NCBI RefSeq assembly: GCF_900129635.1
Contig: NZ_FSRB01000001.1
Coordinates: 2,643,501 to 2,707,500 of the forward strand
Reading direction: 5' to 3'
Length of the DNA stretch: 64,000 nucleotides
Source: Singulisphaera sp. GP187
Lineage (GTDB): Bacteria; Planctomycetota; Planctomycetia; Isosphaerales; Isosphaeraceae
Shown in pieces: positions 1 through 64,000 of this stretch. Numbering within the stretch: position 1 is the first letter of the stretch; each line of letters opens with the position of its first letter. The notes beneath the pieces are model-generated. The model had not been told where the DNA came from and ran no database searches. It saw only the letters and a list, made by a program, of their open reading frames with translations. A program made the position numbers and the translations under genes.

Positions 1-761
1 AGCAATTCGCCTTCCGGGGAGACGATCGCGGTGAAGCAGCCACCCGAGATCGGTTCGATGTCGCATCCCGTGTCCTGCATAATCCGGGCTTGCTGATCGG
101 CGTCCAGCCAGGCGGTGGCGTTGACGACGAAGCAACCGGATTCCAAGGCGTGTTGGCGGATGTTGACCTGGATCTGTTCGGCGAACCGATCGCCCGCAAA
201 TGAGCCCGGATACATCGCCGAGTGAATCTGCTCGCCGTCGGCCATCAATGCGTAACGGGCCAGGGGGTTGTAATGCTCCCAGCACGCCAGCGAGCCGATG
301 CGCCCGACCGCGCTGTCAACCACGCGCAGTCCGGAGCCGTCCCCCTGCCCCCAGATCAGGCGCTCGTGATAGGTCGGGGAGATCTTGCGACGATGCTGAA
401 TCAGGCTGCCGTCAGCATCAAACAGTAATTGGGCGTTGTAGAGCGTGCCGCCATCGCGCTCGTTGACGCCAATGGACACCACCATCCCCGCTTGCTTGCA
501 GGCCTCGCCGATAGCCAGGGTGGCGGCCGACGGTACGGTGACGGATTGTTCCAGCAACCGGTAGTGTTCCGCGCCCATCTTGTAAGGCGGCTGCACGAAG
601 GAGAAATAGGGGTAGTACGGCACCACCGTTTCCGGGAAGGTGGCGAACTGCACGCCCTGGTGACCGAGGGCGATGATCTGTCGGCAGACCTTGTCCACAG
701 TGCCTTCGCGGCTGTAAAGCACCGGGCTCAACTGCACGGCCGCGGCCTTGATGGTGGGCAT
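1..761 (-). CDS. Nitrilase of the Nit6803 type, 3' end off the window
   Basis: Carbon-nitrogen hydrolase that probably converts nitriles to carboxylic acids and ammonia in the cytoplasm. About 253 residues are present, beginning [20 protein letters not shown]; the C-terminus lies beyond base 1. The Glu-Lys-Cys triad is visible as E44 in [13 protein letters not shown]126 in HRRKISP and C160 in [16 protein letters not shown]. The long stretches I recall as typical of cyanobacterial Nit6803 ([35 protein letters not shown]) make it a true nitrilase branch rather than an amidase. It diverges from the TetR gene starting near 1019, which probably controls it. Exact substrate is unknown. Confidence 0.9.
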
Positions 762-1018
762 CGCGAATGTCCTGAATAGTTCATATTGACAAGTTGATTT
801 CAATACATGTGAGCAGGACGTACGAGCCGAGAGCAACCAGGGAGAGGACCCGCCACCGCGGCGGGTCCGCCGTCCCGTCACCGAGAACACCGCTTTGGAC
901 CAACGGGTGACGAACCGTTGCGCCCGTGGCCAAGACCTGGCCTGAAACCATTTGCATTCTCCGCCAACGCCATTTAAGATGTTGAATGACATCCAAATCG
1001 TAGGCATCGGCATTTTCG
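762..1018. promoter_or_regulatory. Divergent promoter region between nitrilase and TetR gene
   Basis: The spacer separates two divergent starts. It is AT-richer than its flanks near 780-812. TTGA and TCAA half-sites lie 10 bases apart around 787-804, on the nitrilase side. A perfect 7-base inverted repeat, TGACATC at 987-993 and GATGTCA at 1018-1024, brackets the TetR start. Either could be an operator, but neither is a strong palindrome. This is inference from layout and repeats only. Confidence 0.35.
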
Positions 1019-1603
1019 ATGTCAATGGAAATCCAAGATTTCGCCGGAAGAGGCGTCGTGAGGAAATCGAGAGAGGAGGCGGCGCAGACCCGCAAGCGGA
1101 TCATCGCGGTCGCGGCGGGCGAGTTCCGCAAGAACGGGATCGTCGCGACCGGGCTCAATGACCTGATGAGGGCCGCCGGACTGACTCACGGCGGCTTTTA
1201 CAAGCACTTTGAGTCGAAGGATCAATTCGTCGCGGAGGCCTGCGCCGCGGCCCTGGAAGCGTTGACCGAGCGAGTGACCGCCGCCGGTTCAGGAGCCGCG
1301 ACGTCGTATCTCACCACCCGTCATCGAGACAATCCTGGCGACGGATGCCTGCTTGCCGCGATCGGCAGCGAGCTTGGCCGGTGTGACGAAACGACGCGAG
1401 CCGTGGCGTCTGACGGCTTGCTGAAGCTCGACGAGATCATGGCGGGGCAGTTCGGCAAGAGTCCGCCCGCGGCCGCGAGACGGCGCGCCCTGGTGGCGGT
1501 CTCGACGACGATCGGCGTGCTGACCCTGTCGCGGCTGGTGACCGCCCCTGAGTTGTCGGCGGAGATTCTCAAGGAGGCGGAGAAGAGCTCGATCAAAGCA
1601 TAA
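1019..1603 (+). CDS. TetR/AcrR family transcriptional regulator
   Basis: DNA-binding repressor of 194 residues, the usual length for TetR. The N-terminal helix-turn-helix occupies roughly residues 20-70: [18 protein letters not shown], then [20 protein letters not shown], a classical TetR recognition segment with the GxxYxHF ending. The C-terminal ligand-binding part (about 80-190) has [15 protein letters not shown], as in YcdC/AcrR-type regulators. An alternative start two codons downstream (ATG at 1025) is possible. It is divergent from the nitrilase gene, so the likely target is that promoter and its own; the inducing molecule cannot be read from the sequence. Confidence 0.9.
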
Positions 1604-1803
1604 GCGGCCAATCCCTTGGACCTCCGGGCAACCCCCGCGGGGTCTCGGGACTTAAACCACGGCTTGCGCCTCGAATCGCCCAGGCAAGGAAATCGATCAC
1701 CAGCCTGCTCGTCGCCCGCCGCCACAAGGAGTGATTCCTCGTTCGTGACGGCTTGATCCCGGCTCATCGCGGTGCGAAATGGCGGGCATGCGCGACGCGG
1801 ACT

Positions 1804-2472
1804 TCACGGTCCTTGATCGATCCACCCCTCAGCCCCAATCAGTTTGACGAACCGACACCCCATGATCGAGCGACTCTCAGGCCGGCCATTTTGCTTCCGG
1901 AAGAGCATGAGCTCTTGGCTATACTCATCGCCCACGGGCGCCACCAGTCGGCCCCCTTCGATCAACTGATTGAAGAGGGCCGATGGAAACCCAGGCGCCC
2001 CCGCGGTCACCAGGATGCGATCGAACGGGGCTTCGGCCGGCCAGCCGAGGGTGCCGTCGCCGATCAGGTAACGGATGTTCGTCCGCCCGAGGCCATCAAG
2101 GATCGTCCGCGCCCGCAACGAGAGCGTGGCGTGCCGCTCGATGGTGAAGATCTCCCCCTCCTCGGCCATAAGGCTCAGGACGGCCGTTTGATAGCCGCTG
2201 CCGGTGCCGATTTCCAAGACCCGCTCGGTTCCTGTTAATGCGAGTTCCAGGGTCATCACGGCCACCATGAACGGCTGGCTGATCGTCTGGTCGTGGCCGA
2301 TCGGAATCGCCCGATCGTCGAGGGCGAACCGGCGCTCCTCGGGAGGGAGGAACTGCCGGCGCGAGAGTCGGGCGAGAACGTTCAGGAGACGGGGATCACG
2401 GATTCCCCGCTGGCGAACTTGTTGCGCAATGGCGGCGCCAGGGAATGGGTCACGCGGTCTGTGGCTGGGCAT
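1804..2472 (-). CDS. pcm: Protein-L-isoaspartate O-methyltransferase
   Basis: Repairs isoaspartyl residues in damaged proteins by SAM-dependent methylation. The 222 residues match the family size (about 210-230). PCMT landmarks: RQFLPPEERRFALDDRAIPIG, then the substrate loop GHDQTISQPFMVA, and the SAM-binding motif VLEIGTGSGYQTAVL. The C-terminal GGRLVAPVG is also typical. Its start codon lies inside the 3' end of recJ (23-base overlap, different frame), so it is the last gene of the minus-strand run corA-recJ-pcm and is probably translationally coupled to recJ. Confidence 0.95.
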   Translation of the reverse strand: MPSHRPRDPFPGAAIAQQVRQRGIRDPRLLNVLARLSRRQFLPPEERRFALDDRAIPIGHDQTISQPFMVAVMTLELALTGTERVLEIGTGSGYQTAVLSLMAEEGEIFTIERHATLSLRARTILDGLGRTNIRYLIGDGTLGWPAEAPFDRILVTAGAPGFPSALFNQLIEGGRLVAPVGDEYSQELMLFRKQNGRPESRSIMGCRFVKLIGAEGWIDQGP

Positions 2473-4216
2473 GCTCGCTCGCCTCGTCGAGCTGAAAGTC
2501 CTTCACCTCGAGCTGCACTTCGCGACGTCCGTTCCACTCGTTGATCGAGGGGTGAAACACGAACGAACAGAGCGTATTCGCCGTGAGTGACTTGGCCCGA
2601 TCGGCCATGTTCCAGGCAATCGCCTTGACGACCAACGACCCCTGCATCAAGCGAAGCTGAAGATGATTCTTCCGCTCCCCCACGATCCGAGGCTCGCCAA
2701 GCAGACGCACTCCGCTGGCCAGCAGTAGCGGCCGCGGATTGCCCATCCCGTGCGGCTCGAGCATCTCCAGCGTCTCAACCAACTTGGTCGACAGCATCGC
2801 CAGCGGGACCTCGGCGTCAATCGTGAGTGACTTTCGTAATTGTTCGGTGGTCAGCGTCTCGCGGCAATGGAGTTCGAACCGCTCCGCGAACGCGGCGAGT
2901 TGGCCAACCGGAAGCCTGAGACCGGCCGCCGCCGCATGGCCACCGAAACTGATCAGTCCCTCGGCGCATTGGTGAATCGCCTCATACAGGTCGAGACCAG
3001 GGATCGACCTGGCCGACCCTTGCCCCACCTCATCGCCCAGCGCGACCACGACGGCCGGCCGATGGTAGACTTCCGCCAGGCGGCTGGCGACGATCCCGAT
3101 CACCCCGGGATGCCATCCCACTCGCCCCAAGACGATCGCGCCTCGGCTCCCTAATCCCCCTTGCTCCGTGATCATCTGATGGGCTTCGGAGACGATCTTG
3201 TGCTCGAGGTCTTGCCGCTCCTTATTGCACTGATCGAGTTCCCCGGCAATCTTACCGGCCAACTCCACATCGTGGGTCGTGAGCAACTCTACGGCCTTCA
3301 TCGCCCGTTCCAGACGTCCCGCCGCGTTGATCCGAGGGCCCATGTTGAAGCCGATATTTCCAGCCGTCAACTTTCGCTTGCCGAGGCAGCCGGACACCTC
3401 CATCAAAGCGCGGATCCCCTCGGTCGGCTCGGCGTACATCCCGATCAGCCCGCGGCGAACGAGGATCCGATTTTCGCCCTTGAGGGGCACCACGTCCGCC
3501 ACAGTCGCCATCGCGACCAGGCTGAGTGAACAGACGAGGAAATCACGGAGGTGGGGAGACGCCTTCTTACCGTCGCCAAACCCCTTGGCAATCTGCCAGG
3601 CAAGCTTGAAGGCAACCGCCGCGCCACAGAGGTCGCCAAACGGATAGCGGCTGCCTTCGAGTCGAGGATGGACGATCACGTCCGCCTCGGGCAATTCGCT
3701 CCCGACCGTATGATGGTCGGTCACGATGAACTCAACGCCGAGCTCTCGCGCCAGTCGGGCCTCATTCACGGCCGAAATGCCGCAATCGACCGTGACGATC
3801 AGCTCCGCCCGCGACTCCGTTACGAGTCGCCGCAAGGCGTCGGCATTCACCCCGTAGCCTTCTTCGACCCGATGCGGGATGTAGTAATCGAGTTGCTTCG
3901 CACCTGCCAGGCGGAGGCAGTCCCAGAGGATACTGGTGCCACAGACGCCGTCGACGTCATAGTCGCCATAGATCACGATCTTTTTCTGAGCACGGACCGC
4001 CCTGATGATCCGATCAGCCGCCTCCACGACCCCGGGCAGCAACTCAGGATCATGAAGCGACGAGAGTCGCGACTCGAGAAACGCCAGGGCAAGCGTCGGT
4101 TCTTCGATTCCCCGATTCAGCAAAATCTGAGCGACCAGCGGCGGAATGCCCGCGTCACGGCCCAGGGCCGCGGTCCGATCCGGATCATGGGGTCTCAACC
4201 GCCAGCGCGTGCTCAT
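2450..4216 (-). CDS. recJ: Single-stranded-DNA-specific exonuclease RecJ
   Basis: 5'-3' single-strand DNA exonuclease of recombination and mismatch repair. DHH phosphoesterase motifs appear in order: IVIYGDYDVDGVCGTS, VTVDCGISAVNEA, FIVTDHHTVG, HPRL and DLCGAAVAFKLAW. The DHHA1 part has LISFGGHAAAAGLRL, and an OB-like C-terminal domain follows. The ATG at 4216 is preferred over one at 4270 because an AGAGGA ribosome site precedes it and the protein then begins MSTRWRLRPHD, giving 588 residues. It follows corA with a 28-base gap and overlaps pcm downstream, indicating co-transcription. Confidence 0.95.
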   Translation of the reverse strand: MSTRWRLRPHDPDRTAALGRDAGIPPLVAQILLNRGIEEPTLALAFLESRLSSLHDPELLPGVVEAADRIIRAVRAQKKIVIYGDYDVDGVCGTSILWDCLRLAGAKQLDYYIPHRVEEGYGVNADALRRLVTESRAELIVTVDCGISAVNEARLARELGVEFIVTDHHTVGSELPEADVIVHPRLEGSRYPFGDLCGAAVAFKLAWQIAKGFGDGKKASPHLRDFLVCSLSLVAMATVADVVPLKGENRILVRRGLIGMYAEPTEGIRALMEVSGCLGKRKLTAGNIGFNMGPRINAAGRLERAMKAVELLTTHDVELAGKIAGELDQCNKERQDLEHKIVSEAHQMITEQGGLGSRGAIVLGRVGWHPGVIGIVASRLAEVYHRPAVVVALGDEVGQGSARSIPGLDLYEAIHQCAEGLISFGGHAAAAGLRLPVGQLAAFAERFELHCRETLTTEQLRKSLTIDAEVPLAMLSTKLVETLEMLEPHGMGNPRPLLLASGVRLLGEPRIVGERKNHLQLRLMQGSLVVKAIAWNMADRAKSLTANTLCSFVFHPSINEWNGRREVQLEVKDFQLDEASEHAQPQTA

Positions 4217-4244
4217 CCGCCGCTTTCCTCTCGCCCGTGAAGGC

Positions 4245-5297
4245 TTAGAACCAGCCCCGGCGCTTAGCAAAGAGATAGAGGAACCCGGGCATGAATAGCA
4301 TAATCAGACACGACCCCACGAAGAGCGTCCGCTTGGGCATCCAACTGTCGAATTCGAGCGTGCCGCCAAAGAAATTCATTCCAAAAAAACTCGTCAGGAA
4401 CGAAAGCGGCAGAAACATCACTGTAACCAGCGTGAATGCCTTCATGATATCGTTAGTGCGATTGGAGATCGCCGAGAGATAGGTATCCAAGGCTCCGGAA
4501 ATGAGGTCGCGGAGACTCTCGGTAATATCATGGATCCGGACGACATGATCATACACGTCGCGGAAGTAGACGCGATGCTCGGGGTTGACCGGATCGTATT
4601 CGTCACGGGCCAAGCGATTGAGCACTTCACGTTCGGGGGCGAGAATGCGGTGGAGCCGGAGCGCTGATCGCTTGACCTGAAAAATCGCTTGGAGCGTGGT
4701 CGGAGTCGGCCGGTCGAACACCTCGTCCTGCGCGGAGTCGATCGCCTCATCGAGATGCTCGATCGCGGGAAGGTATTCGGCCACGCTCATGTCGAGGACG
4801 TGGTAGAGCAAATGCCCAGCCCCATGCTTGAGCCGGTTCGCCGGGTCCCGTTCGATATTGCGGCGGAGTTGATCAAGGATTTTCAGCGGTTCGTTGTGGT
4901 AGGTCACCAGGTAATTGCGCCCGAGGAACAGGTCGAGCTCGTGGAGCCGAACGCTGTCGGTATCGGGGTCGAAGTCGATGGTGTGAAAGACGATGTAGAG
5001 ATATTCCCCCCAGTCGTCGACCTTGGCGACGTGGGTATCCTTGACCGCATCCTCGATCGCCAGGGGATGAAAGTGGAAAACGCCGTCGAGCAGCTCTTCC
5101 ACCCGGCGATCGGTGTTCTGGGTTTGATCTTCGATCTCGACCCAGAGGGTTCCCTTCGCGTCGTCGAGCGCCTGCGGAATCTGGTCGATCGGCCAATCGA
5201 AATGGATCTGACCGTCGCCGTCCCGGTAAACGACCTTGATCTGGAGGCCCGTGACGCTTTGTCCCGTCGAGACGGTATCGGCTTGCAGCGCACTCAT
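4245..5297 (-). CDS. corA: CorA-family magnesium/cobalt transporter
   Basis: Pentameric inner-membrane divalent-cation channel. The 350-residue protein has a long cytoplasmic N-domain rich in acidic and helical segments, then two C-terminal transmembrane helices. The first ends in the family signature GMN (FLTSFFGMNFFGG). The second is FVGSCLIMLFMPGFLYLFA, followed by a positively charged tail (KRRGWF). ATG at 5297 was chosen over a GTG two codons upstream. It stands between the lipoprotein gene (27-base gap) and recJ (28-base gap) in a run of minus-strand genes; I see no functional link to recJ. Confidence 0.95.
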   Translation of the reverse strand: MSALQADTVSTGQSVTGLQIKVVYRDGDGQIHFDWPIDQIPQALDDAKGTLWVEIEDQTQNTDRRVEELLDGVFHFHPLAIEDAVKDTHVAKVDDWGEYLYIVFHTIDFDPDTDSVRLHELDLFLGRNYLVTYHNEPLKILDQLRRNIERDPANRLKHGAGHLLYHVLDMSVAEYLPAIEHLDEAIDSAQDEVFDRPTPTTLQAIFQVKRSALRLHRILAPEREVLNRLARDEYDPVNPEHRVYFRDVYDHVVRIHDITESLRDLISGALDTYLSAISNRTNDIMKAFTLVTVMFLPLSFLTSFFGMNFFGGTLEFDSWMPKRTLFVGSCLIMLFMPGFLYLFAKRRGWF

Positions 5298-5324
5298 CGG
5301 CACGGATCCCGGGGATATCGAGTC

Positions 5325-5753
5325 TCAAGGACGTTGCAGAGCGGCTTTTTGATCCTTGATCGCTTCTTCGTAGAGATCGATCGCAAGCTCCGAGCGGTGT
5401 TGAGGGATCTTGCGCCTGATCGGGCTGGCGAATGGATGAAATTTGTCGGCCAGATCAGGACCAATCGGTGCATTGACCAGCCCGATTTGATTCCAACCCA
5501 CCGCAACCCGATCGGCCTCGAACGAGCCATCAGGGCGAATGGGCACGGATCGGAGCTTGCCTACCGTCCCGTCCACGGGAATGAATTCAATCCAGCCCTT
5601 CCAGTCCTTCCCGATCGAGCGACTGCCCAGGCGAATTATACCGGAGACCGAGGTCGTCTCGAATCGCTCCGGCCCCAATTCCTCCCGACATCCCGACAGG
5701 AGTAGGCCAAGGATCGCAATCGATTGGCTCAAGGATCGCGGATGCCAACGCAT
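5325..5753 (-). CDS. Putative lipoprotein of unknown function
   Basis: The 142-residue product starts MRWHPRSLSQSIAILGLLLSGC, a signal sequence with lipobox LLSGC, so it should be lipid-anchored outside the inner membrane. The mature part contains a short beta-rich segment (VSGIIRLGSRSIGKDWKGWI, then VRPDGS-like IRPDGSFEADRVAVG) of the kind seen in small planctomycete lipoproteins with a carboxypeptidase-regulatory-like fold. A longer frame to 5849 exists, but only the downstream ATG places the signal peptide at the N-terminus. It lies 62 bases after the GXGXG gene and 27 before corA. No function assigned. Confidence 0.65.
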   Translation of the reverse strand: MRWHPRSLSQSIAILGLLLSGCREELGPERFETTSVSGIIRLGSRSIGKDWKGWIEFIPVDGTVGKLRSVPIRPDGSFEADRVAVGWNQIGLVNAPIGPDLADKFHPFASPIRRKIPQHRSELAIDLYEEAIKDQKAALQRP

Positions 5754-5815
5754 ACCACCGCCCGGGCTTCGAGAGGCCGAGGACCTGGATCGGTGATGAT
5801 GCGCACGGTCGCCGC

Positions 5816-6475
5816 TCATGGCCGATCGTCCGGCTCCCAACCAGTCCATCGGCTAAAATCGAGGAGGACTGCACGGAAGATCGCGAGGTCGCCGACTTCG
5901 ACCGAATCCGCGCCTACGGTCTCGGAAATTAACGGGAGCAGGCGGCCTCCGCGCCGGCCGCGGCCGGCATGGGGACCAAGCTGGTCGCGAAAGGCAAAGA
6001 TCAGCCCCCCCACCTGCCTCTCGCCGGCGAGACGACCGATGGGTCCCAGCATCGCGAGGACGCCGCCACGCTGATTCAGACCGGCACGAGCGCCGGTTCC
6101 ACCGGTGGCGAGGACGGTCCCCCCTTGCTGAGCATACGCCAGGCCCTCGCCCGCGTCCCCCAGGATGAGGATCCGGCCCGCCCGTAGGCCACGCCCCGCG
6201 CCATCCGCGGCAGGCCCGCGACAGACAATCGTCAGGCCCGGAGCATCCATCTCAGCGGCCAGTTCCGGACCCGCGCGTCCCTCCACCTCAACGACCGCGT
6301 TCCAGGCTCCCTTGAGGCCGGCCGCCAGGAACCGCTGGCCCTCGGCGCCGGCGAGACAGACAAGCTTCGCCCCCGAATCCAACCGCTGAACCAGCTCCGC
6401 GTTGATCTTCTCATAGTCGCGGATGTCGGGAACGGAGACGACCGCGGTCTCGCTTGCTGAATCAGGTGGAGTCAT
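5816..6475 (-). CDS. GXGXG-domain protein (GltB C-terminal/FwdC-like fold)
   Basis: A 219-residue protein with the right-handed beta-helix glycine repeats of the glutamate-synthase C-terminal and formylmethanofuran dehydrogenase subunit C families. Successive turns read GRGLRAGRILILGDAGEG, QQGGTVLATGGTGARAG and QRGGVLAMLGPIGRLAGE. It is much shorter than GltB and has no amidotransferase or FMN domain. FwdC/FhcC is similar in size, but no other Fhc subunit is nearby, so I do not call it FhcC. Its start overlaps the stop of the upstream gene by ATGA, implying coupled translation. Confidence 0.6.
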   Translation of the reverse strand: MTPPDSASETAVVSVPDIRDYEKINAELVQRLDSGAKLVCLAGAEGQRFLAAGLKGAWNAVVEVEGRAGPELAAEMDAPGLTIVCRGPAADGAGRGLRAGRILILGDAGEGLAYAQQGGTVLATGGTGARAGLNQRGGVLAMLGPIGRLAGERQVGGLIFAFRDQLGPHAGRGRRGGRLLPLISETVGADSVEVGDLAIFRAVLLDFSRWTGWEPDDRP

Positions 6476-7980
6476 TTGCCGCGAACCGCGCCGGCGACCT
6501 TGGGGTCTTCGGCTCGAACATCGGCAATCTCGGCTTTCAGCGGGAACTGCTTGTCGCCGAACTGATTGTCGTCCGGAACATTCTTGTCGAGGAAGGACTT
6601 CAAGACCGCCACCTTATCGCTCAATTCCTTGGCGTACTTGTCCCGATTCCCCTTGGGAGCCTTGAAAAGTTCGACCGCCGACTTGGCAACGGGCTTGATC
6701 TGATTGCCCAACTGCTCGATGAATCCACGGTTGTTCCCGAGGTTGGGCATCCGGAGCAGGCCCGACTCTCGGGCCCCTTCCACTCCGTAGAAGCTCGGAT
6801 AGATCTGGTAGAGCAAGGGCGCGGCGTAGGACTGGGCCAGCGTGATGTTCGTGCCATAGGTGGCCAGGATCCGCTCGCCGAGCTCGGCGGCAACCTCACC
6901 GCCATAGTAGGCGACGAGTTTGTAATTAAACTTTCCATTCGCGGCACTGACCCGCATCATGCCCAAGGTCCAGGCCGCTTGAGCACGAACTTCGAGCCGA
7001 ACCGCGGGGTCTGCAAGCATTTGCATGGCGGCGGTGGCCATCTCCAGCTTCGCCTGCGCCCGAGGATCGGCGGCCATCCGCAACGCCCCCAGAGCCTCGA
7101 GAGCACGCAATTGCGCGGGCCAGGGCAGGCTCTTATCAGCCAGCCAATCCACCAGGGCATGAGCCGACTTGGCGGTCGCAGTCGTCCCACCAGGGAGATC
7201 CTGGTAGCCTCCGCCCGGGATTTGGAGAATATTGAGCAGGCCCCGTGCCGACCAGATTTTCACCCAAGTCGTCTGGTCCTTGTCATTGAGCTGCGTGATG
7301 AATGTGTCGATCGCGTCGGGGCTTCCCGTCTTCCCAAGGAGGATCGCCGCCTCAAGTCGGGCCAGCAGGTGGTTCTTCAGCAGCTTGGGCGCCACCGACA
7401 GAAGCGCCTCGGTATAAGCTTTGAGGAACGCTGCGTTGTTCGCCCGCTTTGCCAGCTCGATCGGGGTGGAAAGATTGGCGCTGGCGTCACGAAACCCGAC
7501 CGCCGCCGCGGCATTGGGACCCGCGCCTGGATTGGGCGCAATCAATCCATTGATGAACGAACGGTTCGTCAGGTCAGCCGTGTACTTGATCACGTATTTC
7601 TGAATCAGGTCACGGTCGAGCGCCCCACCCTTCGCCATCGCCTCGATTTCGCGGATCTGTCGTGGGTTGAACGTGCCCGAAGGAAGGGGCGTGAACGTGT
7701 TCTCGTTCGCCTTCGTTGCATTCGGATCGACGAAGATCTCCACCGACGCCGTGGTTTCGTGCTCTTTCGCCTCGGCTTGATCCCCAGCCTCCGGCTTTGC
7801 CGCAGGAGCCGCGACCGCTTTCTTCTTGGTGTCGTCGGAGTTCTCGGCCGATTTCCCGGCCTCCGTGAGCGGCGTGGTTTGTTGTGCCTGGAGCGTCAGC
7901 GGAAGGACGCCGAGCAGCACGATCGAAGGCCACACCCACGAGCACCCCCGTGGCATCCTCGGGGCGAGCGCTTTGATCAT
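6472..7980 (-). CDS. Secreted alpha-helical repeat protein, function unknown
   Basis: A 502-residue protein with an N-terminal signal sequence (hydrophobic run WPSIVLLGVLPLTLQAQQ), then a low-complexity Ala/Lys/Glu linker. A long helical domain follows whose segments resemble HEAT repeats (LARLEAAILLGKTGSPDAID, LRALEALGALRMAADPRAQ, EVRAQAAWTLGMMRVS). The likely place of action is the periplasm or paryphoplasm. ATG at 7980 is preferred because AAGAGG lies 9 bases upstream. It heads the minus-strand run down to pcm and overlaps the GXGXG gene by four bases. I do not recognise a named family. Confidence 0.6.
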   Translation of the reverse strand: MIKALAPRMPRGCSWVWPSIVLLGVLPLTLQAQQTTPLTEAGKSAENSDDTKKKAVAAPAAKPEAGDQAEAKEHETTASVEIFVDPNATKANENTFTPLPSGTFNPRQIREIEAMAKGGALDRDLIQKYVIKYTADLTNRSFINGLIAPNPGAGPNAAAAVGFRDASANLSTPIELAKRANNAAFLKAYTEALLSVAPKLLKNHLLARLEAAILLGKTGSPDAIDTFITQLNDKDQTTWVKIWSARGLLNILQIPGGGYQDLPGGTTATAKSAHALVDWLADKSLPWPAQLRALEALGALRMAADPRAQAKLEMATAAMQMLADPAVRLEVRAQAAWTLGMMRVSAANGKFNYKLVAYYGGEVAAELGERILATYGTNITLAQSYAAPLLYQIYPSFYGVEGARESGLLRMPNLGNNRGFIEQLGNQIKPVAKSAVELFKAPKGNRDKYAKELSDKVAVLKSFLDKNVPDDNQFGDKQFPLKAEIADVRAEDPKVAGAVRGK

Positions 7981-8646
7981 GGTCGCCAACCTCTTGGTTA
8001 AACTCGCGGCCCTAACAACCCGGTCGAGTCACGGCCCGAGGCCCACGTTACGCCGGGTCTGGTGCGATAGTCATGTGCGATTGTCGCCACGCAGCCAAGA
8101 CTCTCGGCCGATTGGCCGGGACGTAGATGACCGCGCAACTGGGACGGGAACTGCGGGGACGACTCAACACGCAAATCCACCCGCTTTTGGGGCGGCGTAC
8201 ACGCTGGCTCGACCCGTCGGAACAACAACTCATCTCAAGTTGGTCCAGGTACTTCCATCGAGGAATACCCGCTCCAAAGTTAACCTGCTAATGCCCCCCT
8301 GTCAAGTCAACCAAACCCTCCCGGCCGGGTCTCGACCCCCGCCGGCATCACCCGAGATCAAGAAAAAGTTAAACATTAAACGAATAAACCAGGAAAAGCA
8401 GGGGAAATAGGCATTACCCCTCCTCAGTCCCCTTTCCAGTTGGACGCCCTCAGCGCAATTTCGTTCCCTGGAGGAGTGGGGGAATCGAAGGCGAGACGGC
8501 CCTGTTCGGGGTGGGGGAGTTGTTCCCGAGGGCCATCGCCCGTAGAATCTGGCAATAATCCTCCGGAAACTAGGCCAAGACATGTGGCCCGCGAGCGCCA
8601 TGTAGGGCACGTTGGCTGTTCGGTCGATTGTGGAGATTGCCTGGGT
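7981..8646. other. Gene-free stretch between divergent genes
   Basis: The 666 bases between two divergently read genes show no convincing coding frame. Several antisense frames run through here only because the DNA is GC-rich. An AT-rich patch around 8360-8410 (aaaagttaaacattaaacg) is the best place for promoters. Polypurine and G-rich stretches near 8450-8530 have no recognisable structure. Confidence 0.5.
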
Positions 8647-9429
8647 ATGGTCGAACGCCGTTATATCTTTCCTGGCATCATCGAGCTCAATGTCCAGGCC
8701 AGACGCCGACTTGGGGTGAATATTTACCTCATCGACGGCGGCACGGAGTACGCCTTGATCGACGTCGGCTTCCTCGACGAGCTCTCTGAAGTCCTCGAGC
8801 TGATCCGGCAGATGAATTTCAGCCTTTCCAACTGCAAGATGATCCTGGCGACCCATGCCGATGCCGACCACACTCAGGGTCTGGCGCGGGCCCGCGAGGT
8901 GCTCAAGTGCAAGGTTGCCGCCCACCCCAAGAGCGTCGCCCCGCTCCAGGATGGCGACGAGGTGCTCACCTACGCGCGGATTGACGCCCAGAACATCCAC
9001 ATCCCGATGCCCCGTTGCAAAGTCGATATGACGATCGATGAAGGCGACGTCGTGACGATCGGCGATCGGAAGCTCGAGGTCTGGAGCACGCCGGGCCACA
9101 CCGCCGGTCAGCTCTCGTTCCGGATGGGTTCGCTTCTGTTCTCGGGCGACAACATCTTTCGGGATGGGTGCGTGGGGGTGATCGACGCACACCACGGGTC
9201 GAATCTCGTGGAGTTCATTGCCAGTCTCAAGCGGATTCGCGCCTGCGACGCGGAGTATCTCCTCCCCTCGCACGGTCCGATCTTCCGAAAGGACAACGCG
9301 CTGCTCGACGCCACAATCGCCCGGCTCGAGTCGTACACCCATATGGCCGACTTCGGGACCTGTGCCGTCGATTGGCCGCTGCTCGACGAGTGGGAAGACG
9401 AGCTCGTGCAAGGAAAGCTTAACCTCTGA
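8647..9429 (+). CDS. Metallo-beta-lactamase-fold hydrolase
   Basis: A 260-residue MBL-fold enzyme, probably binding one or two metal ions and hydrolysing a thioester, ester or phosphoester bond. The metal motif is THADADHTQG (H70, D72, D74, H75), a variant of HxHxDH with Asp at the second His. Later ligands are in STPGHTAGQLSF, LLFSGDNIF and LLPSHGP. ATG at 8647 was chosen because GGAG precedes it and homology-like sequence begins there (MVERRYIFPGIIELN). A longer frame to 8440 adds only low-quality sequence. The gene stands alone and the substrate is unknown. Confidence 0.85.
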   Translation: MVERRYIFPGIIELNVQARRRLGVNIYLIDGGTEYALIDVGFLDELSEVLELIRQMNFSLSNCKMILATHADADHTQGLARAREVLKCKVAAHPKSVAPLQDGDEVLTYARIDAQNIHIPMPRCKVDMTIDEGDVVTIGDRKLEVWSTPGHTAGQLSFRMGSLLFSGDNIFRDGCVGVIDAHHGSNLVEFIASLKRIRACDAEYLLPSHGPIFRKDNALLDATIARLESYTHMADFGTCAVDWPLLDEWEDELVQGKLNL

Positions 9430-9916
9430 TCGCGTACGGACGAAGCCTGTCGGGTGGGTAGATCGGGCCCACCCGATATCGCCCCGAGGGTGAATCGACG
9501 CCCAACGGATTTCATCACGTCTTCCCCCACACATCCACACCCACCAACCCGCGACTCAAACGGCCTGGTGGGCGGCGTCCGAGGAATGGTCAGTTGCGAC
9601 CACTCCCCGACGCGCTCGCGAACCGGTTTCAGCCTGCCGATTCGCGAAGCGGCAGGTTGATGCCAATCGGGCAAGATAAAGCCGTTGCGCCGTGCTCACC
9701 TCACCAAACTTGCCCACGACCGGTTCTCGGATCTCCTTCGGCCGAGAACGAGGACGAAGGCTGATTTCGGGGAGGAAATCGGCTCAAGTCAATCGCCCGA
9801 TTGACCGACAAGTCGCGATTGACGGCCGAAGGCATCGCGCATAGAATCCCGCGCCCAGGGCCGGCGACACGGATCGTTGACCGGTAGGTTTCGTCAGGCG
9901 GAACGGAGGTCGTCGC
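9430..9916. other. Gene-free stretch
   Basis: The 487 bases between two plus-strand genes contain only frames that look like by-products of high GC. The 9700-9916 part should contain the promoter of the following gene. I see no tRNA-like fold or clear terminator. Confidence 0.4.
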
Positions 9917-11116
9917 ATGCACGTAGCGTTGAGTCTCTTCGTCGTAGCTCTCCTCGGAGCAGATTCATCCCCGAACCCGGGGCATCCCCCGATCCAGTAT
10001 CGAGTCAAACTGCTTGAGATGGATGGGTTGAAGTGGCGTGAGTCGATCTACGCCCGACTTCAGCCCGTCTCGCGGCAGGGCTCGTGCTCGATCTGGACGG
10101 CCAATCAGGAACTGATCAAACCCTTGGTGGATCAGGCGAGCCGGGTCTTGATGAGCCCGCAAGTCATGGCGGACCCCGACGCCATGGCGGTCTATTCCCA
10201 GCGGACGACCCGCAAGGTCGCCTCGCAGCTCACGCGGCACGCTGACGGCCCCGTCGACCATGCCCTGGCGGTCGCTTATACCACCGATCACGAGGATCTC
10301 CGTGAGGGCTGCCAGTTCACGATGTCGGGACGAAAACTCGACCAGGGCATGCTCGTGAGGATGGTCGTCGAGGAAACGCGGATCGCCGCAATTCACCAGG
10401 TGAAATTGACCGAGTTCGTCCCCAAGAAAGACGAGCAGGACGAACCGACGACCCTCAGCCCCAAGCTCGATGTGCCGGAAGTCGTCAAAGAGTCGCTCCA
10501 AGGGGAGTGGCTGATCCCCAATGGCGGAGTCCTCGTGGCGAGCCTCGGCGCCCACACGATCGACGACGGCCATGGAAAGGCCGTTGTCCGTGAACGCCTG
10601 ATGCTGGTCGAAGCCAGCCCTGTTGCCACGCGGACCACCGTCGATTTGACGCGGGCGATCGGCCGAAGCTTCACATTCGTGGCACCCGCCCGAGCCCCCA
10701 TGATCCCCATGCCCGGCCGGGTTCCGGACATGCCCAGCCGCTCACTGCCGATGGCCCGCACCGCGGATGGAACGCCCGTCCCACTGCCACCGCTGCCGGA
10801 ATCCCAGGTGCCTCCGACCTCGCTCCCCGGAACCTCCGAGCCGTGCGCCACCCCGCAGACCGCACCCCGACCCAAATCCGAAAGCGACGAAGCGGGCACG
10901 CCTCCCATCAAGGACAACGACATCGAGGCGCCCAAGTCGGTCGACCTCGAATCGCACAAAGCAAGTTATCACCCCGAGCCCAGTGCGACCGGTACGCCTG
11001 GAATTTCGCCCCAAAGCTTCTGGGCCACGATCAAGCCCTACCTGCTCCGTCTCCCGCTCGGCCCGGGAGTCGACATCGAAATCAGCGCGACGGTCAAACC
11101 CTCCACCAAGCCCTAA
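9917..11116 (+). CDS. Secreted protein of unknown function
   Basis: A 399-residue protein with a short signal peptide (MHVALSLFVVALLGADS). Residues 15-230 form a folded region rich in beta segments. One, WLIPNGGVLVASLGAHTIDD, is reminiscent of the amphipathic strands near the end of secretin-like proteins, but the homology is not convincing. Residues 235-365 are Pro/Ser/Thr-rich and probably disordered. The end (LLRLPLGPGVDIEISATVKP) is hydrophobic. It is monocistronic, with a strong intrinsic terminator 50 bases after the stop. Confidence 0.65.
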   Translation: MHVALSLFVVALLGADSSPNPGHPPIQYRVKLLEMDGLKWRESIYARLQPVSRQGSCSIWTANQELIKPLVDQASRVLMSPQVMADPDAMAVYSQRTTRKVASQLTRHADGPVDHALAVAYTTDHEDLREGCQFTMSGRKLDQGMLVRMVVEETRIAAIHQVKLTEFVPKKDEQDEPTTLSPKLDVPEVVKESLQGEWLIPNGGVLVASLGAHTIDDGHGKAVVRERLMLVEASPVATRTTVDLTRAIGRSFTFVAPARAPMIPMPGRVPDMPSRSLPMARTADGTPVPLPPLPESQVPPTSLPGTSEPCATPQTAPRPKSESDEAGTPPIKDNDIEAPKSVDLESHKASYHPEPSATGTPGISPQSFWATIKPYLLRLPLGPGVDIEISATVKPSTKP

Positions 11117-11168
11117 GCCAAGCCGCCGTAACGCCTGACAACGACGAACCCGCCCACGAAACGATCTC

Positions 11169-11210
11169 GGGTGGCAAGGGCCTCATCGGCACCTGCCACC
11201 CTTTTTTTTT
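11169..11210 (+). terminator. Intrinsic terminator of the 9917-11116 gene
   Basis: A perfect 8-bp stem (GGGTGGCA at 11169-11176, TGCCACCC at 11194-11201), with a 17-base loop, is followed by nine T residues at 11202-11210. It sits about 50 bases after the stop codon of the preceding gene. Confidence 0.85.
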
Positions 11211-11373
11211 CAACGATCCGCCAATGGGCTAAAAACCAGTAGGATTTGGGTGTTTCTGCAAAAGGTTTACCCGAAAAGAGTTGCGTCGCTGCGTCGACTG
11301 CAAACCATGACAGGATAACGACTTGCTGCGTCCGCTCTTTTCAGTTGGTTTTTAGCCCATTGGCGGATCGTTG
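11211..11373. mobile_element. MITE-like element with perfect 28-bp terminal inverted repeats
   Basis: CAACGATCCGCC... at 11211-11238 is the exact inverse of 11346-11373, bracketing 107 bases without a coding frame. A second, subterminal inverted pair (GAAAAGAG 11273-11280, CTCTTTTC 11335-11342) lies inside. The element is flanked on the left by T9 and on the right by T8 in the same orientation, as expected for an 8-base target duplication made by insertion into the T-tract of the preceding terminator. Without a transposase the family cannot be named. An unusual long hairpin is the alternative reading. Confidence 0.6.
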
Positions 11374-11650
11374 TTTTTTTTGCATGGCTTCACGGCCTCG
11401 TCGCCGTCTGATTCTCCATCCTCCCGGTGCAACGATTTTCTCACCCACCCACGAGACAGAGCAGGACTTCGAGCGTTCGTGAACCGTCCGTCTCCGCGAA
11501 GCGACGCCTCGGACTTCGCCCGCGAGCGTGGGGGGCTTACAATGAGACCCGGCGATCGTTCATTGCGTCTGGGCGGACTTGTCTCCTTTCCGAGGAAGAC
11601 CGCCTCGGACCCGTTCCTGCCGCACACCAGACTCGTACAGGGATATGCTC

Positions 11651-12766
11651 ATGCCCGACCCCCGCTGGGAGGCTCTCGCCGACATCCTGATCGGCCACTC
11701 GACTCGGCTCGAAAAAGGGCAAGTCCTGCTCATCGAGTGTTTCGATCTCGACGATAGCACCCTGCCCCGGCTCCTCGTCCAGAAAGCCGCGAGAAAAGGC
11801 GCCTTTCCCCTGGTTGAGACCAAGGACACGCGGATCATTCGCGAGCTCATCAAGAACGCTTCGGAGGGGCAGATGCGTGCCCTGGGCGACTTCGAGCTGC
11901 ACCGAATGAGCCAGGTTCACGCCTACATCGGTCTCCGAGGCGCGCGGAACATCAACGAGATGTCCGACGTGCAGGGGGAAAAGATGAACCTCTACAACAC
12001 GCACTACCTCAAGCCGGTCCACTTCGAGTGCCGGATCAAGCAAACGAAATGGTGCGTCCTCCGGCTCCCCAACTCGAGCATGGCCCAGCAGGCCGGGATG
12101 AGTACCGAGGCGTTTGAGAACTTCTATTTTGATGTCTGCAACCTCGACTATCCTCGACTCGCGAAGGCGCTGAGGCCGCTGGTCGAACGCATGACCAAGG
12201 CACGAGAGGTTCATATCAAGGCGCCGGAGACGGACCTGCGGTTCTCGATCGAAGGGATCCCGGTCATCCCTTGCTCGGGCGAGATGAATATCCCCGACGG
12301 CGAGGTCTTCACCGCCCCCGTACGCAACTCGGTTCAAGGTCACGTTCGCTTCAATACGCCGACGATCTACCAAGGTTCCTCGTTCGACGGCGTCCGGCTC
12401 GACTTCCGGGACGGGCGGATTGTCGAGGCGCACTGCACTGGGGGCGATGTCAAGAAGCTGCGGCGGATCTTCGAGACTGACGAAGGAGCCTCCTTCATCG
12501 GCGAATGGTCGATCGGGTGCAACCCGAGGATCCTCCATCCGATGCGGGACATCCTCTTCGACGAGAAGATCGCCGGCAGCTTTCACTTCACCCCCGGCAA
12601 CGCGTATGATGAGGCAGACAACGGCAATCGTTCGAAGATTCACTGGGATCTCGTGCAAATCCAACGATCCGACTATGGGGGCGGGAGCATCGCATTCGAC
12701 GGCGAGCCGATCCGGGTCGACGGCCGATTCATCCCCGAGGATCTCCAGGCACTCGATCCTGAATAA
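11651..12766 (+). CDS. M29-family aminopeptidase (AmpS/AmpT type)
   Basis: Metal-dependent aminopeptidase of the thermophilic M29 family, 371 residues, cytoplasmic. Expected metal-ligand segments are present in order: CSGEMNIPDGEVFTAP, FETDEGASFIGEWSIG, GSFHFTPGNAYDEADN and SKIHWDLV, giving the Glu, Glu, His, His and Asp set. The ATG at 11651 is preceded by AGGGA at a good distance; upstream codons in the same frame (11579, 11645) are less well placed. A coiled-coil gene follows 41 bases downstream. Peptide specificity is not predictable. Confidence 0.9.
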   Translation: MPDPRWEALADILIGHSTRLEKGQVLLIECFDLDDSTLPRLLVQKAARKGAFPLVETKDTRIIRELIKNASEGQMRALGDFELHRMSQVHAYIGLRGARNINEMSDVQGEKMNLYNTHYLKPVHFECRIKQTKWCVLRLPNSSMAQQAGMSTEAFENFYFDVCNLDYPRLAKALRPLVERMTKAREVHIKAPETDLRFSIEGIPVIPCSGEMNIPDGEVFTAPVRNSVQGHVRFNTPTIYQGSSFDGVRLDFRDGRIVEAHCTGGDVKKLRRIFETDEGASFIGEWSIGCNPRILHPMRDILFDEKIAGSFHFTPGNAYDEADNGNRSKIHWDLVQIQRSDYGGGSIAFDGEPIRVDGRFIPEDLQALDPE

Positions 12767-12807
12767 TTGACGAGGAACGTGCCCCGAACCCACGAGAGAA
12801 GCGCTCC

Positions 12808-13635
12808 ATGCTCACGACTCTCCTCCTCGCGCTGGCCCTGATCGGCCAGACCAAGAGCGACCCTGACCAGTTCCCGCTCGCCCTGCACCGGAGCATGGAG
12901 ATCGACGACCTCGACCGCGAAATCCAGCGGTTGCACGATACCGTCCTGCTCAAGCGCGCCCAGTTGGTCAGCACCAAACGCCTATCGCAACGCGGGCTGG
13001 TGAGCCGGGCCGACCTCGAACGGGAATCGGCCTCGCTACGCTACGAGGAAGCCCACGAGGCGGAATCGACCGCCTATCGGAATTTGAAGATCTACGAGCG
13101 CGACGTGATGGGCCGTGTCATCTCGGCCGACGAGGTCAAGGCGTACTCGCTCCTGCTCGACTGGGTCAAAAAACAGGCGACCATGGCCCAGGTCGACCTC
13201 GATTTTCGCGACTACACCCTCAAGCAGACTCGCGTTCTCTTCCAGCGAAAGGCGATCAGCCGACAAGAGCTCGACGACGCGGAACAGGCCTTCAACACCG
13301 CTCAGGCAAGCCTGGCCCTCAGCAAGTCGCGCGAGGCGCAAATCGTCATGGAACTCGCCGCGCGTCGAGGGGAAAAGTCGTACGACTCCGTGGAGTATCA
13401 GCGACTCAAAGGTTCTTACCTCAAGGCGCGGATCCAGTATTTCGAGGTCGTGACGGCCGGCTCCAAGAGCCAGTTGACGATCGCCCAACAGCGCTCGGCT
13501 CGCGGCCTGATCGCGACTGAGGACGTCGCCCTGTTCCAGAGGGCCGTCGATGACGCCGAGGCCGCCCTGGCCGCTGAGCGAAAGAAGCTGGAAGAGAACG
13601 AGTCCGACCCGGTTCAACCCGCGACGACGAACTGA
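12808..13635 (+). CDS. Exported coiled-coil protein with TolC/HlyD-like hairpin tips
   Basis: A 275-residue protein with a signal peptide (MLTTLLLALALIG) and otherwise almost entirely alpha-helical, heptad-rich sequence. Three helix-turn-helix tips resemble those of outer-membrane efflux and membrane-fusion proteins: RLSQRGLVSRADLERE, LFQRKAISRQELDDAEQAF and RSARGLIATEDVALFQRA. It has no beta-barrel or lipoyl domain, so it is neither a TolC nor a complete HlyD protein. A periplasmic structural or scaffolding role is inferred. It lies directly after the aminopeptidase gene, possibly in the same transcript. Confidence 0.6.
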   Translation: MLTTLLLALALIGQTKSDPDQFPLALHRSMEIDDLDREIQRLHDTVLLKRAQLVSTKRLSQRGLVSRADLERESASLRYEEAHEAESTAYRNLKIYERDVMGRVISADEVKAYSLLLDWVKKQATMAQVDLDFRDYTLKQTRVLFQRKAISRQELDDAEQAFNTAQASLALSKSREAQIVMELAARRGEKSYDSVEYQRLKGSYLKARIQYFEVVTAGSKSQLTIAQQRSARGLIATEDVALFQRAVDDAEAALAAERKKLEENESDPVQPATTN

Positions 13636-13709
13636 TCAGCGACCAAGTCTCGTCGGCCGGGCCGATGCTTCGCCCGGCCGTCGAGTCGTCGCCAGCTCCA
13701 CGGCTTCCC

Positions 13710-14540
13710 TCATTCGTGCGTTTCGCCCTTGCCGAGCGAATTCTCGCGGGCGCGACCATTCTTGCCTCGGCGTTGGGTCTCGATGCCTTCGATGAGGCGC
13801 TCGACTTCCGCGGTGAATTGACCGTGGGATCGGAGCAACTCGGCCGCCTGGGGAAGCCGCATCTTGCCAAGATAGATCAGTCGGTAGGCTTCTTCCAGGG
13901 CCGCGATCGCGTCCTTGGGGAGTCCCTTTCTCCTCAGGGCCGACGCATTGACGCGACGAACCTTGGAGGGGATCCCGTCCGCCCGCATATACCGAGGGAC
14001 GTCCTGGGTCGCCTTCGACTTCATCCCGACGAAGCTGTAGGCGCCGATCGTCACGTTATGAATGATGGCCACCCCGACGGCAAACCCGGCGTGGTCTTCG
14101 ACGTGGACATGGCCGCCGAGCATCGTCCATTCGCCGAGCGTGATGTCGTCCCCTAACTTGCAGTCGTGGGCCACATGCGCCGAGGCCAGCAACGTGTTCC
14201 GGCTGCCGATCCGCGTGAGTCCGTCCTCTTTCTCGGAGGCGCGGTGGATCGTCACCCCATGGCCCAGGAGGTTGCAATCGCCGATTTCCACGCGGGTGGG
14301 ACTGCCGCGATAGGAAACGTCCTGCGGGACGTCGCCGATCGAGACAAACGGACCGATCCGATTGAACTCACCGATGGTCACTCGGCCTGAGATGCAGACG
14401 TTGGCGGACAGGCGGGTCCCGCGGCCGATCCGGACTTCGGGCCCAATGACGCAAAAGGGACCGACCTCGACGTCGTCGGCCAATTCAGCGCGAGGATCGA
14501 CATAAGCTCTGGGTGCGATGATGGTCGTCACGTTCGGCAT
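13710..14540 (-). CDS. lpxA: Acyl-ACP--UDP-N-acetylglucosamine O-acyltransferase (LpxA-like)
   Basis: First acylation step of lipid A synthesis, or a close relative. The 276-residue protein has a left-handed beta-helix of hexapeptide repeats from the N-terminus (VEVGPFCVIGPEVRIGRGTRL and onward), including the catalytic region SAHVAHDCKLGDD, whose His corresponds to His125 of E. coli LpxA. A helical C-terminal domain (about 200-276) follows. ATG at 14540 is preferred, after AAGGG, giving MPNVTTIIAPRAYVDP. The window lacks lpxC, lpxD and fabZ next to it, and the middle of the helix (GEWTMLGGHVHVEDH) departs from the E. coli pattern, so a UDP-sugar acyltransferase of altered specificity is possible. 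Confidence 0.8.
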   Translation of the reverse strand: MPNVTTIIAPRAYVDPRAELADDVEVGPFCVIGPEVRIGRGTRLSANVCISGRVTIGEFNRIGPFVSIGDVPQDVSYRGSPTRVEIGDCNLLGHGVTIHRASEKEDGLTRIGSRNTLLASAHVAHDCKLGDDITLGEWTMLGGHVHVEDHAGFAVGVAIIHNVTIGAYSFVGMKSKATQDVPRYMRADGIPSKVRRVNASALRRKGLPKDAIAALEEAYRLIYLGKMRLPQAAELLRSHGQFTAEVERLIEGIETQRRGKNGRARENSLGKGETHE

Positions 14541-14865
14541 CCCCAATCCCTTGAGGTCCGTGGGATCGGCCTCAACGCCTATTGCATAGGCGTGGCGACC
14601 GCCACGTTCGTCCGCTCGGACGACCTCGGTAAAGGAGCCGATCCAATGCCCCGCCGAGTTCTCTCCCGAGAGCATACACCCTAAACGACGCCCCGTACCA
14701 GGGTCGAGTCATTTGGTTCTTTTACCAGGCCACGCACCGCGCACACAGATTCGAGCGCCGCGTTCGACCCGGCTTGGCGAAATCCTGGGTCTCTGCTACC
14801 ATCCCGCACCCTCTTGAGAGGGCCGCGGGCGCCTTACTCGCTTCGAGATTGTTGGAGTCGGTTCC

Positions 14866-15513
14866 ATGCTCCCTCACCGGATTTGGCGTCGCCGCTTGCT
14901 CGCGGGGGCGTTGCTCATCGTGGCCTGTCACCAGATCTGGCGCCATGGCCAGGACTACGTGTTCATCGACAAATTCGCAGTCGTTGTACCGGGGCGGATT
15001 TACCGCGGCGCCTGGCAGCAAGACTGGCCCATGCACAGGCTTGTGCGTGACTATCAGATCAAGACAGTCGTGGCGCTTGCCCATCCTCCCGAGAGCCCCT
15101 TGGTCGCCAAGGAGAAGGCCCTCGCCGACGAGTTGGGATTCCGCTGGATCCATATCCCGATCGTCGATCGCCGCGCCACGGGCGTCTCGCGTTCCTTGCT
15201 CGATAGCCTCGAAAAAGCCGCCGACGAATTGGCCGCCCCCGAGAACCAGCCCGTCTACTTCCACTGCCATCACGGCATCAACCGGGCCTCAATGGTTCAG
15301 ATCGCATACCGAACGCTCCACTGTGGTTGGACGCTGGAGCGCGCGACCGAGGAGATCTCGCGGAGCTTCGGTTTGAAAGAGGTCGCCCACGGCCCCGACT
15401 ACCGACAGATGACGGCGTTTTACAATGAGCGGGTCCTGCCCCGCCGCCAGACCCGGCTCAACCAACGCGCCCCGGATGGTCTCTCACTTCGCACCTTGAT
15501 CTCAGGGAATTAG
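14866..15513 (+). CDS. Membrane-anchored dual-specificity/tyrosine phosphatase-like protein
   Basis: A 215-residue protein. One N-terminal hydrophobic segment (about residues 9-25, RRLLAGALLIVACHQIW) probably anchors it in the membrane. The phosphatase signature HCHHGINR follows (C134 nucleophile, R140), with a candidate general acid D101 in IPIVDRR. It resembles the DSP group that includes Siw14- and DSP8-like enzymes, acting on phosphoproteins or inositol phosphates. GGAG lies eight bases before the start. It stands alone. Confidence 0.8.
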   Translation: MLPHRIWRRRLLAGALLIVACHQIWRHGQDYVFIDKFAVVVPGRIYRGAWQQDWPMHRLVRDYQIKTVVALAHPPESPLVAKEKALADELGFRWIHIPIVDRRATGVSRSLLDSLEKAADELAAPENQPVYFHCHHGINRASMVQIAYRTLHCGWTLERATEEISRSFGLKEVAHGPDYRQMTAFYNERVLPRRQTRLNQRAPDGLSLRTLISGN

Positions 15514-15621
15514 CGCGGTGCCCCTGGGGGTGATCGTCCCATCGCCTTTCGATCCATAACGCGGCGCGGATACCAGTCCCCCAGAGGAACGAGGAGAGGA
15601 CGCCCGGTGGGCACGGTCCTG

Positions 15622-16617
15622 TCAACGCCCCTCGGTCGGACGGCTCTCGGCGCGTGTTCCCTTCGCGCCGAGCGTTGCCAGCGAGGCTGGATTTGCAGTC
15701 GGTTCCGAGAGCGAGGCCGCGAAACCCGCGATATCACGGTCGCTCAGCGGCGCGACCGTCGCGGCGAACTTCGTGTCGATCGCATTGACGACCATCTGGG
15801 CCATGAGCCCCTGCCCCATCGTCCCGAAATGGCGCTGGTCGGCCAGAAAGAGATGATGGAGGTCATTCCCCGATTGGAGCCGGTCGAGTCTCCGGCCTCC
15901 GATCAAGGCGTGGTCACGGCTGAACCGATTGGCGATCTTCGCCGCCACATCGAAGTCGGCAACCGCAACCCTCGGTTGGATCAGGGCGAGAGACCGGATC
16001 TGGGTGTTATAGGCGTTGAGCGCGGCGGAATAACGATCCAGCAGCTCAACCGACAGTCCTCGATCGCGGACGGCCCCCCGGATCATCGGCAGGTCCCTGA
16101 TATCCGGGACCGTGACGGCGACGACGTTGACTTGCCGGTTTGCGTTGAGAATCGTCTCCAGGGCGACCCGATAGTTGGCCAGAGCCCGGGGCAACACCTC
16201 GCCCAGCGCGGTCGCGGGATTGGCGGAGACGAGCGCATGAATGAAGTCATTCCCGCCCACGAAGATCACGACCAGCGAAACTTCCCCCGCGGCCACCTGG
16301 GTGGCCAATCCGGTATGCTGCCCGGCGGCAAGGAGATCCACGGTCGTCGCATCACTCTGGGCCCAGTTGAACTCGTAGCCCTGGTTCCGCGGTTGGCCAC
16401 GGCTGATCGTACTGAACTGGCCGAAATTGAGACCACGGGTCGCGGCAAGAATCTCCACCCAGTTGCGGCTGCTCATTCGGTCCGGAGAGTAGAATTGATA
16501 TTCATCTGAATAGCTGTCGCCGAGGACCCCGATTCCGGTAAACTCGCCTGCTGGAACCGCCGAGCCTGGCATCAATGCCAAGATCGACGCCAGAATTCCC
16601 TCCTTCAGCCCCCGCAT
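15622..16617 (-). CDS. Secreted SGNH/GDSL-type hydrolase
   Basis: A lipase- or esterase-like enzyme of 331 residues with a signal peptide (ASILALMPGSAVPAGEF). The SGNH blocks are visible: GVLGDSYSDEYQFY (block I, nucleophile Ser), VVIFVGGNDFIHAL (block III, Asn), and a C-terminal DLHHLFLADQRHFG holding the Asp/His pair. The gap between blocks II and III and the C-terminal tail, rich in small residues, are usual for exported members. Start taken at 16617, with GGGAG upstream; 16623 is an alternative. The natural substrate is unknown. Confidence 0.8.
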   Translation of the reverse strand: MRGLKEGILASILALMPGSAVPAGEFTGIGVLGDSYSDEYQFYSPDRMSSRNWVEILAATRGLNFGQFSTISRGQPRNQGYEFNWAQSDATTVDLLAAGQHTGLATQVAAGEVSLVVIFVGGNDFIHALVSANPATALGEVLPRALANYRVALETILNANRQVNVVAVTVPDIRDLPMIRGAVRDRGLSVELLDRYSAALNAYNTQIRSLALIQPRVAVADFDVAAKIANRFSRDHALIGGRRLDRLQSGNDLHHLFLADQRHFGTMGQGLMAQMVVNAIDTKFAATVAPLSDRDIAGFAASLSEPTANPASLATLGAKGTRAESRPTEGR

Positions 16618-17210
16618 TGCCATACACTCCCGGTGGATACATCATAGGTGGTGATCGATTGAGTGCGCCGTAAACGGCTCGTCAATCGATGATGCGCTCA
16701 TTCCTCCCTGGAGCATTGGACTGCGCAAAAGTTCCGAGTCACAAACCTCGTCAACCGCCGTCAAAGTGGCATGGCGTGGCGAAATCGGATTGGCAACTCG
16801 GAAACAGGTTGATCCACAACCTTCTTCATGAACCAGAACCAGGACAATTACGTCCGAAAGTTGTCCTGTGACGTCGAAAACTTTAGCTCCAATTTTGGAA
16901 AAACTAAAGCTTCTTCGGCGTTTCGACGAGGGAAAATCGTCCTCTTTGCAGGCTTGTAGGGGTAAGGAGGGTTGCAACGACGAAAGTTGGCCTGAAAAGG
17001 ACTTACATTCGTCGACTTCGGCGCTGGCGCCACGGCATGGTGGGGCCGGTAACCCCTTGCAACGCCTTATCCAGTGTCATTAAGTTCACCTTCAGTGTAG
17101 GATTTCGGCAACAGACGGCGTGAGAACGTGGGCTACAATGCTCGTAGCCGGAGGAATCAGACGAAAGGGAATGACTGATCGGCTGGGCATTCCTTCCGAG
17201 GAGTCGATTG
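16618..17210. other. Gene-free stretch between divergent genes
   Basis: The 593 bases are less GC-rich than the flanks, notably 16850-16960 (aaaactttagctccaattttgg). The short frames here are not convincing. It should carry the promoters of the SGNH hydrolase and of the PilZ gene. Confidence 0.4.
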
Positions 17211-17621
17211 ATGAATGACAACCTGCTCGGTTTCCTCAAATCCCGACCTCGCGCGGTGGGTGATGCATTTCGGACCAATCCGCGCCACCAATCGCGACGG
17301 CGGGCGATGGTCTCGTGGCAGCAAGGACGAGAGACCCGCACGGTCAAGGCACGCCTGATCGATATCAGTCGAATGGGCGCGGCGCTGACCTCGTCGACTT
17401 CGCCGCCCACCGCGGCGTTTGTCCGGATCCGCCTTGTTGGGTCCACTCCGACCCCTTGGATCGAAGGGGATGTGGTCGGCATCGAGCCGACGGATGGAAC
17501 CTACCGGATCCGGATCAAATTCCGCGAGCCTTGCCCAACAATCATGATCAAGTCGGCCGTGCTCGCGCCCCACACCAGCGACGAGAAAACGACTCGGCCG
17601 ACCAGCTCGGAGCAACCCTGA
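17211..17621 (+). CDS. PilZ-domain protein
   Basis: A 136-residue protein matching the single-domain PilZ pattern: an RR-containing N-terminal motif (NPRHQSRRRAMVSW), then ARLIDISRMGAAL (the D/NxSxxG motif), then a beta-barrel (IRLVGSTPTPWIEGDVVGIE, YRIRIKFREP). PilZ domains often bind cyclic di-GMP through these two motifs, both present here, although the first is not a perfect RxxxR. ATG at 17211 follows GAGGAG. A GC-rich hairpin follows the stop at 17655-17688. No diguanylate cyclase or flagellar gene is near. Confidence 0.75.
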   Translation: MNDNLLGFLKSRPRAVGDAFRTNPRHQSRRRAMVSWQQGRETRTVKARLIDISRMGAALTSSTSPPTAAFVRIRLVGSTPTPWIEGDVVGIEPTDGTYRIRIKFREPCPTIMIKSAVLAPHTSDEKTTRPTSSEQP

Positions 17622-17654
17622 ACGATGCGCGCGGATCATGAGCCCCCACGAATA

Positions 17655-17688
17655 AGCCCGGGCCGCTCTCTGGAGAACGGCCCGGGCT
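17655..17688 (+). terminator. GC-rich hairpin after the PilZ gene
   Basis: A perfect 11-bp stem, AGCCCGGGCCG with CGGCCCGGGCT, and a 12-base loop lie 33 bases after the stop. No T-run follows, so it may stabilise a 3' end or act with another factor rather than as a classical intrinsic terminator. Confidence 0.55.
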
Positions 17689-17766
17689 CACTCAAGCAGG
17701 CTCGATCAAGCGTAGGAATGCGAGTCAACGTCGGACTCGCCCGCAACGACCCTACATCCCCACTTC

Positions 17767-17949
17767 ATGGTGGTGGGGTCTTTCGGACTTTCCCTCGGGC
17801 TCGTCACTGGTCAGGCTGAGAAAGCCCAACTCGTCGCCACGATCGGCGAGACTTTGTTCAAGGTCGCAGAGTCCAAGGCAGGCAAGATCATTGGGGAGAT
17901 CACTGACCCAAAGGTCATTGACTTCGTTCGGGGAGAGTGGCACGCGTGA
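17767..17949 (+). CDS. Possible small protein of 60 residues
   Basis: This is the only frame with protein-like composition in the 17.6-18.2 kb gap: MVVGSFGLSLGLVTGQAEK, then AESKAGKIIGEITDPKVID and a short end, with moderate third-position GC bias. There is no clear ribosome site and I recognise no family. The opposite strand is also open over much of it. Treat as tentative. Confidence 0.25.
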   Translation: MVVGSFGLSLGLVTGQAEKAQLVATIGETLFKVAESKAGKIIGEITDPKVIDFVRGEWHA

Positions 17950-18238
17950 CGCGGTGTCGTCCGGCTGGCCGAGACGCGTCTTCTCTTGTTCGGTTGGGAC
18001 GTGATGGTGTTGCATCGGTGCTCCCTGGTCGCGCTGGACGACCGTTGGGCCGAGGAACCTACCTCCGTCAACCAATAAGCCGACGGAGCGCGAGTCCTCC
18101 ACTTCATTCTACGTTCACCAGCATCCGCCGGGCCAGATTCCTTCTCGAGAAACGCGGGACGTTATGGATGCGCAGCCCGAGGGTCGCGATTCTCGGCGCG
18201 GAGCGGCCAGTTGGCCCGCCCCGCGCGAGACTTACCGC
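17950..18238. other. Spacer with no supported gene
   Basis: I see no convincing coding frame, repeat or RNA structure between the tentative small frame and the 3' end of ilvD. Confidence 0.4.
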
Positions 18239-20152
18239 TCAGTCCCACTTGAGAATCGCCCCCGTGTGGGCGCTGGTGGCCATGCTCGCGTACTTGGCGA
18301 GGTAGCCGCGCGTGAAGCGAGGGGCGGGCGCGGTCCAGGCGGCCCGTCGAGTCGCGAGTTCCGCGTCGGAGAGTTGCACCGAGAGCCGGCCCGCGGGGAT
18401 GTCGATCTCGATGATGTCGCCATCGCGGAGCAGGCCGATCGGACCTCCCACGGCGGCCTCGGGGCTGACGTGGCCGATCGAGGCTCCGGCCGTTCCTCCC
18501 GAGAACCGGCCGTCGGTGATCAGAGCGCACTTGTCTCCCAGGCCCACCCCCTTGATGGCGGTGGTGGGAGCAAGCATCTCCTGCATCCCCGGCCCTCCCT
18601 TCGGTCCCTCGTTGCGGATGATGACCACGTCGCCGGCCTTCACCTTGTCGAAAACGATGCCGTTGTAGGCGTCTTGCTCGTTCTCGAAGATCACGGCGGG
18701 GCCCGTGTGCTTGAGCATCTTGGGGTCGACACCCGCCGTCTTGACCACCGCCCCCTCGGGCGCGAGATTGCCGTAGAGCATCGACAGGCCGCCTGACTGC
18801 GAGTAGGCCTTGTCCACGGTCCGGATCACGTCAAACGGATCGAACCCGTCGCCGCCGTCGTTGCCGTTGTCGACCGGGGTTTCGCCCTCGGAGTCCAACA
18901 CCGCCAATCCGGCCGTCTGCGAGCGCGCCTCGGCCACCACACTCGGCACGGACCAGGCTTGCGTGGTGCGCTCGCCCCCGGCACGGACCCGAGTCAGAGT
19001 CTTGGCGACGGCGACCGCATTCGCGTTCCGGACGTCGTAGTCGGCGATGTTCTCCCCCAGGGTCTTGCCAGTCACGGTGGAACAGGACAGGGTGAGGAGG
19101 CCGGGGCGACCGCGCTCCACTTCCCCCAGAATCGTGTGGATTCCCCCCGCGCGGGCGACGTCCTCAATGTGGTAGGAACTGGCCGGACTCACCTTGCAGA
19201 TGTTCGCGACCTTCTTGCTCAACTCGTCGATTCGGCGCATCGAGTACTCGACGCCCGCTTCATGTGCGATCGCCAGGATGTGCAGCACGGTGTTCGTGCT
19301 CCCCCCCATCGCCATGTCCAGGATCATGGCATTATCGAAGGCCTCGCGAGTCGCGATCTCGCGTGGCAAGAGCCCGTGCCCTTCACCGAGCCGACCGAAA
19401 TCCTTGGCCATCTCGACGATCCGCTTCGCCGCGCGTTCGTAGAGCGTCCTGCGGTCCGCGGAGGTCGCCAGGATCGTGCCGTTCCCGGGCAGGCCCATGC
19501 CCAACGCCTCGGCCAGGCAGTTCATGCTGTTGGCCGTGAACATGCCTGAACAGCTCCCGCAGGTCGGGCAGGCCGCTTTCTCGATCTCATCCAACTCCGC
19601 GGCGGTGATCTGGCCGTTTTGGCGCTTCACGCCGGCGACGAACGCGTCGATCAGGTCGACCGACTTCCCGCTCTCGGTCTTCCCCGCCTCCATGGGGCCT
19701 CCCGAGACGAAGACCGTCGGCACGTTGACCCGCATGGCCCCCATGAACATCCCCGGCACGATCTTGTCGCAGTTGGGGATGCAGATCATGCCGTCGAACC
19801 GGTGCGCCTCGATCATCGTCTCGACACAATCGGCAATGAGCTCGCGCGACGGGAGCGAGAACTTCATCCCGTTGTGGCCCATCGCGATCCCGTCATCGAC
19901 GCCGATCGTATTGAACAGGAAGGGCACGCCTCCCGCCGCCCGGACACATTCCTTGACGTAGTTGCCCACCTCCTGCAGGTGGACGTGCCCCGGAATGATG
20001 TCGACATGGCTGTTGCAGATCGCGATGAACGGCTTGTCCCAGTCCCCATCACGAACCCCGGTCGCGCGCAGCAAACTGCGGTGCCCCGCGCGTGCGTCGC
20101 CCTTTTTGATCGTGTCGGAACGCATGCTGACCCCATTCGTTTCGGTGGGCAT
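18239..20152 (-). CDS. ilvD: Dihydroxy-acid dehydratase
   Basis: Fe-S enzyme of branched-chain amino-acid synthesis that dehydrates dihydroxyisovalerate and dihydroxymethylvalerate to the 2-keto acids. Cluster-binding and active-site segments: [44 protein letters not shown], and the C-terminal [19 protein letters not shown]. At 637 residues it is longer than the usual 550-620. The extra length is an insertion near residues 385-445 with a Gly/Asp-rich part ([13 protein letters not shown]). GGGAG precedes the start. The window has no other ilv gene. Confidence 0.95.
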
Positions 20153-20288
20153 GAGGAGGGCTCCCGGCTAACTAATTCCAGGTCGAACGTGCGCGGAAAG
20201 GGATCGGCCTGACGATCACGCGCCAAAATTCTATCCTATCAGACGGTACGGGTGCTTCCTAGACACGCCGCGCGCACCGGCGGTTCGA

Positions 20289-20888
20289 TCAGTGGACCCG
20301 CCAGAGGAAGTGCCCCGCGAGCAGGCCGGCCACAAACGCAAACGCTTGGGCCAGCAGCACGAAGAGCGACCAGGTGGCGACCGCCGAACGGGGGAGGACG
20401 ACGTCCCGCGAACGAGTCGACACGACCCTCGTCTCGGCAATGCGGGTCGACTCGAACTGGATCGGTGGAACCACCGCTTCCGTGACTTTCGGAGCCGCCT
20501 CAGTCGTTGTTCCTGTCAGCCCGCCTAAGTCGATCGGCGAAGTGGTCTCGCTGACAGCCGAGGGGACCGGCGGGTCGGGTTCCGGCGGAACCGAGGGGTA
20601 GGGCTCACGGGGCGCTGACTCGGCCAGCGGCGGCGTCCAGTTCACTCCCGGCTCGACCCGGATATCCTCGGGCCGGATGTCCAGCAGGTCGAGCGAGATC
20701 CCTTCCTCAGACGTCTCGGTGAACCGCGGCGACTGCGAGACGTCGGCGCCCTCGGCCTCGTCCGGGTCGGGCACAATCAGGTCGGCCCGGCACTTGGGAC
20801 AAGCGACGACCGTCCCAACCCTCCCGCGCGAAACCCCGAGGAGCTGGTTGCACTGATAGCATCGAAATTTGAGTGGAACCCCCGCCAT
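20289..20888 (-). CDS. Zinc-ribbon protein with a C-terminal membrane anchor
   Basis: A 199-residue protein starting MAGVPLKFRCYQCNQLLGVS. The N-terminus carries a CxxC...CxxC zinc ribbon (CYQC and CPKC, residues about 10-35) of a type common at the N-terminus of planctomycete membrane proteins. The middle (40-165) is Pro/Glu/Thr-rich and probably disordered. One transmembrane helix ends the protein (SLFVLLAQAFAFVAGLLAGHF). A tail-anchored cytoplasmic protein is inferred; function unknown. Confidence 0.65.
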   Translation of the reverse strand: MAGVPLKFRCYQCNQLLGVSRGRVGTVVACPKCRADLIVPDPDEAEGADVSQSPRFTETSEEGISLDLLDIRPEDIRVEPGVNWTPPLAESAPREPYPSVPPEPDPPVPSAVSETTSPIDLGGLTGTTTEAAPKVTEAVVPPIQFESTRIAETRVVSTRSRDVVLPRSAVATWSLFVLLAQAFAFVAGLLAGHFLWRVH

Positions 20889-21184
20889 GCCCTGCCGCCC
20901 CCGAGAAGGCTCGATGTTTTGATTGGCAACCACGGCCTTCCAGCCTACGGATCCCCTGTCAATCGTGCCACTGTCCGGAGTCACCGCGAAACGCAAGTGC
21001 TCCGCTCAAAGCATGGCATCAGGACCGGATCGACCGGGAAACCGAACTGGCCGAGGCGGCTTGACCCCGCAGTTCGAATCGCCACAATAGAGAAGGTGAT
21101 CGGCTCGAACCCGGCGACCACGTCTACATCCCTCCCCTTTGCCCAGATCTCCGGCACTCACTCGGCGTAGGGACACCCAGGCCA

Positions 21185-23518
21185 ATGAGACAGGTTCCAC
21201 GGCTGAGACCACCAGGCTGCTCGCGTCTAACCCTGCTCTTCTTGTCGTTGTCGACCCTGACGTTCGGCGAGAACGTGGTCCTCAAAAACGGGATCGTCTA
21301 CCGCGGTGCCGTCGACCAGGATAACACGATCGTCTTCATCGACGACGGTCTCAAACGCGTGGTGGTGCGGGACTCGAAAATCGCACGCAAAGACCCCGAC
21401 ACCACGTTCGGCCATTGGGAAATCTTCAGGCTCGAGCAACCCCTCGTCCTGCACGGCGGCGTGATGCCCAAGGAGGCGTTCGACATCAAGTCGACTCCGT
21501 GGAACGATAAGGGCCGACGGCAGTTCGAATACCGATCGGGCAAGTCGCGGAAGCCGATCACGATGGAGCAGGCGATCTATGAACTCGGCCCCTACAAAGT
21601 AAAACTACGAGGCGTGGATGGCTTCTGGCAGGATGGGCGGCTCAGCACGAAGCAGATCCCGCGGCAAGAGGTGCTGAGCATTCTCGCGAAGGTCGATCAA
21701 ACCCAACTCAACGAGCGGCGCCGCGTGGCCTCGTTCCTGATCCAGGCCGAATGGTACAGCGACGCCAAACTCGCGCTCGACAACCTGCTCCGTGACTTTC
21801 CCGATGACGCCTCCCTGCGCGAAACCATCGGCAACGCCCGTACGGTCGTGGCGCAGCTCGAGTCGACGCAACTCAAGGCCGATCTCGACGTCCGCCGCAA
21901 AGCGCAACAGTATCACGACGTCATGAACCGGCTCAAAACGTTCCCGACCAAGGATGTTGCCGCGGACACCCTGGTGGAAGTCCGCGACCAGCTTCGCAGG
22001 GACGAAGCCCAGACGGCCGCCGACGAGACACTCGCGAAAGAATTTCGCGAATTGTCGGATCGAATCCCGTCGGATGCGAAGAAGGCCTGGAAGAAGCCGG
22101 TGAACGAGATGCTGCTCGCCTTCGCGGAAGCGCCCGACGCCGTCCGCGACCGCTTCGTGGCCTGGCAAAAGGCGAAGGACGATCCCACACTCAAGGACGA
22201 CGCCCGCTTTGCTCTGGCGGCGTCCGGCTTTGTGGTCGGCGCCGACGCCGCAGTGCCCAGCCTGGAGATGGCCACGAACCTCTGGAAGCTTCGCGACCAA
22301 CTGCATCAATACCTGGCCAGCACCGACACCGGCGAGCGTGCCACCGCCCTCGACCAGCTCCAAACCGTGCCATTGCCCGAACGGCCGGGGCAGTCCGTCG
22401 CGACGCTCAGGCTCGATGTCCTGACTCGGCTCGCGACCTTGATGACGCCCCCGCTCAACTCGGACAAGCAAACCAAGCCGGGGGAGCCGATCATCCATCG
22501 GGTCGGCGAGGATCAGAACCTCGCCCCCACCGAGTACTCGGTCTTGCTGCCGCCGGAATATCAGCCGCTTCGAAGCTACCCGGCCGTCGTCGCGCTCCAC
22601 GACGGACGAGGGCCAGGGGCCGCGATCGACTGGTGGTCGGCCGAGGCAACGCGAAGGGGCTACATCGTCATTGCGCCGGAATACCGCCTGCCCGGCCAGG
22701 GTGACGACTACACCTACACGACGAGCGAGCACGCCGCCGTGGAGCTGGCCCTGCGCGATGCGCGGCGGCGATACGCGATCGACGGCGACCGCGTCTTCCT
22801 GGGGGGCCAGTTGCGCGGGGGGGACATGGCGTGGGACTACGGGCTGGCCCACCCCGACCTGTTTGCCGGCGTGGCGGTGATCTCAGGGCGTCCGTTCAAG
22901 TACCCGTTTCGTTATCAGTCGCACGCCAAGTTGGTTCCCCTTTATGTGGCCCTGGGCGACCTGGCGCCGGCCGGTCCCGAGATCGTCTTCCAGAACGTCC
23001 TGAAGCCGCTGATCGCGAAGACCTACGACGTCACCTATGTCGAATACTACCACCGCGGGTTGGAAGACCTCCCCGAGGAAGCACCCGCGGTTTTCGACTG
23101 GATGGACCGCCATCGACGCGATCCGTTCCCGAAAGAGTTCGACGCGGTCACGGCGCGCGAGTCGGACGACCGATTCTACGGGGTCGTCGTCCGCGAGTTC
23201 TTCGAGGGCCGCACGACGGCTCCGGAAGTCGTCGAACCGTTCGCGAAGAACCTCAAGCCGGCCACCATCAAGATGTCGACCAGCAACCTCAGTAATCTCA
23301 TCAAGATCCAGACCAACGGGGTCAAACGACTCGACGTCTGGGTCAGCCCCAAGTTGATTGATTTCAATCGAAAGATCGAGGTCCGGATCAATAAGGATTC
23401 GTTTTCCAAGCCGGTGGCCGAACCGAACATCGAACCGTTCTTGGAAGACCTCCGACTCCGGGGTGATCGCCAACAAATCTTTTGGCTCAAAGCCTCGTGG
23501 ATGAGCCCGGGCGCCTAA
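21185..23518 (+). CDS. Secreted alpha/beta-hydrolase-like protein without the catalytic serine
   Basis: A 777-residue exported protein (signal near LTLLFLSLSTLTFGEN). Residues 30-420 are mainly helical repeats and charged linkers. Residues about 430-640 form an esterase/peptidase-like alpha/beta hydrolase: EYSVLLPPEYQPLRSYPAVV, HDGRGPGAA, YIVIAPEYRLPGQG and DGDRVFLGG. The nucleophile elbow, normally GHSxGG, reads GQLRGGDMAWDYGLAHPDLF, so the Ser is replaced. The C-terminal His region is YYHRGLEDLPEE. It may be a binding rather than catalytic protein. The gene is monocistronic, with about 200 bases before the next start. Confidence 0.7.
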   Translation: MRQVPRLRPPGCSRLTLLFLSLSTLTFGENVVLKNGIVYRGAVDQDNTIVFIDDGLKRVVVRDSKIARKDPDTTFGHWEIFRLEQPLVLHGGVMPKEAFDIKSTPWNDKGRRQFEYRSGKSRKPITMEQAIYELGPYKVKLRGVDGFWQDGRLSTKQIPRQEVLSILAKVDQTQLNERRRVASFLIQAEWYSDAKLALDNLLRDFPDDASLRETIGNARTVVAQLESTQLKADLDVRRKAQQYHDVMNRLKTFPTKDVAADTLVEVRDQLRRDEAQTAADETLAKEFRELSDRIPSDAKKAWKKPVNEMLLAFAEAPDAVRDRFVAWQKAKDDPTLKDDARFALAASGFVVGADAAVPSLEMATNLWKLRDQLHQYLASTDTGERATALDQLQTVPLPERPGQSVATLRLDVLTRLATLMTPPLNSDKQTKPGEPIIHRVGEDQNLAPTEYSVLLPPEYQPLRSYPAVVALHDGRGPGAAIDWWSAEATRRGYIVIAPEYRLPGQGDDYTYTTSEHAAVELALRDARRRYAIDGDRVFLGGQLRGGDMAWDYGLAHPDLFAGVAVISGRPFKYPFRYQSHAKLVPLYVALGDLAPAGPEIVFQNVLKPLIAKTYDVTYVEYYHRGLEDLPEEAPAVFDWMDRHRRDPFPKEFDAVTARESDDRFYGVVVREFFEGRTTAPEVVEPFAKNLKPATIKMSTSNLSNLIKIQTNGVKRLDVWVSPKLIDFNRKIEVRINKDSFSKPVAEPNIEPFLEDLRLRGDRQQIFWLKASWMSPGA

Positions 23519-23717
23519 CGACGCGTTCAGACGCCACGGAAGTCGATCGGAAGCACGGGGTCTTGGTTCGGGAACTTGAGCCGCGGCCATTCCAGACCAT
23601 TCCCCCCCCCAAAAAAATGCTTGTCCTCGTCCGGGTCTACCGGCGCGATCCCGGCGGACCCATCGTGGCATGCCGGGATCTTTTGATTCTCTTTCGCGTC
23701 TTACCAGGGAGTTTCTC

Positions 23718-25184
23718 GTGAGCGAACCCCAGACCCCCGACTGGGTACGTGATGCCATCTTCTACCAGATCTTCCCCGATCGGTTCGCTCGGAGCCTGAC
23801 GGTCCCCAAGCCCAGCCACCTCGACGAATGGGGATCTCCGCCGACGTACCACGGCTACCAGGGAGGCGACCTGATCGGGGTGGTCGAGCGCCTCGACTAC
23901 CTCGCCGAGCTCGGCGTCAACGCGCTCTATTTTACGCCGGTCTTTCAGTCGGCCTCGAACCATCGTTATCACACCCACGACTATGAAAGAGTCGACCCGA
24001 TGCTCGGCGGCAACGCCGCACTGAGCCGGCTCCTCGAGGAAGCGCATGGCCGTGGGATGAAGGTCGTCCTCGACGGCGTGTTCAACCACGCGAGCCGCGG
24101 CTTCTTCCAGTTCCACGACATCCTCGAGAACGGGGCCAACGCCGCTTACCTCGACTGGTTCACGGTCCATCGCTATCCGCTGAACGCCTACGACTCCGGG
24201 AACAATCCCGGCTACCAGGCCTGGTGGAACCTGCCCGCGCTGCCGAAGTTCAACATCAGGAACCCCGAGGTCCGTGAATTCCTCCTCGGGATCGGCCGGA
24301 AATGGATCGACATGGGGATCGACGGCTGGCGGCTCGACGTCGCCAACGAGATTGACGACGACTCGTTCTGGCAGGAGTTTCGCCGCCGCGTCCACGGCGG
24401 CAATCCCGATGCGTACATCGTCGGTGAAGTCTGGGGCGAAGCGAAGCGGTGGCTCCAAGGCGACATGTGGGATGCCGTGATGAACTATCTGTTCACTCGC
24501 GCATGTATTGCATTTTTTATTGGTGAGTCGGTCGATCGGGGCGAGCTCGGCAGGACGAGCTTCCACTCGCTCGACCCGATCGGTGCCCCCGCTTTCCGGC
24601 ACGCGATTGAAACCATGATCGGCCACTACCATCCCAACGTCAACGCAGCGCAGATGAACCTGCTCGATAGCCACGACATGCCAAGGTTTCTCACGCTGGC
24701 GCAGGGAGACAAGTCGGCCCTCCGGCTGGCGACCCTCTTCCAGATGACCTACACCGGCGCCCCGTCGATCTACTACGGTGACGAAATCGGCATGCCCGGC
24801 AAACATGATCCCGACAACCGGCGGGCGTTCCCCTGGTACACTCCCGAGAGTTGGGACCGAGACCTCCTGCACGACTTTCAGCGCTACATCGCCCTCCGTC
24901 GCAACCGCCCCGCGCTCCGACGCGGCTCGTTCCAGATCCTCCTCGCTCAGGACGACGTGCTCGCCCACGCCCGCCAGCTCGGCCCCGAAACCGTGGTTAT
25001 TGCGATCAATACATCACGATTTCATCAACGAATCGACATCCCGCTCGCGGGCCTGATTCCCGAGGGAACGGGCCTCGATGAGGTCTGGACCCACGAAGTC
25101 ACCCGATCCGAAGGGAACACCCTCCGTGGCATCGAACTCGCGCCGCGCTCGGGCCGCGTTTTCGCCACCCCCCTACCCTCATGA
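23718..25184 (+). CDS. Glycoside hydrolase family 13 alpha-glycosidase
   Basis: Alpha-amylase-fold enzyme of 488 residues, probably cytoplasmic (no signal), acting on maltodextrins or cyclodextrins like neopullulanase. GH13 conserved regions: VVLDGVFNH (I), GWRLDVANE (II, Asp nucleophile), VGEVWGE (III, acid/base Glu) and LLDSHDMPRF (IV, Asp). GTG at 23718 is taken as start because AGGGAG stands seven bases before it and the sequence then reads SEPQTPDWVRDAIFYQIFPDR. The stop overlaps the next gene by ATGA, so the two are coupled. Confidence 0.93.
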   Translation: MSEPQTPDWVRDAIFYQIFPDRFARSLTVPKPSHLDEWGSPPTYHGYQGGDLIGVVERLDYLAELGVNALYFTPVFQSASNHRYHTHDYERVDPMLGGNAALSRLLEEAHGRGMKVVLDGVFNHASRGFFQFHDILENGANAAYLDWFTVHRYPLNAYDSGNNPGYQAWWNLPALPKFNIRNPEVREFLLGIGRKWIDMGIDGWRLDVANEIDDDSFWQEFRRRVHGGNPDAYIVGEVWGEAKRWLQGDMWDAVMNYLFTRACIAFFIGESVDRGELGRTSFHSLDPIGAPAFRHAIETMIGHYHPNVNAAQMNLLDSHDMPRFLTLAQGDKSALRLATLFQMTYTGAPSIYYGDEIGMPGKHDPDNRRAFPWYTPESWDRDLLHDFQRYIALRRNRPALRRGSFQILLAQDDVLAHARQLGPETVVIAINTSRFHQRIDIPLAGLIPEGTGLDEVWTHEVTRSEGNTLRGIELAPRSGRVFATPLPS

Positions 25185-25972
25185 ACGCGAACTCACCCCC
25201 ACCGCTCTGGCGGCTCCCCGATGGCGTGAACCCGTCCCTCTGGGAGTACACCCACACCGATCGGCTCGCCGACGAGGAAGACGAATACTTCCGCGGCCAC
25301 CCCCTGTTCCAGACCGACGCGCGGGCGCTCGACGCCCGGTTCGTCGAGCCGGCTCCGCTGGTCGACCTCGGCTGCGGAACCGGCCGGCACGCCTTGCGAT
25401 TCGCGCGCCGCGGCTTTCCCGTGGTCGCGGTGGATCTCTCGCACGCGATGCTCCGCACCGCGCGTGCCGAGGCCCACGCCGAACGCCTCGCGTTCCTCGG
25501 CGTCGAGGCCAACCTCTGCCGCCTCGGCGCCTTCCGGGATGAGACCTTCACCTACGCGCTCTCGATGTTCAGCACACTCGGCATGATTCGTGGGCGACCG
25601 GCGCGGCGGCGGGCGCTGGCCGAAACCTTTCGAATCCTCCGGCGCGGCGGCCGGCTCGCCCTCCATGCCCACAACTTCTGGCTCAACCTGGGCGACCCCC
25701 AAGGTCGGACCTGGCTCCTGAACCAGGCGAAGCGGGCCTTGTTGCAACAACCAGGGCTGGGCGATCGCCGAATGACCTATCGCGGAATCAGCGGCATGGA
25801 AGTGCACCTCTTCCGCTGGCGCGAGTTGAAGTCCGACCTTCGTTCCGCCGGGTTCCGGATCGACGACGTCCTGCCCATCGACGCCGTGCGCGCCGAGCCG
25901 ATCGCCGCCCCTTGGTTCGGGCACTCACTCCGCGCAGGGGGCTGGATCGTGTTCGCGAGCCGACCGGGCTGA
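25181..25972 (+). CDS. SAM-dependent methyltransferase
   Basis: Class I methyltransferase, 263 residues. Motif I is LVDLGCGTGRHALRFARRG, followed by VVAVDLSHAMLRTAR (motif II Asp). The typical post-motif segment is RILRRGGRLALHAHNFW. The substrate is unknown; small-molecule or lipid methylation is likely given the type-11-like domain. It starts within the stop codon of the GH13 gene (ATGA), making a two-gene operon, though no biochemical link is obvious. Confidence 0.85.
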   Translation: MNANSPPPLWRLPDGVNPSLWEYTHTDRLADEEDEYFRGHPLFQTDARALDARFVEPAPLVDLGCGTGRHALRFARRGFPVVAVDLSHAMLRTARAEAHAERLAFLGVEANLCRLGAFRDETFTYALSMFSTLGMIRGRPARRRALAETFRILRRGGRLALHAHNFWLNLGDPQGRTWLLNQAKRALLQQPGLGDRRMTYRGISGMEVHLFRWRELKSDLRSAGFRIDDVLPIDAVRAEPIAAPWFGHSLRAGGWIVFASRPG

Positions 25973-26170
25973 TTGGGGGGCGTCCGTGAGCCGTCATCGT
26001 CGATGATCGCGGACGCTCAACTGGCCGATTTCGCACCCGATTGTCCTCGGTCGACCAGGCGTTTTCCCCTGACTCTGACGGCCCCCATGGCCTGCAACAG
26101 GGGTGTTCCATAGGCAAGTCGTCGGCGATTCCCGCCCCTCGGCGCCTCCTTTCGTTCGCCGTCGTCCCGC
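25973..26170. other. Spacer before the IstB remnant
   Basis: No supported gene or structure. The stretch runs from the methyltransferase stop into the transposon relic, and the junction cannot be placed exactly. Confidence 0.35.
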
Positions 26171-26395
26171 CCGCCCCTCGGCATTTCGTACTTCTCTCGC
26201 ACGCTGCTGTTCGGCGACGATGTCCTGGCCACGGCGATCCTGGACCGCCCCCACCACAACCACACGCTCATGGTCACCAGCGAGAGCGACCGGCTCCGCC
26301 AGAATCACAAGTCCAGCTTGTTCCGCACGAGGCTGGCATCGGCCAATCCCAATTCGGAGGAAGCCCCACGCAAACGACCGAAGAAGTCACGGTAA
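26171..26395 (+). pseudogene. Remnant of an IS21-type IstB helper ATPase (C-terminus)
   Basis: In the frame ending with TAA at 26393-26395 the translation contains TLLFGDDVLATAILDRP, HHNHTLMVTSESDRLRQN and HKSSLF. This matches the well-conserved IstB ending I recall as VFGDxVLATAILDRLLHHS and YRLRxK. Everything upstream (Walker A and B) and the partner transposase IstA are missing, so it is a decayed fragment of an IS21-family insertion. Confidence 0.65.
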
Positions 26396-26812
26396 CGTGC
26401 CGTGACAGTCGGATTCGAAGTAGCCAGAGAAATGTGTGGGGGGGGCTTGTCCAACCAAGTCCGAAGGGGTCGAAATTCGTGTCACCTGGCAAGGGGTGGG
26501 ATGGCATGGTTTGGACTTTCGTTCCAGCGCCAGGTTTTCCTCAGCAGCCACTGAGTCCCCCACTTCTGCAGCAGGATCCCATCGCCTTAAGAGAGCCCTG
26601 GGTTACTCTCGATGTCCAGTCAATTGGATGAAGCGATCTCACTGGTAGCCGCGGACGAAGGCCTGATAGACTCGGGTTTGGCCCATGCTGCTCTCCAGTT
26701 TTGACTCACTCCTAAGTAGACTCGGCAACTTGTAACCTTCGTCCCAGCCGCGCGGTTCCGCCAAGTAAGGCCGAATCCAATCGGTACTCAGCCAGAGAGT
26801 TGTGAGAGCATT
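26396..26812. other. Spacer of lower GC within the accessory patch
   Basis: The 417 bases hold no convincing frame. The sequence is less GC-biased than the core genome and includes an 8-base G run near 26440. Probably residue of insertions. Confidence 0.35.
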
Positions 26813-27235
26813 ATGGAAGCACAGCCTATTCACCTGCGAACTCCGATCGATCCCGCTCTGACTGGTATCTGGAGGTCGGAAGTCAGTGGCACAGACTTGA
26901 CCGACTTAAGCCCTGTCGAACCTCGATTCATGGAGGAAATTATCCTGCGTGGTGACGGTACGGCCGATTTGCGATGGCTCTCTCCCGAGCTGAAGTCTCT
27001 CGCATGCAATTCTGACGCTCCCTTCCCAATCATCTGGGAAACATCATCGGACGGAATGCTGTCGATCTATCTGCCCATCGCTCCGATGCCCGAATATGAG
27101 ATCGTGGACTGGATTCAAGATGCGATTCGATACGATGTCCTTTCGATCATGCCCGAGGCCATGACCCTCAGCGACCGTCGTTATGATGGGGAATCCATCA
27201 CTGTCTTCCGAAGGCAAAACAAATCTACACATTAA
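26813..27235 (+). CDS. Hypothetical protein of 140 residues
   Basis: A plausible soluble protein with no signal or membrane segment. It has alternating hydrophobic beta strands (ALTGIWRSEV, EEIILRGDGTADLRW, DGMLSIYLPIAPMPEYEIVD and ITVFRR), suggesting a small beta-barrel of the lipocalin-like kind (GxW near the start, then antiparallel strands). Codon use is less GC-biased than in surrounding genes, consistent with acquisition. Flanked by the IstB relic and a glycosyltransferase. Function not assigned. Confidence 0.5.
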   Translation: MEAQPIHLRTPIDPALTGIWRSEVSGTDLTDLSPVEPRFMEEIILRGDGTADLRWLSPELKSLACNSDAPFPIIWETSSDGMLSIYLPIAPMPEYEIVDWIQDAIRYDVLSIMPEAMTLSDRRYDGESITVFRRQNKSTH

Positions 27236-27365
27236 TCAGCCATAACAAAATTGCAAGCCGGCCGAGATAAATGGCGTGGCGGGGCGCACCCAGGTCTATA
27301 TCGACCTGGTGGTGCTGTTGAGGACGGATACGGCGACGCTGAACCGCATAGGCGAAGGAGTGATC

Positions 27366-28238
27366 ATGGCCGACGGAGAAGAGGCCGAGCCGCGCAACGA
27401 AGCGGTTCCCCACCCTCGTGTCGAAAGTCCAGGGAGAACCACCACGCACCTGGTCAGCCCGGCCGAACCGGTCCCGAGGATGACCCGGTTGCCCGAGTCC
27501 CGGACCATCGAGATCGTCGTGCCGGTTCGTCCCGGAGATCGCGACCGCTTTCCGGTCACCGTCGACCCGAGCCGGATCAGGACACGCGTGCTGGAATGTA
27601 CCGATGGCAACCTCTCCCGTTTGTACCGGGACGCTTACCTCGACAGCCGGGCAGACCTGGTCCTGTTCAAGCACGACGATTTCTGCTTCCGCCACTGGGA
27701 GTCGTTCGAGGCGCAAGCGTGGGACCTGTTGCCACGCTACCCGATCCTCGGGGTGGCCGGCACCCGGGCCTTCTCGCCGCTACGGCTTCCCTGGTGGCAG
27801 CAGACCTCCCAACCGATCCTGATGGACGGACTCAACCGGGGCATGGTGTCACATCCATTGCCAGCCGGTCCCGACACGTTAGAGACCGAGAAGTGCTATC
27901 AGCAGACGCTCTTTGGACCGCCCGGTCCCGTGGCGGTGCTCGACGGTCTCCTCCTGGGAGTGCTCCGGCGTTGGGAAGGGGAGCCGCTCCTCTTCGGCCG
28001 GTTTACCAAGGACGATCTGGCTGGTTGGTGGGACGACGCGTTCGGGCGGCACTTCTACGATATGGCCTTCACGTTCAACGCCAGTCGCTCATTCCAGGAC
28101 GCGGGGCTAGGCGCGGCCTGCTACGCGCTGGTGGCGTACGTCTCGCACGAGAGCAGCGGGACGCCCGATCGAGCCTGGCAGGAAGCCGCAACGCGGTTCA
28201 TGAGCCGCTACGGCAGTGCGAAACCGATTCGAGTCTAA
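27366..28238 (+). CDS. StrF-like family 2 glycosyltransferase domain protein
   Basis: A 290-residue cytoplasmic protein resembling the GT-A fold group found in StrF and sugar-modifying enzymes. Supporting segments: IEIVVPVRP at the start of the fold, NLSRLYRDAYLDSRADLVLF followed by KHDDFCF (the DxD-like acidic motif, HDD), PILGVAGTRAF, and PVAVLDGLLLGVLRR. ATG at 27366 is preceded by GAAGGAG at ideal distance; the frame runs further upstream without better signals. Acceptor and donor unknown. Confidence 0.6.
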   Translation: MADGEEAEPRNEAVPHPRVESPGRTTTHLVSPAEPVPRMTRLPESRTIEIVVPVRPGDRDRFPVTVDPSRIRTRVLECTDGNLSRLYRDAYLDSRADLVLFKHDDFCFRHWESFEAQAWDLLPRYPILGVAGTRAFSPLRLPWWQQTSQPILMDGLNRGMVSHPLPAGPDTLETEKCYQQTLFGPPGPVAVLDGLLLGVLRRWEGEPLLFGRFTKDDLAGWWDDAFGRHFYDMAFTFNASRSFQDAGLGAACYALVAYVSHESSGTPDRAWQEAATRFMSRYGSAKPIRV

Positions 28239-28779
28239 GTTCGCCGTGTCTCGAATCGGCCTCTTCCTCGAAAGCGAGGTCTGCAAACTTCGCCTGCGCA
28301 TTTAACCACCGCAATTTCCACAAGTAACGATCGGTCTTGCATGCGATGATGAGCCCGGCTTAGCCGACTTTTCGTTTTTGAGAGTCAATGAAGGAAACCA
28401 CCTCCACGGGCGACTCTGTCGTCACGTTACCGGGTTTTCCGCCCGGATCCATCAACCCCTTGCCATTGCTACTGTGCCAAAGGTATCAGCCCATGCGAAG
28501 GCCCAAAGACAGGGAGCTCACGCTCCCCGCTCGCCTTTCAGAGGCGAGCGAAATCCATTGCACCACCATCAGCGCCGTCCCTTGGTCGTAGGTATGCGCT
28601 CGCCACCGACTTCAGCCGAAAAAAACGTCTCCGAGAGACTCGCCTCGGGCTGGTGGATCTGCCCTCCTTACATCCATGTCGACATTATATTTGTCGAATT
28701 GCCTTTTCGAGGGCCACGGCGTGGGTTACGATTCCTGAGGTATTCGGTTGCACGAAGCAACGCACTGGGAGGCTCGAGG
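28239..28779. other. Gene-free stretch upstream of the HEAT-Hint pair
   Basis: The 541 bases show no supported gene. Two adjoining hairpins occur at 28512-28550. An AT-rich part near 28660-28700 (gacattatatttgtcg) is a plausible promoter area for the following gene. Confidence 0.4.
28512..28550. repeat. Two abutting hairpins
   Basis: GGGAGC-tcac-GCTCCC at 28512-28527 is directly followed by CGCTCGCCT-ttcag-AGGCGAGCG at 28528-28550. Both stems are perfect. They may be a terminator-like 3' structure or one copy of a dispersed palindromic element; this window contains no second copy. Confidence 0.5.
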
Positions 28780-30862
28780 ATGTTCCGTCTCTCCCTGGTT
28801 GGTTTATGCCTCTTGACGGCGCTGGGGGCCGATTCACCTGCCCGGGTCGATCTGAGTGCGTACGAAGCCGCGGCGGCGAAGGTCGGGCCTGGTGCCGATG
28901 CTCATGTGCGACTGGCGCTTTGGTGCGAGGCGCAAGGACTTCAGACCGAGCGCCTCAAGCACCTGGCGATCGCCGTCCAGATTCAGCCTGGCCATGCGAT
29001 TGCGCGCGGCCTACTCGCCCAGATGACCGACGAGGGGCGCTGGCGCAGGCCCGAGGACGTCGCGGCTCGCTATCGAGCGAGGGCCGCTGAGGAAGAATCC
29101 TTGAACCAATACCGCAGGCGACGCGATGCGCTTCCTGACACGGCCGAGGCCCACTGGCAACTCGCGGGATGGTGCGCGGAACAGGGGCTTGAGAGCGAGG
29201 CCGTCGTCCATCTGCTGGCCGTGGTCCGGATCGACCCCGCGCGGGAGGACGCCTGGAAGAAACTCGGCTATCGCAAGCAGAACGGCCGGTGGAAGTCGGT
29301 CGAGCAGGCCGCGTCGGAACGAGCCGATGCGGACGCCCAGCGCACGGCCGACCTCCACTGGCGGCCGCTCCTCCAGAAGTGGAAGAGCCGGCTCAGTCAG
29401 AACTCGAAGAAGGGGAAACCGACCGAGGTGGACGACGCGCTCCCGGATGTCACCGACCCTCGGGCAGTGCCGTCGATCTGGAAGGCGTTCGCCAACGGTG
29501 GTCCCGACGACCAGCAACGCGTGGTCGCCTTGCTTCGCCAGCTTGATTCGCCGACCGCCTCGCGGGCCCTCGCCACGCTGGCCCTCTTCGGAGCCTCGCC
29601 GGAGGTTCGTCGGCTGGCGGCCGAATCGCTCACGGGACGCGACCCCCGCGAGTTCGCCGACCTGCTGATCGCCGTGCTCCGCGACCCGGTCAAATACGAG
29701 GTCCGGCCGGTGGCCGGTCCGGGCTCGCCGGGCGAACTTTACATCCACGGCAAGCGGGCCAATACCCGCCGCTTCTACGCGGCCCCCCCATCGTTAGCGA
29801 CGCTCAGGCCCAGCGACGTCGTCGGCTTCGACAACAACGGTTTACCGGTCGCCAATCGCGCGGTGGGATCCAGCATGCTCCCCCTCTCCGCCATCGTCGA
29901 TCAGCGCCAGATGGGAACCTGGGACCTCACCGGTGCCTCTGAATTCTTCGGCAACAAGCTGGCGATGGGGGATGCCGGCCGGCGGATGGGCGCATCCATG
30001 GTCAAGAACCAGCGTGAGTCGAGCGCCATCGGGTCGTCAATTGCCGGAAGATCATCCGCCGGATTCGTGGCGGTCCCGCTGGTGGCTCAAATCCCGGTCG
30101 GCCAGCTCATGCTCCAGGCGGAGCAGCAGGCCGCACTCGCTCAACAGCGACTCCAAACCGACGTCGCCGAACTCGACGCATACAATAAGGACGTCAATCA
30201 GGTCAACGAACGAGCCACGTTCGTGCTCAAGGCTGCGGTGGGCGAAGATCTGGGGGCGAAGCAAGAAGACTGGCTAATGTGGTGGTCCGACCTGGCCAAG
30301 ACAACGTCCGCTCCCCCCCTGCCCGGTCGCGAGCGCGCCGGAACGGGAAGACTCACAGGCCGTCAGCACCGTGCGAGCGCGGATTCCTTCGTTCGCGGGA
30401 GGGACGCCGATCTGGACTCGATTGGGTCCTCGACCCGTCGAAGACCTCCGAATCGGCGACCAGGTCCTGACTCAGGACACCGTCACCGGCGCCCTCGGCT
30501 ATGCGCCAATCCAAACGATCCGCCCGGCGAGGCGTGAGCCGGTCTGGTCCGTCACGATCGACGACGAGATCCTGGTCGCGACCGACCTCGAACGGTTCTG
30601 GATCGCCGGCAAGGGCTGGGTCCAGGTCCACGAGCTGGGCGCCGGCGATACCGTCAGACTCCTGGGAGGCATCACCCGGGTCACCTCCGTCGTCGATGCG
30701 GGCGCCCGGACGGTGTACCACATCCAGGTGGACGAGAAGCGCGGGCTGTTCGTCGGCCGCCGCGGCATCATGGCCCACGATGTCCAGGTGGCCCAACCGG
30801 TCGCTTCCCCCTTCGACGCCTCGAAGGAGCAGGAGCCTTCCCGATCGGGTCGCGCAGGGTGA
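28780..30862 (+). CDS. Exported TPR/HEAT-like protein with C-terminal Hint domain, frameshifted (copy 1)
   Basis: Signal peptide MFRLSLVGLCLLTALGADS, then TPR-like helices with a repeated motif (HWQLAGWCAEQGLESEA, AWKKLGYRKQNGRW) and HEAT-like helices (DPRAVPSIWKAFANGG). A long linker follows, then a Hint (hedgehog/intein) domain: SFAGGTPIWTRLGPRPVEDL, RIGDQVLTQD, FWIAGKGW and ending RGIMAHD. The first frame would end at 30537. The Hint part is in the +1 frame, and dropping one C from the C7 run at 30313-30319 joins them into one reading frame. Hint residues are degenerate: Ser where Cys1 is expected, and Glu where the block B His is expected. A full paralogue follows. Confidence 0.7.
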
Positions 30863-30924
30863 GTCAGTGTGCGGGGGAGACTCGCCCGCCCAGGAGATTC
30901 CGTTCCGTCGCTGGAGGTTAAGTC

Positions 30925-32759
30925 ATGGTGTTCATGCTGCTTGTTGGTACAGCCCTCCTGGCGACCGGTCCCCAGGAACCCGTTCCGACTCCCGCATCCA
31001 CTTCCACCTCAAGCTCCGCCGACCCGGCTGTCCTGGCCGAGTACAACACTTTGAAAGCCGAGGCGCCCGACACCGCCGACGGGCATTGGAAGCTGGGCCT
31101 CTGGTGCGAACAGAAGGGCCTGAAGCCCGAAGCCGAGGTTGAGTTCCTGGCGGTCACCCAACTCGATCCCCGCCGTGAGCCGGCCTGGAAGAAACTGGGC
31201 TATCAGAAGGAAAAGGGGCGCTGGATGTCGGCCAAGCAGGCCGCGGAGGAGCGGGCCGAAGCCGAAGTCCAGCGCAAGGCCGACACGCACTGGCGAGGAC
31301 TTCTCGATAAGTGGAAGGGAGGGCTCGGGCAGAAAAGCAAGCGGGCCGAGGCGGAGAAGCTACTCGCCGGAGTGGACGACCCCCGAGCGATCCCGTCGAT
31401 CTGGAAAGTCTTCGCCAGAGGCGGCCCCGACGACCAGGAACGCGCGATCGACATGCTCGGCCATATCAAGGGGGAGCAGGCCTCAAGGGCCCTGGGCGGC
31501 CTGGCCGTCTTCGGCAAGACGGCCCTGGTGCGCCGGGCGGCCGTCGAAACCCTGGCCCTGCGCGATCCCGACGCCGTCCTCATGGCCTGGATCGGACTGC
31601 TCCGCCCCCCGGTCAAGTACGAGGTCCGGCAAGTGGCCGGTCCGGGCTCGCCGGGCGCCCTGCTGGTCGAAGGCGTGCGGTACAACGTCCGACGGTTCTA
31701 CGCGCCTCCCTCGCTCGACCAGACCCAGGACATGTTCATCGAACCGCAGATGCGCCGGATGGTCTTGCCGCTTCAGTTCAACTCGAACCCACCGGGACCT
31801 CCACCAGGCTCTCGAGTGGTTGGCTTCGTCAACAATACCAATCTCTTAATTTATGATGACTCGTGGGCGCTTCCGAAAGCTCCGAAGAATGGCCCCGACC
31901 CGACGGTCGCCTATCAGGGGGCCGAGCGTCTCCAACTTCAGGCACAGATCAACCGCGACTTCGAGTTCGACGAGGCGACGAAGATGGCCGTCGGGGCCCA
32001 GATGCAGCTCGAACGCGACGTCAACGCCGTCGAGGCGGCCAACGCGACGATCCGGGAGACGAACGCGCGAGTGTCCGAAGCGCTGCACCGCGTCGCCGGT
32101 AAGGACTTCGGCGAAGACCGCGAGGCCTGGTTGAAGTGGTACATGGAGCGGCGTGGATACGCCTACGTCCCCCCCGCCGAACAGCGCAAGGGGACCGTCG
32201 ACGTCCAGGTGCCCCTCCCCTACGTTCCCCAAAGCGGCCCCGCGATCGTCACCGGGGGCGGGGGCGGCGGCGGCGGCGGCGGCGGGAGCGGCTGGTGCCT
32301 GATCTGGGAGCACGAAAAGGGGAAGCCGCCGAAAACAGGATCCTGCTTCGCCGCGGGCACCCCCATTTTGACCCCCGACGGCCCGCGCACCATCGAGTCG
32401 CTACGCCCCGGCGATCGAGTCCTGACCGGCGCGGGATCGCGCGATTCGGAACACGTTGGCTCGATCCTTTCCAGACATCAGTCCGACTCCCCCGGACCTT
32501 GCGACTTCGGGTGAACGAGGAGGCCATCGTTACGACCCACGGCCACCCATTCTGGAAGTGCGGGACCGGATGGACCCGTGCCGGAGACCTCGAGCCCCGC
32601 GATCAAGTCCTCACCGTGAACGGCCCAGCCACCGTCCAATCGATCGAGGAACAGGACGGGGGATCGGTCTGGAACCTGCGCCTGACCGACGGCTCCAGTT
32701 ACTTCGCGGGCCGACTCGGTGCGCTCGTACACGATGCCAGCCCGGTTGCGGCTCCCTGA
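30925..32759 (+). CDS. Exported TPR/HEAT-like protein with C-terminal Hint domain, frameshifted (copy 2)
   Basis: Tandem paralogue of the preceding gene, 62 bases downstream, with GGAGG before its ATG. It shares the signal peptide, HWKLGLWCEQKGLKPEA, AWKKLGYQKEKGRW and DPRAIPSIWKVFARGG segments, followed by a run of about ten Gly. The Hint domain starts SCFAAGTPILTPDGPR with an intact Cys1, then SLRPGDRVLTG. After 32493 it continues in the -1 frame as RTLRLRVNEEAIVTTHGHPFW, GTGWTRAGDLEP and GALVHD. Adding one C to the C5 run at 32489-32493 restores a single frame. Block B (TTHGH) is intact, so this copy could be autoproteolytic if the full product is made. Confidence 0.7.
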
Positions 32760-32888
32760 AAAGTGTCCTTCCGGCAAGTCTGCCTGAATCATTCTGGCTG
32801 ATTTGCTAGGGTGGCGATCCTCGTCTGGGAAGATCGCGATGGGCGCAATCGAACGTGGACCGTTGCCGGCCGAGGACACGCCCGAGCT

Positions 32889-34754
32889 TCAATGGTCCGA
32901 CGCCAGCGGGTCAGACAGCGGCGCTGCCGGGCGCGGTCGGAGGTCGAGGTCGAGCGCCGGCTCTGCATCGGGGAGCCAGGTCGCGGGCTTGCGGGCGGGG
33001 CGCGGGAAGGGTCCCCCGCCGGACGCCGGGCCGTCGAAGCGGCCGAGGCAGCGGTTGAACGTCTTCAGCGTCGCCTGCAGCAAGCCGAACGCGATCAGGC
33101 CGTAAGCGACGATCCAGAGGACGAGCCAGACTGAGTGCCTCCCGATCTCGTGGCCCGGCCCGGCATTGCCGCCGAACATGGCGCTGGAGAAGCCGACGCC
33201 CCAGAACGGGCTGGCCGAGGCGAGGCCAGGACCGGCCCCGTTGGGGCCGTTGCTGAAGAAGATCATCCCGACCGGGACAGCCGCGATCAGCACGACGAGG
33301 TAGAGCCCGGCGGTCAGGCCGATGGCCCGGTCCATCCGGGGCAGCCAGGTGGCCAGGGCCAAGCCCAGGCTCGTGATCGCGGCGCCGTAGGCGACGACCA
33401 GGCCGCCGATCAGCACCGGGCCGAGGGCGAACCCGGTGTGCGCCGCCATCGCCGCGGCGATGAGCACCGGCAACACCGTCAGCGGTGGTACGCCGCGGAA
33501 GGCGCCCCACCACTTGCCCAGGACGATCGACCGGGTCGATAGCGGGGTGGCCAGCAGCACGTCGAGGCTGCCGCGCTGGCGTTCCTCGGCCAGGCTCGTC
33601 ACGGCCGAGATGCTCAGGAGCAGCAGCCCGGCGGACACATGCACGCCGCTGATCACCCCGCCAATGCCGGGGGCACCCGGCAAGGCGCGGTTGAGCGCCT
33701 CGACGATCACCCAGAGGCTGAACCCACCCGAGAGTACGCCGAAGAGGCCCCAGACGGCGACTGACCAGCGCGACGGCCGCCGCCGATACCACTCGCGCCA
33801 GAGCACCGGGTTGCCGTCGAGTGACGGCGAGGGCAGCAGGCGGGCGAGCCGGGCGAACGGGCCTCGGCGGGCGCCAGCCGGGTGGTCCGCCCGGCGCGTT
33901 GCCTCCCCTCGGCCGGCCTGCCGGATGACCACCGCCCGGATCCGCCAGGTCGCCGCGGCGGCCAGCAGCGCCGAGGTCAGGAGCCCGAACGCGCAGAACC
34001 GAGCCTGCGCCCCCAGCCCCATCGGTCCCAGCCCCGGCAGGCCACCGGCACTCAGCGGGGAGAGCGCGAGGAAGACGGGGTTGTAGGGCACCAGGGCCAG
34101 GGAGCCCGGCAGCCAGACCGGCCGGGCCCACCAGGGCAGCATCCGGACCAGGCCCGCCCAGATCGGCGCCGACAGCAGCCAGAAGATGCCGAAGGCGTAG
34201 GTCGCCAGCAGCACCTCGTGCGTCTTCCTACCCCAGACCGACAGCGTCAGCGCCAGCGTGCAGCCGAAGACGCCGCAGGCCAGGCAGACCAGGATCGCAC
34301 CGGTCGGCATCGCCGGGTCGACGCCGCCGAAGAGCGTCGCCAGCGCCAGCACCGGGGCGGCGCAGGCGATCAGGCCGAGCACCGGCACCAGCCGCACCGC
34401 CAGCTTGCCCAGCACGATCTCGGCGTCGGTCAGGTCGGTCGAGAACAGCAGGATCAGATTTCCCCGGTCCTTGTCCAGGCAGATCGCCCCGGCCGCCGCC
34501 GCCGGTGCCGCCAGGCCGACCAGCCCGAGCAAGATCAGCGTCGTCACGGCGTAGAACCCCCGGCCGATCTCGGCAAGCTGCCGGACCGACAGCTCCCCCG
34601 TCCCGTCGTGGCGCCCCAGCCAGACGCCCGATAGGCCGAGCAAGAGGAGCAGGACCAGCAACGACCGCAGGGCATAGCCCTGCCAGCGCCGCGAGGCCGT
34701 CAGCCATTCATACGCGAAGACCGGGCCCAACCCCGGCCAGCTACGCGTCGCCAT
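32889..34754 (-). CDS. ABC-2-type transporter permease
   Basis: Integral membrane protein of 621 residues with about twelve hydrophobic helices in two halves (LRSLLVLLLLLGLSGVW, VGLAAPAAAAGAICLDKD..., later SVAVWGLFGVLSGGFSLWVI). The halves share the ABC-2/GldF-like hallmark: AGAICLDKDRGNLILLFSTD and TSLAEERQRGSLDVLLATPL. The second matches the usual EEKERGTLELLLxTP segment. ATG at 34754 follows GGGAGG. No ATPase gene is adjacent. The coding DNA is markedly GC-richer than its neighbours. Confidence 0.8.
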   Translation of the reverse strand: MATRSWPGLGPVFAYEWLTASRRWQGYALRSLLVLLLLLGLSGVWLGRHDGTGELSVRQLAEIGRGFYAVTTLILLGLVGLAAPAAAAGAICLDKDRGNLILLFSTDLTDAEIVLGKLAVRLVPVLGLIACAAPVLALATLFGGVDPAMPTGAILVCLACGVFGCTLALTLSVWGRKTHEVLLATYAFGIFWLLSAPIWAGLVRMLPWWARPVWLPGSLALVPYNPVFLALSPLSAGGLPGLGPMGLGAQARFCAFGLLTSALLAAAATWRIRAVVIRQAGRGEATRRADHPAGARRGPFARLARLLPSPSLDGNPVLWREWYRRRPSRWSVAVWGLFGVLSGGFSLWVIVEALNRALPGAPGIGGVISGVHVSAGLLLLSISAVTSLAEERQRGSLDVLLATPLSTRSIVLGKWWGAFRGVPPLTVLPVLIAAAMAAHTGFALGPVLIGGLVVAYGAAITSLGLALATWLPRMDRAIGLTAGLYLVVLIAAVPVGMIFFSNGPNGAGPGLASASPFWGVGFSSAMFGGNAGPGHEIGRHSVWLVLWIVAYGLIAFGLLQATLKTFNRCLGRFDGPASGGGPFPRPARKPATWLPDAEPALDLDLRPRPAAPLSDPLASDH

Positions 34755-35771
34755 CGGGTTGGCCTCCCGCATCCACGGAGCAAGGGTCTACGAACCGCTT
34801 CGGATGCCGGGCCGTGATCTCGACCGGGCCCGGAGTCAATCCGGACTCACTTTACATCGCAAAGCTTGCCGGGGGCAAGAGCCTTCCGGTACCGGGATGC
34901 CCGCCCCGCCTCGGTCAGCTCAGCTCGTGAGTCCTGCGACCGGGTTACGGCGTCGGCCGCCCATGAGGAGGTTGCACTGGCGCGGTTCCCTACGCGACGA
35001 CTAGCCCACCGCCAAAGTTACCGACTGTCAACGTAACTCAGCCCCTTCTATTCTCGCCCAGCATTCATCGAGCGCCACCGAGAATCGGTCAACGCCCGCC
35101 GTCCAACTCCCCAGCCTGGCACCGGATGGATCACTTTTTACACGCCTGCCGGAAGGACACGCCCGGTAGAGGTTCCCTGAAATCCCGAAACGCGGCCGGC
35201 GCATCCGATCCTGTTAATCGCAAATCACTTATAAGCCCATGACCTGTTCAAATATAATTCATGACAAATCGGCAATACAACACTTTCGCTCGGAATGCAA
35301 AGCCATTAAAAATCTCGAATCTGACAACATGACGATTTTTTGTGTTACCACGAGCTGAACCAAGACCGCGTCTCGGGCAAGCTCGATGCCAGCCCCAATC
35401 CGAGTTAGGGACAGACCTCCGACTCTCAGTACACGACCAACCGGCCACATACGTCAGGCCGGACGCGGCGGAATAATCAACCACGCCCAAAGGACGTGGT
35501 ATTAGGAAGGCCCCCCCGAGGGGGCCGTCTACGTGAGGTAGCCCCCGTTGGGGGCGTGGATGTTAGAATCGCATTACACTGCTCACGGTCCCGCTCGTGT
35601 CAACCGTAGCCCCTCGCTCGGAGTCTTTCAGACCGATCCCGAGGGTGACTTACGGAATGCGTAAGAATGCACGCCGGATCGCTCGAAGCTCTTCGGGTCG
35701 CACGGCCAGAGGCCGTGGATTTGGAACATATTAACGAGCTGCGCGATCGATCGGTAACGTATCGACTCAGT
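34755..35771. other. Long gene-free stretch
   Basis: About 1 kb without a credible gene. The part from 35220 to 35340 is AT-rich (aaatataattcatg, attttttgtgtt). Short open frames exist on the minus strand there but have no ribosome site and odd composition. Three hairpins cluster at 35481-35555. Possible content: promoter of a distant transcript, a small RNA, or decayed sequence; I cannot decide. Confidence 0.4.
35481..35555. repeat. Cluster of three small hairpins
   Basis: CCACG/CGTGG (35481-35499) is followed by GGCCCCC/GGGGGCC (35509-35526) and GCCCCC/GGGGGC (35541-35555). Loops are 3-9 bases. No T-run follows on either strand. It lies about 220 bases beyond the cysE stop. Confidence 0.5.
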
Positions 35772-36731
35772 TTAGATCTGGTAGTCGAGCGCGGTGAAGT
35801 GATCGTTGTTCGCGTCATCCGAAGCTCCTCGATAGCGGAGTCGAGGATTCTCGATCGTCACCGTGGTGTAGGGAGCGACGCTCCGGGTGATCCAGGCCGA
35901 CGAGCCGACGACGGAGTGGTGGCCGATGACGGTCTTGCCGCCAAGGATGGTGGCATTGGCATAGATCACCACCTCATCCTCGATCGTCGGATGGCGTTTG
36001 TGGTCGCGGAGAATATTGCCATTCTCGTCGCGCGGGAAGCTGAGGGCACCGAGGGTCACACCCTGGTAGACCTTGACCCCCTCGCCGATGTTTGTCGTCT
36101 CGCCGATGACGACGCCGGTGCCGTGGTCGATGAAGAAACGGGCGCCGATCGTGGCGCCGGGGTGGATGTCGATTCCCGTCTTACTGTGCGCGTACTCGGT
36201 CATCATGCGGGGGATCAAGGGGACCCCGAGTTTGAACAGCTCGTGGGCGATCCGGAAGACGGTGACGGCGGAGACGCCCGGATAGCAGAAGAGGATCTCG
36301 TCGAGATTCTTGGCGGCCGGATCGCCCTCGAAGGCCGCGTGGACGTCATCGGCCAACATCTTCCTGAGCCCCGGAATGGCATCCAGGAGTCGGATCGCGA
36401 TCGCCTGCGCCTCGGCCTCGAAGTCGACCTCGAGATCCCTCGCCTTGCAGTCATGCCGTAAAGCACGCGTGATCTGCTGGGTCAAGCGGTCGTGAAGACT
36501 GTCGATCAGGTCGCCGACATGGTAGCCGACATTGCCAAGGTGGAGGTTTTGCCGGCGACCATAACCGGGATAGAGGATCTCGCGAATGTCGGCCAAGATT
36601 TCGACGATTTCGCGGTAGCTCGGCAGCGGAGAGTGGCCCAGGTGGTTAATCCCGCCACACTCTTCGTAGGTATCGACGATCCGCTCCGTCAGTGCGGGGA
36701 GTGATTCCTTCAAGCGAATGTCGGTGGCCAT
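35772..36731 (-). CDS. cysE: Serine O-acetyltransferase, long form
   Basis: Acetylates serine with acetyl-CoA, the entry to cysteine synthesis. The 319-residue protein has an extended helical N-domain (1-150) and a left-handed beta-helix with hexapeptide repeats and the SAT active site: [25 protein letters not shown] and [23 protein letters not shown]. The catalytic DHGTG-His region is complete. ATG at 36731 is favoured because GGGAGAG lies upstream; a further ATG at 36782 has no ribosome site. No cysK is present in the window. Confidence 0.92.
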
Positions 36732-37008
36732 CCTCTTTATCTCTCCCGGCACTCTGACCGCGTCGAGAAAATCTCTATCCATCAGGAAGTTAGGCCATTG
36801 TAGACAGGACAGGCAGTGGAATCAATCATGGCAAGAGTCCTTAGCTTATCGGTTGCGCCGGGGAATCCGGCCCAACCAAATCGGCCGATCTCGATTCTTC
36901 GCCGCCGAGAGGCGACAATCGTGACCGCGTCGATTGGGAACCGTTCGGGCGTCCTGACCTTGCACCAACGCCTGCGCGACATCGCATCCACCTGACGAGT
37001 TGGCCCTC

Positions 37009-38082
37009 ATGGCACGCGCCGCGACTGAATCGCCCCGCCTCGACCCCACGCCGATTTTCGAGCTCTTTCGAGGGAACCACGCGACCGAGCTCCTGACGGC
37101 CGCCGTCGCGCATCTCGGTCTCTTTGACCACCTTGCGTGTGGCCCGCTCAGTCTGGGCGCCTTGGGCACGGCGACGGGGCTCGCCGAGCGGCCCGTCACC
37201 GTGCTCGTGACCGCGCTCCGAGCCTTCGGGCTCCTGGATCGGAATGCCGACGGGCAACTTGACTTGTCCGAATTAGCGCGGGCCCACCTGATCCCCGGTG
37301 GCGAATTCGACGTCAGCGGCTACATCGGCCTGGCCGCCGAGAGCCCGGGTGTGCTTGAGATGGTCGAGCGGCTCCGAACGAACCGGCCGGCCGGAGACGC
37401 GGCCGATGCGCCCGGGGCGGCGTTCATTTATCGCGAGGGGATCGAATCGGCGATGGAGCGCGAGGCGTCGGCCCGGCACCTCACGCTCGCGCTGGCGGGC
37501 CGCGCCAAGAACGTAGCGCCGGTGCTGGCCGACCGGTTCTCCCTGGCGGCGGGGCATACTTTGCTCGATATCGGCGGCGGCACCGGGATCTACAGCATCG
37601 CCTGGCTCCAGCGTCATCCTTCACTTCGCGCGATCGTCTGGGACCGGCCCGAGGTGCTCAAGGTCGCCCAGGAGATGGCCGAGTCGCACGGCGTGGCCGA
37701 TCGTCTCGAATGCCGCGCGGGGGATATGTTTCGCGATCCGGTTCCCGACGGGGTCGACGTCATCCTGCTCTCGAACATCCTCCACGACTGGGACGTCGCC
37801 GAATGCCGCACCCTGATCGGGCGCTGCGCTTCGGCCCTTCCCGCGGGCGGCCAGCTCTTGATTCACGACGTCTTTCTCAATGACTCCCTCGACGGCCCGT
37901 TGCCGATCGCTCTCTATTCGGCGGCCCTCTTCCGCCTGACCGAAGGGCGCGCCTACAGCGCCGCGGAATATCGGGGCTGGCTGGTCGAAGCCGGCCTCGA
38001 GCCCGGAGCGATCACGCCGACGCTCGTCCATTGCGGGGTCTTACCCGGTCTCAAACCCGGCACGACCGGTCAAACCCTCTAG
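37009..38082 (+). CDS. O-methyltransferase of the plant/antibiotic family 2 type
   Basis: SAM-dependent enzyme, 357 residues. It has an N-terminal winged-helix dimerisation domain (FELFRGNHATELLTAAVAH, LSLGALGTATGLAERPV) and a C-terminal catalytic domain: LLDIGGGTGIYSIAWLQRH (motif I), AIVWDRPEVL, ECRAGDMF and LSNILHDWDVAECRTLIGR (the HDW catalytic His). This arrangement is typical for enzymes methylating hydroxyls on aromatic or polyketide substrates. It is a stand-alone gene 130 bases before efp; substrate unknown. Confidence 0.88.
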   Translation: MARAATESPRLDPTPIFELFRGNHATELLTAAVAHLGLFDHLACGPLSLGALGTATGLAERPVTVLVTALRAFGLLDRNADGQLDLSELARAHLIPGGEFDVSGYIGLAAESPGVLEMVERLRTNRPAGDAADAPGAAFIYREGIESAMEREASARHLTLALAGRAKNVAPVLADRFSLAAGHTLLDIGGGTGIYSIAWLQRHPSLRAIVWDRPEVLKVAQEMAESHGVADRLECRAGDMFRDPVPDGVDVILLSNILHDWDVAECRTLIGRCASALPAGGQLLIHDVFLNDSLDGPLPIALYSAALFRLTEGRAYSAAEYRGWLVEAGLEPGAITPTLVHCGVLPGLKPGTTGQTL

Positions 38083-38211
38083 CCAGATCGCTGGCCTTTC
38101 GGTACTGTCAAAAGCATTACCAGAGTCGAGCCAGCACGTTGCGCTCGCTCTGTCCGCTTATTTTGAGTGGCTCATTTCGGGTCTTTCTCTCCGGGGGCAA
38201 CGCACAACGCC

Positions 38212-38775
38212 ATGATGATCAAGGCCACTGACATCCGTAGGGGGATGGTGATCACGATCGAAGGAACCAACTTCGTCGTGGTCGACTTCGCCCACCATAC
38301 CCCCGGCAACCTTCGCGCCATGGTCCAGACGAAGCTCCGCAACATGAATAGCGGCGCCTTGATCGACAAACGGCTTCGGTCGGTCGACCAGATCGAAGTC
38401 CCGTACGTCGAGACCAAGCAATTTGAGTATCTCTACTCGTCGGGGGACGAGCACGTCTTCATGGAATCGGAGACGTTCGACCAGTTGAGCTTCCCGCCCG
38501 AGATCCTCGGCACGGCGATGCAGTACATCTTGCCCAACAGCAAGGTGCAGGTCATGTACGTCGACGATAAGCCGGTCTCCGTCGAGGTCCCGGCCTCGAT
38601 CGACCTGACCGTGACCGATACGCCGCCGTCGCTCAAGGGCGCCACCGCCACCAACCAGTACAAAGAGGCGATCCTCGAGAACGGCCTGAAAGTCCAGGTT
38701 CCCCCGTTCATCGGTCCCGGTGAAAAGATCCGGATCGACACGCGGACCGGCGAATACGTCGAGCGCGTTAAGTAA
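38212..38775 (+). CDS. efp: Elongation factor P
   Basis: Relieves ribosome stalling at polyproline stretches. 187 residues with the three-domain EF-P layout (KOW-like, then OB: YVDDKPVSVEVPASIDLTV, ending PGEKIRIDTRTGEYVERVK). The tip loop is HHTPGNLRAMVQTK. At the site of the modified Lys34 of E. coli stands Asn33, as in the TPGNLR subgroup that also includes YeiP-like factors. Thus the EpmA/EpmB lysine modification could not occur at this site. ATG at 38212 taken from EF-P alignment; an upstream extension to 38167 is unlikely. Confidence 0.93.
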   Translation: MMIKATDIRRGMVITIEGTNFVVVDFAHHTPGNLRAMVQTKLRNMNSGALIDKRLRSVDQIEVPYVETKQFEYLYSSGDEHVFMESETFDQLSFPPEILGTAMQYILPNSKVQVMYVDDKPVSVEVPASIDLTVTDTPPSLKGATATNQYKEAILENGLKVQVPPFIGPGEKIRIDTRTGEYVERVK

Positions 38776-38935
38776 AGGAACAAGGCCGGGAACTGCCAAC
38801 CGACGCGACGACAGGCGGACCGGCCATCGGGATTCACCCCGGCGGCCCGCCTCACATCTCCCCAAGTTCACGCCGCTTAGGCTCTATTTAAAAATACATG
38901 GGTCTACAGCGGTTTACCCACGAGTGGCTCACGTC

Positions 38936-39017
38936 TGGGTAGCTGGGGTCCGTACTCGGCTCCCGGTCTTCATGATGGCCACCACACCGGGGGCCGAGTA
39001 TGGACTCCAGCCACCCA
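38936..39017. repeat. 32-bp imperfect inverted repeat
   Basis: TGGGTAGCTGGGGTCC... at 38936-38967 pairs with 38986-39017 across an 18-base spacer, 28 of 32 positions identical. Three of the four differences give G-U pairs in plus-strand RNA, so the transcript can form a 31-pair hairpin. It is located between efp and the hsdS stub, at the edge of the foreign segment. Confidence 0.7.
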
Positions 39018-39065
39018 GATCGCTCGAGCTGTGGTTCACCCGAATGTAAACTGCTGCAGGTTGAC

Positions 39066-39280
39066 TTCAGCGAGAAGACTCTGAAATTACGCTTGTTCGC
39101 GAATACCGCACCCGCCTCATGGCTGACGTCGTGCCCGGCAAGCTCGACGTCCGGGAGGCAGCCAATCGTCTCCCCGCGTCGCTGGAAGACGTCGACTCCT
39201 AGGACGAGCCCTTCGACGACGAGGACGGCCTGGGCAACGAATCCGCCGAGTTGCTCTCCGTCGCCGCCGATGAGGACTGA
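39066..39280 (+). pseudogene. C-terminal stub of type I restriction specificity subunit HsdS
   Basis: The frame reads SEITLVREYRTRLMADVV, PGKLDVREAANRLP and then, after an in-frame TAG at 39200-39202, DEPFDDEDGLGNESAELL and a stop at 39278-39280. The segment LxREYRTRLIADVVTGKLDVREAA is, from memory, the conserved tail of many HsdS subunits. The target-recognition domains are absent and the TAG interrupts the tail, so this is a remnant. Its stop lies three bases before the darT start. Confidence 0.75.
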
Positions 39281-39283
39281 CCC

Positions 39284-39934
39284 ATGAGCCCTCCTCCCCC
39301 CCGGCCTCAGATTTACCACATCACCCACGGGAAGCACCAGGAGCGGATCATCGCCGAGGGCTTCCTGTGGTCGGATGCGGAGATCCTCGCCCGGGGAGGG
39401 CCGGAGAAACCGATCGGGATGGCGAAGATCAAGAAGCGGCGTCTTGAAGAGCAGATCGTCCACTGCCACCCGGAAACGAAGGTCGGGCAGTACGTCCCGT
39501 TCTACTTCTGCCCTCGGTCGGTCATGCTCTTCCTTCTCCACATGGGGAACCACCCGGACATCACCTACCGGGAAGGCCAACGCCCAATCCTCCACCTCGT
39601 GGCCGATCTCCACGAGGACGTAGCCTGGGCCGAGGGTCGGCAGCGGGCTTGGGCGTTCACCAACGGCAATGCGGGAGGCCGGTTCTACCAGTCGTTTACT
39701 GACCTGGCCGAACTCGACCAACTGGGCTGGGAGCATATCGCAAGCGACGAATGGGGGGAGGCCGAGGTCAAGGAAGCCAAACAATCCGAGTTCCTGGTCT
39801 TCGGATCGTTCCCCTGGCCGTTAATCCGGACCATCGGGGTCAAAGACGAGAAGCTCGCCGCGAGGGCACGCGAGATCCTGGCGAAAGCTGACCACCTGCC
39901 TGATGTACAGGTCCAATCGGGATGGTACTATTGA
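39284..39934 (+). CDS. darT: DarT-type DNA ADP-ribosyltransferase toxin
   Basis: Toxin that uses NAD+ to ADP-ribosylate thymidine in single-stranded DNA, blocking replication. 216 residues. Family features: IYHITHGKHQERIIAEGFL (NAD-binding start), IKKRRLEEQIVHCHP (R52/R53 region), VGQYVPFYFCPRSVMLF, and the catalytic Glu E169 in KQSEFLVFGSFPW. GAGGA precedes the ATG. It is followed after 30 bases by its antitoxin darG. It is intact and located between hsdS and hsdR stubs; it may have been an embedded anti-phage module of that operon. Confidence 0.92.
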   Translation: MSPPPPRPQIYHITHGKHQERIIAEGFLWSDAEILARGGPEKPIGMAKIKKRRLEEQIVHCHPETKVGQYVPFYFCPRSVMLFLLHMGNHPDITYREGQRPILHLVADLHEDVAWAEGRQRAWAFTNGNAGGRFYQSFTDLAELDQLGWEHIASDEWGEAEVKEAKQSEFLVFGSFPWPLIRTIGVKDEKLAARAREILAKADHLPDVQVQSGWYY

Positions 39935-39964
39935 GCAAATGGACAACTTGGGGAAGAAGCTGAC

Positions 39965-41029
39965 ATGATCCACCTGGCCCACGGCGACATCCTGAAGCAC
40001 GAGGCGGACGCCCTCGTCAACACCGTGAACTGCATGGGTGTGATGGGTCGGGGGATCGCCCTTCAGTTTCGTCGTGCGTTTGAGGACAACTACGAGGCCT
40101 ACCGCAAGGCTGCCAAGGCCGGCGACGTCATCCCCGGCCGCATGTTCGTCTTCGATCGGGTGACCCTGGAACCGCCCCGCTGGATCATCAACTTTCCGAC
40201 CAAGCGGCACTGGAAGGCGAACAGCCGCATCGAAGACATCGAAGCCGGCTTGGTAGATCTGGTCCGGGTGATCCAGGAGCGTGGGATACGGTCGATCGCC
40301 ATCCCTCCCCTGGGCTGCGGACTGGGAGGCTTGAACTGGGCCGAGGTCCGTCCCATGATTGAGGACGCCTTGACCGCAATCCCCGAGGTCGACGCCTACC
40401 TGTTCGAGCCCGGCAAGGCCCCTCCGGCTCGGGAGATGGTCAACCGGACGAAACGTCCTCAACTGACGACGGCCCGAGCGGCGGTTCTGGGATTGATGCG
40501 GAACTACCTCGCCGGGGTGATGGACGTCGGGATCTCCCTGCTGGAGATCCATAAGTTGATGTACTTTCTTGAGGTGGCCGGAGAACCGCTGGACCTCGAC
40601 TACAGCCAAAATCTCTACGGCCCTTACGCCGCGAAGCTCCGTCACGTCCTGAAGACCATGGAAAGCCACTACATCCACGGTTATGGTGAAGGTGGGGACG
40701 ACCCCAGGAAGCCCATCGAGCTGGCCGAGGGAGCCGCCGAGGAAGGGCGGGCGTTCCTTCAGGATCATCCGGATACGCTGGAGCGGTTCGAGAAGGTCAG
40801 TGGACTGATCGAGGGGTTTGAATCGCCCTACGGCATGGAGCTGCTGGCCACCGTTCACTGGGTGGCCGATCGTCAAGGAGCGAGGACAGTCGACCAGACC
40901 GTCCAGAAGGTCCACGGCTGGAACACTCGCAAGACGATGTTCACCCCCCACCAGATCCAGGCAGCGTGGGACCGACTCCACCTGCTGGGCTGGCTGAACC
41001 GAACGCCCCAGGCCGAAGGACACCTCTGA
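39965..41029 (+). CDS. darG: DarG antitoxin: macrodomain ADP-ribosylglycohydrolase
   Basis: Removes the ADP-ribose put on DNA by DarT and also binds the toxin. 354 residues. The N-terminal macrodomain (1-155) has HGDILKHEADALVNTVNCMG, VMGRGIALQFRRAF and IPPLGCGLGGLNW. The C-terminal domain (170-354; SLLEIHKLMYFLEVAGEPL, NLYGPYAAKLRHVLKTME) is the DarG partner-binding part. It is complete, ending about ten residues into the region overlapped by the hsdR stub. Confidence 0.92.
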   Translation: MIHLAHGDILKHEADALVNTVNCMGVMGRGIALQFRRAFEDNYEAYRKAAKAGDVIPGRMFVFDRVTLEPPRWIINFPTKRHWKANSRIEDIEAGLVDLVRVIQERGIRSIAIPPLGCGLGGLNWAEVRPMIEDALTAIPEVDAYLFEPGKAPPAREMVNRTKRPQLTTARAAVLGLMRNYLAGVMDVGISLLEIHKLMYFLEVAGEPLDLDYSQNLYGPYAAKLRHVLKTMESHYIHGYGEGGDDPRKPIELAEGAAEEGRAFLQDHPDTLERFEKVSGLIEGFESPYGMELLATVHWVADRQGARTVDQTVQKVHGWNTRKTMFTPHQIQAAWDRLHLLGWLNRTPQAEGHL

Positions 41030-41143
41030 GAAGTGGCTCGAGGCCCTGATCGTCAAGTCGGTGATCGAGGAGGCGGGATACCTCCCCGGCCGTTCCGAAA
41101 ATTACAACCGCGATCACGCCGTCGACCTGAATCATTTGCTAGT
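41019..41143 (+). pseudogene. N-terminal stub of type I restriction endonuclease HsdR
   Basis: In the +1 frame relative to darG, overlapping its last codons, the translation is DTSEKWLEALIVKSVIEEAG, YLPGRSENYNRDHAVDLNHLL. From memory, many HsdR subunits begin with TSEKGLEALIVxSLxxEAGY and YDREHAVDLxxLLAFL. The similarity stops at about 41141, exactly where the stop of the converging GNAT-deacetylase gene lies, so the remaining about 1000 codons were deleted. No start codon is clear. Confidence 0.7.
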
Positions 41144-42887
41144 GCCGGCGGGTGCGTCCGAGCACCCCAGCGCAGACGCCTGTCAGCATCCGGGTGGCGT
41201 TCCGCCCGAGCGATCGGATGTTGTACCCACCCTCCTGGACCAGGAGGGTGGGGAGCTTCATGCCGCCGATCCGGTAGCCAATCTCGAAGAGGCCGTCGGG
41301 GGTGACGCTCCAGGTGCCCGTCGGGTCGGCCTTGGCGATGTCGAGGCCGACCGGCACGACCAGGACCTCGGGCTTGAACTTGCGGACGAGCGTGAGGGCC
41401 TCGTCGAGGGCCTCGAGATAGCGGCCGTCGTGCGTATCCTCGGCGAGCGGAATGTTGTGGTTGAAGCCCTTGCCCGGGCCTTCACCAATCTCGTCGGCAA
41501 ACCCTGAGAAATAGGGATAGGCGAAATTGGGGTGGCCGTGGATCGAAATGGTCAGGACGTCGGACCGGTTGTAGAAGATGTCCTGGGCGCCGTTGCCGTG
41601 GTGATAGTCGATGTCGAGGATCGCCACCCGGCCGAACGACTCGACGAGATACTGCGCGGCAATCGCGGCGTTGCAGAAGTAGCAAAAGCCGCCGTAGGTG
41701 TCGCGTTCGGCATGATGGCCCGGTGGCCGACACAGGCTGTAGACCAACGGGTGCCCCGCGCGGATCGCCTCCGCGCCCGAGAGCGCGACATTCACCGCGG
41801 CCCGGGCGGCCTTGTAGGCGTCACGGCTCAGAGGCGTAAACGTATCAATACAATAATAGCCCGCCCTCCGGCTCCGGTCGTGCGGGGGACGGTCGGTCCT
41901 CCGGATCGGGAAGACGTAGGGGTAGACCATCTCCCCCTCGGGGATGTCCAGGCAGAAGTTGCGGAGGTAGTTGACGAAGTCGGTGTCGTGAACGGCCCGG
42001 ATCGGCTTCTCGCCGAAATTGCGGACCGGAAGCCGCTCGACGTCGGGCAGTGAGTCGAGCGCTTTGAGGATGACGTCCACCCGCGCCGGGCGTTCGACGT
42101 AGCCGCGTTCGCGGACATGATGAAGCGCATGCCGCGAGGAACAGAAGACCTTGAGAGGCTGGAGCCGGCGCGGAATCCTCGGCTTCTTGTCGCTCGGAGT
42201 GATGTAGCGCGGCTTTCGCAGTCGGACCGGTGATTCCTTGACCGAGGCGACCAGTTCGAGCACGTAGGGATCGTCGGGGTCGTAGTGATATCGCTCGGTC
42301 AGAATCATCTTCATCGCCTGGCGCAGCTCGGGAGCGTCCAGCGGCTTCGTGCTCTGCAAGGGGTCGTAGAGCAGCCGCGGCTCAGCGGGATGATTGGGGC
42401 GAATCGGCTGGTCGTAGAGCGTCCCCACAATCGGCAACGCGTTGTAACGCTCGTAAAACTTCAGCCGAGACTTGTTCATCTTCAGATCGGTCGTATCAGG
42501 AACCTGTCCGGGGTCGTCGGTCGGAACCTCAAAGAAAAGGCCCGTGGCCCCGCGCGCGATCAGGTCTTCGCGAAGCGCCTCGTAGAGCGCTCCTCCCAGT
42601 CCTCGCCCCCGGCGCTCGGCTTGGGCCACGATGAAGTCGAGGTACGCAAAGCCGATCGAATCGAAGTAGTCGGCCAAGGCAAACCCGAGAACCTGATCCC
42701 CTGGCCCGTGCGCGGCGAGGAGGATCGTCGGGTAGCCCCGACCCGTCTGATCGCCGATCTTGCGAGCGATATAGTCATCGCCGACGTCGAGGTCGGGAAA
42801 GGCCGCCCGAAACAAGGTCTGGATCTCGGCGATGCAGCGGCGATCGTAATCGCGGTGAACGCCAAGGACATGGCTGATCCGAAACAT
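41139..42887 (-). CDS. GNAT acetyltransferase fused to a histone-deacetylase-family amidohydrolase
   Basis: 582 residues in two enzymes. Residues about 15-175 are a GNAT N-acetyltransferase with the acetyl-CoA loop AERRGRGLGGALYEAL. Residues about 230-580 are a class II HDAC/acetylpolyamine amidohydrolase: PARVDVILKAL, CRPPGHHAERDTYGGFCYFC (catalytic His pair), VAILDIDYHHGNGAQDIFY (Zn Asp/His), LDIAKADPTG and LLVQEGGYN. The metal-binding and proton-relay residues all appear present. ATG at 42887 follows TGAGGG. Last gene of the kamA operon, 121 bases after the second ATP-grasp gene. Substrate could be an acetylated amine such as N-acetyl-beta-lysine. Confidence 0.88.
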   Translation of the reverse strand: MFRISHVLGVHRDYDRRCIAEIQTLFRAAFPDLDVGDDYIARKIGDQTGRGYPTILLAAHGPGDQVLGFALADYFDSIGFAYLDFIVAQAERRGRGLGGALYEALREDLIARGATGLFFEVPTDDPGQVPDTTDLKMNKSRLKFYERYNALPIVGTLYDQPIRPNHPAEPRLLYDPLQSTKPLDAPELRQAMKMILTERYHYDPDDPYVLELVASVKESPVRLRKPRYITPSDKKPRIPRRLQPLKVFCSSRHALHHVRERGYVERPARVDVILKALDSLPDVERLPVRNFGEKPIRAVHDTDFVNYLRNFCLDIPEGEMVYPYVFPIRRTDRPPHDRSRRAGYYCIDTFTPLSRDAYKAARAAVNVALSGAEAIRAGHPLVYSLCRPPGHHAERDTYGGFCYFCNAAIAAQYLVESFGRVAILDIDYHHGNGAQDIFYNRSDVLTISIHGHPNFAYPYFSGFADEIGEGPGKGFNHNIPLAEDTHDGRYLEALDEALTLVRKFKPEVLVVPVGLDIAKADPTGTWSVTPDGLFEIGYRIGGMKLPTLLVQEGGYNIRSLGRNATRMLTGVCAGVLGRTRRH

Positions 42888-43008
42888 GGCGGCCCTCACA
42901 AGGGCCTATCTCGATAGGCCGATTGGAATCGAGGGTGTCACGGTTCGAGTGCAGGTCAGAGGTCGAACGTCGACATCATTCTCGAGGACCGATTTCACCG
43001 TGCCTCAC

Positions 43009-44088
43009 TCATCTTTGCCGATCCGGCTCGGATGCGGAAGAACCGCGACCACGATTCCCAAGGTCTGAGGCTCGAAGCGGCATTCGTGGTCGCCCCATCG
43101 CCTGCCGCGCCAACGCGGCGAGCGTCGCGGAATAGTCTCGGCCGGAAACCCGTAAGGCCCGCGCCCAACCCGCGGTCGGCCCGATATCGGGGTTGGGGTT
43201 CACTTCCAGGATCACGGGCTCGCCACGGTGATCGAGTCGCAGGTCGACCCTGGCATAGTCACGGCAACCCGTCACCTTGAACGCCGAGACGGCCAACCGG
43301 CACATGGTCTCGGCCAGTTCGCGTTCGATTCGCGCTGGGCAGAGCACAGGGCTTGCGCGGTCCTCAACCGATCCGGCCGACCACTTCGCCGCATAAGTCA
43401 AGATCGGCCATGTTCCTTCCACCGGCTCATAAGCAACTTCGGCAATCGGCAAGGCTTCGGGTTCGGGAAGCGCCAGCACCCCGACATTATATTCGGAGCC
43501 GGGCAAGTAGGCCTCGACCAACGCCGCGCCACCATACGTGGCATGGATCCAGACCACCCGGTCGCAGGCGGAATCCCAGTCGAGCACGACGCTCGCCTGA
43601 TCGATGCCGAGGCTGCCATCCTCAGCGTCCGGCTTGACGATCGCCGGGCCGGCCCAGTCCCACCTCGGGACCGCCGCGCCCGGTTCAACCACGAAACCGG
43701 GCGCGGTGGGCAGACCCGCGCCCCTCAAAAGGAACTTGGCTCGCCCTTTCGAGACACAGAGCGCCAACGCTTCCATCGGCGAGCCGGTGTATGCAAAGCC
43801 GGCCAGTTCCAGCAGCCCGGTCATGTGGGTCGCTGCCGCCGTCGATGCCCCGAACCCTTCGATCAAGTTGAACGCAACGTCCGGGCCGATCCGGTCGAGA
43901 CTACGGAGCACCTCGACCACGGGAGGTCTCACCGCGAGTAACACCGATTCGAAACCGTGATTCTCGAGCCCGGCGGCAACGGCCTGAGCGACCTCGACGA
44001 CATCCGCTTCCGATACGGCGTCCGGATGATCCACCGGCAAGACCGGCGCATTGTAGAGAACAGCGACCTTCAAGCGGACCGAGGTCAC
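43009..44088 (-). CDS. ATP-grasp ligase, D-Ala-D-Ala-ligase-like (second of pair)
   Basis: 359 residues. ATP-grasp elements: an N-terminal domain (LKVAVLYNAPVL...), FNLIEGFGASTAAATHMTGL, GFAYTGSPMEALALCVSK, GPAIVKPDAEDGSLG (glycine-rich loop), ALVEAYLPGSEYNVGVLAL, and the Mg-site EVNPNPDIGP. It starts at GTG 44088, overlapping the first ligase's stop by GTGA, so the two are translationally coupled. Relative to true Ddl it lacks part of the omega-loop pattern, so the substrate is probably not D-alanine but another amino acid. Confidence 0.85.
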   Translation of the reverse strand: MTSVRLKVAVLYNAPVLPVDHPDAVSEADVVEVAQAVAAGLENHGFESVLLAVRPPVVEVLRSLDRIGPDVAFNLIEGFGASTAAATHMTGLLELAGFAYTGSPMEALALCVSKGRAKFLLRGAGLPTAPGFVVEPGAAVPRWDWAGPAIVKPDAEDGSLGIDQASVVLDWDSACDRVVWIHATYGGAALVEAYLPGSEYNVGVLALPEPEALPIAEVAYEPVEGTWPILTYAAKWSAGSVEDRASPVLCPARIERELAETMCRLAVSAFKVTGCRDYARVDLRLDHRGEPVILEVNPNPDIGPTAGWARALRVSGRDYSATLAALARQAMGRPRMPLRASDLGNRGRGSSASEPDRQR

Positions 44089-45125
44089 AGCCCCACCCTC
44101 GCCCTTGAAATCGGCTCCAGGCCGACACGGAGCAAAGCCACGCGGAGGACTTTGCGGATCATGTCGGCATAGCTGATCCCCATCCCACCGGCCAGAATGA
44201 TCAGGTCGCTCCAATCGGGAGCCAGACCAGGGAGCGGGTTCGCTTCGATGAAGTAAGGAACACCGTCGCGAATCCGAAAGTCGATCCGTGCGAGGTCGCG
44301 GCAGCCTAGCGCTACGTAAGCGCCAAGGGCCGACCGGATCAAGTGTTTCATGACGTCGGCGGAAAGTTGGGCGGGCGTCTCGTACGCCACGCGCTCGTCC
44401 CAGTCGCGTTTCACCTCGATCGAGTAGACGAAACGAGAGTCGGGCGTCTTCGGCCGAATCCGCATGGCCCCGATCACTTCCGCTCCATCCCCGTTGCCGA
44501 CGATCCCCACCGTCACCTCATCGCCCGCGATGAATTCCTCAATCAGGACGGGCTGGCCGTAGTCGCCTGAGAGAACCATGTAAAGCTCGACGGCTTCCTC
44601 ATGGGTATCGGCGATGCAACGCGCACGAATCCCTTTGCTGGAGCCTTCGAAGCAAGGCTTGACGATCCATTGATCGGCCCCTTCCCAAAGGCCTGCGTGG
44701 TGCATCAAGGAGCCGACTGCACGCGAGGACAGGCCGGCGGGGAAGGAGAACCCCTTGGGCACGGCGACCGAATCGGCGACCAGCCGCTTGGCGACTCCTT
44801 TGTCGAGCGCGGCGGCGAGCGTCAGGGGGTCGGACCCCGAGTACGGGATCCCGAGCATCTCGAGCACGGCCGGCACGCGTGCCTCACGGTTCCGGCCCCC
44901 CCCTTCCCCCTCGGCGAGGTTCCAGACGAAGTCAGGGGGATCGGCGAGGACGCGATGGAGAAATTCGCGACCATCGCCCAACAGAACGACATCATGCCCT
45001 TCACCCCGGAGCACCGCGGCCAAGGCCTCGATCGTTTGCGGCTTATCGAACTCCTCGTACCGGTCGTCGGGCCCGTCAGCCGAGGCGACAACCGGTACGA
45101 GGTCGAACGTGATCCCGATCCTCAA
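44085..45125 (-). CDS. ATP-grasp ligase, D-Ala-D-Ala-ligase-like (first of pair)
   Basis: 346 residues. Features: GITFDLVPVVASAD, FVWNLAEGEGGGRNREARVP, GIPYSGSDPLTLAAALDK, WIVKPCFEGSSKGI (glycine-rich loop), VLIEEFIAGDEVTVGIVG, ARIDFRIRDGVPYFIEANP and LPGLAPDWSD. These follow D-Ala-D-Ala ligase order, with the NPLPGL Mg-binding end. The start is TTG at 45125, since AGAGGA lies nine bases upstream and there is no ATG nearby. It begins 18 bases after kamA and overlaps the second ligase. Amino-acid ligation at a carboxylate, forming a dipeptide-like product, is inferred. Confidence 0.87.
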   Translation of the reverse strand: MRIGITFDLVPVVASADGPDDRYEEFDKPQTIEALAAVLRGEGHDVVLLGDGREFLHRVLADPPDFVWNLAEGEGGGRNREARVPAVLEMLGIPYSGSDPLTLAAALDKGVAKRLVADSVAVPKGFSFPAGLSSRAVGSLMHHAGLWEGADQWIVKPCFEGSSKGIRARCIADTHEEAVELYMVLSGDYGQPVLIEEFIAGDEVTVGIVGNGDGAEVIGAMRIRPKTPDSRFVYSIEVKRDWDERVAYETPAQLSADVMKHLIRSALGAYVALGCRDLARIDFRIRDGVPYFIEANPLPGLAPDWSDLIILAGGMGISYADMIRKVLRVALLRVGLEPISRARVGL

Positions 45126-45143
45126 GGCGCGGGTCCTCTCAAT

Positions 45144-46571
45144 TTAATGGTCCGGAGTGTGACCTTGGCCATGTCCGTTGCCAGCCGAGCCATTGGATTT
45201 CTTCGGGCTCGCCCCCTGGGTCCCGTGGCCGTTGAGCCCGTTGGCGATCCCCCTGGCCCGTCTTCGAAGTAGGCGGGGATTGCCCTCAGGAACGAGGACT
45301 TCCGCCTGGCCTTCGAGCAGGGCGCTCACCCCCTGGGTCACGACCGCAGCTTGCTTCAACGGCGGCTCACCCGTGGGGTGATAGTTGACGATCACCCCTT
45401 CATAGTTGCGCAAGACGACGGAGTCGTTGGTCGCCGAGAGCAGGTAGTTGGGCATCAAGGGGATCTTGCCCCCTCCCCGTGGCGCATCGACGACGTAGGT
45501 GGGAACTCCCAGTCCCGAGATGTGACCGCGAAGCCCCTCAATGATCTCGATCCCTTTCCAGACCGGGGTCCGGAAGTGCCCTGCCCCGGTCACGGGATCA
45601 CAGTGGAACAGGTAATACGGCCTCACCTTGATCCGAAGCAGGGCCCGGCAAAGCGCGCGCTGAGTGGCCAGGCTGTCGTTGACCCCCTTCAGGAGCACGG
45701 CGTGGTTGTTGATCGGCAGCCCGCGCATCCGCAATCGATCGCAGGCGCGTCGCGTTTCCGACGTCACTTCCCGAGGATGGTTGAAGTGCGTCTGGATCCA
45801 AATTTTTCCTGAGGACTCAAGAATATCAAGAAGGTTATTGTCCTCGATCCGTTGCGGCAAGGTCACAGGCACGCGGGTGCCGATCCGGATGACGTCGAGG
45901 TGGGGGATGGCGCTCAGGCTCTCGACGAAGTAGGCGAGTTTCTCGAGCGGAAGGGTCAGTGGGTCGCCTCCCGAGACGATCACGTCGTGGATCTCGGGGT
46001 GGTCGCGAACGTACTCGACCATTCGCTGATCGTCGCGCGAGACCGAATCCCAGCCGCCCCGTTTCATGGTGGCGCGTTTCCGGGTGCAGAACCGGCAATA
46101 CATCGTGCAAACGTGGGTGGTGACGAGCAGGGCGCGATCGGGATAGCGATGCGTCAGGCCCGGGACGGGGGAATCCTTATCCTCGTCGAGCGGATCATCC
46201 TCTCCCTCCGCGCCAGTCATCTCCAAGGGGGAAGGGACCGATTGGAGTCGGATCGGATCGAGCGGATCGAACCGATCGATCAAGGAGAAGTAATAAGGGG
46301 GAATGGCAAGCTTGTATTGAGCCTGAAGCGACTCAATGGCGTGGCGTTCATCATCGGTGAACGGAATCAAATCGAGAATCTGGCGGGGGTGCCGGACGGC
46401 ATTTTGCGACTGCCAGTGCCAGTCGTTCCAATCACTGTCGGGCACGTTGGCCCAGACGGGGTGGCGGGGGGTTGGTTGCAGGGGCGAACTGGGAGGCTCG
46501 TCGCCATCGGCAACCTCGACCGCATCTGGGATGGTGACGGCTGTGCTCGTTGAGCTACTCGGCTCGCCCAT
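45144..46571 (-). CDS. kamA: L-lysine 2,3-aminomutase
   Basis: Radical SAM/PLP enzyme converting L-lysine to L-beta-lysine. 475 residues, a size closer to KamA than to the shorter EpmB. Iron-sulfur motif CTMYCRFC (C155, C159, C162), substrate-binding region FHCDPVTGAGHFRTP with D325, VVDAPRGGGKIP with D362 and PLP Lys K369. The two Asp positions thought to hold the epsilon-amino group of lysine are kept, which argues against a glutamate aminomutase. The C-terminal 60 residues are Gly/Ser/Asn-rich and unlike the family. First gene of the four-gene minus-strand operon. Confidence 0.92.
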   Translation of the reverse strand: MGEPSSSTSTAVTIPDAVEVADGDEPPSSPLQPTPRHPVWANVPDSDWNDWHWQSQNAVRHPRQILDLIPFTDDERHAIESLQAQYKLAIPPYYFSLIDRFDPLDPIRLQSVPSPLEMTGAEGEDDPLDEDKDSPVPGLTHRYPDRALLVTTHVCTMYCRFCTRKRATMKRGGWDSVSRDDQRMVEYVRDHPEIHDVIVSGGDPLTLPLEKLAYFVESLSAIPHLDVIRIGTRVPVTLPQRIEDNNLLDILESSGKIWIQTHFNHPREVTSETRRACDRLRMRGLPINNHAVLLKGVNDSLATQRALCRALLRIKVRPYYLFHCDPVTGAGHFRTPVWKGIEIIEGLRGHISGLGVPTYVVDAPRGGGKIPLMPNYLLSATNDSVVLRNYEGVIVNYHPTGEPPLKQAAVVTQGVSALLEGQAEVLVPEGNPRLLRRRARGIANGLNGHGTQGASPKKSNGSAGNGHGQGHTPDH

Positions 46572-46796
46572 CGTGGTCCTGACCCTCAGTAATTGAGAGT
46601 AGTGGGGTTTGGACGAATGTCCGCGCCCCGAAAGGTCTGTGGGATTCTAAGCAATCGATGAAACGAGACAAGAGGAATCATCGCGCGAGTTCAACAAGAA
46701 TTGGCAAATTCTTCCTCGAGCCTCGAAACACCATCAACGATCGGCGTACCTTGCCATCCCGCATCAGGCGAAATTGGTGGTTTTCTGAAGAGATCT
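46572..46796. other. Spacer upstream of kamA
   Basis: No gene seen. The kamA promoter should lie here, as the operon starts at 46571. The near-palindromic tract agatctgtcattcagttgac with agatct at 46790-46818 overlaps its far end. Confidence 0.35.
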
Positions 46797-46925
46797 GTCA
46801 TTCAGTTGACAGAGATCTCGATCACAGACCCAAAGCCCAAGGACGTGGTAATGCGGGCCAGGGCCGACGACCTGGTGCGTTCCCACGCGGATCCTTTCCT
46901 TACGGGCCGTCGGGTGAAATCCTGA
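46797..46925 (+). pseudogene. Possible decayed N-terminus of a zinc alcohol dehydrogenase
   Basis: One frame reads VIQLTEISITDPKPKDVVM, RARADDLVRSHADPFLTGR. This has the rhythm of the medium-chain dehydrogenase start (LTEVxxPDPGPxEVLVRxxAxGLCHSDL), with the Cys ligand replaced and the rest missing. The similarity is weak; it may be chance. Confidence 0.25.
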
Positions 46926-47038
46926 CCACTTCAGGGTAGTATTGACCAAGCAGGGTCGATCCATGCCCCGCCGGCCCAGAGTCCTCGGCGAGTGACGAGC
47001 CCATGTGGGTTCCGAGGAGAGCCGCCGCGCCTCGATAG

Positions 47039-47161
47039 AGGTCGATTGCCGAGCTGGCCAGCTACGCGGGCCTGAGTCCCAGGACGATCCGACGGCTGAT
47101 CGAGTCGGGGCGATCCGGGAACTGAAGGTCGGCCGGTGTATAGTGATCCCCTTCGAAAGAT
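47039..47161 (+). pseudogene. Excisionase-type helix-turn-helix fragment with a frameshift
   Basis: The frame IAELASYAGLSPRTIRRL, IESG, then (after one added G in the G4 run at 47107-47110) AIRELKVGRCIVIPFE matches the small MerR/excisionase DNA-binding domain. No start codon is in the frame, a stop precedes it, and the C-terminus drifts out of frame. It lies just before the antitoxin gene, where such regulators often occur. Confidence 0.55.
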
Positions 47162-47221
47162 CTGGACAGGCACATCCTCCGGATAGAGGATCATTGCCCA
47201 CCCATTCAGGAGGCCCCTCAC

Positions 47222-47449
47222 ATGGCGACTGCCCCCACCTCGACCCGACCGGGCACGGTCGATCCAGAGACCGGCCGGTTCGTGTCCATGTCCGACGACG
47301 AACGCAAGGCCCGCACGCAAGCGATCGCCCGAGTGTTCAGTCAGCTCACCCCGGCCGACGAGACCGAGACCGATGAGGCATGGAGCGAGGTGCTCCGCGG
47401 CATCGACGAGACCCGCCCTCACCGTCCCCTGTTCGAGGGGATGTATTGA
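47222..47449 (+). CDS. Putative antitoxin paired with PIN-domain toxin
   Basis: 75 residues, mostly helical and acidic: RKARTQAIARVFSQL and TDEAWSEVLRGIDE. An AGGAGG ribosome site precedes the ATG. Its stop ends four bases before the GTG start of the PIN gene, the common antitoxin-then-toxin order. The DNA-binding part is not recognisable, so it may act with the excisionase-like regulator whose fragment lies upstream. Assignment rests on neighbourhood more than on sequence. Confidence 0.6.
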   Translation: MATAPTSTRPGTVDPETGRFVSMSDDERKARTQAIARVFSQLTPADETETDEAWSEVLRGIDETRPHRPLFEGMY

Positions 47450-47452
47450 CCC

Positions 47453-47914
47453 GTGGCAAGGTTGATCGTGCTCGACTCTGGTCCCCTCAGCTTGGCAAGC
47501 AAGGCCCCCGGCAAGTCCGATGGGGATCGTTGCCGCGCATGGATCGGCGAGATGGATGCCGCCGGCGCCTTGATCGTGGTGCCGGAGAGCGCCGATTACG
47601 AGGTGCGCCGGGAGCTGCTCCGGATCGGCATCCGGTCCGCCGTGGGCCGGCTCGATCAAGTGGAGTCCGTGCTGGTCTATGACCCGCTCACGACGCCGGC
47701 AATGAGGCGGGCGGCCGAGTTCTGGGCGTTCGTCCGCCGGTCCGGCGTGCCCACGGCGGACCCCAAAGCCCTCGACGCCGATTGCATCCTGGCGGCGCAG
47801 ACCTCGTTGCTGGGCGGCCCGGGCGACGCCGTGACGATCGCGACGACGAACGCCGTCCACCTGAACCGGTTTCCGGGGATCGACGCCCGGCAATGGGATT
47901 TGATCACGGGATGA
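47453..47914 (+). CDS. PIN-domain RNase toxin (VapC-like)
   Basis: 153-residue nuclease-like protein: LIVLDSGPLSLAS with the first acidic residue, PESADYEVRREL (Glu), KALDADCILAAQTSLL (Asp) and VTIATTNAVHLNRF (final conserved segment). These fit the PIN acidic cluster. It starts with GTG directly after the antitoxin. The combination suggests a type II toxin-antitoxin module cutting RNA. Located in an accessory patch with decayed fragments. Confidence 0.75.
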   Translation: MARLIVLDSGPLSLASKAPGKSDGDRCRAWIGEMDAAGALIVVPESADYEVRRELLRIGIRSAVGRLDQVESVLVYDPLTTPAMRRAAEFWAFVRRSGVPTADPKALDADCILAAQTSLLGGPGDAVTIATTNAVHLNRFPGIDARQWDLITG

Positions 47915-47938
47915 TCCGCAATACCTGGACAGGATGCA

Positions 47939-48136
47939 ATGATGTACGTGATCCAATTCCAGTAAAAGGACGAAGACAACGATCAGCCGGACGACATCGG
48001 GCAGGATGAGGAGATCATCGTGGAGCGAGAGCCGGTCCTGATCCCTCTCCCCGGTGACACGGTCCTGCCGGTACTGCTGAAACGGGTGCTAGACCACCTC
48101 GGGCTCCTTGGAGGTGCACACTCGGCTACTTATTAA
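47939..48136 (+). pseudogene. Small open frame interrupted by TAA
   Basis: The frame reads MMYVIQFQ, then stop at 47963-47965, then KDEDNDQPDDIGQDEEIIVE, REPVLIPLPGDTVLPVLLKR to a TAA at 48134-48136. The second part is protein-like and acidic but unidentified. Either the first stop kills a small gene, or translation begins at an internal GTG. Confidence 0.3.
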
Positions 48137-48740
48137 TTCAGATTAGGCATTTTTTCAATATGCGAAAGAGGAGTGGGGGATCAAACTCTGTCCGACTTCG
48201 TTCCAAATAGGATTGCCAGATCTTTCTTCAGATCAACACCGACCCTACCGACAATCGGCTCAACAATGATGTCGTCCACCCAGTGCCGACCCGAGTCCTT
48301 CCGCAATAGCTACGCCGTGTTCGCCAATACGCTACACATTTCTTGCATAAGCTTCCATACAATCCCCAAATCATTTAAATTCAATCACTTAATTTAATTC
48401 ATTTGCTCTTTAGGTTTTTCATGACTGAACCGACCCAATGGCAGATGTCGATAACCGAAACAAGACGGGTGAGAAAATGCCGTGGCCACCGTCGCCGGGT
48501 TCAGTGGATCGTTCTCCACCCTGGTTGTCAATCACGCGGACGGAATGCGAGTGGCTCCTCGGCAGGGCCACGAAGGACGGTCGAGATTCTTGGGCGGGAT
48601 TCATGACCCGCGGGGTGACGTCGGCTTCTTGGGCGAGTAAGATTGCCGGAACGTTCGTTGATTGACCGCGCGGTCGTCCCAGCGCCGCTGGACCTGAACC
48701 GATCTATTAATCGTCGACCCTCCCGTTCGGAGCCGAACCC
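48137..48740. other. AT-rich gene-free stretch
   Basis: 604 bases including the least GC-rich part of the window (48350-48420, aaattcaatcacttaatt). Short frames exist but none resembles a protein. Likely decayed accessory DNA, with the promoter of the next gene at its end. Confidence 0.4.
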
Positions 48741-49898
48741 GTGGACGCCGTGACTCGCCTTCTGTCTGATCTCGTTGCGATTCCGAGCGTCAATCCGATG
48801 GGTCGTCCGCTCCAAGGAAAAGGATTTCTCGAAGGCGGGATGTCCGACTACCTGGAGAATTGGTTCCGCTCGCTGGGGGTGCCCTATGAGCGGCGAACCG
48901 TCGCGCCGGGACGCGATAACCTGATCGCCCGTTATGAGTCGCCGCGCGGCCGGAAAACGGTCCTCTTCGACGCCCACCAGGACACGGTCCCGACCGACGG
49001 GATGACGATTCCGCCGTTTGTCCCGGAGATTCGGGACGGTCGGCTCTACGGCCGAGGGTCGTGCGACGTGAAGGGGGGCATGGCGGCCATGCTCGAAGCG
49101 TTCGCCCGGCTCGTCAAGGAGCGCCCCGCGGATTCGGCCTCGGTCGTCATGGCCTGCACCGTGGACGAGGAGTTCACCCACATCGGGTCCTCCCAACTGG
49201 CCGCGTCACCCCGGATGGCCGACTATGCGATTGTCGCCGAGCCGACCCGGCTGAACATCGTCCACCGTCACAAGGGGGCGGTTCGCTGGAAGATCCGGAC
49301 GCGTGGGGTCGCCTGCCATAGCTCCACCCCCCAGCTCGGCGTCAACGCGATCTACCGGATGGGCGAACTGCTGGGGGCGCTCGCGGACTACGCCGACATG
49401 CTCTCCCGCGCCACGCCCGACCCGATCCTGGGACCGCCGAGCCTCTCGGTCGGCCGGATCGAAGGGGGTCTGAGCGTCAACGTCGTCCCCGATTGGTGCG
49501 AGATCGAGGTCGACCGCCGGATCATCCCGGGCGAGACCCCGACCAATTGCGTCCAGCGGGTGCAGACCTATCTCCACGACCGCCTGGGAGAGTCGGTGAT
49601 CTGGGAATTCTTTCCCCCTTGGGTCAACATGCCGCCGCTCGCTCAAGAGGTGAGCGACGAGGGGGGCTGGGTGGCCCAGGTTCGCGCTGCCGTCGGCGAG
49701 GCGTCGGGGCGAATTCCCGAGCTTGGCGGCGTGCCCTACGGGACCGATGCCGGTCCGCTCGGTCAGTCCGGCTTGCCCTGCCTGGTCATCGGGCCGGGCG
49801 ATATCGCACAGGCCCATACGAAAGACGAGTGGATCGAACTCGACCAGGTCCAAACGGCCGTCGAGGCGTATTACCGGATTGCCTTGGCGCTCGGTTGA
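48741..49898 (+). CDS. M20-family peptidase/deacylase (ArgE/DapE type)
   Basis: Zn-dependent amidohydrolase, 385 residues, cytoplasmic. Motifs: LFDAHQDTVPTDGM (H and D metal ligands), YGRGSCDVKGGMAAML, CTVDEEFTHIGS (catalytic Glu pair) and IVAEPTRL. The dimerisation domain includes HKGAVRWKIRTRGVACHSS, and the last metal His is in IAQAHTKDEWIE. Start is GTG at 48741, with GGAG eight bases upstream. It could deacylate N-acyl amino acids. Not in an operon. Confidence 0.9.
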   Translation: MDAVTRLLSDLVAIPSVNPMGRPLQGKGFLEGGMSDYLENWFRSLGVPYERRTVAPGRDNLIARYESPRGRKTVLFDAHQDTVPTDGMTIPPFVPEIRDGRLYGRGSCDVKGGMAAMLEAFARLVKERPADSASVVMACTVDEEFTHIGSSQLAASPRMADYAIVAEPTRLNIVHRHKGAVRWKIRTRGVACHSSTPQLGVNAIYRMGELLGALADYADMLSRATPDPILGPPSLSVGRIEGGLSVNVVPDWCEIEVDRRIIPGETPTNCVQRVQTYLHDRLGESVIWEFFPPWVNMPPLAQEVSDEGGWVAQVRAAVGEASGRIPELGGVPYGTDAGPLGQSGLPCLVIGPGDIAQAHTKDEWIELDQVQTAVEAYYRIALALG

Positions 49899-50054
49899 GT
49901 CGCGCGGGTTGAGGCAGGGGATTGGTAGGCATTCAGGTGGGAGAGAACGGATTGGATCTTGTCTGAGGAAATCAAAAAAAAAGACTCGTCGAGGCGGGTG
50001 AAATGCACCCGCCCCACGAGGCTTGAAATCAAAAGCCGGGCAACCGGTCGACGA

Positions 50055-50393
50055 TCAGAAGACGTCAAGAATGAAGTGGTGACCCTGGTAGTACTTCTTC
50101 TTGTCCCAATCGTGCCAACCGTGGGGATGGCGGGACCCAAGCGTGCGCCGGCCACCGTAGTAATTCCGGTAGAACGGGCCCTGGATCTGCGGCACGATTC
50201 GCTGTTCTTTGGGGTAGACGTAGAACTTGTCGTAGAGCCCCCGGGAATCGGCACCGCTGCCGGGAACTTGGGGGGGGACGTAGGGCCAGTGCAGGTAGTT
50301 GGTCCAGTCCTGAGCTTTGGCCGTCCCGACGCCGCCAACCCCGGCGAATGCCGCGGCCAAGACAAACGCCTTGATCCATGAGGAACGTGTCAC
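50055..50393 (-). CDS. Small secreted aromatic-rich protein
   Basis: 112 residues. A signal peptide (SSWIKAFVLAAAFAGVGGVG ending at TAKA) is followed by a Tyr/Trp/Pro/His-rich mature part (WTNYLHWPYVPPQVPG, FYVYPKEQRIVPQIQGPFYR, HGWHDWDKKKYYQGHHF). GTG at 50393 has an excellent AAGGAGGT site six bases before it. I recall similar short proteins in planctomycete genomes, but no function. Probably cell-envelope associated. Confidence 0.7.
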   Translation of the reverse strand: MTRSSWIKAFVLAAAFAGVGGVGTAKAQDWTNYLHWPYVPPQVPGSGADSRGLYDKFYVYPKEQRIVPQIQGPFYRNYYGGRRTLGSRHPHGWHDWDKKKYYQGHHFILDVF

Positions 50394-50576
50394 TATCCAC
50401 CTCCTTGTAGAGAAAGCGATCCGGTACCGCGTCTAATCTGCCACCGGTTTTGCCTCGGTGCGGGCAAATCCGAATTTTTTTTAGGTCGAATGGATCCGGT
50501 TTTTCCACTCACAAAGACCTGGGGGATTGGAATCGATCCCCGGAACCCCCAAAAAAGGACGGCGCCCGTCGCCGGG

Positions 50577-51749
50577 ATGATGATGACAGGGATTGGTCGT
50601 CTGGGTCTGGCCTTCGCCATCACCGCCACCTGGTTCGTGATGACTCCCGCGGCCTCGCACTCGCAGGAACCGCGACCGCAGCCCGAGGAAGTACGACTGC
50701 GTGCCGAGGTCAAGACACTCACCTCACCAGCCTTCGGAGGCCGGCGCGGAGAGGGAGGGCGGAAAACAGCCGAACACCTCGTCGAGGCCTTCCGCGCCCT
50801 CAAACTCGAGCCACTGTTCGACGGCCGATACACCCAGGCGATCCCCGACGGCAATGCCGGCCGGATCATCGGCCAGAACGTTGGCGCCCGGATCGTGGGC
50901 TCGGATCCCAAACTCCGGGACGAGTGGATCGTCCTCGCCGCCCATTTCGACCACCTCGGCGTGCGCGAAGGCCAACTCTATCCGGGCGCGGACGACAATG
51001 CCTCGGGGGTCGCCATGATGCTCGAGGTGGCACGCGCCATGGCCCGATCGCCCGAGGCGTCGAAGCGAAGCCTGATGTTCATCGGTTTCGACCTTGAAGA
51101 GATCGGCCTCTACGGCTCGCGCTACTTCGTCGAACACGCCCCCGTACCGCTGAAGCAGATCTCGCTGTTCATCACGGCCGACATGATCGGGCGATCGCTC
51201 GGGGGCGTGTGCGACCCCTACGTCTTCGTCATGGGGAGCGAACATGCCCCGGGGTTACGTCCCTGGATCGACCAGGCGTCGAAAGACAGGCCGGTCAAAG
51301 TCGGCATGCTGGGGACCGACCTGCTGGTCCTCGACCGAAGCGATTACGGCCCCTTCCGAGCGCGCGAAATCCCGTACCTGTTCTTCAGCACCGGTGAGAA
51401 CCCCACCTACCACACCCCCGACGATCGGCCCGAAACCTTGGATTATCCCAAGTTGGAGGCGATCAGCCGGGTGATTCACAAGGTGGTCGAACAGGCAGGC
51501 TCGGCCACCAAGGTCCCCACCTGGATTCAGGCCCCGGAAAACACGATCGCCGAGGTCGCCACCGTTCGTGATATCCTCCGGTCGCTGCTCGAGAACCGCG
51601 AGACGCTCAAGATCGGCGTGGCCCAGCTATATCTGATGAACAACACGGTGCGTACGCTCGATGCCATCGTCGAGCGGGGTTCGATCACGTCGAGCGAACG
51701 GGCCACCATGGTCAATGTCGCCCGACTCGTCCTGATCGCGATCCTCTGA
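50577..51749 (+). CDS. Secreted M28-family metallopeptidase
   Basis: Exported aminopeptidase-like enzyme, 390 residues, with a signal peptide (AFAITATWFVMTPAASHSQE). Zn ligands in order: VLAAHFDHLGV (His), YPGADDNASGVA (Asp), FDLEEIGLYGS (catalytic and metal Glu), ADMIG (Asp) and PTYHTPDDR (His). That is the complete M28 set. A helical tail follows the catalytic domain (VRDILRSLLENRETLK). It may trim peptides outside the inner membrane. ATG at 50577 precedes the signal peptide; a longer frame to 50490 does not start with one. Confidence 0.88.
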   Translation: MMMTGIGRLGLAFAITATWFVMTPAASHSQEPRPQPEEVRLRAEVKTLTSPAFGGRRGEGGRKTAEHLVEAFRALKLEPLFDGRYTQAIPDGNAGRIIGQNVGARIVGSDPKLRDEWIVLAAHFDHLGVREGQLYPGADDNASGVAMMLEVARAMARSPEASKRSLMFIGFDLEEIGLYGSRYFVEHAPVPLKQISLFITADMIGRSLGGVCDPYVFVMGSEHAPGLRPWIDQASKDRPVKVGMLGTDLLVLDRSDYGPFRAREIPYLFFSTGENPTYHTPDDRPETLDYPKLEAISRVIHKVVEQAGSATKVPTWIQAPENTIAEVATVRDILRSLLENRETLKIGVAQLYLMNNTVRTLDAIVERGSITSSERATMVNVARLVLIAIL

Positions 51750-51787
51750 TCCATCCGAACTGTTCCGGAACGACCGCGCCGCTCGAT

Positions 51788-53797
51788 TCAGAAGGAAGGG
51801 CGGCGAACGCGACGAAGTTTCATGGGCTGGGGCGGAACCTTGCGTTCCGCTCCCGGCGCGACCGGAACGAGCCGACGCGAGCCATGATTCCCGCGCTCGA
51901 CCGCAGCACCGGGCGCGTTGTCGATCACGGCCGGAACATCATCCTGGCGAAGCTCCAAGATGTTATCGCGTGCAAACGGCATGGCCTCGAACTCAATGGG
52001 ATCGATCGCCTCGGGAACGAGTCGATCGAGGTTCAGGCCCGACCGCGTTCCCGACGATTTGGCCCACTCCTTGGCCCGTAACGCGAGATAGTTGGACCAA
52101 CCTTGGTTCGGCGCCTCCTCGACCGTCAGCCTGGGGCCCTCCGGCGTGAACTCGATGCGCCGGGGAGCGTTGCGATCGAGTGACCGAAGGAACTCGATCG
52201 TTCGGTCGACACGCTCCACTTGCCCTTTCCCCATAAAAATCTGCGCCCGAAGGCTCACCAACCGAAGCCGATGATCGGGGGACGTTGCTCGCTCCTCAAG
52301 TGCTTCGAGCGCGAGCAGCGCCGCGTCGTAGTCGCCCCGAAGATATTCGAAGTAGAGCCTCGCCTCGTCGACCTGATCGCGAACCTCCGGCTTGAGCTCG
52401 GCTTTGAGGAAGGGACGATCACAGAGCGCGATCCCGAACCGTCCCAGCCGCCGAAGCCGTGCCGCGAGGGGAAGATTCTCGGCGAACTCCCCGGGAATCG
52501 GCAACGAGGTGGCCCGTTCGATCGAACGGCCGTTCTCGCCCGCAACCGCGGGCAATCCGCCCAAGAGAAGCTGACGCGCCGAGGCCACCAAGGTGGCGAT
52601 CCATTCGAGCCGAGCCGAGTCGTCGGGAGTCAGCGGCGTGAACCGGCCGGTGGGAAGATCCCACAGACCCGGCGGAGCGAAGAAATCAGGCCCACCTGCT
52701 CGAAACGCGAGCGTCTTGCCCCCCGGAGTGACGGTCAACGCACTCAGCCGGACCGTGAAGTCGATCGGGTTGTCTTTCTTATGAACCACCTTGCCGCGCG
52801 GCATGAACCAACAAACAATCGACTGGTCCCCATCGGCATCATCGGAAAAGAATAGAGCATCCTCATCCTGGGCGAAGCTGAACGAGGTGCCAAGCTCCGG
52901 ACGATCGCCCACGCGTGGGTCGGCGGGCAGCGTCAGCTCTTCCTTGACCCCGCCATCAATGGGCACCTTGAAAAGAACCGTGACCGTTCCCACGGGCTCG
53001 CGCGCACCAGGTCGCGACTGCCGTCGGGCAACGACCAGCACCGACCGTTTGTCACGGGACCAGGTGGGGGGTTGGCTCACTTGCCCGACGTCGGCCAGGT
53101 GCCTTGGGGTTCCGAAGTTGGTGTCGAGGGAATGCAACGACTTGAGGTCGGCACCTCGGAGGAAGGCGAGCTTGGTTCCGTCCGGTGACCACGAAGGCAG
53201 GGATGCGTCGGGAATCGCTTTGAGAACCCGGCCATCGTCAACCCGGACGATCGCAATCCCGAGCGTCCGCTGAAAGTGGGGGATGGCAAGATAACGGCCA
53301 TCCGAGCTCCAAGCCAGGGTCAATCCGGGAAGGTCGGCCGACCGAAGGTCCGCCTCAAGTGGCCCCTGTTTGAAGAGGACCCGTTGGCTTTCGGGCGAAT
53401 CTTGAACGACGACCTCGAACCGAAGTCGACCGTCCGGGTCGGGGACCAACCGGCCGAACGCGAGCGCCTTGCCGTCGGTTCTCCAGACGGGTGCGGTCAA
53501 CGGATTCCGCGATTCTTCGAGCAAGACCGAATCGCCAGTGTCCGGACGGGTGGTCCAAAGCCGATAGAGTAAAGCCGGAGGCCGAGAGATCGAAGCGCTC
53601 CAGCCGAGCTGCTCACGTTCCGGACCGGCCTTGACGTCGTAAAGCCATCCGGGGGCCAGCAACCGCTGCTCCTCAGACCGGACGGCCACCGTATAGGCCA
53701 ACCAGCGGCCCTCTGACGACCAGAGGACCGGCGCGGGGACAGAACCGAGCGAGACTGTCAGCGTCAGCCCCAACAAGCCTGCCGCACAAAGTCGCAT
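51788..53797 (-). CDS. Exported WD40-like beta-propeller protein
   Basis: 669 residues. N-terminal signal (MRLCAAGLLGLTLTVSLGSVP), then TolB/PD40-type blades marked by WSxDGRxLA segments: LWSSEGRWLAYTV, WRTDGKALAFGR, WSSDGRYLAIPHF, SWSPDGTKLAFLRG and TWSRDKRSVLVVARR. The C-terminal half is helical and TPR-like (EARLYFEYLRGDYDAALLAL, LRLVSLRAQIFMGKG). Probably a periplasmic protein-interaction scaffold. ATG at 53797 chosen, as the signal peptide starts there. It converges with the M28 gene. Confidence 0.75.
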   Translation of the reverse strand: MRLCAAGLLGLTLTVSLGSVPAPVLWSSEGRWLAYTVAVRSEEQRLLAPGWLYDVKAGPEREQLGWSASISRPPALLYRLWTTRPDTGDSVLLEESRNPLTAPVWRTDGKALAFGRLVPDPDGRLRFEVVVQDSPESQRVLFKQGPLEADLRSADLPGLTLAWSSDGRYLAIPHFQRTLGIAIVRVDDGRVLKAIPDASLPSWSPDGTKLAFLRGADLKSLHSLDTNFGTPRHLADVGQVSQPPTWSRDKRSVLVVARRQSRPGAREPVGTVTVLFKVPIDGGVKEELTLPADPRVGDRPELGTSFSFAQDEDALFFSDDADGDQSIVCWFMPRGKVVHKKDNPIDFTVRLSALTVTPGGKTLAFRAGGPDFFAPPGLWDLPTGRFTPLTPDDSARLEWIATLVASARQLLLGGLPAVAGENGRSIERATSLPIPGEFAENLPLAARLRRLGRFGIALCDRPFLKAELKPEVRDQVDEARLYFEYLRGDYDAALLALEALEERATSPDHRLRLVSLRAQIFMGKGQVERVDRTIEFLRSLDRNAPRRIEFTPEGPRLTVEEAPNQGWSNYLALRAKEWAKSSGTRSGLNLDRLVPEAIDPIEFEAMPFARDNILELRQDDVPAVIDNAPGAAVERGNHGSRRLVPVAPGAERKVPPQPMKLRRVRRPSF

Positions 53798-54210
53798 GAG
53801 GCTCACTCTCTCGGGAACGAACTCGCCAATTGCGAGGTCAGTCAATCCAGGCGGATCACCAGGCCAAAGCCCACATTCGCGTTGCCTCTGAGTATAAACG
53901 TCCCGACCCCGTCTGCCTACCGATCGCAAAGGCAGGTGCCGACAAAAGCCTGCCCATTTAGGAAGTTTGGGTAATTCAGGAAGTCTGATTTGACGACGCT
54001 CCCAGCCGTTGTACACTCAATCTGTCGGAACGTTACTGAGGTTGGCGAGCCACGGGGCTGGGGGTCCGGGACAAGAGCGGTTCTCTTGTCAGGTCGGGGT
54101 CGCCTCGCTACTATGATCGGCTTGGCATGGGATTGCGTCCACAGCCTCTGTCTCTTTCCCAGTCGATACATCCTCTGAAACGTGTCTCTCGCCACCCTCT
54201 GGGGATATCC
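53798..54210. other. Intergenic region before the type II FAS/PKS-like locus
   Basis: 413 bases between divergent genes without a supported frame. It contains a sigma-70-like promoter (53990-54017) and a perfect hairpin, GACAAGAG-cggtt-CTCTTGTC, at 54070-54090 in the leader, which could be an mRNA structure regulating the first fabZ-like gene. Confidence 0.5.
53990..54017 (+). promoter_or_regulatory. Candidate sigma-70 promoter for the FAS/PKS-like locus
   Basis: TTGACG (53990-53995), a 16-base spacer and TACACT (54012-54017) match the consensus at five of six and four of six positions. The start would leave a leader of about 185 bases before the first gene. Confidence 0.5.
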
Positions 54211-54756
54211 ATGCGTTTTGTCCTGATCGACCGGATCGTCGAACTCAAGCAGGGGCAATCACTGGTTGCGGTCAAGAACCTCTCGCTCGCCGAGGAGTAT
54301 CTGGCGGACCACTTCCCCGGTTTTCCCGTGATGCCGGGCGTGCTCATGCTCGAGGCGCTGACGCAGGCCGGCGCCTGGCTGATCCGTGATCTCGAGGACT
54401 TTGCGCACAGTGTGGTCCTGCTCAAGCAGGCCAAGACGATCAAATACGGCAGTTTCGTCGAGCCGGGCCGACAGCTCCAGTTGCGGGTCGAGCTGATCTC
54501 GCATGGCGAACGCGAGAGCACATTCAAAGGATCAGGGGTGATTGACGGCCAGGATATGGTGAAAGGCCGATTCACTCTGACACGATACAACCTAAGGGAA
54601 CGCGACCCCGAGCTTCACGCCACCGACGCGTCGATCGTGGCGGGGCTTCGCGACCTCTATGCGACACTTCGGAAGGGCTCGGTGGGGGCCCGCGCGATGA
54701 TCAAGTTCGGCACACCGCCGGTCGTCGCCGCAGTCGCCCCCGGAGCGGACGCTTGA
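54211..54756 (+). CDS. FabZ-like 3-hydroxyacyl-ACP dehydratase (first)
   Basis: 181-residue hot-dog-fold protein beginning MRFVLIDRIVELKQG. The active-site helix has LADHFPGFPVMPGVLMLEAL with catalytic His and Glu retained, matching FabZ (HFPGxPVMPGVL.ExxAQ). It probably removes water from a 3-hydroxyacyl chain on the acyl carrier protein encoded next. A C-terminal 30-residue extension (GARAMIKFGTPPVVAAVAPG) is unusual. Start chosen at 54211 to match FabZ. Confidence 0.85.
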   Translation: MRFVLIDRIVELKQGQSLVAVKNLSLAEEYLADHFPGFPVMPGVLMLEALTQAGAWLIRDLEDFAHSVVLLKQAKTIKYGSFVEPGRQLQLRVELISHGERESTFKGSGVIDGQDMVKGRFTLTRYNLRERDPELHATDASIVAGLRDLYATLRKGSVGARAMIKFGTPPVVAAVAPGADA

Positions 54757-55106
54757 GCTCGAGAAAGATTTTGAGCCTGTTTCAGTCCCAACTCCTGGAG
54801 GTGTCTCGGCCCAGCCGCGGATCTGCTTGGTCTGCGGTTTGCATCGAATGATTCGATTCGGTCGACTGTGACTGCTGAGGTTGCAAGGTTTTTCAAAAGT
54901 CAGCAAGATAGGGCCCAAACAAAAACCCTGCTCCCGCCCGAGTTCCTGGCCGTCCTGCCTTTCTCTCTTCGGCGAGAATGAGCTCGGCTGAAGTTGCACC
55001 TATAGTTACGCCGACGATTACATGAGTGTCCCGATCTTCGGCGGCTCCCTGTCGATGGTTTCCCTAGGTGGGATTGGATTGGCGATCCCATTATTTTGAG
55101 GATGTT
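54757..55106. other. Spacer between the first FabZ-like gene and the ACP
   Basis: 350 bases with no supported gene. A promoter might lie in 54990-55025, where a TATAGT hexamer occurs, but no good -35 element is present. Confidence 0.4.
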
Positions 55107-55493
55107 ATGCCGACACACGATGAGATCTTCCAGAAAGTCCAAGCCACTTTGGTCGATGCCCTGGGCGTGGACGAGGAGGATGTGACCAGCGACGCCACCC
55201 TCCAGGGCAACCTGGGCGCGGAATCGATCGACTTCCTCGATATCGTGTTCCGACTCGAACGGAACTTCGGGATCAAGATCCCCCGCGGCGAGCTGTTCCC
55301 GGAAAACGTCGTCTCCGACCCGGAGATGATCCAGGATGGGAAGCTGACCTCCAAGGGGATCGATGAGCTGAAGACGCGGATGCCCTACGCCGACCTGTCG
55401 AGCTTCACCGCGGATCCCGACGTGGAAAAGATCGGTGATCTATACACGGTCGAGATGCTGGTTCAGTACGTGCAGAGCAAGCTCTCCGCCTGA
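55107..55493 (+). CDS. Acyl carrier protein
   Basis: 128 residues, longer than AcpP. The carrier helix is QGNLGAESIDFLDIVFRLER, with the phosphopantetheine Ser in GAES instead of the common GADS, as in polyketide-type carriers. Its C-terminal extension (about 85-128; ELKTRMPYADLSSFTADPD, LYTVEMLVQYVQSKLSA) is characteristic of dedicated ACPs of non-essential pathways. TTGAGGA precedes the ATG. It lies between two dehydratase genes and would carry the growing chain. Confidence 0.9.
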   Translation: MPTHDEIFQKVQATLVDALGVDEEDVTSDATLQGNLGAESIDFLDIVFRLERNFGIKIPRGELFPENVVSDPEMIQDGKLTSKGIDELKTRMPYADLSSFTADPDVEKIGDLYTVEMLVQYVQSKLSA

Positions 55494-55634
55494 GTACGGT
55501 GGCGCGGTCCCGCTACGGATAACGGGCAGTGATATCGCCGCGCCGTGGGGAGCAGGAATCGACCCGGTCGAGCTTCCGGGGAATTTCCCCGGATAGCGAC
55601 CGACGTCCATTGCCAGATCGGCGAGTGTTCCCTC

Positions 55635-56183
55635 ATGAGATGGATCTGGATCGACAAGTTCCTGGAATTCCGCAGCGGAGAGTTCGCGCGTGCCATCAAG
55701 AATTTGACGCTCGCGGAAGAACATCTGCACGACCACTTTCCCGGCTACCCGGTCATGCCCGCCTCGCTCATCATTGAAGGGCTGGCACAGACCGGCGGGA
55801 TCTTGGTCGGTGAGGCGGGGGGTTTCGCTGAGAAGGTGGTCCTGGCAAAAATTCCCCGGGCGGAATTCTTTGGTGTGGCCTGCGCAGGCGATCAATTGAT
55901 CTACGAGGTCACCCTGACCGACCTGCGGAGCGAAGGGGCCGTGGTGGACGCCAAGGCGTTCCTCGACGGTGAACTGCTCGCCGACGTTGAAATTGTCTTC
56001 GCCCATCTGGATAACTCGCGAGCGAACCAGATCTTCGGGCCGAAGAACTTCGTTTTTACCCAGCAACTGTTGGGTGTTCTCGATCTGGCCAAGGCGCAGA
56101 ACCGGGCTCGGGAGATCGCCAGTTCCGCGTCGTCCACCACCAATGGACAGCCCAAAGAAACATCTCCTCCGCAGTCGGATTGA
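55635..56183 (+). CDS. FabZ-like 3-hydroxyacyl-ACP dehydratase (second)
   Basis: 182 residues. Starts MRWIWIDKFLEFRSGEF, with an active-site segment DHFPGYPVMPASLIIEGL keeping catalytic His and Glu; the usual Gly-Val-Leu is Ala-Ser-Leu. The C-terminus (residues 150-182) is polar and disordered. Directly followed by the KS-beta gene. With the first copy it could form a heterodimer, as seen for paired dehydratases in aryl-polyene clusters; that is inference. Confidence 0.83.
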   Translation: MRWIWIDKFLEFRSGEFARAIKNLTLAEEHLHDHFPGYPVMPASLIIEGLAQTGGILVGEAGGFAEKVVLAKIPRAEFFGVACAGDQLIYEVTLTDLRSEGAVVDAKAFLDGELLADVEIVFAHLDNSRANQIFGPKNFVFTQQLLGVLDLAKAQNRAREIASSASSTTNGQPKETSPPQSD

Positions 56184-56314
56184 TTGAAAACGTGTTAACC
56201 GGTTGAGCCCGGCGTCCCCAAAAGACCCGTGTGGGGCGGGGGACGAGGCAACGAGTTTGCCGCCCTCGGCACCTTCGAGCCAAACCCACCACGGTGGAGA
56301 GCGACGAGTTCCTC

Positions 56315-57646
56315 ATGCTTCGTTCCGAACGCCGTGTGGTTATCACCGGACTTGGTCTCGTCAGTCCCCTCGGGATTGGCCCGGAAGCCAATTGGGCCGC
56401 CCTCTCCGAGGGGCGGGGTGCCGTGCACAAGCTCACGGCATTCCCGGTCGAGAACTTGCCCAATGACGTCGGTGGAGAAGTCCCCGACTTCAACCCCAAG
56501 ACGTGGCCCAAAAAGTACGCTCTGCCCGATCCTGAGCACCGCAAGGCGCTCACCAAGAGCATGAAGTACATGGCCCGCGACATCCAACTCGCGGTGGCCG
56601 CCGCCGAGCTGGCCTTCATCGACGCCGGCTTGGCGGAAGGGGCGATCGACCCCACCCGAATTGGCGTCGACCTCGGGGCCGGCCTGATCTCCACCGAGCT
56701 CGACGAGCTCGCCCCGGCGATCAACCACGCCTCCCAGAACGGCGGCGCATTCGACTATCGCATCTGGGGCCGAGAGAGCATCGGCCAGATCCCGCCGATC
56801 TGGCTCTTGAAGTATCTGCCCAACATGCTCGCCTGCCACATCTCGATTTTGCTCGACTGCCAAGGGCCGAGCAACACGATCACCGAGGCCGAGTCCGCCT
56901 CGAACCTGGCGATCGGTGAGGCGAGCCGGATCATCGCCCGAGGGCGAGCCGACCTCATGATCACCGGCGGAGCCGACTCGAAAATCCATCCGCTCAGCCT
57001 CGTGCGCATGAGCCTGCTCGAGCAAATGTCCCACTGGAGCGGTGACCCAACCGGCGCCTGCCGACCGTTCGACGTGCAACGCGACGGCTGGGTGCCCGGC
57101 GAAGGGGCGGGGATTCTCGTTCTTGAAGAACGTGAACATGCTCTCAAGCGAGGTGCGCGGATTCACGGTGAGATCCTCGGCTTCGGCTCGGGGTGCGACG
57201 CCACGCCGGGCGGCGGGCTCGATCCCGACGGGATCGGCACCGAGATCGCCCTCAACGCGGCACTCCGCGACGCGGGGCTGGCGCCGTCCGAAGTCGGTCA
57301 CGTCAACGCCCATGGCGCGGCCTCGAAGATTTCCGACCTCGCCGAGGCCCGGGCCTTCCATCGCGTCTTCGGCGGGGCGAACGTTCCCGTCACCGCGCTC
57401 AAGGGCTACATGGGCAACCTCGTGTCGGGTTGCGGAGTGGTCGAGTTGATTTCCAGCTTGATCGGGGTCAACCAAGGGAAGATTCCCCAGACCCTCAACT
57501 GCGATGAGCTCGATCCCGCCTGCGTCGTCGACCTCATCCGAGGCGCTTCGCGTGATACCAACAACCCGATTTTCGTGAACACCAATCTCACCCGGCACGG
57601 TCAGGCGGCCGCCCTGGTCGTCCGTGGCAATTCGGCCGCGAACTGA
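56315..57646 (+). CDS. Ketosynthase-like chain-length-factor-type protein (KS-beta), no catalytic Cys
   Basis: 443 residues with the thiolase-fold KAS architecture: RRVVITGLGLVSPLG, LMITGGADSKIHPLS, CRPFDVQRDGWVPGEGAGIL and VNAHGAAS. The residue aligning with the nucleophilic Cys is Glu193 (NTITEAESASN). The His of KSMxGH is Asn (KGYMGNLVSG), and the C-terminal NSFGFGG is NTNLTRHG. Thus it cannot condense by itself and resembles chain-length factors, although these usually have Gln. The intact ketosynthase begins 34 bases downstream; the pair probably forms a heterodimer. Confidence 0.85.
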   Translation: MLRSERRVVITGLGLVSPLGIGPEANWAALSEGRGAVHKLTAFPVENLPNDVGGEVPDFNPKTWPKKYALPDPEHRKALTKSMKYMARDIQLAVAAAELAFIDAGLAEGAIDPTRIGVDLGAGLISTELDELAPAINHASQNGGAFDYRIWGRESIGQIPPIWLLKYLPNMLACHISILLDCQGPSNTITEAESASNLAIGEASRIIARGRADLMITGGADSKIHPLSLVRMSLLEQMSHWSGDPTGACRPFDVQRDGWVPGEGAGILVLEEREHALKRGARIHGEILGFGSGCDATPGGGLDPDGIGTEIALNAALRDAGLAPSEVGHVNAHGAASKISDLAEARAFHRVFGGANVPVTALKGYMGNLVSGCGVVELISSLIGVNQGKIPQTLNCDELDPACVVDLIRGASRDTNNPIFVNTNLTRHGQAAALVVRGNSAAN

Positions 57647-57679
57647 CAAAGAGACTTTCGCCGTCGAGGAACTGGCTCC

Positions 57680-58963
57680 ATGCGTCGAATCGTCGTGACA
57701 GGAATGGGAATGGTCACGCCTCTGGGCCCTAACCTGGAGGCGACTTGGTCCGCGCTTCAGGAAGGGCGGAGCGGCGTCGGCACCATCACGCTGTTCGATG
57801 CCGAGACTTTTCCAACCCGGATCGCCGCCGAGGCGACCAACTTCGCGCTCGAAGACTACATCAGCGATGCGCCACGCTGGCAGGAATACTGTCGGAATAC
57901 GAAGTTTGCGATCGCGGCCGCCCAGATGGCGATCGACCATTCCGGGCTCGCGACCGTGAAGGACCTCGACCGCTCCCGGTTCGGTGTCTACCTGGGCTCT
58001 GGGGAAGGTCAGCAGGACTTTCCTCGGTTCGTCGAGTTGGTGCGGAACGCAACTCGCCAAGGGAAGGTCGACACGACCGTCTTCACCAGCCAGGGGCTTC
58101 GCAAACTCCACCCGATCCATGAAGCCGAGCAAGAGCCGGGTACTCCGTCGGGGCACCTCGCAAGCCTCTTCGGGGCCCGCGGCCCGAACGCCAATTGCTT
58201 GACCGCCTGCGCCGCGAGCTCGCAGGCGATCGGCGAGGCGACCGAGATCATCCGCCGCGGTGACGCCGACGTGATGTTGTCGGGCGGCACGCACAGCATG
58301 ATCCACCCGTTCGGCGTGACTGGCTTCAACCTCTTGACCGCGCTCTCGACCCGCAACGACGACCCCACCCGCGCCAGCCGTCCCTTCGACCGCGACCGCG
58401 ACGGATTCATCCTCGGGGAAGGTGCGGGCATGCTCATTCTTGAAGAATTAGAGCACGCCAAGAAACGCGGTGCAACAATCTATGGTGAAGTCGCCGGCTA
58501 CGGCTCGACCGCCGACGCGTTCCGGATTACCGACAGCCACGACGAAGGCCGAGGTGCCATCGCTTGCATGCGAGAGGCCTTGGCCCAAGCCCAACTGAAC
58601 CCGGAGGACGTTGATTATATCAACGCACACGGGACGAGTACGTCCGTCAATGACTCAGTTGAGACGTTGGCGATCAAGCGAACTTTTGGTGAGCAAGCCT
58701 ATCAGGTGCCGATCTCAAGCACCAAGAGCATGATGGGTCACCTGATCGCCGCGGCGGGCAGCGTCGAGGCGATTGTTTGTCTCCTGACGATTCGTGACGG
58801 GGTCGTTCCTCCGACGATCAACCTCGACAACCCCGGTCCTGACTGCGACCTCGACTACATCCCCCACGTCGCCAGGCGCAAGCTGGTCGACGTTACGTTC
58901 TCAAACAGTTTCGGTTTCGGCGGACAGAACATCGCCTTGATTCTTCGACGTTTCGCCGGCTGA
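57680..58963 (+). CDS. Beta-ketoacyl-ACP synthase (KS-alpha)
   Basis: Condenses malonyl-ACP with an acyl primer. 427 residues, FabF-like. Catalytic residues all present: C177 in NCLTACAASSQA, His in INAHGTSTSVND, Lys/His in TKSMMGHLIAAAG, and the C-terminal SNSFGFGGQN. It has GAGGA nine bases before the ATG. Together with the preceding KS-beta-like protein, ACP and two dehydratases it forms an iterative type II system, which appears to lack a ketoreductase gene within this window. Confidence 0.92.
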   Translation: MRRIVVTGMGMVTPLGPNLEATWSALQEGRSGVGTITLFDAETFPTRIAAEATNFALEDYISDAPRWQEYCRNTKFAIAAAQMAIDHSGLATVKDLDRSRFGVYLGSGEGQQDFPRFVELVRNATRQGKVDTTVFTSQGLRKLHPIHEAEQEPGTPSGHLASLFGARGPNANCLTACAASSQAIGEATEIIRRGDADVMLSGGTHSMIHPFGVTGFNLLTALSTRNDDPTRASRPFDRDRDGFILGEGAGMLILEELEHAKKRGATIYGEVAGYGSTADAFRITDSHDEGRGAIACMREALAQAQLNPEDVDYINAHGTSTSVNDSVETLAIKRTFGEQAYQVPISSTKSMMGHLIAAAGSVEAIVCLLTIRDGVVPPTINLDNPGPDCDLDYIPHVARRKLVDVTFSNSFGFGGQNIALILRRFAG

Positions 58964-59056
58964 CGACGCGTCCGGCCCGTTTGGGCCGGCGACGCCTCGA
59001 AGACTTGACCGAACTACACCTCGAGCTCACCCTGGCGGCGTCCACGGAGTCCAAAC

Positions 59057-60094
59057 GTGTCCACTTCGTCTCTCCTGATCCTGCTGGTACCGACGCTCGT
59101 GGCGCTCGGCACGCTAGCGGTGTTCCTTATCCATGTCGCGATTCGGTACACGCCGATCGTGGGCCGGGTTTTCGAGGAGAAACCACTCTTCCTTCCGCTT
59201 CGCGTCTCTCCCCTCCAGAACGATGGTGAAGAAGTCTCGTTCACCACCAAGGACGGCCTGAAACTCGCCGGCACGTACCTCACCGCCCGGACTGCGTCCC
59301 GGCTCGGCGTCCTCGTTTTCTGCCATGAATACTTGTCCGATCGCTGGAGCTATCGCCCCTACGCCGATTACCTTCGCGACCTCGGTTTCGATATCTTTAC
59401 GTTCGACTTTCGCAACCACGGAAAAAGCGAGAGCGACCCCCAGTACAAGCCTCTGCAGTGGGTGACCGACCACGAGACCGCCGACCTTCGGGGCGCCTTG
59501 GCCTACCTCCGAACCCGCCCCGACCGCGATCCGGCCGGCTTCGGACTCTATGGGATCAGCCGAGGCGGAGGCACCGCCTTGGTCACCGCGGCCCGGGATC
59601 CCGGCGTCTGGGGTGTGATCACCGATGGCGCCTTCCCGACCCGGGGAACGATGCTCGCCTACATCCTCCGCTGGGCGGAGATCTACGTGGGCAGTCCGAT
59701 CTTGTGGAAGCGGATGCCGCTCTGGGTCTTCTCCTACGTCGGTTTCATGGGCCGGATGCAGTCGCAGCGTAACCTTCGCTGCCACTTCCCCGACGTGGAA
59801 CGCGCGGTGGCTCGGCTGGCACCGCGCCCTTGGCTGATGATCCACGGCGGCAAGGACGCCTACATCGGTCCCGAGATCGCCCGGCTCCTCTTCGCCGAAG
59901 CACGTGAACCCAAAGAGTTGTGGATCGTGCCGGGAGCCAAGCATAATCGCTGTCGCGAGGTCCAGCCCGAATCCTATGCCGAGCGCGTCAGCTCGTTCCT
60001 CGGCCGCGTGGCTCCGCGTCGGCCCCTCCCTAAAGAAACGGCCGTGCCGGTCGGTCAGGTGACCAAGGAAATGACTTCCTCGGGAGTTCTCTGA
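59057..60094 (+). CDS. Membrane-anchored alpha/beta hydrolase
   Basis: 345 residues. One N-terminal transmembrane segment (LLILLVPTLVALGTLAVFLI) is followed by an alpha/beta hydrolase domain: VLVFCHEYLSDRW (oxyanion region), FDFRNHGKSES, nucleophile elbow YGISRGGGTAL, IHGGKDAYIGPE (Asp) and GAKHNRC (His). All three catalytic residues are visible. GTG start at 59057. It lies between the KS pair and the GH3-type gene, so hydrolysis or transfer of a finished acyl product is plausible. Confidence 0.82.
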   Translation: MSTSSLLILLVPTLVALGTLAVFLIHVAIRYTPIVGRVFEEKPLFLPLRVSPLQNDGEEVSFTTKDGLKLAGTYLTARTASRLGVLVFCHEYLSDRWSYRPYADYLRDLGFDIFTFDFRNHGKSESDPQYKPLQWVTDHETADLRGALAYLRTRPDRDPAGFGLYGISRGGGTALVTAARDPGVWGVITDGAFPTRGTMLAYILRWAEIYVGSPILWKRMPLWVFSYVGFMGRMQSQRNLRCHFPDVERAVARLAPRPWLMIHGGKDAYIGPEIARLLFAEAREPKELWIVPGAKHNRCREVQPESYAERVSSFLGRVAPRRPLPKETAVPVGQVTKEMTSSGVL

Positions 60095-60172
60095 ACTTCC
60101 GCCTCCTTCGATTCGGGCCGCCGCGCGGCTCGCGGCCGAACGGCAGGAACCGTTGAAGGATTGGCGGCATCG

Positions 60173-61879
60173 ATGCTCTATCTATTTCGGAAGTATGCCG
60201 GATTGCCGCTCCTCAATCGCTCACGGCGGTTGGCGCGGCATTTCCTTGCTCAGACGAGTCGCGCTGACGAAGTTCAGCGCGACTTACTCATGTCACGGAT
60301 CGCTCGTCACGCCGAGAGTCAGTTCGGCCGCGATCATCACTTCCACGAAATCCGGACCCCCGCCGACTTCCGTCGCCGCGTCCCGATTCGCGCCTACGAC
60401 GCGATGGAACCGTACATCGACCGCGTCCGCCAAGGCGACCTCGGCGCCTTGTTCGGCGCCGGCACCAAGGTGTTGATGTTCGCGATGACCTCGGGAACAA
60501 CCAATCGTCCCAAGACGATCCCGGTCACCCAGGAGTCGCTCAACGACTACCGCGAAGGATGGACGATCTGGGGCATTCAGGCGTTCGATGCGCACCCGCA
60601 AATCCTCGCTCGCGGTCTGCTCCCGATCCTGCAAATCGCCAGCGACTGGCGCGAGAGCATGACCCCGTCCGGGATCCCGTGCGGAGCGATCACCGGGCTG
60701 ACGGCCCACATGCAGAACCCGCTGATCCGGTTGACCTACTGCATGCCCGCGATCGCGTCGCGGATCAAGGACATCGAATCGAAATATTATGTAGCGCTTC
60801 GGCTTTCGGTCTTCCGCAACCTGGGCACGACGATCGCCGCGAATCCGAGCACGATCCTGGCGATCGCGCGGCTCGGCGACCGTGAGAAGGCCACCCTGAT
60901 TCGCGACATTGCCGACGGCACGCTCAACGCGAAGTGGGACCTTCCCGCCGACGTCCGCGAAGCGCTCCGCCGAAAGGTCGGCCGCAAGCACAAGAAGGCA
61001 GCGCGGCGGCTCGAGGCGATCGTCAATCAGACGGGTCGGTTGCTCCCCAAGGATTACTGGCCCAACCTCTGCTTCCTGGCGAACTGGACCGGCGGCACCA
61101 TGGGCTCTTACCTCCGGAACTACCCGGAGTACTTCGGCGACCGCCCGGTCCGCGACGTCGGTCTCATCGCTTCGGAAGGGCGGATGACGATTCCGATCGA
61201 GGACGGAACCCCCGCGGGCGTTCTCGATATCCGCCACCACTACTTCGAGTTCATCCCCGAGGACCAGGCGGACCGCGAAGCGCCCGAGACCGTTGAGGCC
61301 CACGAGTTGATCGAAGGCCAACGCTACTTCATCCTCCCAACCACCGCGGGGGGTCTCTATCGCTACCAGATTCACGACCTGATCCGGTGCGTCGGGTTCC
61401 ACGGCAAGGCCCCCGTTATCGAATTCCTCAACAAAGGGGCCCACTTCTCGAGCCTGACCGGAGAGAAGCTGTCTGAATTCCAGGTCGTCGCCGCGGTCAG
61501 TGCCGCGCAGCGGACCCTCAACCTGCGGATTGGCTCGTTCTTGCTCCTCCCGAGTTGGGGCGATCCCCCCCACTACAACCTCCTCGTGGAAGAGTCCGAC
61601 CTGGTCGATCGCGGCATCGCCGAGGCGCTCGCCCACGAAGTCGAAGCCGAACTGCAGCGCCTGAACCTCGAATACGAAAACAAGCGCTCAACCCTCCGAC
61701 TCGGCCCAATTCGGATACGCCGCATTCCGACCGGATCTTGGTCCGATTTTCAAAAGAGGCGACTGGCGAGGAGTGGGGGAACCGTCGAACAATATAAGCA
61801 GCCGCACCTGATGCCTGACCTCGGAGCGTTGGAAACGTTCCGACTCAGTGACACCGCTTGGACTTCGCTCGCGGACTGA
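60173..61879 (+). CDS. GH3-type acyl-acid amido synthetase
   Basis: 568 residues of the ANL adenylate-forming GH3 family (auxin-responsive promoter type in annotations), which activates a carboxylic acid with ATP and joins it to an amino acid or amine. ATP-binding FAMTSGTTNRPKTIPVTQES, then FLANWTGGTMGSY, GLIASEGRMTIPIEDG, TTAGGLYRYQIHDLIRC and the C-terminal hinge region FQKRRLARSGGT. ATG at 60173; an in-frame TTG 12 bases upstream is also open. Last member of the FAS/PKS-like run, a candidate chain-release enzyme. Confidence 0.88.
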   Translation: MLYLFRKYAGLPLLNRSRRLARHFLAQTSRADEVQRDLLMSRIARHAESQFGRDHHFHEIRTPADFRRRVPIRAYDAMEPYIDRVRQGDLGALFGAGTKVLMFAMTSGTTNRPKTIPVTQESLNDYREGWTIWGIQAFDAHPQILARGLLPILQIASDWRESMTPSGIPCGAITGLTAHMQNPLIRLTYCMPAIASRIKDIESKYYVALRLSVFRNLGTTIAANPSTILAIARLGDREKATLIRDIADGTLNAKWDLPADVREALRRKVGRKHKKAARRLEAIVNQTGRLLPKDYWPNLCFLANWTGGTMGSYLRNYPEYFGDRPVRDVGLIASEGRMTIPIEDGTPAGVLDIRHHYFEFIPEDQADREAPETVEAHELIEGQRYFILPTTAGGLYRYQIHDLIRCVGFHGKAPVIEFLNKGAHFSSLTGEKLSEFQVVAAVSAAQRTLNLRIGSFLLLPSWGDPPHYNLLVEESDLVDRGIAEALAHEVEAELQRLNLEYENKRSTLRLGPIRIRRIPTGSWSDFQKRRLARSGGTVEQYKQPHLMPDLGALETFRLSDTAWTSLAD

Positions 61880-62008
61880 CGCGAGTGACCGTGCGGTATT
61901 AGGTTCGGCTTGTGCGGGGATTCGGGTTGTGGTATCCGATATCCTCGATTCGTTCTCGCTGATCGCCCACCAGGATGGGACGCGCGGCGATCCGCCAGCC
62001 ATGATGGC

Positions 62009-62050
62009 CCCGGCCCGGTCCCCTACTTTTACTTTGGGGAGATCCGGGCC
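62009..62050 (+). terminator. Strong hairpin between the GH3-type and DUF1571-like genes
   Basis: GGCCCGG-t-CCCC and GGGG-at-CCGGGCC enclose a loop of about a dozen bases. It is about 130 bases after the GH3-type stop and before the next start. No T-run follows, so termination is only likely. Confidence 0.4.
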
Positions 62051-62082
62051 CGGTAGACCCCATTGAGGGGGAGAACTTCGCT

Positions 62083-63285
62083 ATGGATAGGGCGACGGAT
62101 TCCGCCTTGAAATTGCTCGCGCGTCGGGTTTGTGTTGTGACCGGGCTGGTTGCCTGCGTCACCAACGTAGGCTGCGCTCGGATGCGCTCCTTCAACCCGG
62201 GTACTCCGCTGATGCTGGGTGCCGCAGCTCCGTTCGGTCGCACGAAACCGGTCGCGCCGGGAAACGATCTCTACGCCCAGGAAGTGGGACGCGGGGTCTC
62301 ACACTCCCGGACCCTGTTGGCCCAGGACCGCGCCCGGACGCAGGCCCGCAACCGATCGAACGGTGGCCGGCTTTCCGGTGGGGATGACCCCTCCGCACTC
62401 GCGGAAACACCCCCGCTCCAAGTGGCGCTTCAGCCGCCCGTAACGATCCGGCCGGGAGAAAAACGCTCGACCAGCGAGCCGCTCCCCGCCCTCGGTTTGA
62501 ACGAACCGACCAGCCAACCCGCCCCGGCCAGCCCGGAGCCGAAGCCGGCGCCTGAGTCGACGGAACTCGCCACCATCGTGGCATCGTCCCAGGCTCGGCT
62601 CGAAGCCATCACAAGCTATCAGGTTTTGATGAAGCGTCGGGAACGCGTGGGTGAGACCCTCGGACCGGCGGAAGAAGTCTTGCTGAGCGTGCGCCGGAAC
62701 CCGAGGGCGATTCGCCTGGAATGGCCCGACGGACCGAGCAAGGGGCGTGAGGTGCTCTACTCGGCCAACGACGACGCGAACCTCATGCACGTCAAGATGA
62801 CCGACTCGATCGTGCCCGTGCCCCCCATGAGCCTGGCCGTGGATAACCCGATGGTGCTCCGCAACAGCCGGCATCCCATTACCGAAGCCGGCTTCGAGAC
62901 GATCCTGGCCGACCTCCAAAAGAACATCGCACAGGCCGGGGCGACAGGCTCCGCAGTGGGCCAAATGACCTACGGAGGCCTGGAAAACCCGGGGCAGCTC
63001 GATCAACCCAGCCATAAGATCGTTCGCGTCACCCCCAACGGCGAGAACTGGGTGGTCTACATCGACCCGACCTCGAAACTCCCCGTCATGGTTGAAGGGC
63101 AGGCTGCCAACGGCGACCTCCTCGAACGCTACCTCTTCGGCGCGGTGACGGTCGACCCGGAAGCGCTGGCCGCGAACGAGGCATTCGACCCGAGTCAACG
63201 CTGGGGGCAGGCCCCCAGCGGACTCTTGTCCCGCCTCGCCCGGGCCGGCGGCGGCAAGGCACCGGCGGAGGCTCAGGCGCGCTGA
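62083..63285 (+). CDS. DUF1571-like lipoprotein
   Basis: 400 residues. Signal region CVVTGLVACVTNVGC, whose end fits a lipobox, so it is probably a lipoprotein. A Pro/Ala/Ser-rich, disordered segment follows to about residue 155. The folded domain is residues 165-350: LEAITSYQVLMKRRERVG, EEVLLSVRRNPRAIRLEW, KGREVLYSANDDANLMHVK and WVVYIDPTSKLPVMVEG. This resembles the LolA-like fold of DUF1571 proteins frequent in planctomycetes. GGGGGAG precedes the ATG. Role unknown, perhaps lipid or lipoprotein handling. Confidence 0.75.
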   Translation: MDRATDSALKLLARRVCVVTGLVACVTNVGCARMRSFNPGTPLMLGAAAPFGRTKPVAPGNDLYAQEVGRGVSHSRTLLAQDRARTQARNRSNGGRLSGGDDPSALAETPPLQVALQPPVTIRPGEKRSTSEPLPALGLNEPTSQPAPASPEPKPAPESTELATIVASSQARLEAITSYQVLMKRRERVGETLGPAEEVLLSVRRNPRAIRLEWPDGPSKGREVLYSANDDANLMHVKMTDSIVPVPPMSLAVDNPMVLRNSRHPITEAGFETILADLQKNIAQAGATGSAVGQMTYGGLENPGQLDQPSHKIVRVTPNGENWVVYIDPTSKLPVMVEGQAANGDLLERYLFGAVTVDPEALAANEAFDPSQRWGQAPSGLLSRLARAGGGKAPAEAQAR

Positions 63286-63501
63286 CTGCCATACTGGCGA
63301 ACAATACGGCAGCCCTGTCAGCGTTGGCGAAAATCAATGAACCGAGCTTAGAAAATGTAAATCTTGACTTGATCGTCGTTTAGAGCATAATACTAGCAGG
63401 TTCTTCCATGGACCCATCGCTTCGGCCTGTTTCTTGCAAGGAATGCCGAGGCTCGTAGCCTGACTACCCCAACAGGCCCGCCTTGCGTGAGAACGGTCGT
63501 C

Positions 63502-63882
63502 ATGACCATGGATCGTCCCTACTCCATCCTTATCACCGACGACGATCCCGCTGTGCGGGAGACGTTTCGCGAGATATTTGAACCGGTTGGGTTTCATACT
63601 CTCCTGGCCGAGAGCGGTGAAGAAGCTATCGATATCGTCCAGGCTCAACACGTTGACCTGGCCTTGATGGATATGCACTTGCCGAAGCTCTCGGGCCTGG
63701 AGACGATGACCCTCGTCCGACAGATCAAGGGCGTACTGCCCATGATCCTGATCTCGGCCGAAAGCGATGACAACCTCCTTCGCCGGGCGCTTTCCGCCCA
63801 TGCCTTTTGCGTCTTGGCGAAGCCGGTCAGTCGCAACGTGGTGATCTACGTTGTGACTAAAGCGCTCGAGAAGTTCTACTGA
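63502..63882 (+). CDS. Single-domain response regulator (CheY-like)
   Basis: 126 residues comprising one receiver domain: acidic pocket ILITDDDPAV, phospho-acceptor D57 in LALMDMHLP, S85 in LISAES and Lys107 in LAKPVS. No DNA-binding output domain. ATG at 63502 was used; a GTG five codons earlier and another ATG two codons later are also in frame. The histidine kinase is not in the window. The next gene starts nine bases after its stop. Confidence 0.88.
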   Translation: MTMDRPYSILITDDDPAVRETFREIFEPVGFHTLLAESGEEAIDIVQAQHVDLALMDMHLPKLSGLETMTLVRQIKGVLPMILISAESDDNLLRRALSAHAFCVLAKPVSRNVVIYVVTKALEKFY

Positions 63883-63890
63883 GCGGTCGA

Positions 63891-64000
63891 ATGCGTCGAC
63901 CTCACCTGCTCCTGCTCGTGTTCGCCCTCTTGCCCTCCTCCGCAAGGGCGCACGATATCCCCAATGCGCGGGTCGATCGGTCGATTCAGATCCATCTCCG
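63891..64000 (+). CDS. Start of a secreted or membrane protein, cut by the window end
   Basis: 36 codons: MRRPHLLLLVFALLPSSARA is a signal peptide, then HDIPNARVDRSIQIHL. I recall such AHDIPNARVDRSIQ starts at the N-terminus of planctomycete membrane proteins related to HupE/UreJ-like transporters, but the remaining sequence is needed. It begins nine bases after the response regulator and may share its transcript. Confidence 0.5.
   Translation, partial: MRRPHLLLLVFALLPSSARAHDIPNARVDRSIQIHL

Follow-up and report, generated by a model that had tools for sequence, protein, structure and literature searches.

A planctomycete operon of a lysine 2,3-aminomutase, paired ATP-grasp ligases and a GNAT-deacetylase fusion as a candidate source of acetylated beta-lysine peptides

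Layout and conservation of the operon

The minus strand of the 64,000-nucleotide stretch of Singulisphaera sp. GP187 DNA analysed here (the window) encodes, at positions 41139–46571, an enzyme predicted to make beta-lysine, two ligases and a protein in which an acetyltransferase is fused to a deacetylase, which raises the question of what these four genes make together. The first is KamA, a lysine 2,3-aminomutase-type radical SAM/PLP enzyme (45144–46571, minus strand, 475 aa; Pfam Radical_SAM and LAM_C), and is followed on the same strand by LigA, a Ddl-fold ATP-grasp carboxylate-amine ligase (44085–45125, 346 aa from a TTG start; Dala_Dala_lig_C), by a second Ddl-like ATP-grasp ligase, LigB (43009–44088, 359 aa from a GTG start; Dala_Dala_lig_C), and by the GNAT-deacetylase fusion (41139–42887, 582 aa from the ATG at 42887; Acetyltransf_1 and Hist_deacetyl). 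KamA and LigA are separated by 18 bases, LigA and LigB overlap by 4 (a GTGA that places the LigB start on the LigA stop) and 121 bases lie between LigB and the fusion, and the coordinates, strand and spacing on which an earlier note on this DNA had placed the four genes in one operon are all verified.

The 121-base spacer between LigB and the fusion gene (42888–43008, minus strand) is the site at which three members of the family (G216, G217 and G251), which have all five genes, carry a small stand-alone GNAT. It is empty here, with no remnant of that gene in the window, the small GNAT having been lost from the operon site in both Singulisphaera sp. GP187 and G199. An 18-base inverted repeat, GGCCTATCTCGATAGGCC, lies in the spacer at 42903–42920, directly upstream of the fusion gene, and is a possible operator. 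The 10.7 Mb genome contains only one KamA at E ≤ 0.001. The same operon is present in Singulisphaera acidiphila DSM 18658 (L032), which was the sole match when the genome collection was scanned with LigA, and neither the Rfam search nor a plasmid search with the GNAT of the fusion gave a match.

Of the 45 family genomes compared, six carry the whole set of KamA, LigA and full-length fusion (Fisher p 1.2e-7), and the remaining 39 yielded nothing of the cassette beyond a single distant KamA and a single LigB-like protein. At a great distance from the family, KamA, LigA, LigB and the fusion follow one another in the same order and with tight spacing in G155, G327 and G370, at identities of 44–48% for KamA and the fusion and 34–39% for LigA; in G142 the order is KamA-fusion-LigA. 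Since the set recurs in order, and presence and absence of its members coincide across the family genomes, the neighbourhood is not a matter of chance, and the proposal of the earlier note that the genes form one functional unit withstood this comparison of related genomes. In G439 a collapsed GNAT-deacetylase remnant lies between kamA and ligA (L154, 6251–6700), so that the fusion has decayed at least once.

Predicted activities of the encoded proteins

The best solved structure for KamA is that of a lysine 2,3-aminomutase (2a5h, E 2.7e-125), and the protein keeps the CxxxCxxC cluster motif, the PLP lysine in its GGGK motif and the equivalents of Asp293, Asp330 and Lys337, residues whose roles, as those of the Ddl residues considered below, are well established. 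The pair of aspartates responsible for binding the side chain of lysine is complete; the arginine enzyme BlsG has no counterpart of the second. KamA belongs to the family defined by TIGR00238 (319 bits, cut-off 199.2) and falls outside the AblA equivalog TIGR03820 (455.2 bits, cut-off 525.4). It also lacks the C-terminal zinc cysteines, as does one annotated AblA reference, and scores far under the cut-off of the EpmB profile.

The two ligases score well below the cut-off of the D-Ala-D-Ala ligase model TIGR01205 (97.7 bits for LigA and 98.6 for LigB, cut-off 245.65). An alignment of 111 ligases shows K97, K144, K215, R255, D257 and N272 to be invariant (111/111), E180 and E187 to be kept in all but one, and E270 to be either Glu or Asp; the ATP, Mg and acyl-phosphate residues of an ATP-grasp carboxylate-amine ligase are in place in both LigA and LigB. 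Ddl Tyr216 is kept in 0/111, and with it the Glu15/Ser150/Tyr216 triad is not kept. A tree of the same 111 proteins separates LigA and LigB into two clades (support 0.997 and 0.961), and a structure model of LigA (pLDDT 86) matches Ddl structures. Judged at the sequence level, by the low scores and the lost triad, LigA and LigB are not ordinary D-Ala ligases, a finding on which the earlier note had made its proposal depend. The sequence does not reveal their partner amino acids, and alpha-lysine or D-amino acids might serve as substrates; the LigA serine that matches Ddl Ser281 moves by one column between alignments, and we therefore base no substrate inference on it.

Both domains that the earlier note had seen in the fusion are confirmed by Pfam, with Acetyltransf_1 at residues 44–125 and Hist_deacetyl at residues 264–569. 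The N-terminal GNAT domain (42393–42887, minus strand, residues 1–165, with an approximate border) scores 27.1 bits against a cut-off of 20.7 and carries the RxGxG acetyl-CoA motif, whose glycines are invariant in 12 aligned proteins. The C-terminal zinc deacetylase domain (41181–42098, minus strand) keeps the RPPGHHA, DIDYHH, GLDIAKADP and EGGY motifs in alignment with 6phr and, by alignment and structural match, is closest to the acetylpolyamine amidohydrolases, the zinc ligands, His dyad and catalytic Tyr of which are all found in the predicted deacetylase. No match to AblB (TIGR03827) was obtained with the fusion GNAT, and one small GNAT reached 16.2 bits against a cut-off of 205.1. The small stand-alone GNAT, of about 160 aa, is closest among solved structures to 2r7h, whose deposition names it a putative D-alanine N-acetyltransferase, and this match hints at relatives elsewhere than in Planctomycetes.

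A remote relative of the small GNAT (32% identity) is encoded elsewhere in the Singulisphaera sp. GP187 genome (G000:C5:1802945; L212, 7410–8458) and might act in trans. We have not counted it, since it overlaps a release-factor-like, GGQ-containing gene and has a relative in the cassette-free genome G222; the same overlapping pair occurs in G199 (L213).

Distribution in the phylum and comparison with known systems

KamA was found in 88/392 genomes of the phylum, and is enriched among the genomes that bear the fusion, being present in 9/11 of these (p 4e-5); the two fusion-bearing genomes with no detected KamA are G178 and G426. We have classified 90 KamA loci, comprising up to about 16 kb around the KamA of most of the 88 genomes together with loci already collected, and LigA lies near kamA on the same strand in 58 of them (57 genomes, 30 families). 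LigB accompanies LigA in 53 of these 58 loci. Since a separate small GNAT is present in 48/58 loci whereas the fusion is present in 9/58, the core of the cassette is KamA, LigA, LigB and the small GNAT. The fusion, which the earlier note had counted among the four genes of the operon, is an optional accessory and not the centre of the system. Gene order varies between lineages, the usual one, counting from KamA, being KamA-LigA-LigB-small GNAT (39 loci), with KamA last in several lineages. On the KamA tree the ligase-linked proteins require 6 to 9 gains or losses, which indicates that the link between KamA and the ligases arose or was retained on more than one occasion, and reference AblA/LAM proteins group among KamAs without ligases. 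Apart from the cassette genes themselves, the families that recur nearby are a TetR-like regulator (8 loci) and lineage-specific genes; no transporter, NRPS, resistance or export gene recurs near the 58 loci, although a transporter encoded elsewhere could escape this survey.

Several known systems share part of this logic. The AblA/AblB operon of methanogens and some bacteria likewise places a lysine 2,3-aminomutase before a GNAT acetyltransferase, but the cassette adds two ATP-grasp ligases, and the fusion a deacetylase, while its KamA lies under the AblA cut-off and lacks the C-terminal zinc cysteines and its GNATs are not AblB. In blasticidin S type clusters, too, a radical SAM aminomutase (the arginine 2,3-aminomutase BlsG) supplies a beta-amino acid and is found next to a carboxylate-amine ligase; in contrast, the cassette has lysine-type aminomutase residues and paired Ddl-type ligases, is devoid of nucleoside genes and has no exporter seen nearby. 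With Ddl itself the ligases share the fold and the ATP/Mg site, and differ in scoring far under the cut-offs, in having lost Tyr216 and in forming two clades. The deacetylase shares with the acetylpolyamine amidohydrolases (HDAC fold) the zinc and catalytic motifs, at 37–38% identity to msAPAH in structural alignment, yet it carries an N-terminal GNAT and is encoded with KamA and ligases. The synthesis of the dipeptide osmolyte NAGGN also combines an acetyltransferase with an ATP-grasp ligase to yield an acetylated dipeptide solute; unlike the present case, it involves no beta-amino acid, and relies on a single fused enzyme and an amidotransferase. The nearest precedents are thus the abl operons, the Bacillus yod-kamA operon and aminomutase-ligase pairs (L085), none of them with the gene set of the cassette. 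No published description of a KamA and paired-ligase operon was found in the literature searched, in which amidoligase surveys are incompletely covered, and the novelty of the KamA-LigA-LigB-GNAT operon is provisional.

Proposed product and alternative explanations

Since the gene set stands together not only here but in dozens of further planctomycetes, a small acetylated beta-lysine peptide is a probable product, and we judge it on balance likely that the operon directs the synthesis of a small peptide that is N-acetylated and contains beta-lysine. Such a product would most likely be intracellular, since the neighbourhood survey revealed neither a transporter nor a self-resistance gene that recurs. 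What is observed is the gene set, its conservation and co-occurrence, and the catalytic residues kept; the reactions, the sequence in which they run, the amino acids joined to beta-lysine and the function suggested below are inferred. KamA would convert L-lysine into beta-lysine; LigA and LigB, as relatives of D-Ala ligases with altered substrate pockets, would then form one amide bond apiece, linking beta-lysine with further amino acids or with small acids, and a GNAT, usually the small one but in this genome presumably the corresponding half of the fusion, would cap a free amine with acetyl. The acetylpolyamine-amidohydrolase-type domain may strip the acetyl group, either unmasking a protected intermediate or recycling the product; a single protein that both adds and removes acetyl would run a futile cycle if its domains did not differ in target molecule or in timing. 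Of the two products suggested in the earlier note, the beta-lysine peptide emerges as the most economical, and the protected precursor is possible but gained no specific support, as the deacetylase could equally recycle the product. A broader proposal, which we hold more tentatively, is that of a phylum-wide class of acetylated beta-lysine peptides made by KamA and paired ligases, in which one fused enzyme adds and removes the acetyl group in some lineages.

Singulisphaera is a freshwater, low-salt group, which weakens an osmolyte role; nevertheless, an osmolyte or stress solute is our leading guess for the function of the product. Both acetyl-beta-lysine and acetylated dipeptides have precedents as solutes (PMC1224877). 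If the proposal holds, a common operon of a little-studied phylum makes a small molecule that nobody has sought, and many planctomycete genes at such loci, likely called lysine 2,3-aminomutase or D-Ala ligase, would need renaming; it can be assayed in Singulisphaera acidiphila DSM 18658, which is in culture.

Two alternatives would retain beta-lysine as a building block and change its destination. An exported specialised metabolite on beta-lysine (antibiotic, siderophore or signal), similar to streptothricin or blasticidin, seems unlikely to us: an aminomutase and an annotated carboxylate-amine ligase do adjoin blasticidin-type genes in L085, rhizobial plasmids pair KamA with an ATP-grasp-type gene, a Thioflavicoccus KamA lies near a Ddl-like ligase, SbnA and ornithine cyclodeaminase, and the cassette is patchy within the family and has the TetR-like regulator in eight loci, but the missing recurrent export, resistance, transporter and NRPS genes speak against it, and a small steady gene set across 30 families resembles a house metabolite more. 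Slightly less probable again is N-epsilon-acetyl-beta-lysine as the end product, with the ligases on a side branch. The minimal abl logic is indeed KamA plus an acetyltransferase (PMC1224877), and most loci have a small GNAT; however, neither GNAT is AblB, KamA lies under the AblA cut-off and outside the AblA branch, and the ligase pair is conserved far more steadily than a side branch predicts. An ordinary abl operon is rejected because AblB is missing, in agreement with the view of the earlier note that no AblB-type osmolyte operon is present.

The remaining explanations assign the genes to general metabolism. In the Singulisphaera sp. GP187 genome, which has no Ddl over the TIGR01205 cut-off, nothing is closer to Ddl than LigA and LigB, so that they could substitute for the missing enzyme or put beta-lysine in the cell wall; this is quite improbable, since Ddl Tyr216 is never kept and none of the 45 family genomes has a Ddl over the cut-off (10/14 control genomes pass), 39 of them also being devoid of the cassette. 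Canonical Ddl being missing both with and without the cassette, the latter was rejected as the family's Ddl replacement. A breakdown of lysine via beta-lysine and acetylated intermediates would resemble the Bacillus yod-kamA operon, which also joins KamA, a beta-lysine acetyltransferase and a peptidase-family hydrolase (L083), but no aminotransferase, thiolase or CoA-transferase recurs near the cassette loci and two ATP-consuming ligases would be senseless in a catabolic route, which makes it highly improbable. Finally, we give almost no credence to a KamA that serves the beta-lysylation of EF-P. EF-P genes adjoin the operon in several Isosphaeraceae, but no such neighbour of the cassette turned up in the loci checked beyond this family; the EF-P encoded in the window (38167–38775) has the tip HHTPGNLRA, with Asn where the modifiable Lys is expected, in accordance with the earlier note, which held that it cannot be lysylated there. 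In addition, KamA scores far under the EpmB cut-off and no EpmA over the cut-off was found in the genome, the best match being a 516-aa frame of LysRS size. EF-P modification was accordingly rejected as the role of the operon, and the acetylated beta-lysine peptide is retained as the preferred product.

Some additional observations concern other genomes and the vicinity of the operon. In nodule-rhizobia plasmids (L080 and L219), KamA adjoins a gene annotated as of the acetyl-CoA carboxylase biotin carboxylase family, possibly another aminomutase-ligase pairing. A Thioflavicoccus plasmid (L077, 5656–11137) encodes SbnA, ornithine cyclodeaminase, a transaminase and a Ddl-like ligase, with KamA on the opposite strand, and this may be a diaminopropionate/beta-lysine cluster. 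In the window, a DarT (PF14487) and macro-domain DarG-like pair (39284–41029, plus strand) sits between efp and the operon; neither gene was found in the corresponding loci of four relatives (G199, G216, G217 and G251), where efp adjoins the fusion gene, and the pair thus looks like a recent insertion.

Follow-up and report, generated by a model that had tools for sequence, protein, structure and literature searches.

A ketosynthase homologue with a carboxylate in place of the catalytic cysteine, a probable chain-length-factor-like partner subunit in Planctomycetota

The gene at positions 56315..57646 (+) of the DNA analysed here, a stretch of 64,000 nucleotides from Singulisphaera sp. GP187 (the window), encodes a Cys-less ketosynthase-like protein of FabF fold (KSbeta; 443 aa from the ATG at 56315) and precedes the gene of an intact ketosynthase (KSalpha). 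KSbeta is probably a ketosynthase pseudoenzyme and would form the non-catalytic half of a putative KSalpha-KSbeta heterodimer that extends a dedicated acyl chain on the ACP of its operon, much in the manner of a chain-length factor (CLF). The observations behind this reading are the residue pattern of KSbeta and its conservation, the operon, the pairing of the two proteins at genome level, their reciprocal signatures and the order of evolutionary events.

Glu193 of KSbeta (codon GAG, 56891..56893 (+)) is situated within TITEAESASN and aligns without gaps to Cys163 of FabF. The histidine of the KSMxGH motif (FabF His340) is replaced by Asn368 (57416..57418 (+)) in the context KGYMGN, the histidine at the FabF His303 position is retained as His333 (57311..57313 (+)), and the triad reads E-H-N. 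Residues 419-432 (57569..57610 (+)) take the place of the NSFGFGG gating loop, with VNTNLTRHGQ standing where that motif would be. The original prediction had called these three changes in an otherwise complete fold, and it is borne out on each of them. Both ketosynthase Pfam domains are recognised (142.7 and 77.8 bits), the AlphaFold2 model is a full ketosynthase fold with a mean pLDDT of 91.6, and FabF chains came top when this model was used in a PDB fold search (Z about 62, rmsd 1.7-1.8, about 405 residues), 1TQY_A and 6KXD_A also being among the chains listed. A misalignment hiding a Cys was ruled out, as the ungapped and PDB alignments concur. KSbeta scores 308.2 bits against the NCBIfam fabF model, below the cutoff of 493.75, and lacks the Cys-His-His that defines FabF (KAS II). 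On the opposite strand an ORF of 703 aa (56195-58306 (-)) spans KSbeta and half of KSalpha, and is presumably an effect of high G+C.

On the same strand of the window the genes run FabZ1, ACP, FabZ2, KSbeta, KSalpha, alpha/beta hydrolase and GH3. FabZ1 (54211..54756 (+)) is a FabZ/FabA-like hot-dog dehydratase (PF07977, 67.9 bits; FabZ profile 96.5 bits, below the cutoff of 113) that retains the DHFP His and the LEAL Glu, to which we ascribe the usual motif roles. The ACP (55107..55493 (+), 128 aa) has its carrier domain at residues 9-64 (PF00550, 42 bits), with GAESID as what we take to be the phosphopantetheine motif; past this domain it carries about 60 extra C-terminal residues, a typical ACP having 80 aa. 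FabZ2 (55635..56183 (+); PF07977, 59.4 bits) is likewise a FabZ-like dehydratase and shares 39% identity with FabZ1 across 114 aa. The intact ketosynthase expected downstream is indeed present: KSalpha (57680..58963 (+)) has Cys-His-His and NSFGFGG, scores 512.5 bits against TIGR03150 fabF, above the cutoff of 493.75, starts after a gap of 33 bp and is 36% identical to KSbeta at the protein level. It is followed by an alpha/beta hydrolase (59057..60094 (+); PF12146/PF00561 and synteny), possibly a thioesterase or acyltransferase, and by a GH3-family acyl-adenylate/amide synthetase-like protein (60161..61879 (+); PF03321, 242.5 bits). No ketoreductase was found in the window operon, the genes examined include neither an aromatase nor a cyclase, and a promoter and terminator scan gave counts near those of shuffles. 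Elsewhere in the window, at 43009-46571 (-), two ATP-grasp-ligase-like ORFs lie beside a radical-SAM lysine-2,3-aminomutase-like ORF with a CTMYCRFC motif, as judged by eye from the translation.

Glu at the active site had been proposed as a distinct variant that might be conserved across Planctomycetes, and it is not specific to this strain, but the feature kept is Asp or Glu rather than Glu alone. Across many planctomycete families, the FabF Cys163 column was acidic in 83 of 89 KSbeta rows (Glu 60, Asp 23), a pattern far removed from chance. The six others, which count against the proposed reading of KSbeta, are S, S, G, G, Q and N. The hand-picked spread of 49 KSbeta rows used for the tree reads E27, D20, S1 and G1, and 40 extra loci, picked so as to bring in other families and second copies and possibly overlapping the former in species under differing names, read E33, D3, Q1, N1, S1 and G1. 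Identical sequences were removed ahead of the counts (235 reduced to 193). A larger de-duplicated set had the acid in 113 of 116 rows (E67, D46; the remainder S, G and the Cys form L045); this set was selected on W163, K81 and L168 and therefore lends no support to those positions. When the acid column is left out of a KSbeta tree of 49 rows, Asp and Glu are seen to have interchanged at least 10 times, and three changes between acid and non-acid are needed when the two Cys rows are included as outgroup. This repeated interchange indicates that charge, and not residue identity, is conserved. Mutual information of each column with the D/E state gave no strong partner column. A salt bridge between E193 and K/R223 is possible; the basic residue is present in 67/83 acidic and 4/6 non-acidic rows, and its presence is not coupled to the acid. 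No relatives were found in the viral contigs scanned.

KSbeta and KSalpha carry reciprocal signatures. In the 89 KSbeta rows K81, M86, L168 and N187 are each present in 89/89, W163 in 86/89 and K166 in 82/89, and the K84 position is K or R in 48/49 rows of the tree set and 40/40 of the extra loci. The segment W163-L168 (WLLKYL, 56801..56818 (+)) is a KSbeta signature at FabF 133-138, a region which together with FabF 108 we take to line the pocket at the dimer interface. KSalpha, in KSbeta numbering, has E at 124 in 44/45 rows, E164 in 44/45, E166 in 43/45 and Q167 in 44/45. The Glu at 124 is KSalpha Glu109 (58004..58006 (+)), at the position of FabF Ile108, presumably in the acyl pocket; 27 of the 45 rows were selected by this residue, and the 18 unselected rows have it in 17. 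Lys81 and Lys84 of KSbeta (codons 81 to 84, 56555..56566 (+)) occupy the positions of FabF K65 and R68 in docking region 1, which bind AcpP (PMC7138838), and KSalpha has a basic residue (K or R) at the K65 position in 4/27 rows of one set and 0/18 of another. In the reported FabF-AcpP structure most ACP contacts come from the monomer without the crosslinked site (PMC7138838), and in the ishigamide complex the CLF is reported to be contacted by the ACP (PMC8358021). If the same holds here, the ACP feeding KSalpha would dock on KSbeta, and KSalpha, mostly without the basic residue, would not bring an ACP to the dead KSbeta site.

Among the best 80 of 165 confirmed loci in the named genome collection, the order FabZ1-ACP-FabZ2-KSbeta-KSalpha recurs in Isosphaeraceae, Gemmataceae and Phycisphaerae MAGs, with the hydrolase and GH3 downstream mainly in Isosphaeraceae and Gemmataceae. 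The KSbeta and KSalpha genes overlap in one Phycisphaerales genome (L110), where a seryl-tRNA-synthetase-like gene (11667-12944) is found immediately 3' of KSalpha. Planctomycete KSbeta-family genes were also encountered in MAGs labelled Kuenenia (L100, L101, L120, L123, L125) or Actinomycetota (L137); these labels are probably wrong, or the bins mixed.

The pairing was assessed in 195 planctomycete genomes at least 90% complete, with KSalpha called by profile score (E at most 1e-145, family f18 left out). KSalpha was present in 56 genomes and KSbeta in every one of those 56: a KSbeta-level match in 55, and in the last (G172) a lower-scoring match whose site reads GPSNTITAGEAS. The 56 are made up of 27/27 genomes of the same class, our own counted, and 29/168 others. 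Four f18 genomes carry a Cys-Cys form of the pair or score with it, about 135 of the 195 have neither KSalpha nor KSbeta at the thresholds used, and by score none has KSbeta without either KSalpha or the f18 Cys pair. Site residues were read in the loci retrieved; elsewhere KSbeta, KSalpha and ordinary FabF were told apart by score. The KSalpha-KSbeta system is widespread in planctomycetes, though not universal. At three loci (L197, L200, L299) a KSbeta paralogue sits beside a different FabF-like ketosynthase, and at two of them, L197 and L200, an ACP is matched weakly. This arrangement suggests a second pairing and that the partner is not always this KSalpha.

One may ask whether KSbeta acts instead as a stand-alone homodimeric acyl-binding or scaffold protein for which KSalpha is no obligate partner. 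KSbeta genes do occur outside the KSalpha operon, at loci that lack FabZ1, ACP, FabZ2, KSalpha, hydrolase and GH3 neighbours. We call the genomes concerned, from four further families of this class (f2 to f5), Pirellulales-type, since among named loci a lone KSbeta comes mostly from Pirellulales; many such genomes have two KSbeta-level matches. KSalpha was nevertheless found in 8/8 of these genomes searched (63-68% identical), and in 7/7 of those checked the FabZ1-ACP-FabZ2-KSalpha row is intact without KSbeta, which is encoded elsewhere in the genome. The consistent co-occurrence by score, the complementary charges of the two proteins and the linked forms with a 33-bp gap or overlapping genes make a stand-alone role unlikely. 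That KSbeta is a neutral relic, a decaying duplicate which has lost its Cys and in which the acid is incidental, would agree with the variation in the remaining catalytic residues among relatives. This explanation is very improbable and already largely refuted: the nearest copy, in Singulisphaera acidiphila, is 95% identical with a dN of 0.022 against a dS of 0.34 (dN/dS about 0.065), matches are found in 43/45 genomes of the family (26/26 among those of good quality), and the gene is on these grounds not a decayed one. The acid has, moreover, been held over very deep divergence with its repeated D/E exchange.

The original prediction allowed for either different chemistry or a purely structural role, and the structural role emerges as the better alternative. 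A KSQ decarboxylating ketosynthase has Gln at the site and keeps both histidines. In a comparable manner the acid of KSbeta could act with His333 (and Asn368, as in FabH) to turn malonyl-ACP into an acetyl starter. His333 persists in 44/49 rows of the tree set, a level that a dead site would not call for, Lys363 is retained in 47/49, and E-H-N is akin to the Cys-His-Asn triad reported for priming ketosynthases (PMC12664062). Against this, KSbeta has Glu or Asp at the site and N368, and the acid outlasts the histidines: among the 36 acidic rows of the 40 extra loci 17 are without either catalytic His, 15 have the first only, 3 have both and 1 the second only, His333 being missing in 18/36; the sequence segments themselves bear out the aligned residues. 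The GFGG loop is gone, the equivalents of T161, T305, F400 and N404 are lost in the 49-row tree set, and the carboxylate of malonyl would be repelled by that of the site. As both histidines are gone in so many acidic rows and these equivalents are lost, decarboxylation using the His pair is unlikely as the function of the family, though possible in lineages retaining His333, and we consider KSQ-like chemistry in KSbeta improbable.

From these sequence features we infer a heterodimer, docking of the ACP on KSbeta, a role for the acid, and a product of reducing fatty-acid or polyene type. KSbeta as the non-catalytic partner would contribute the docking lysines K81 and K84 and hold the ACP, while KSalpha, with the sole working Cys-His-His site, would elongate the chain carried on it; W163, L164 and Y167 of KSbeta would form part of the wall of a shared acyl channel. 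The carboxylate at the former nucleophile position would bar both acyl chains and malonyl groups from the KSbeta site and probably contributes to fixing the closed pocket. Each round would be processed by the two FabZ-like dehydratases, joined by a ketoreductase in at least one Pirellulales-type operon, that of L231, inside which a ketoreductase-like SDR is found. Given the two dehydratases and the absence of aromatase and cyclase from the genes examined, the chain would probably be reduced or polyene-like and not aromatic. Release of the product and its coupling to an amine may fall to the hydrolase and the GH3 protein encoded downstream, the latter step being suggested by the presence of GH3 itself. 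Asp113 of the ishigamide synthase is reported to promote the release of beta-ketoacyl-ACP so that it can be reduced and dehydrated (PMC8358021), and KSalpha Glu109 may, by numbering only, be the counterpart of this Iga11 residue.

The evidence leans, without being compelling, towards Planctomycetota having evolved a CLF-like ketosynthase pseudoenzyme independently of actinomycetes, with an obligatory carboxylate instead of Gln, as a partner in a second, dedicated synthase of the fatty-acid type that has two dehydratases and an ACP to itself, and with a heterodimer specialisation that, judging from the Cys-Cys lineages, preceded the loss of Cys. In a tree of 85 of 86 rows (a short Streptomyces CLF, L186, aligned too poorly for its site residue to be read and was dropped), all 49 KSbeta rows fell in one clade (support 99). 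Sister to this acidic clade (support 98) are two Cys-bearing proteins, a second ketosynthase of our own genome and the first ketosynthase of the f18 operon. The f18 loci (L188-L190) are arranged FabZ1-ACP-FabZ2-KS-KS with Cys in both ketosynthases, the first of which already has K81 and WLLKHL, and this operon is likely a living intermediate. The Cys-bearing protein of our own genome (G000:C3:465483-466748, own_L002; 8427-9758 in L191) is an orphan, with no FabZ or ACP relatives within the 17 kb around it. An economical reading of these forms would have duplication followed by specialisation of interface and docking, and then by replacement of Cys with the acid. Two Streptomyces CLFs of the Gln type fall apart from the KSbeta clade on this quick tree, in a part where branches are long and the tree is weak; the best-hit order of a PDB sequence search with KSbeta, in which FabF ranks first, before 1TQY_B, agrees with their separate placement.

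If true, this would add KSbeta as the second ketosynthase known to have become a partner subunit, independently of the first and with its apparent intermediate still alive, and the order of events, docking and interface before the loss of Cys, would be open to testing. The persistence of the carboxylate beyond the catalytic histidines also questions the reading of every non-Cys ketosynthase as a decarboxylase. Planctomycetes are noted for unusual lipids, and the KSalpha-KSbeta operon points to a conserved acyl-chain synthase without an assigned product. Gene knockout has been reported within the genus, in S. acidiphila (PMC12493201).

The same substitution is on record for two FabF paralogues of Rhodopirellula baltica, NP_865682 (Asp163) and NP_866153 (Glu163), in Table 2 of Rattray et al. 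2009 (PMC2649909), and we assume from the residue pattern that both belong to the KSbeta family. A different substrate was suggested there; the accessible text of that account treats the paralogues as odd FabF proteins of unknown substrate and contains no CLF role, operon or conservation analysis. A 2023 catalogue lists Planctomycetes among the phyla with KS-CLF pairs (PMC10132072). Our search of the open-access literature returned the acidic substitution in PMC2649909 only, and yielded nothing on conservation of the acid, on the pairing or on the operon. OlsH and OlsI of ornithine-lipid synthesis in S. acidiphila are likewise reported as GH3 beside an alpha/beta hydrolase (PMC12493201). The window proteins were rejected as that pair: the GH3 protein scores 87 bits against the OlsH model (cutoff 620) and is 23% identical to part of an OlsH-like protein, and the hydrolase has no similarity to an OlsI-like protein (E 0.54). 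An OlsH/OlsI-like locus is present elsewhere in this genome.

The window ACP scores 40.3 bits against PRK06508, which we take to be the AcpXL model, below its cutoff of 83, and is not classed as AcpXL-type. A dedicated ACP, a FabZ and two adjacent ketosynthase genes are nonetheless shared with the rhizobial acpXL-fabZXL-fabF2XL-fabF1XL row for the very-long-chain fatty acid of lipid A (PMC11901934). AmcF-AmcG of cispentacin biosynthesis, which belongs to a set resembling type II PKS, is also described as a ketosynthase whose partner is devoid of functional motifs (PMC10698177), but AmcG is a reduced "cyclization factor" whereas KSbeta has a complete ketosynthase fold.

The closest likeness in kind is to the CLFs of type II PKS (actinorhodin 1TQY_B; ishigamide KS/CLF 6KXD), which like KSbeta have a ketosynthase fold that has lost its Cys and an intact ketosynthase as partner. 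KSbeta lies beside an intact KSalpha in the window and in most linked loci, though not in the Pirellulales-type genomes, and the two Streptomyces CLFs compared resemble it in having Lys or Arg at the FabF K65 position. They differ in having D and R where the KSbeta family has mostly H and N, and both they and 1TQY_B have Gln at the site, a residue found in 1/89 KSbeta rows. The proposal of a KS-beta or CLF with a distinct residue therefore stands in so far as KSbeta is Cys-less and unlike the Gln-type CLFs, but the two Streptomyces CLFs tested do not share its clade on the quick tree. By its probable working KSbeta would be of the CLF kind, and by the features tested it falls outside the actinomycete CLF family.
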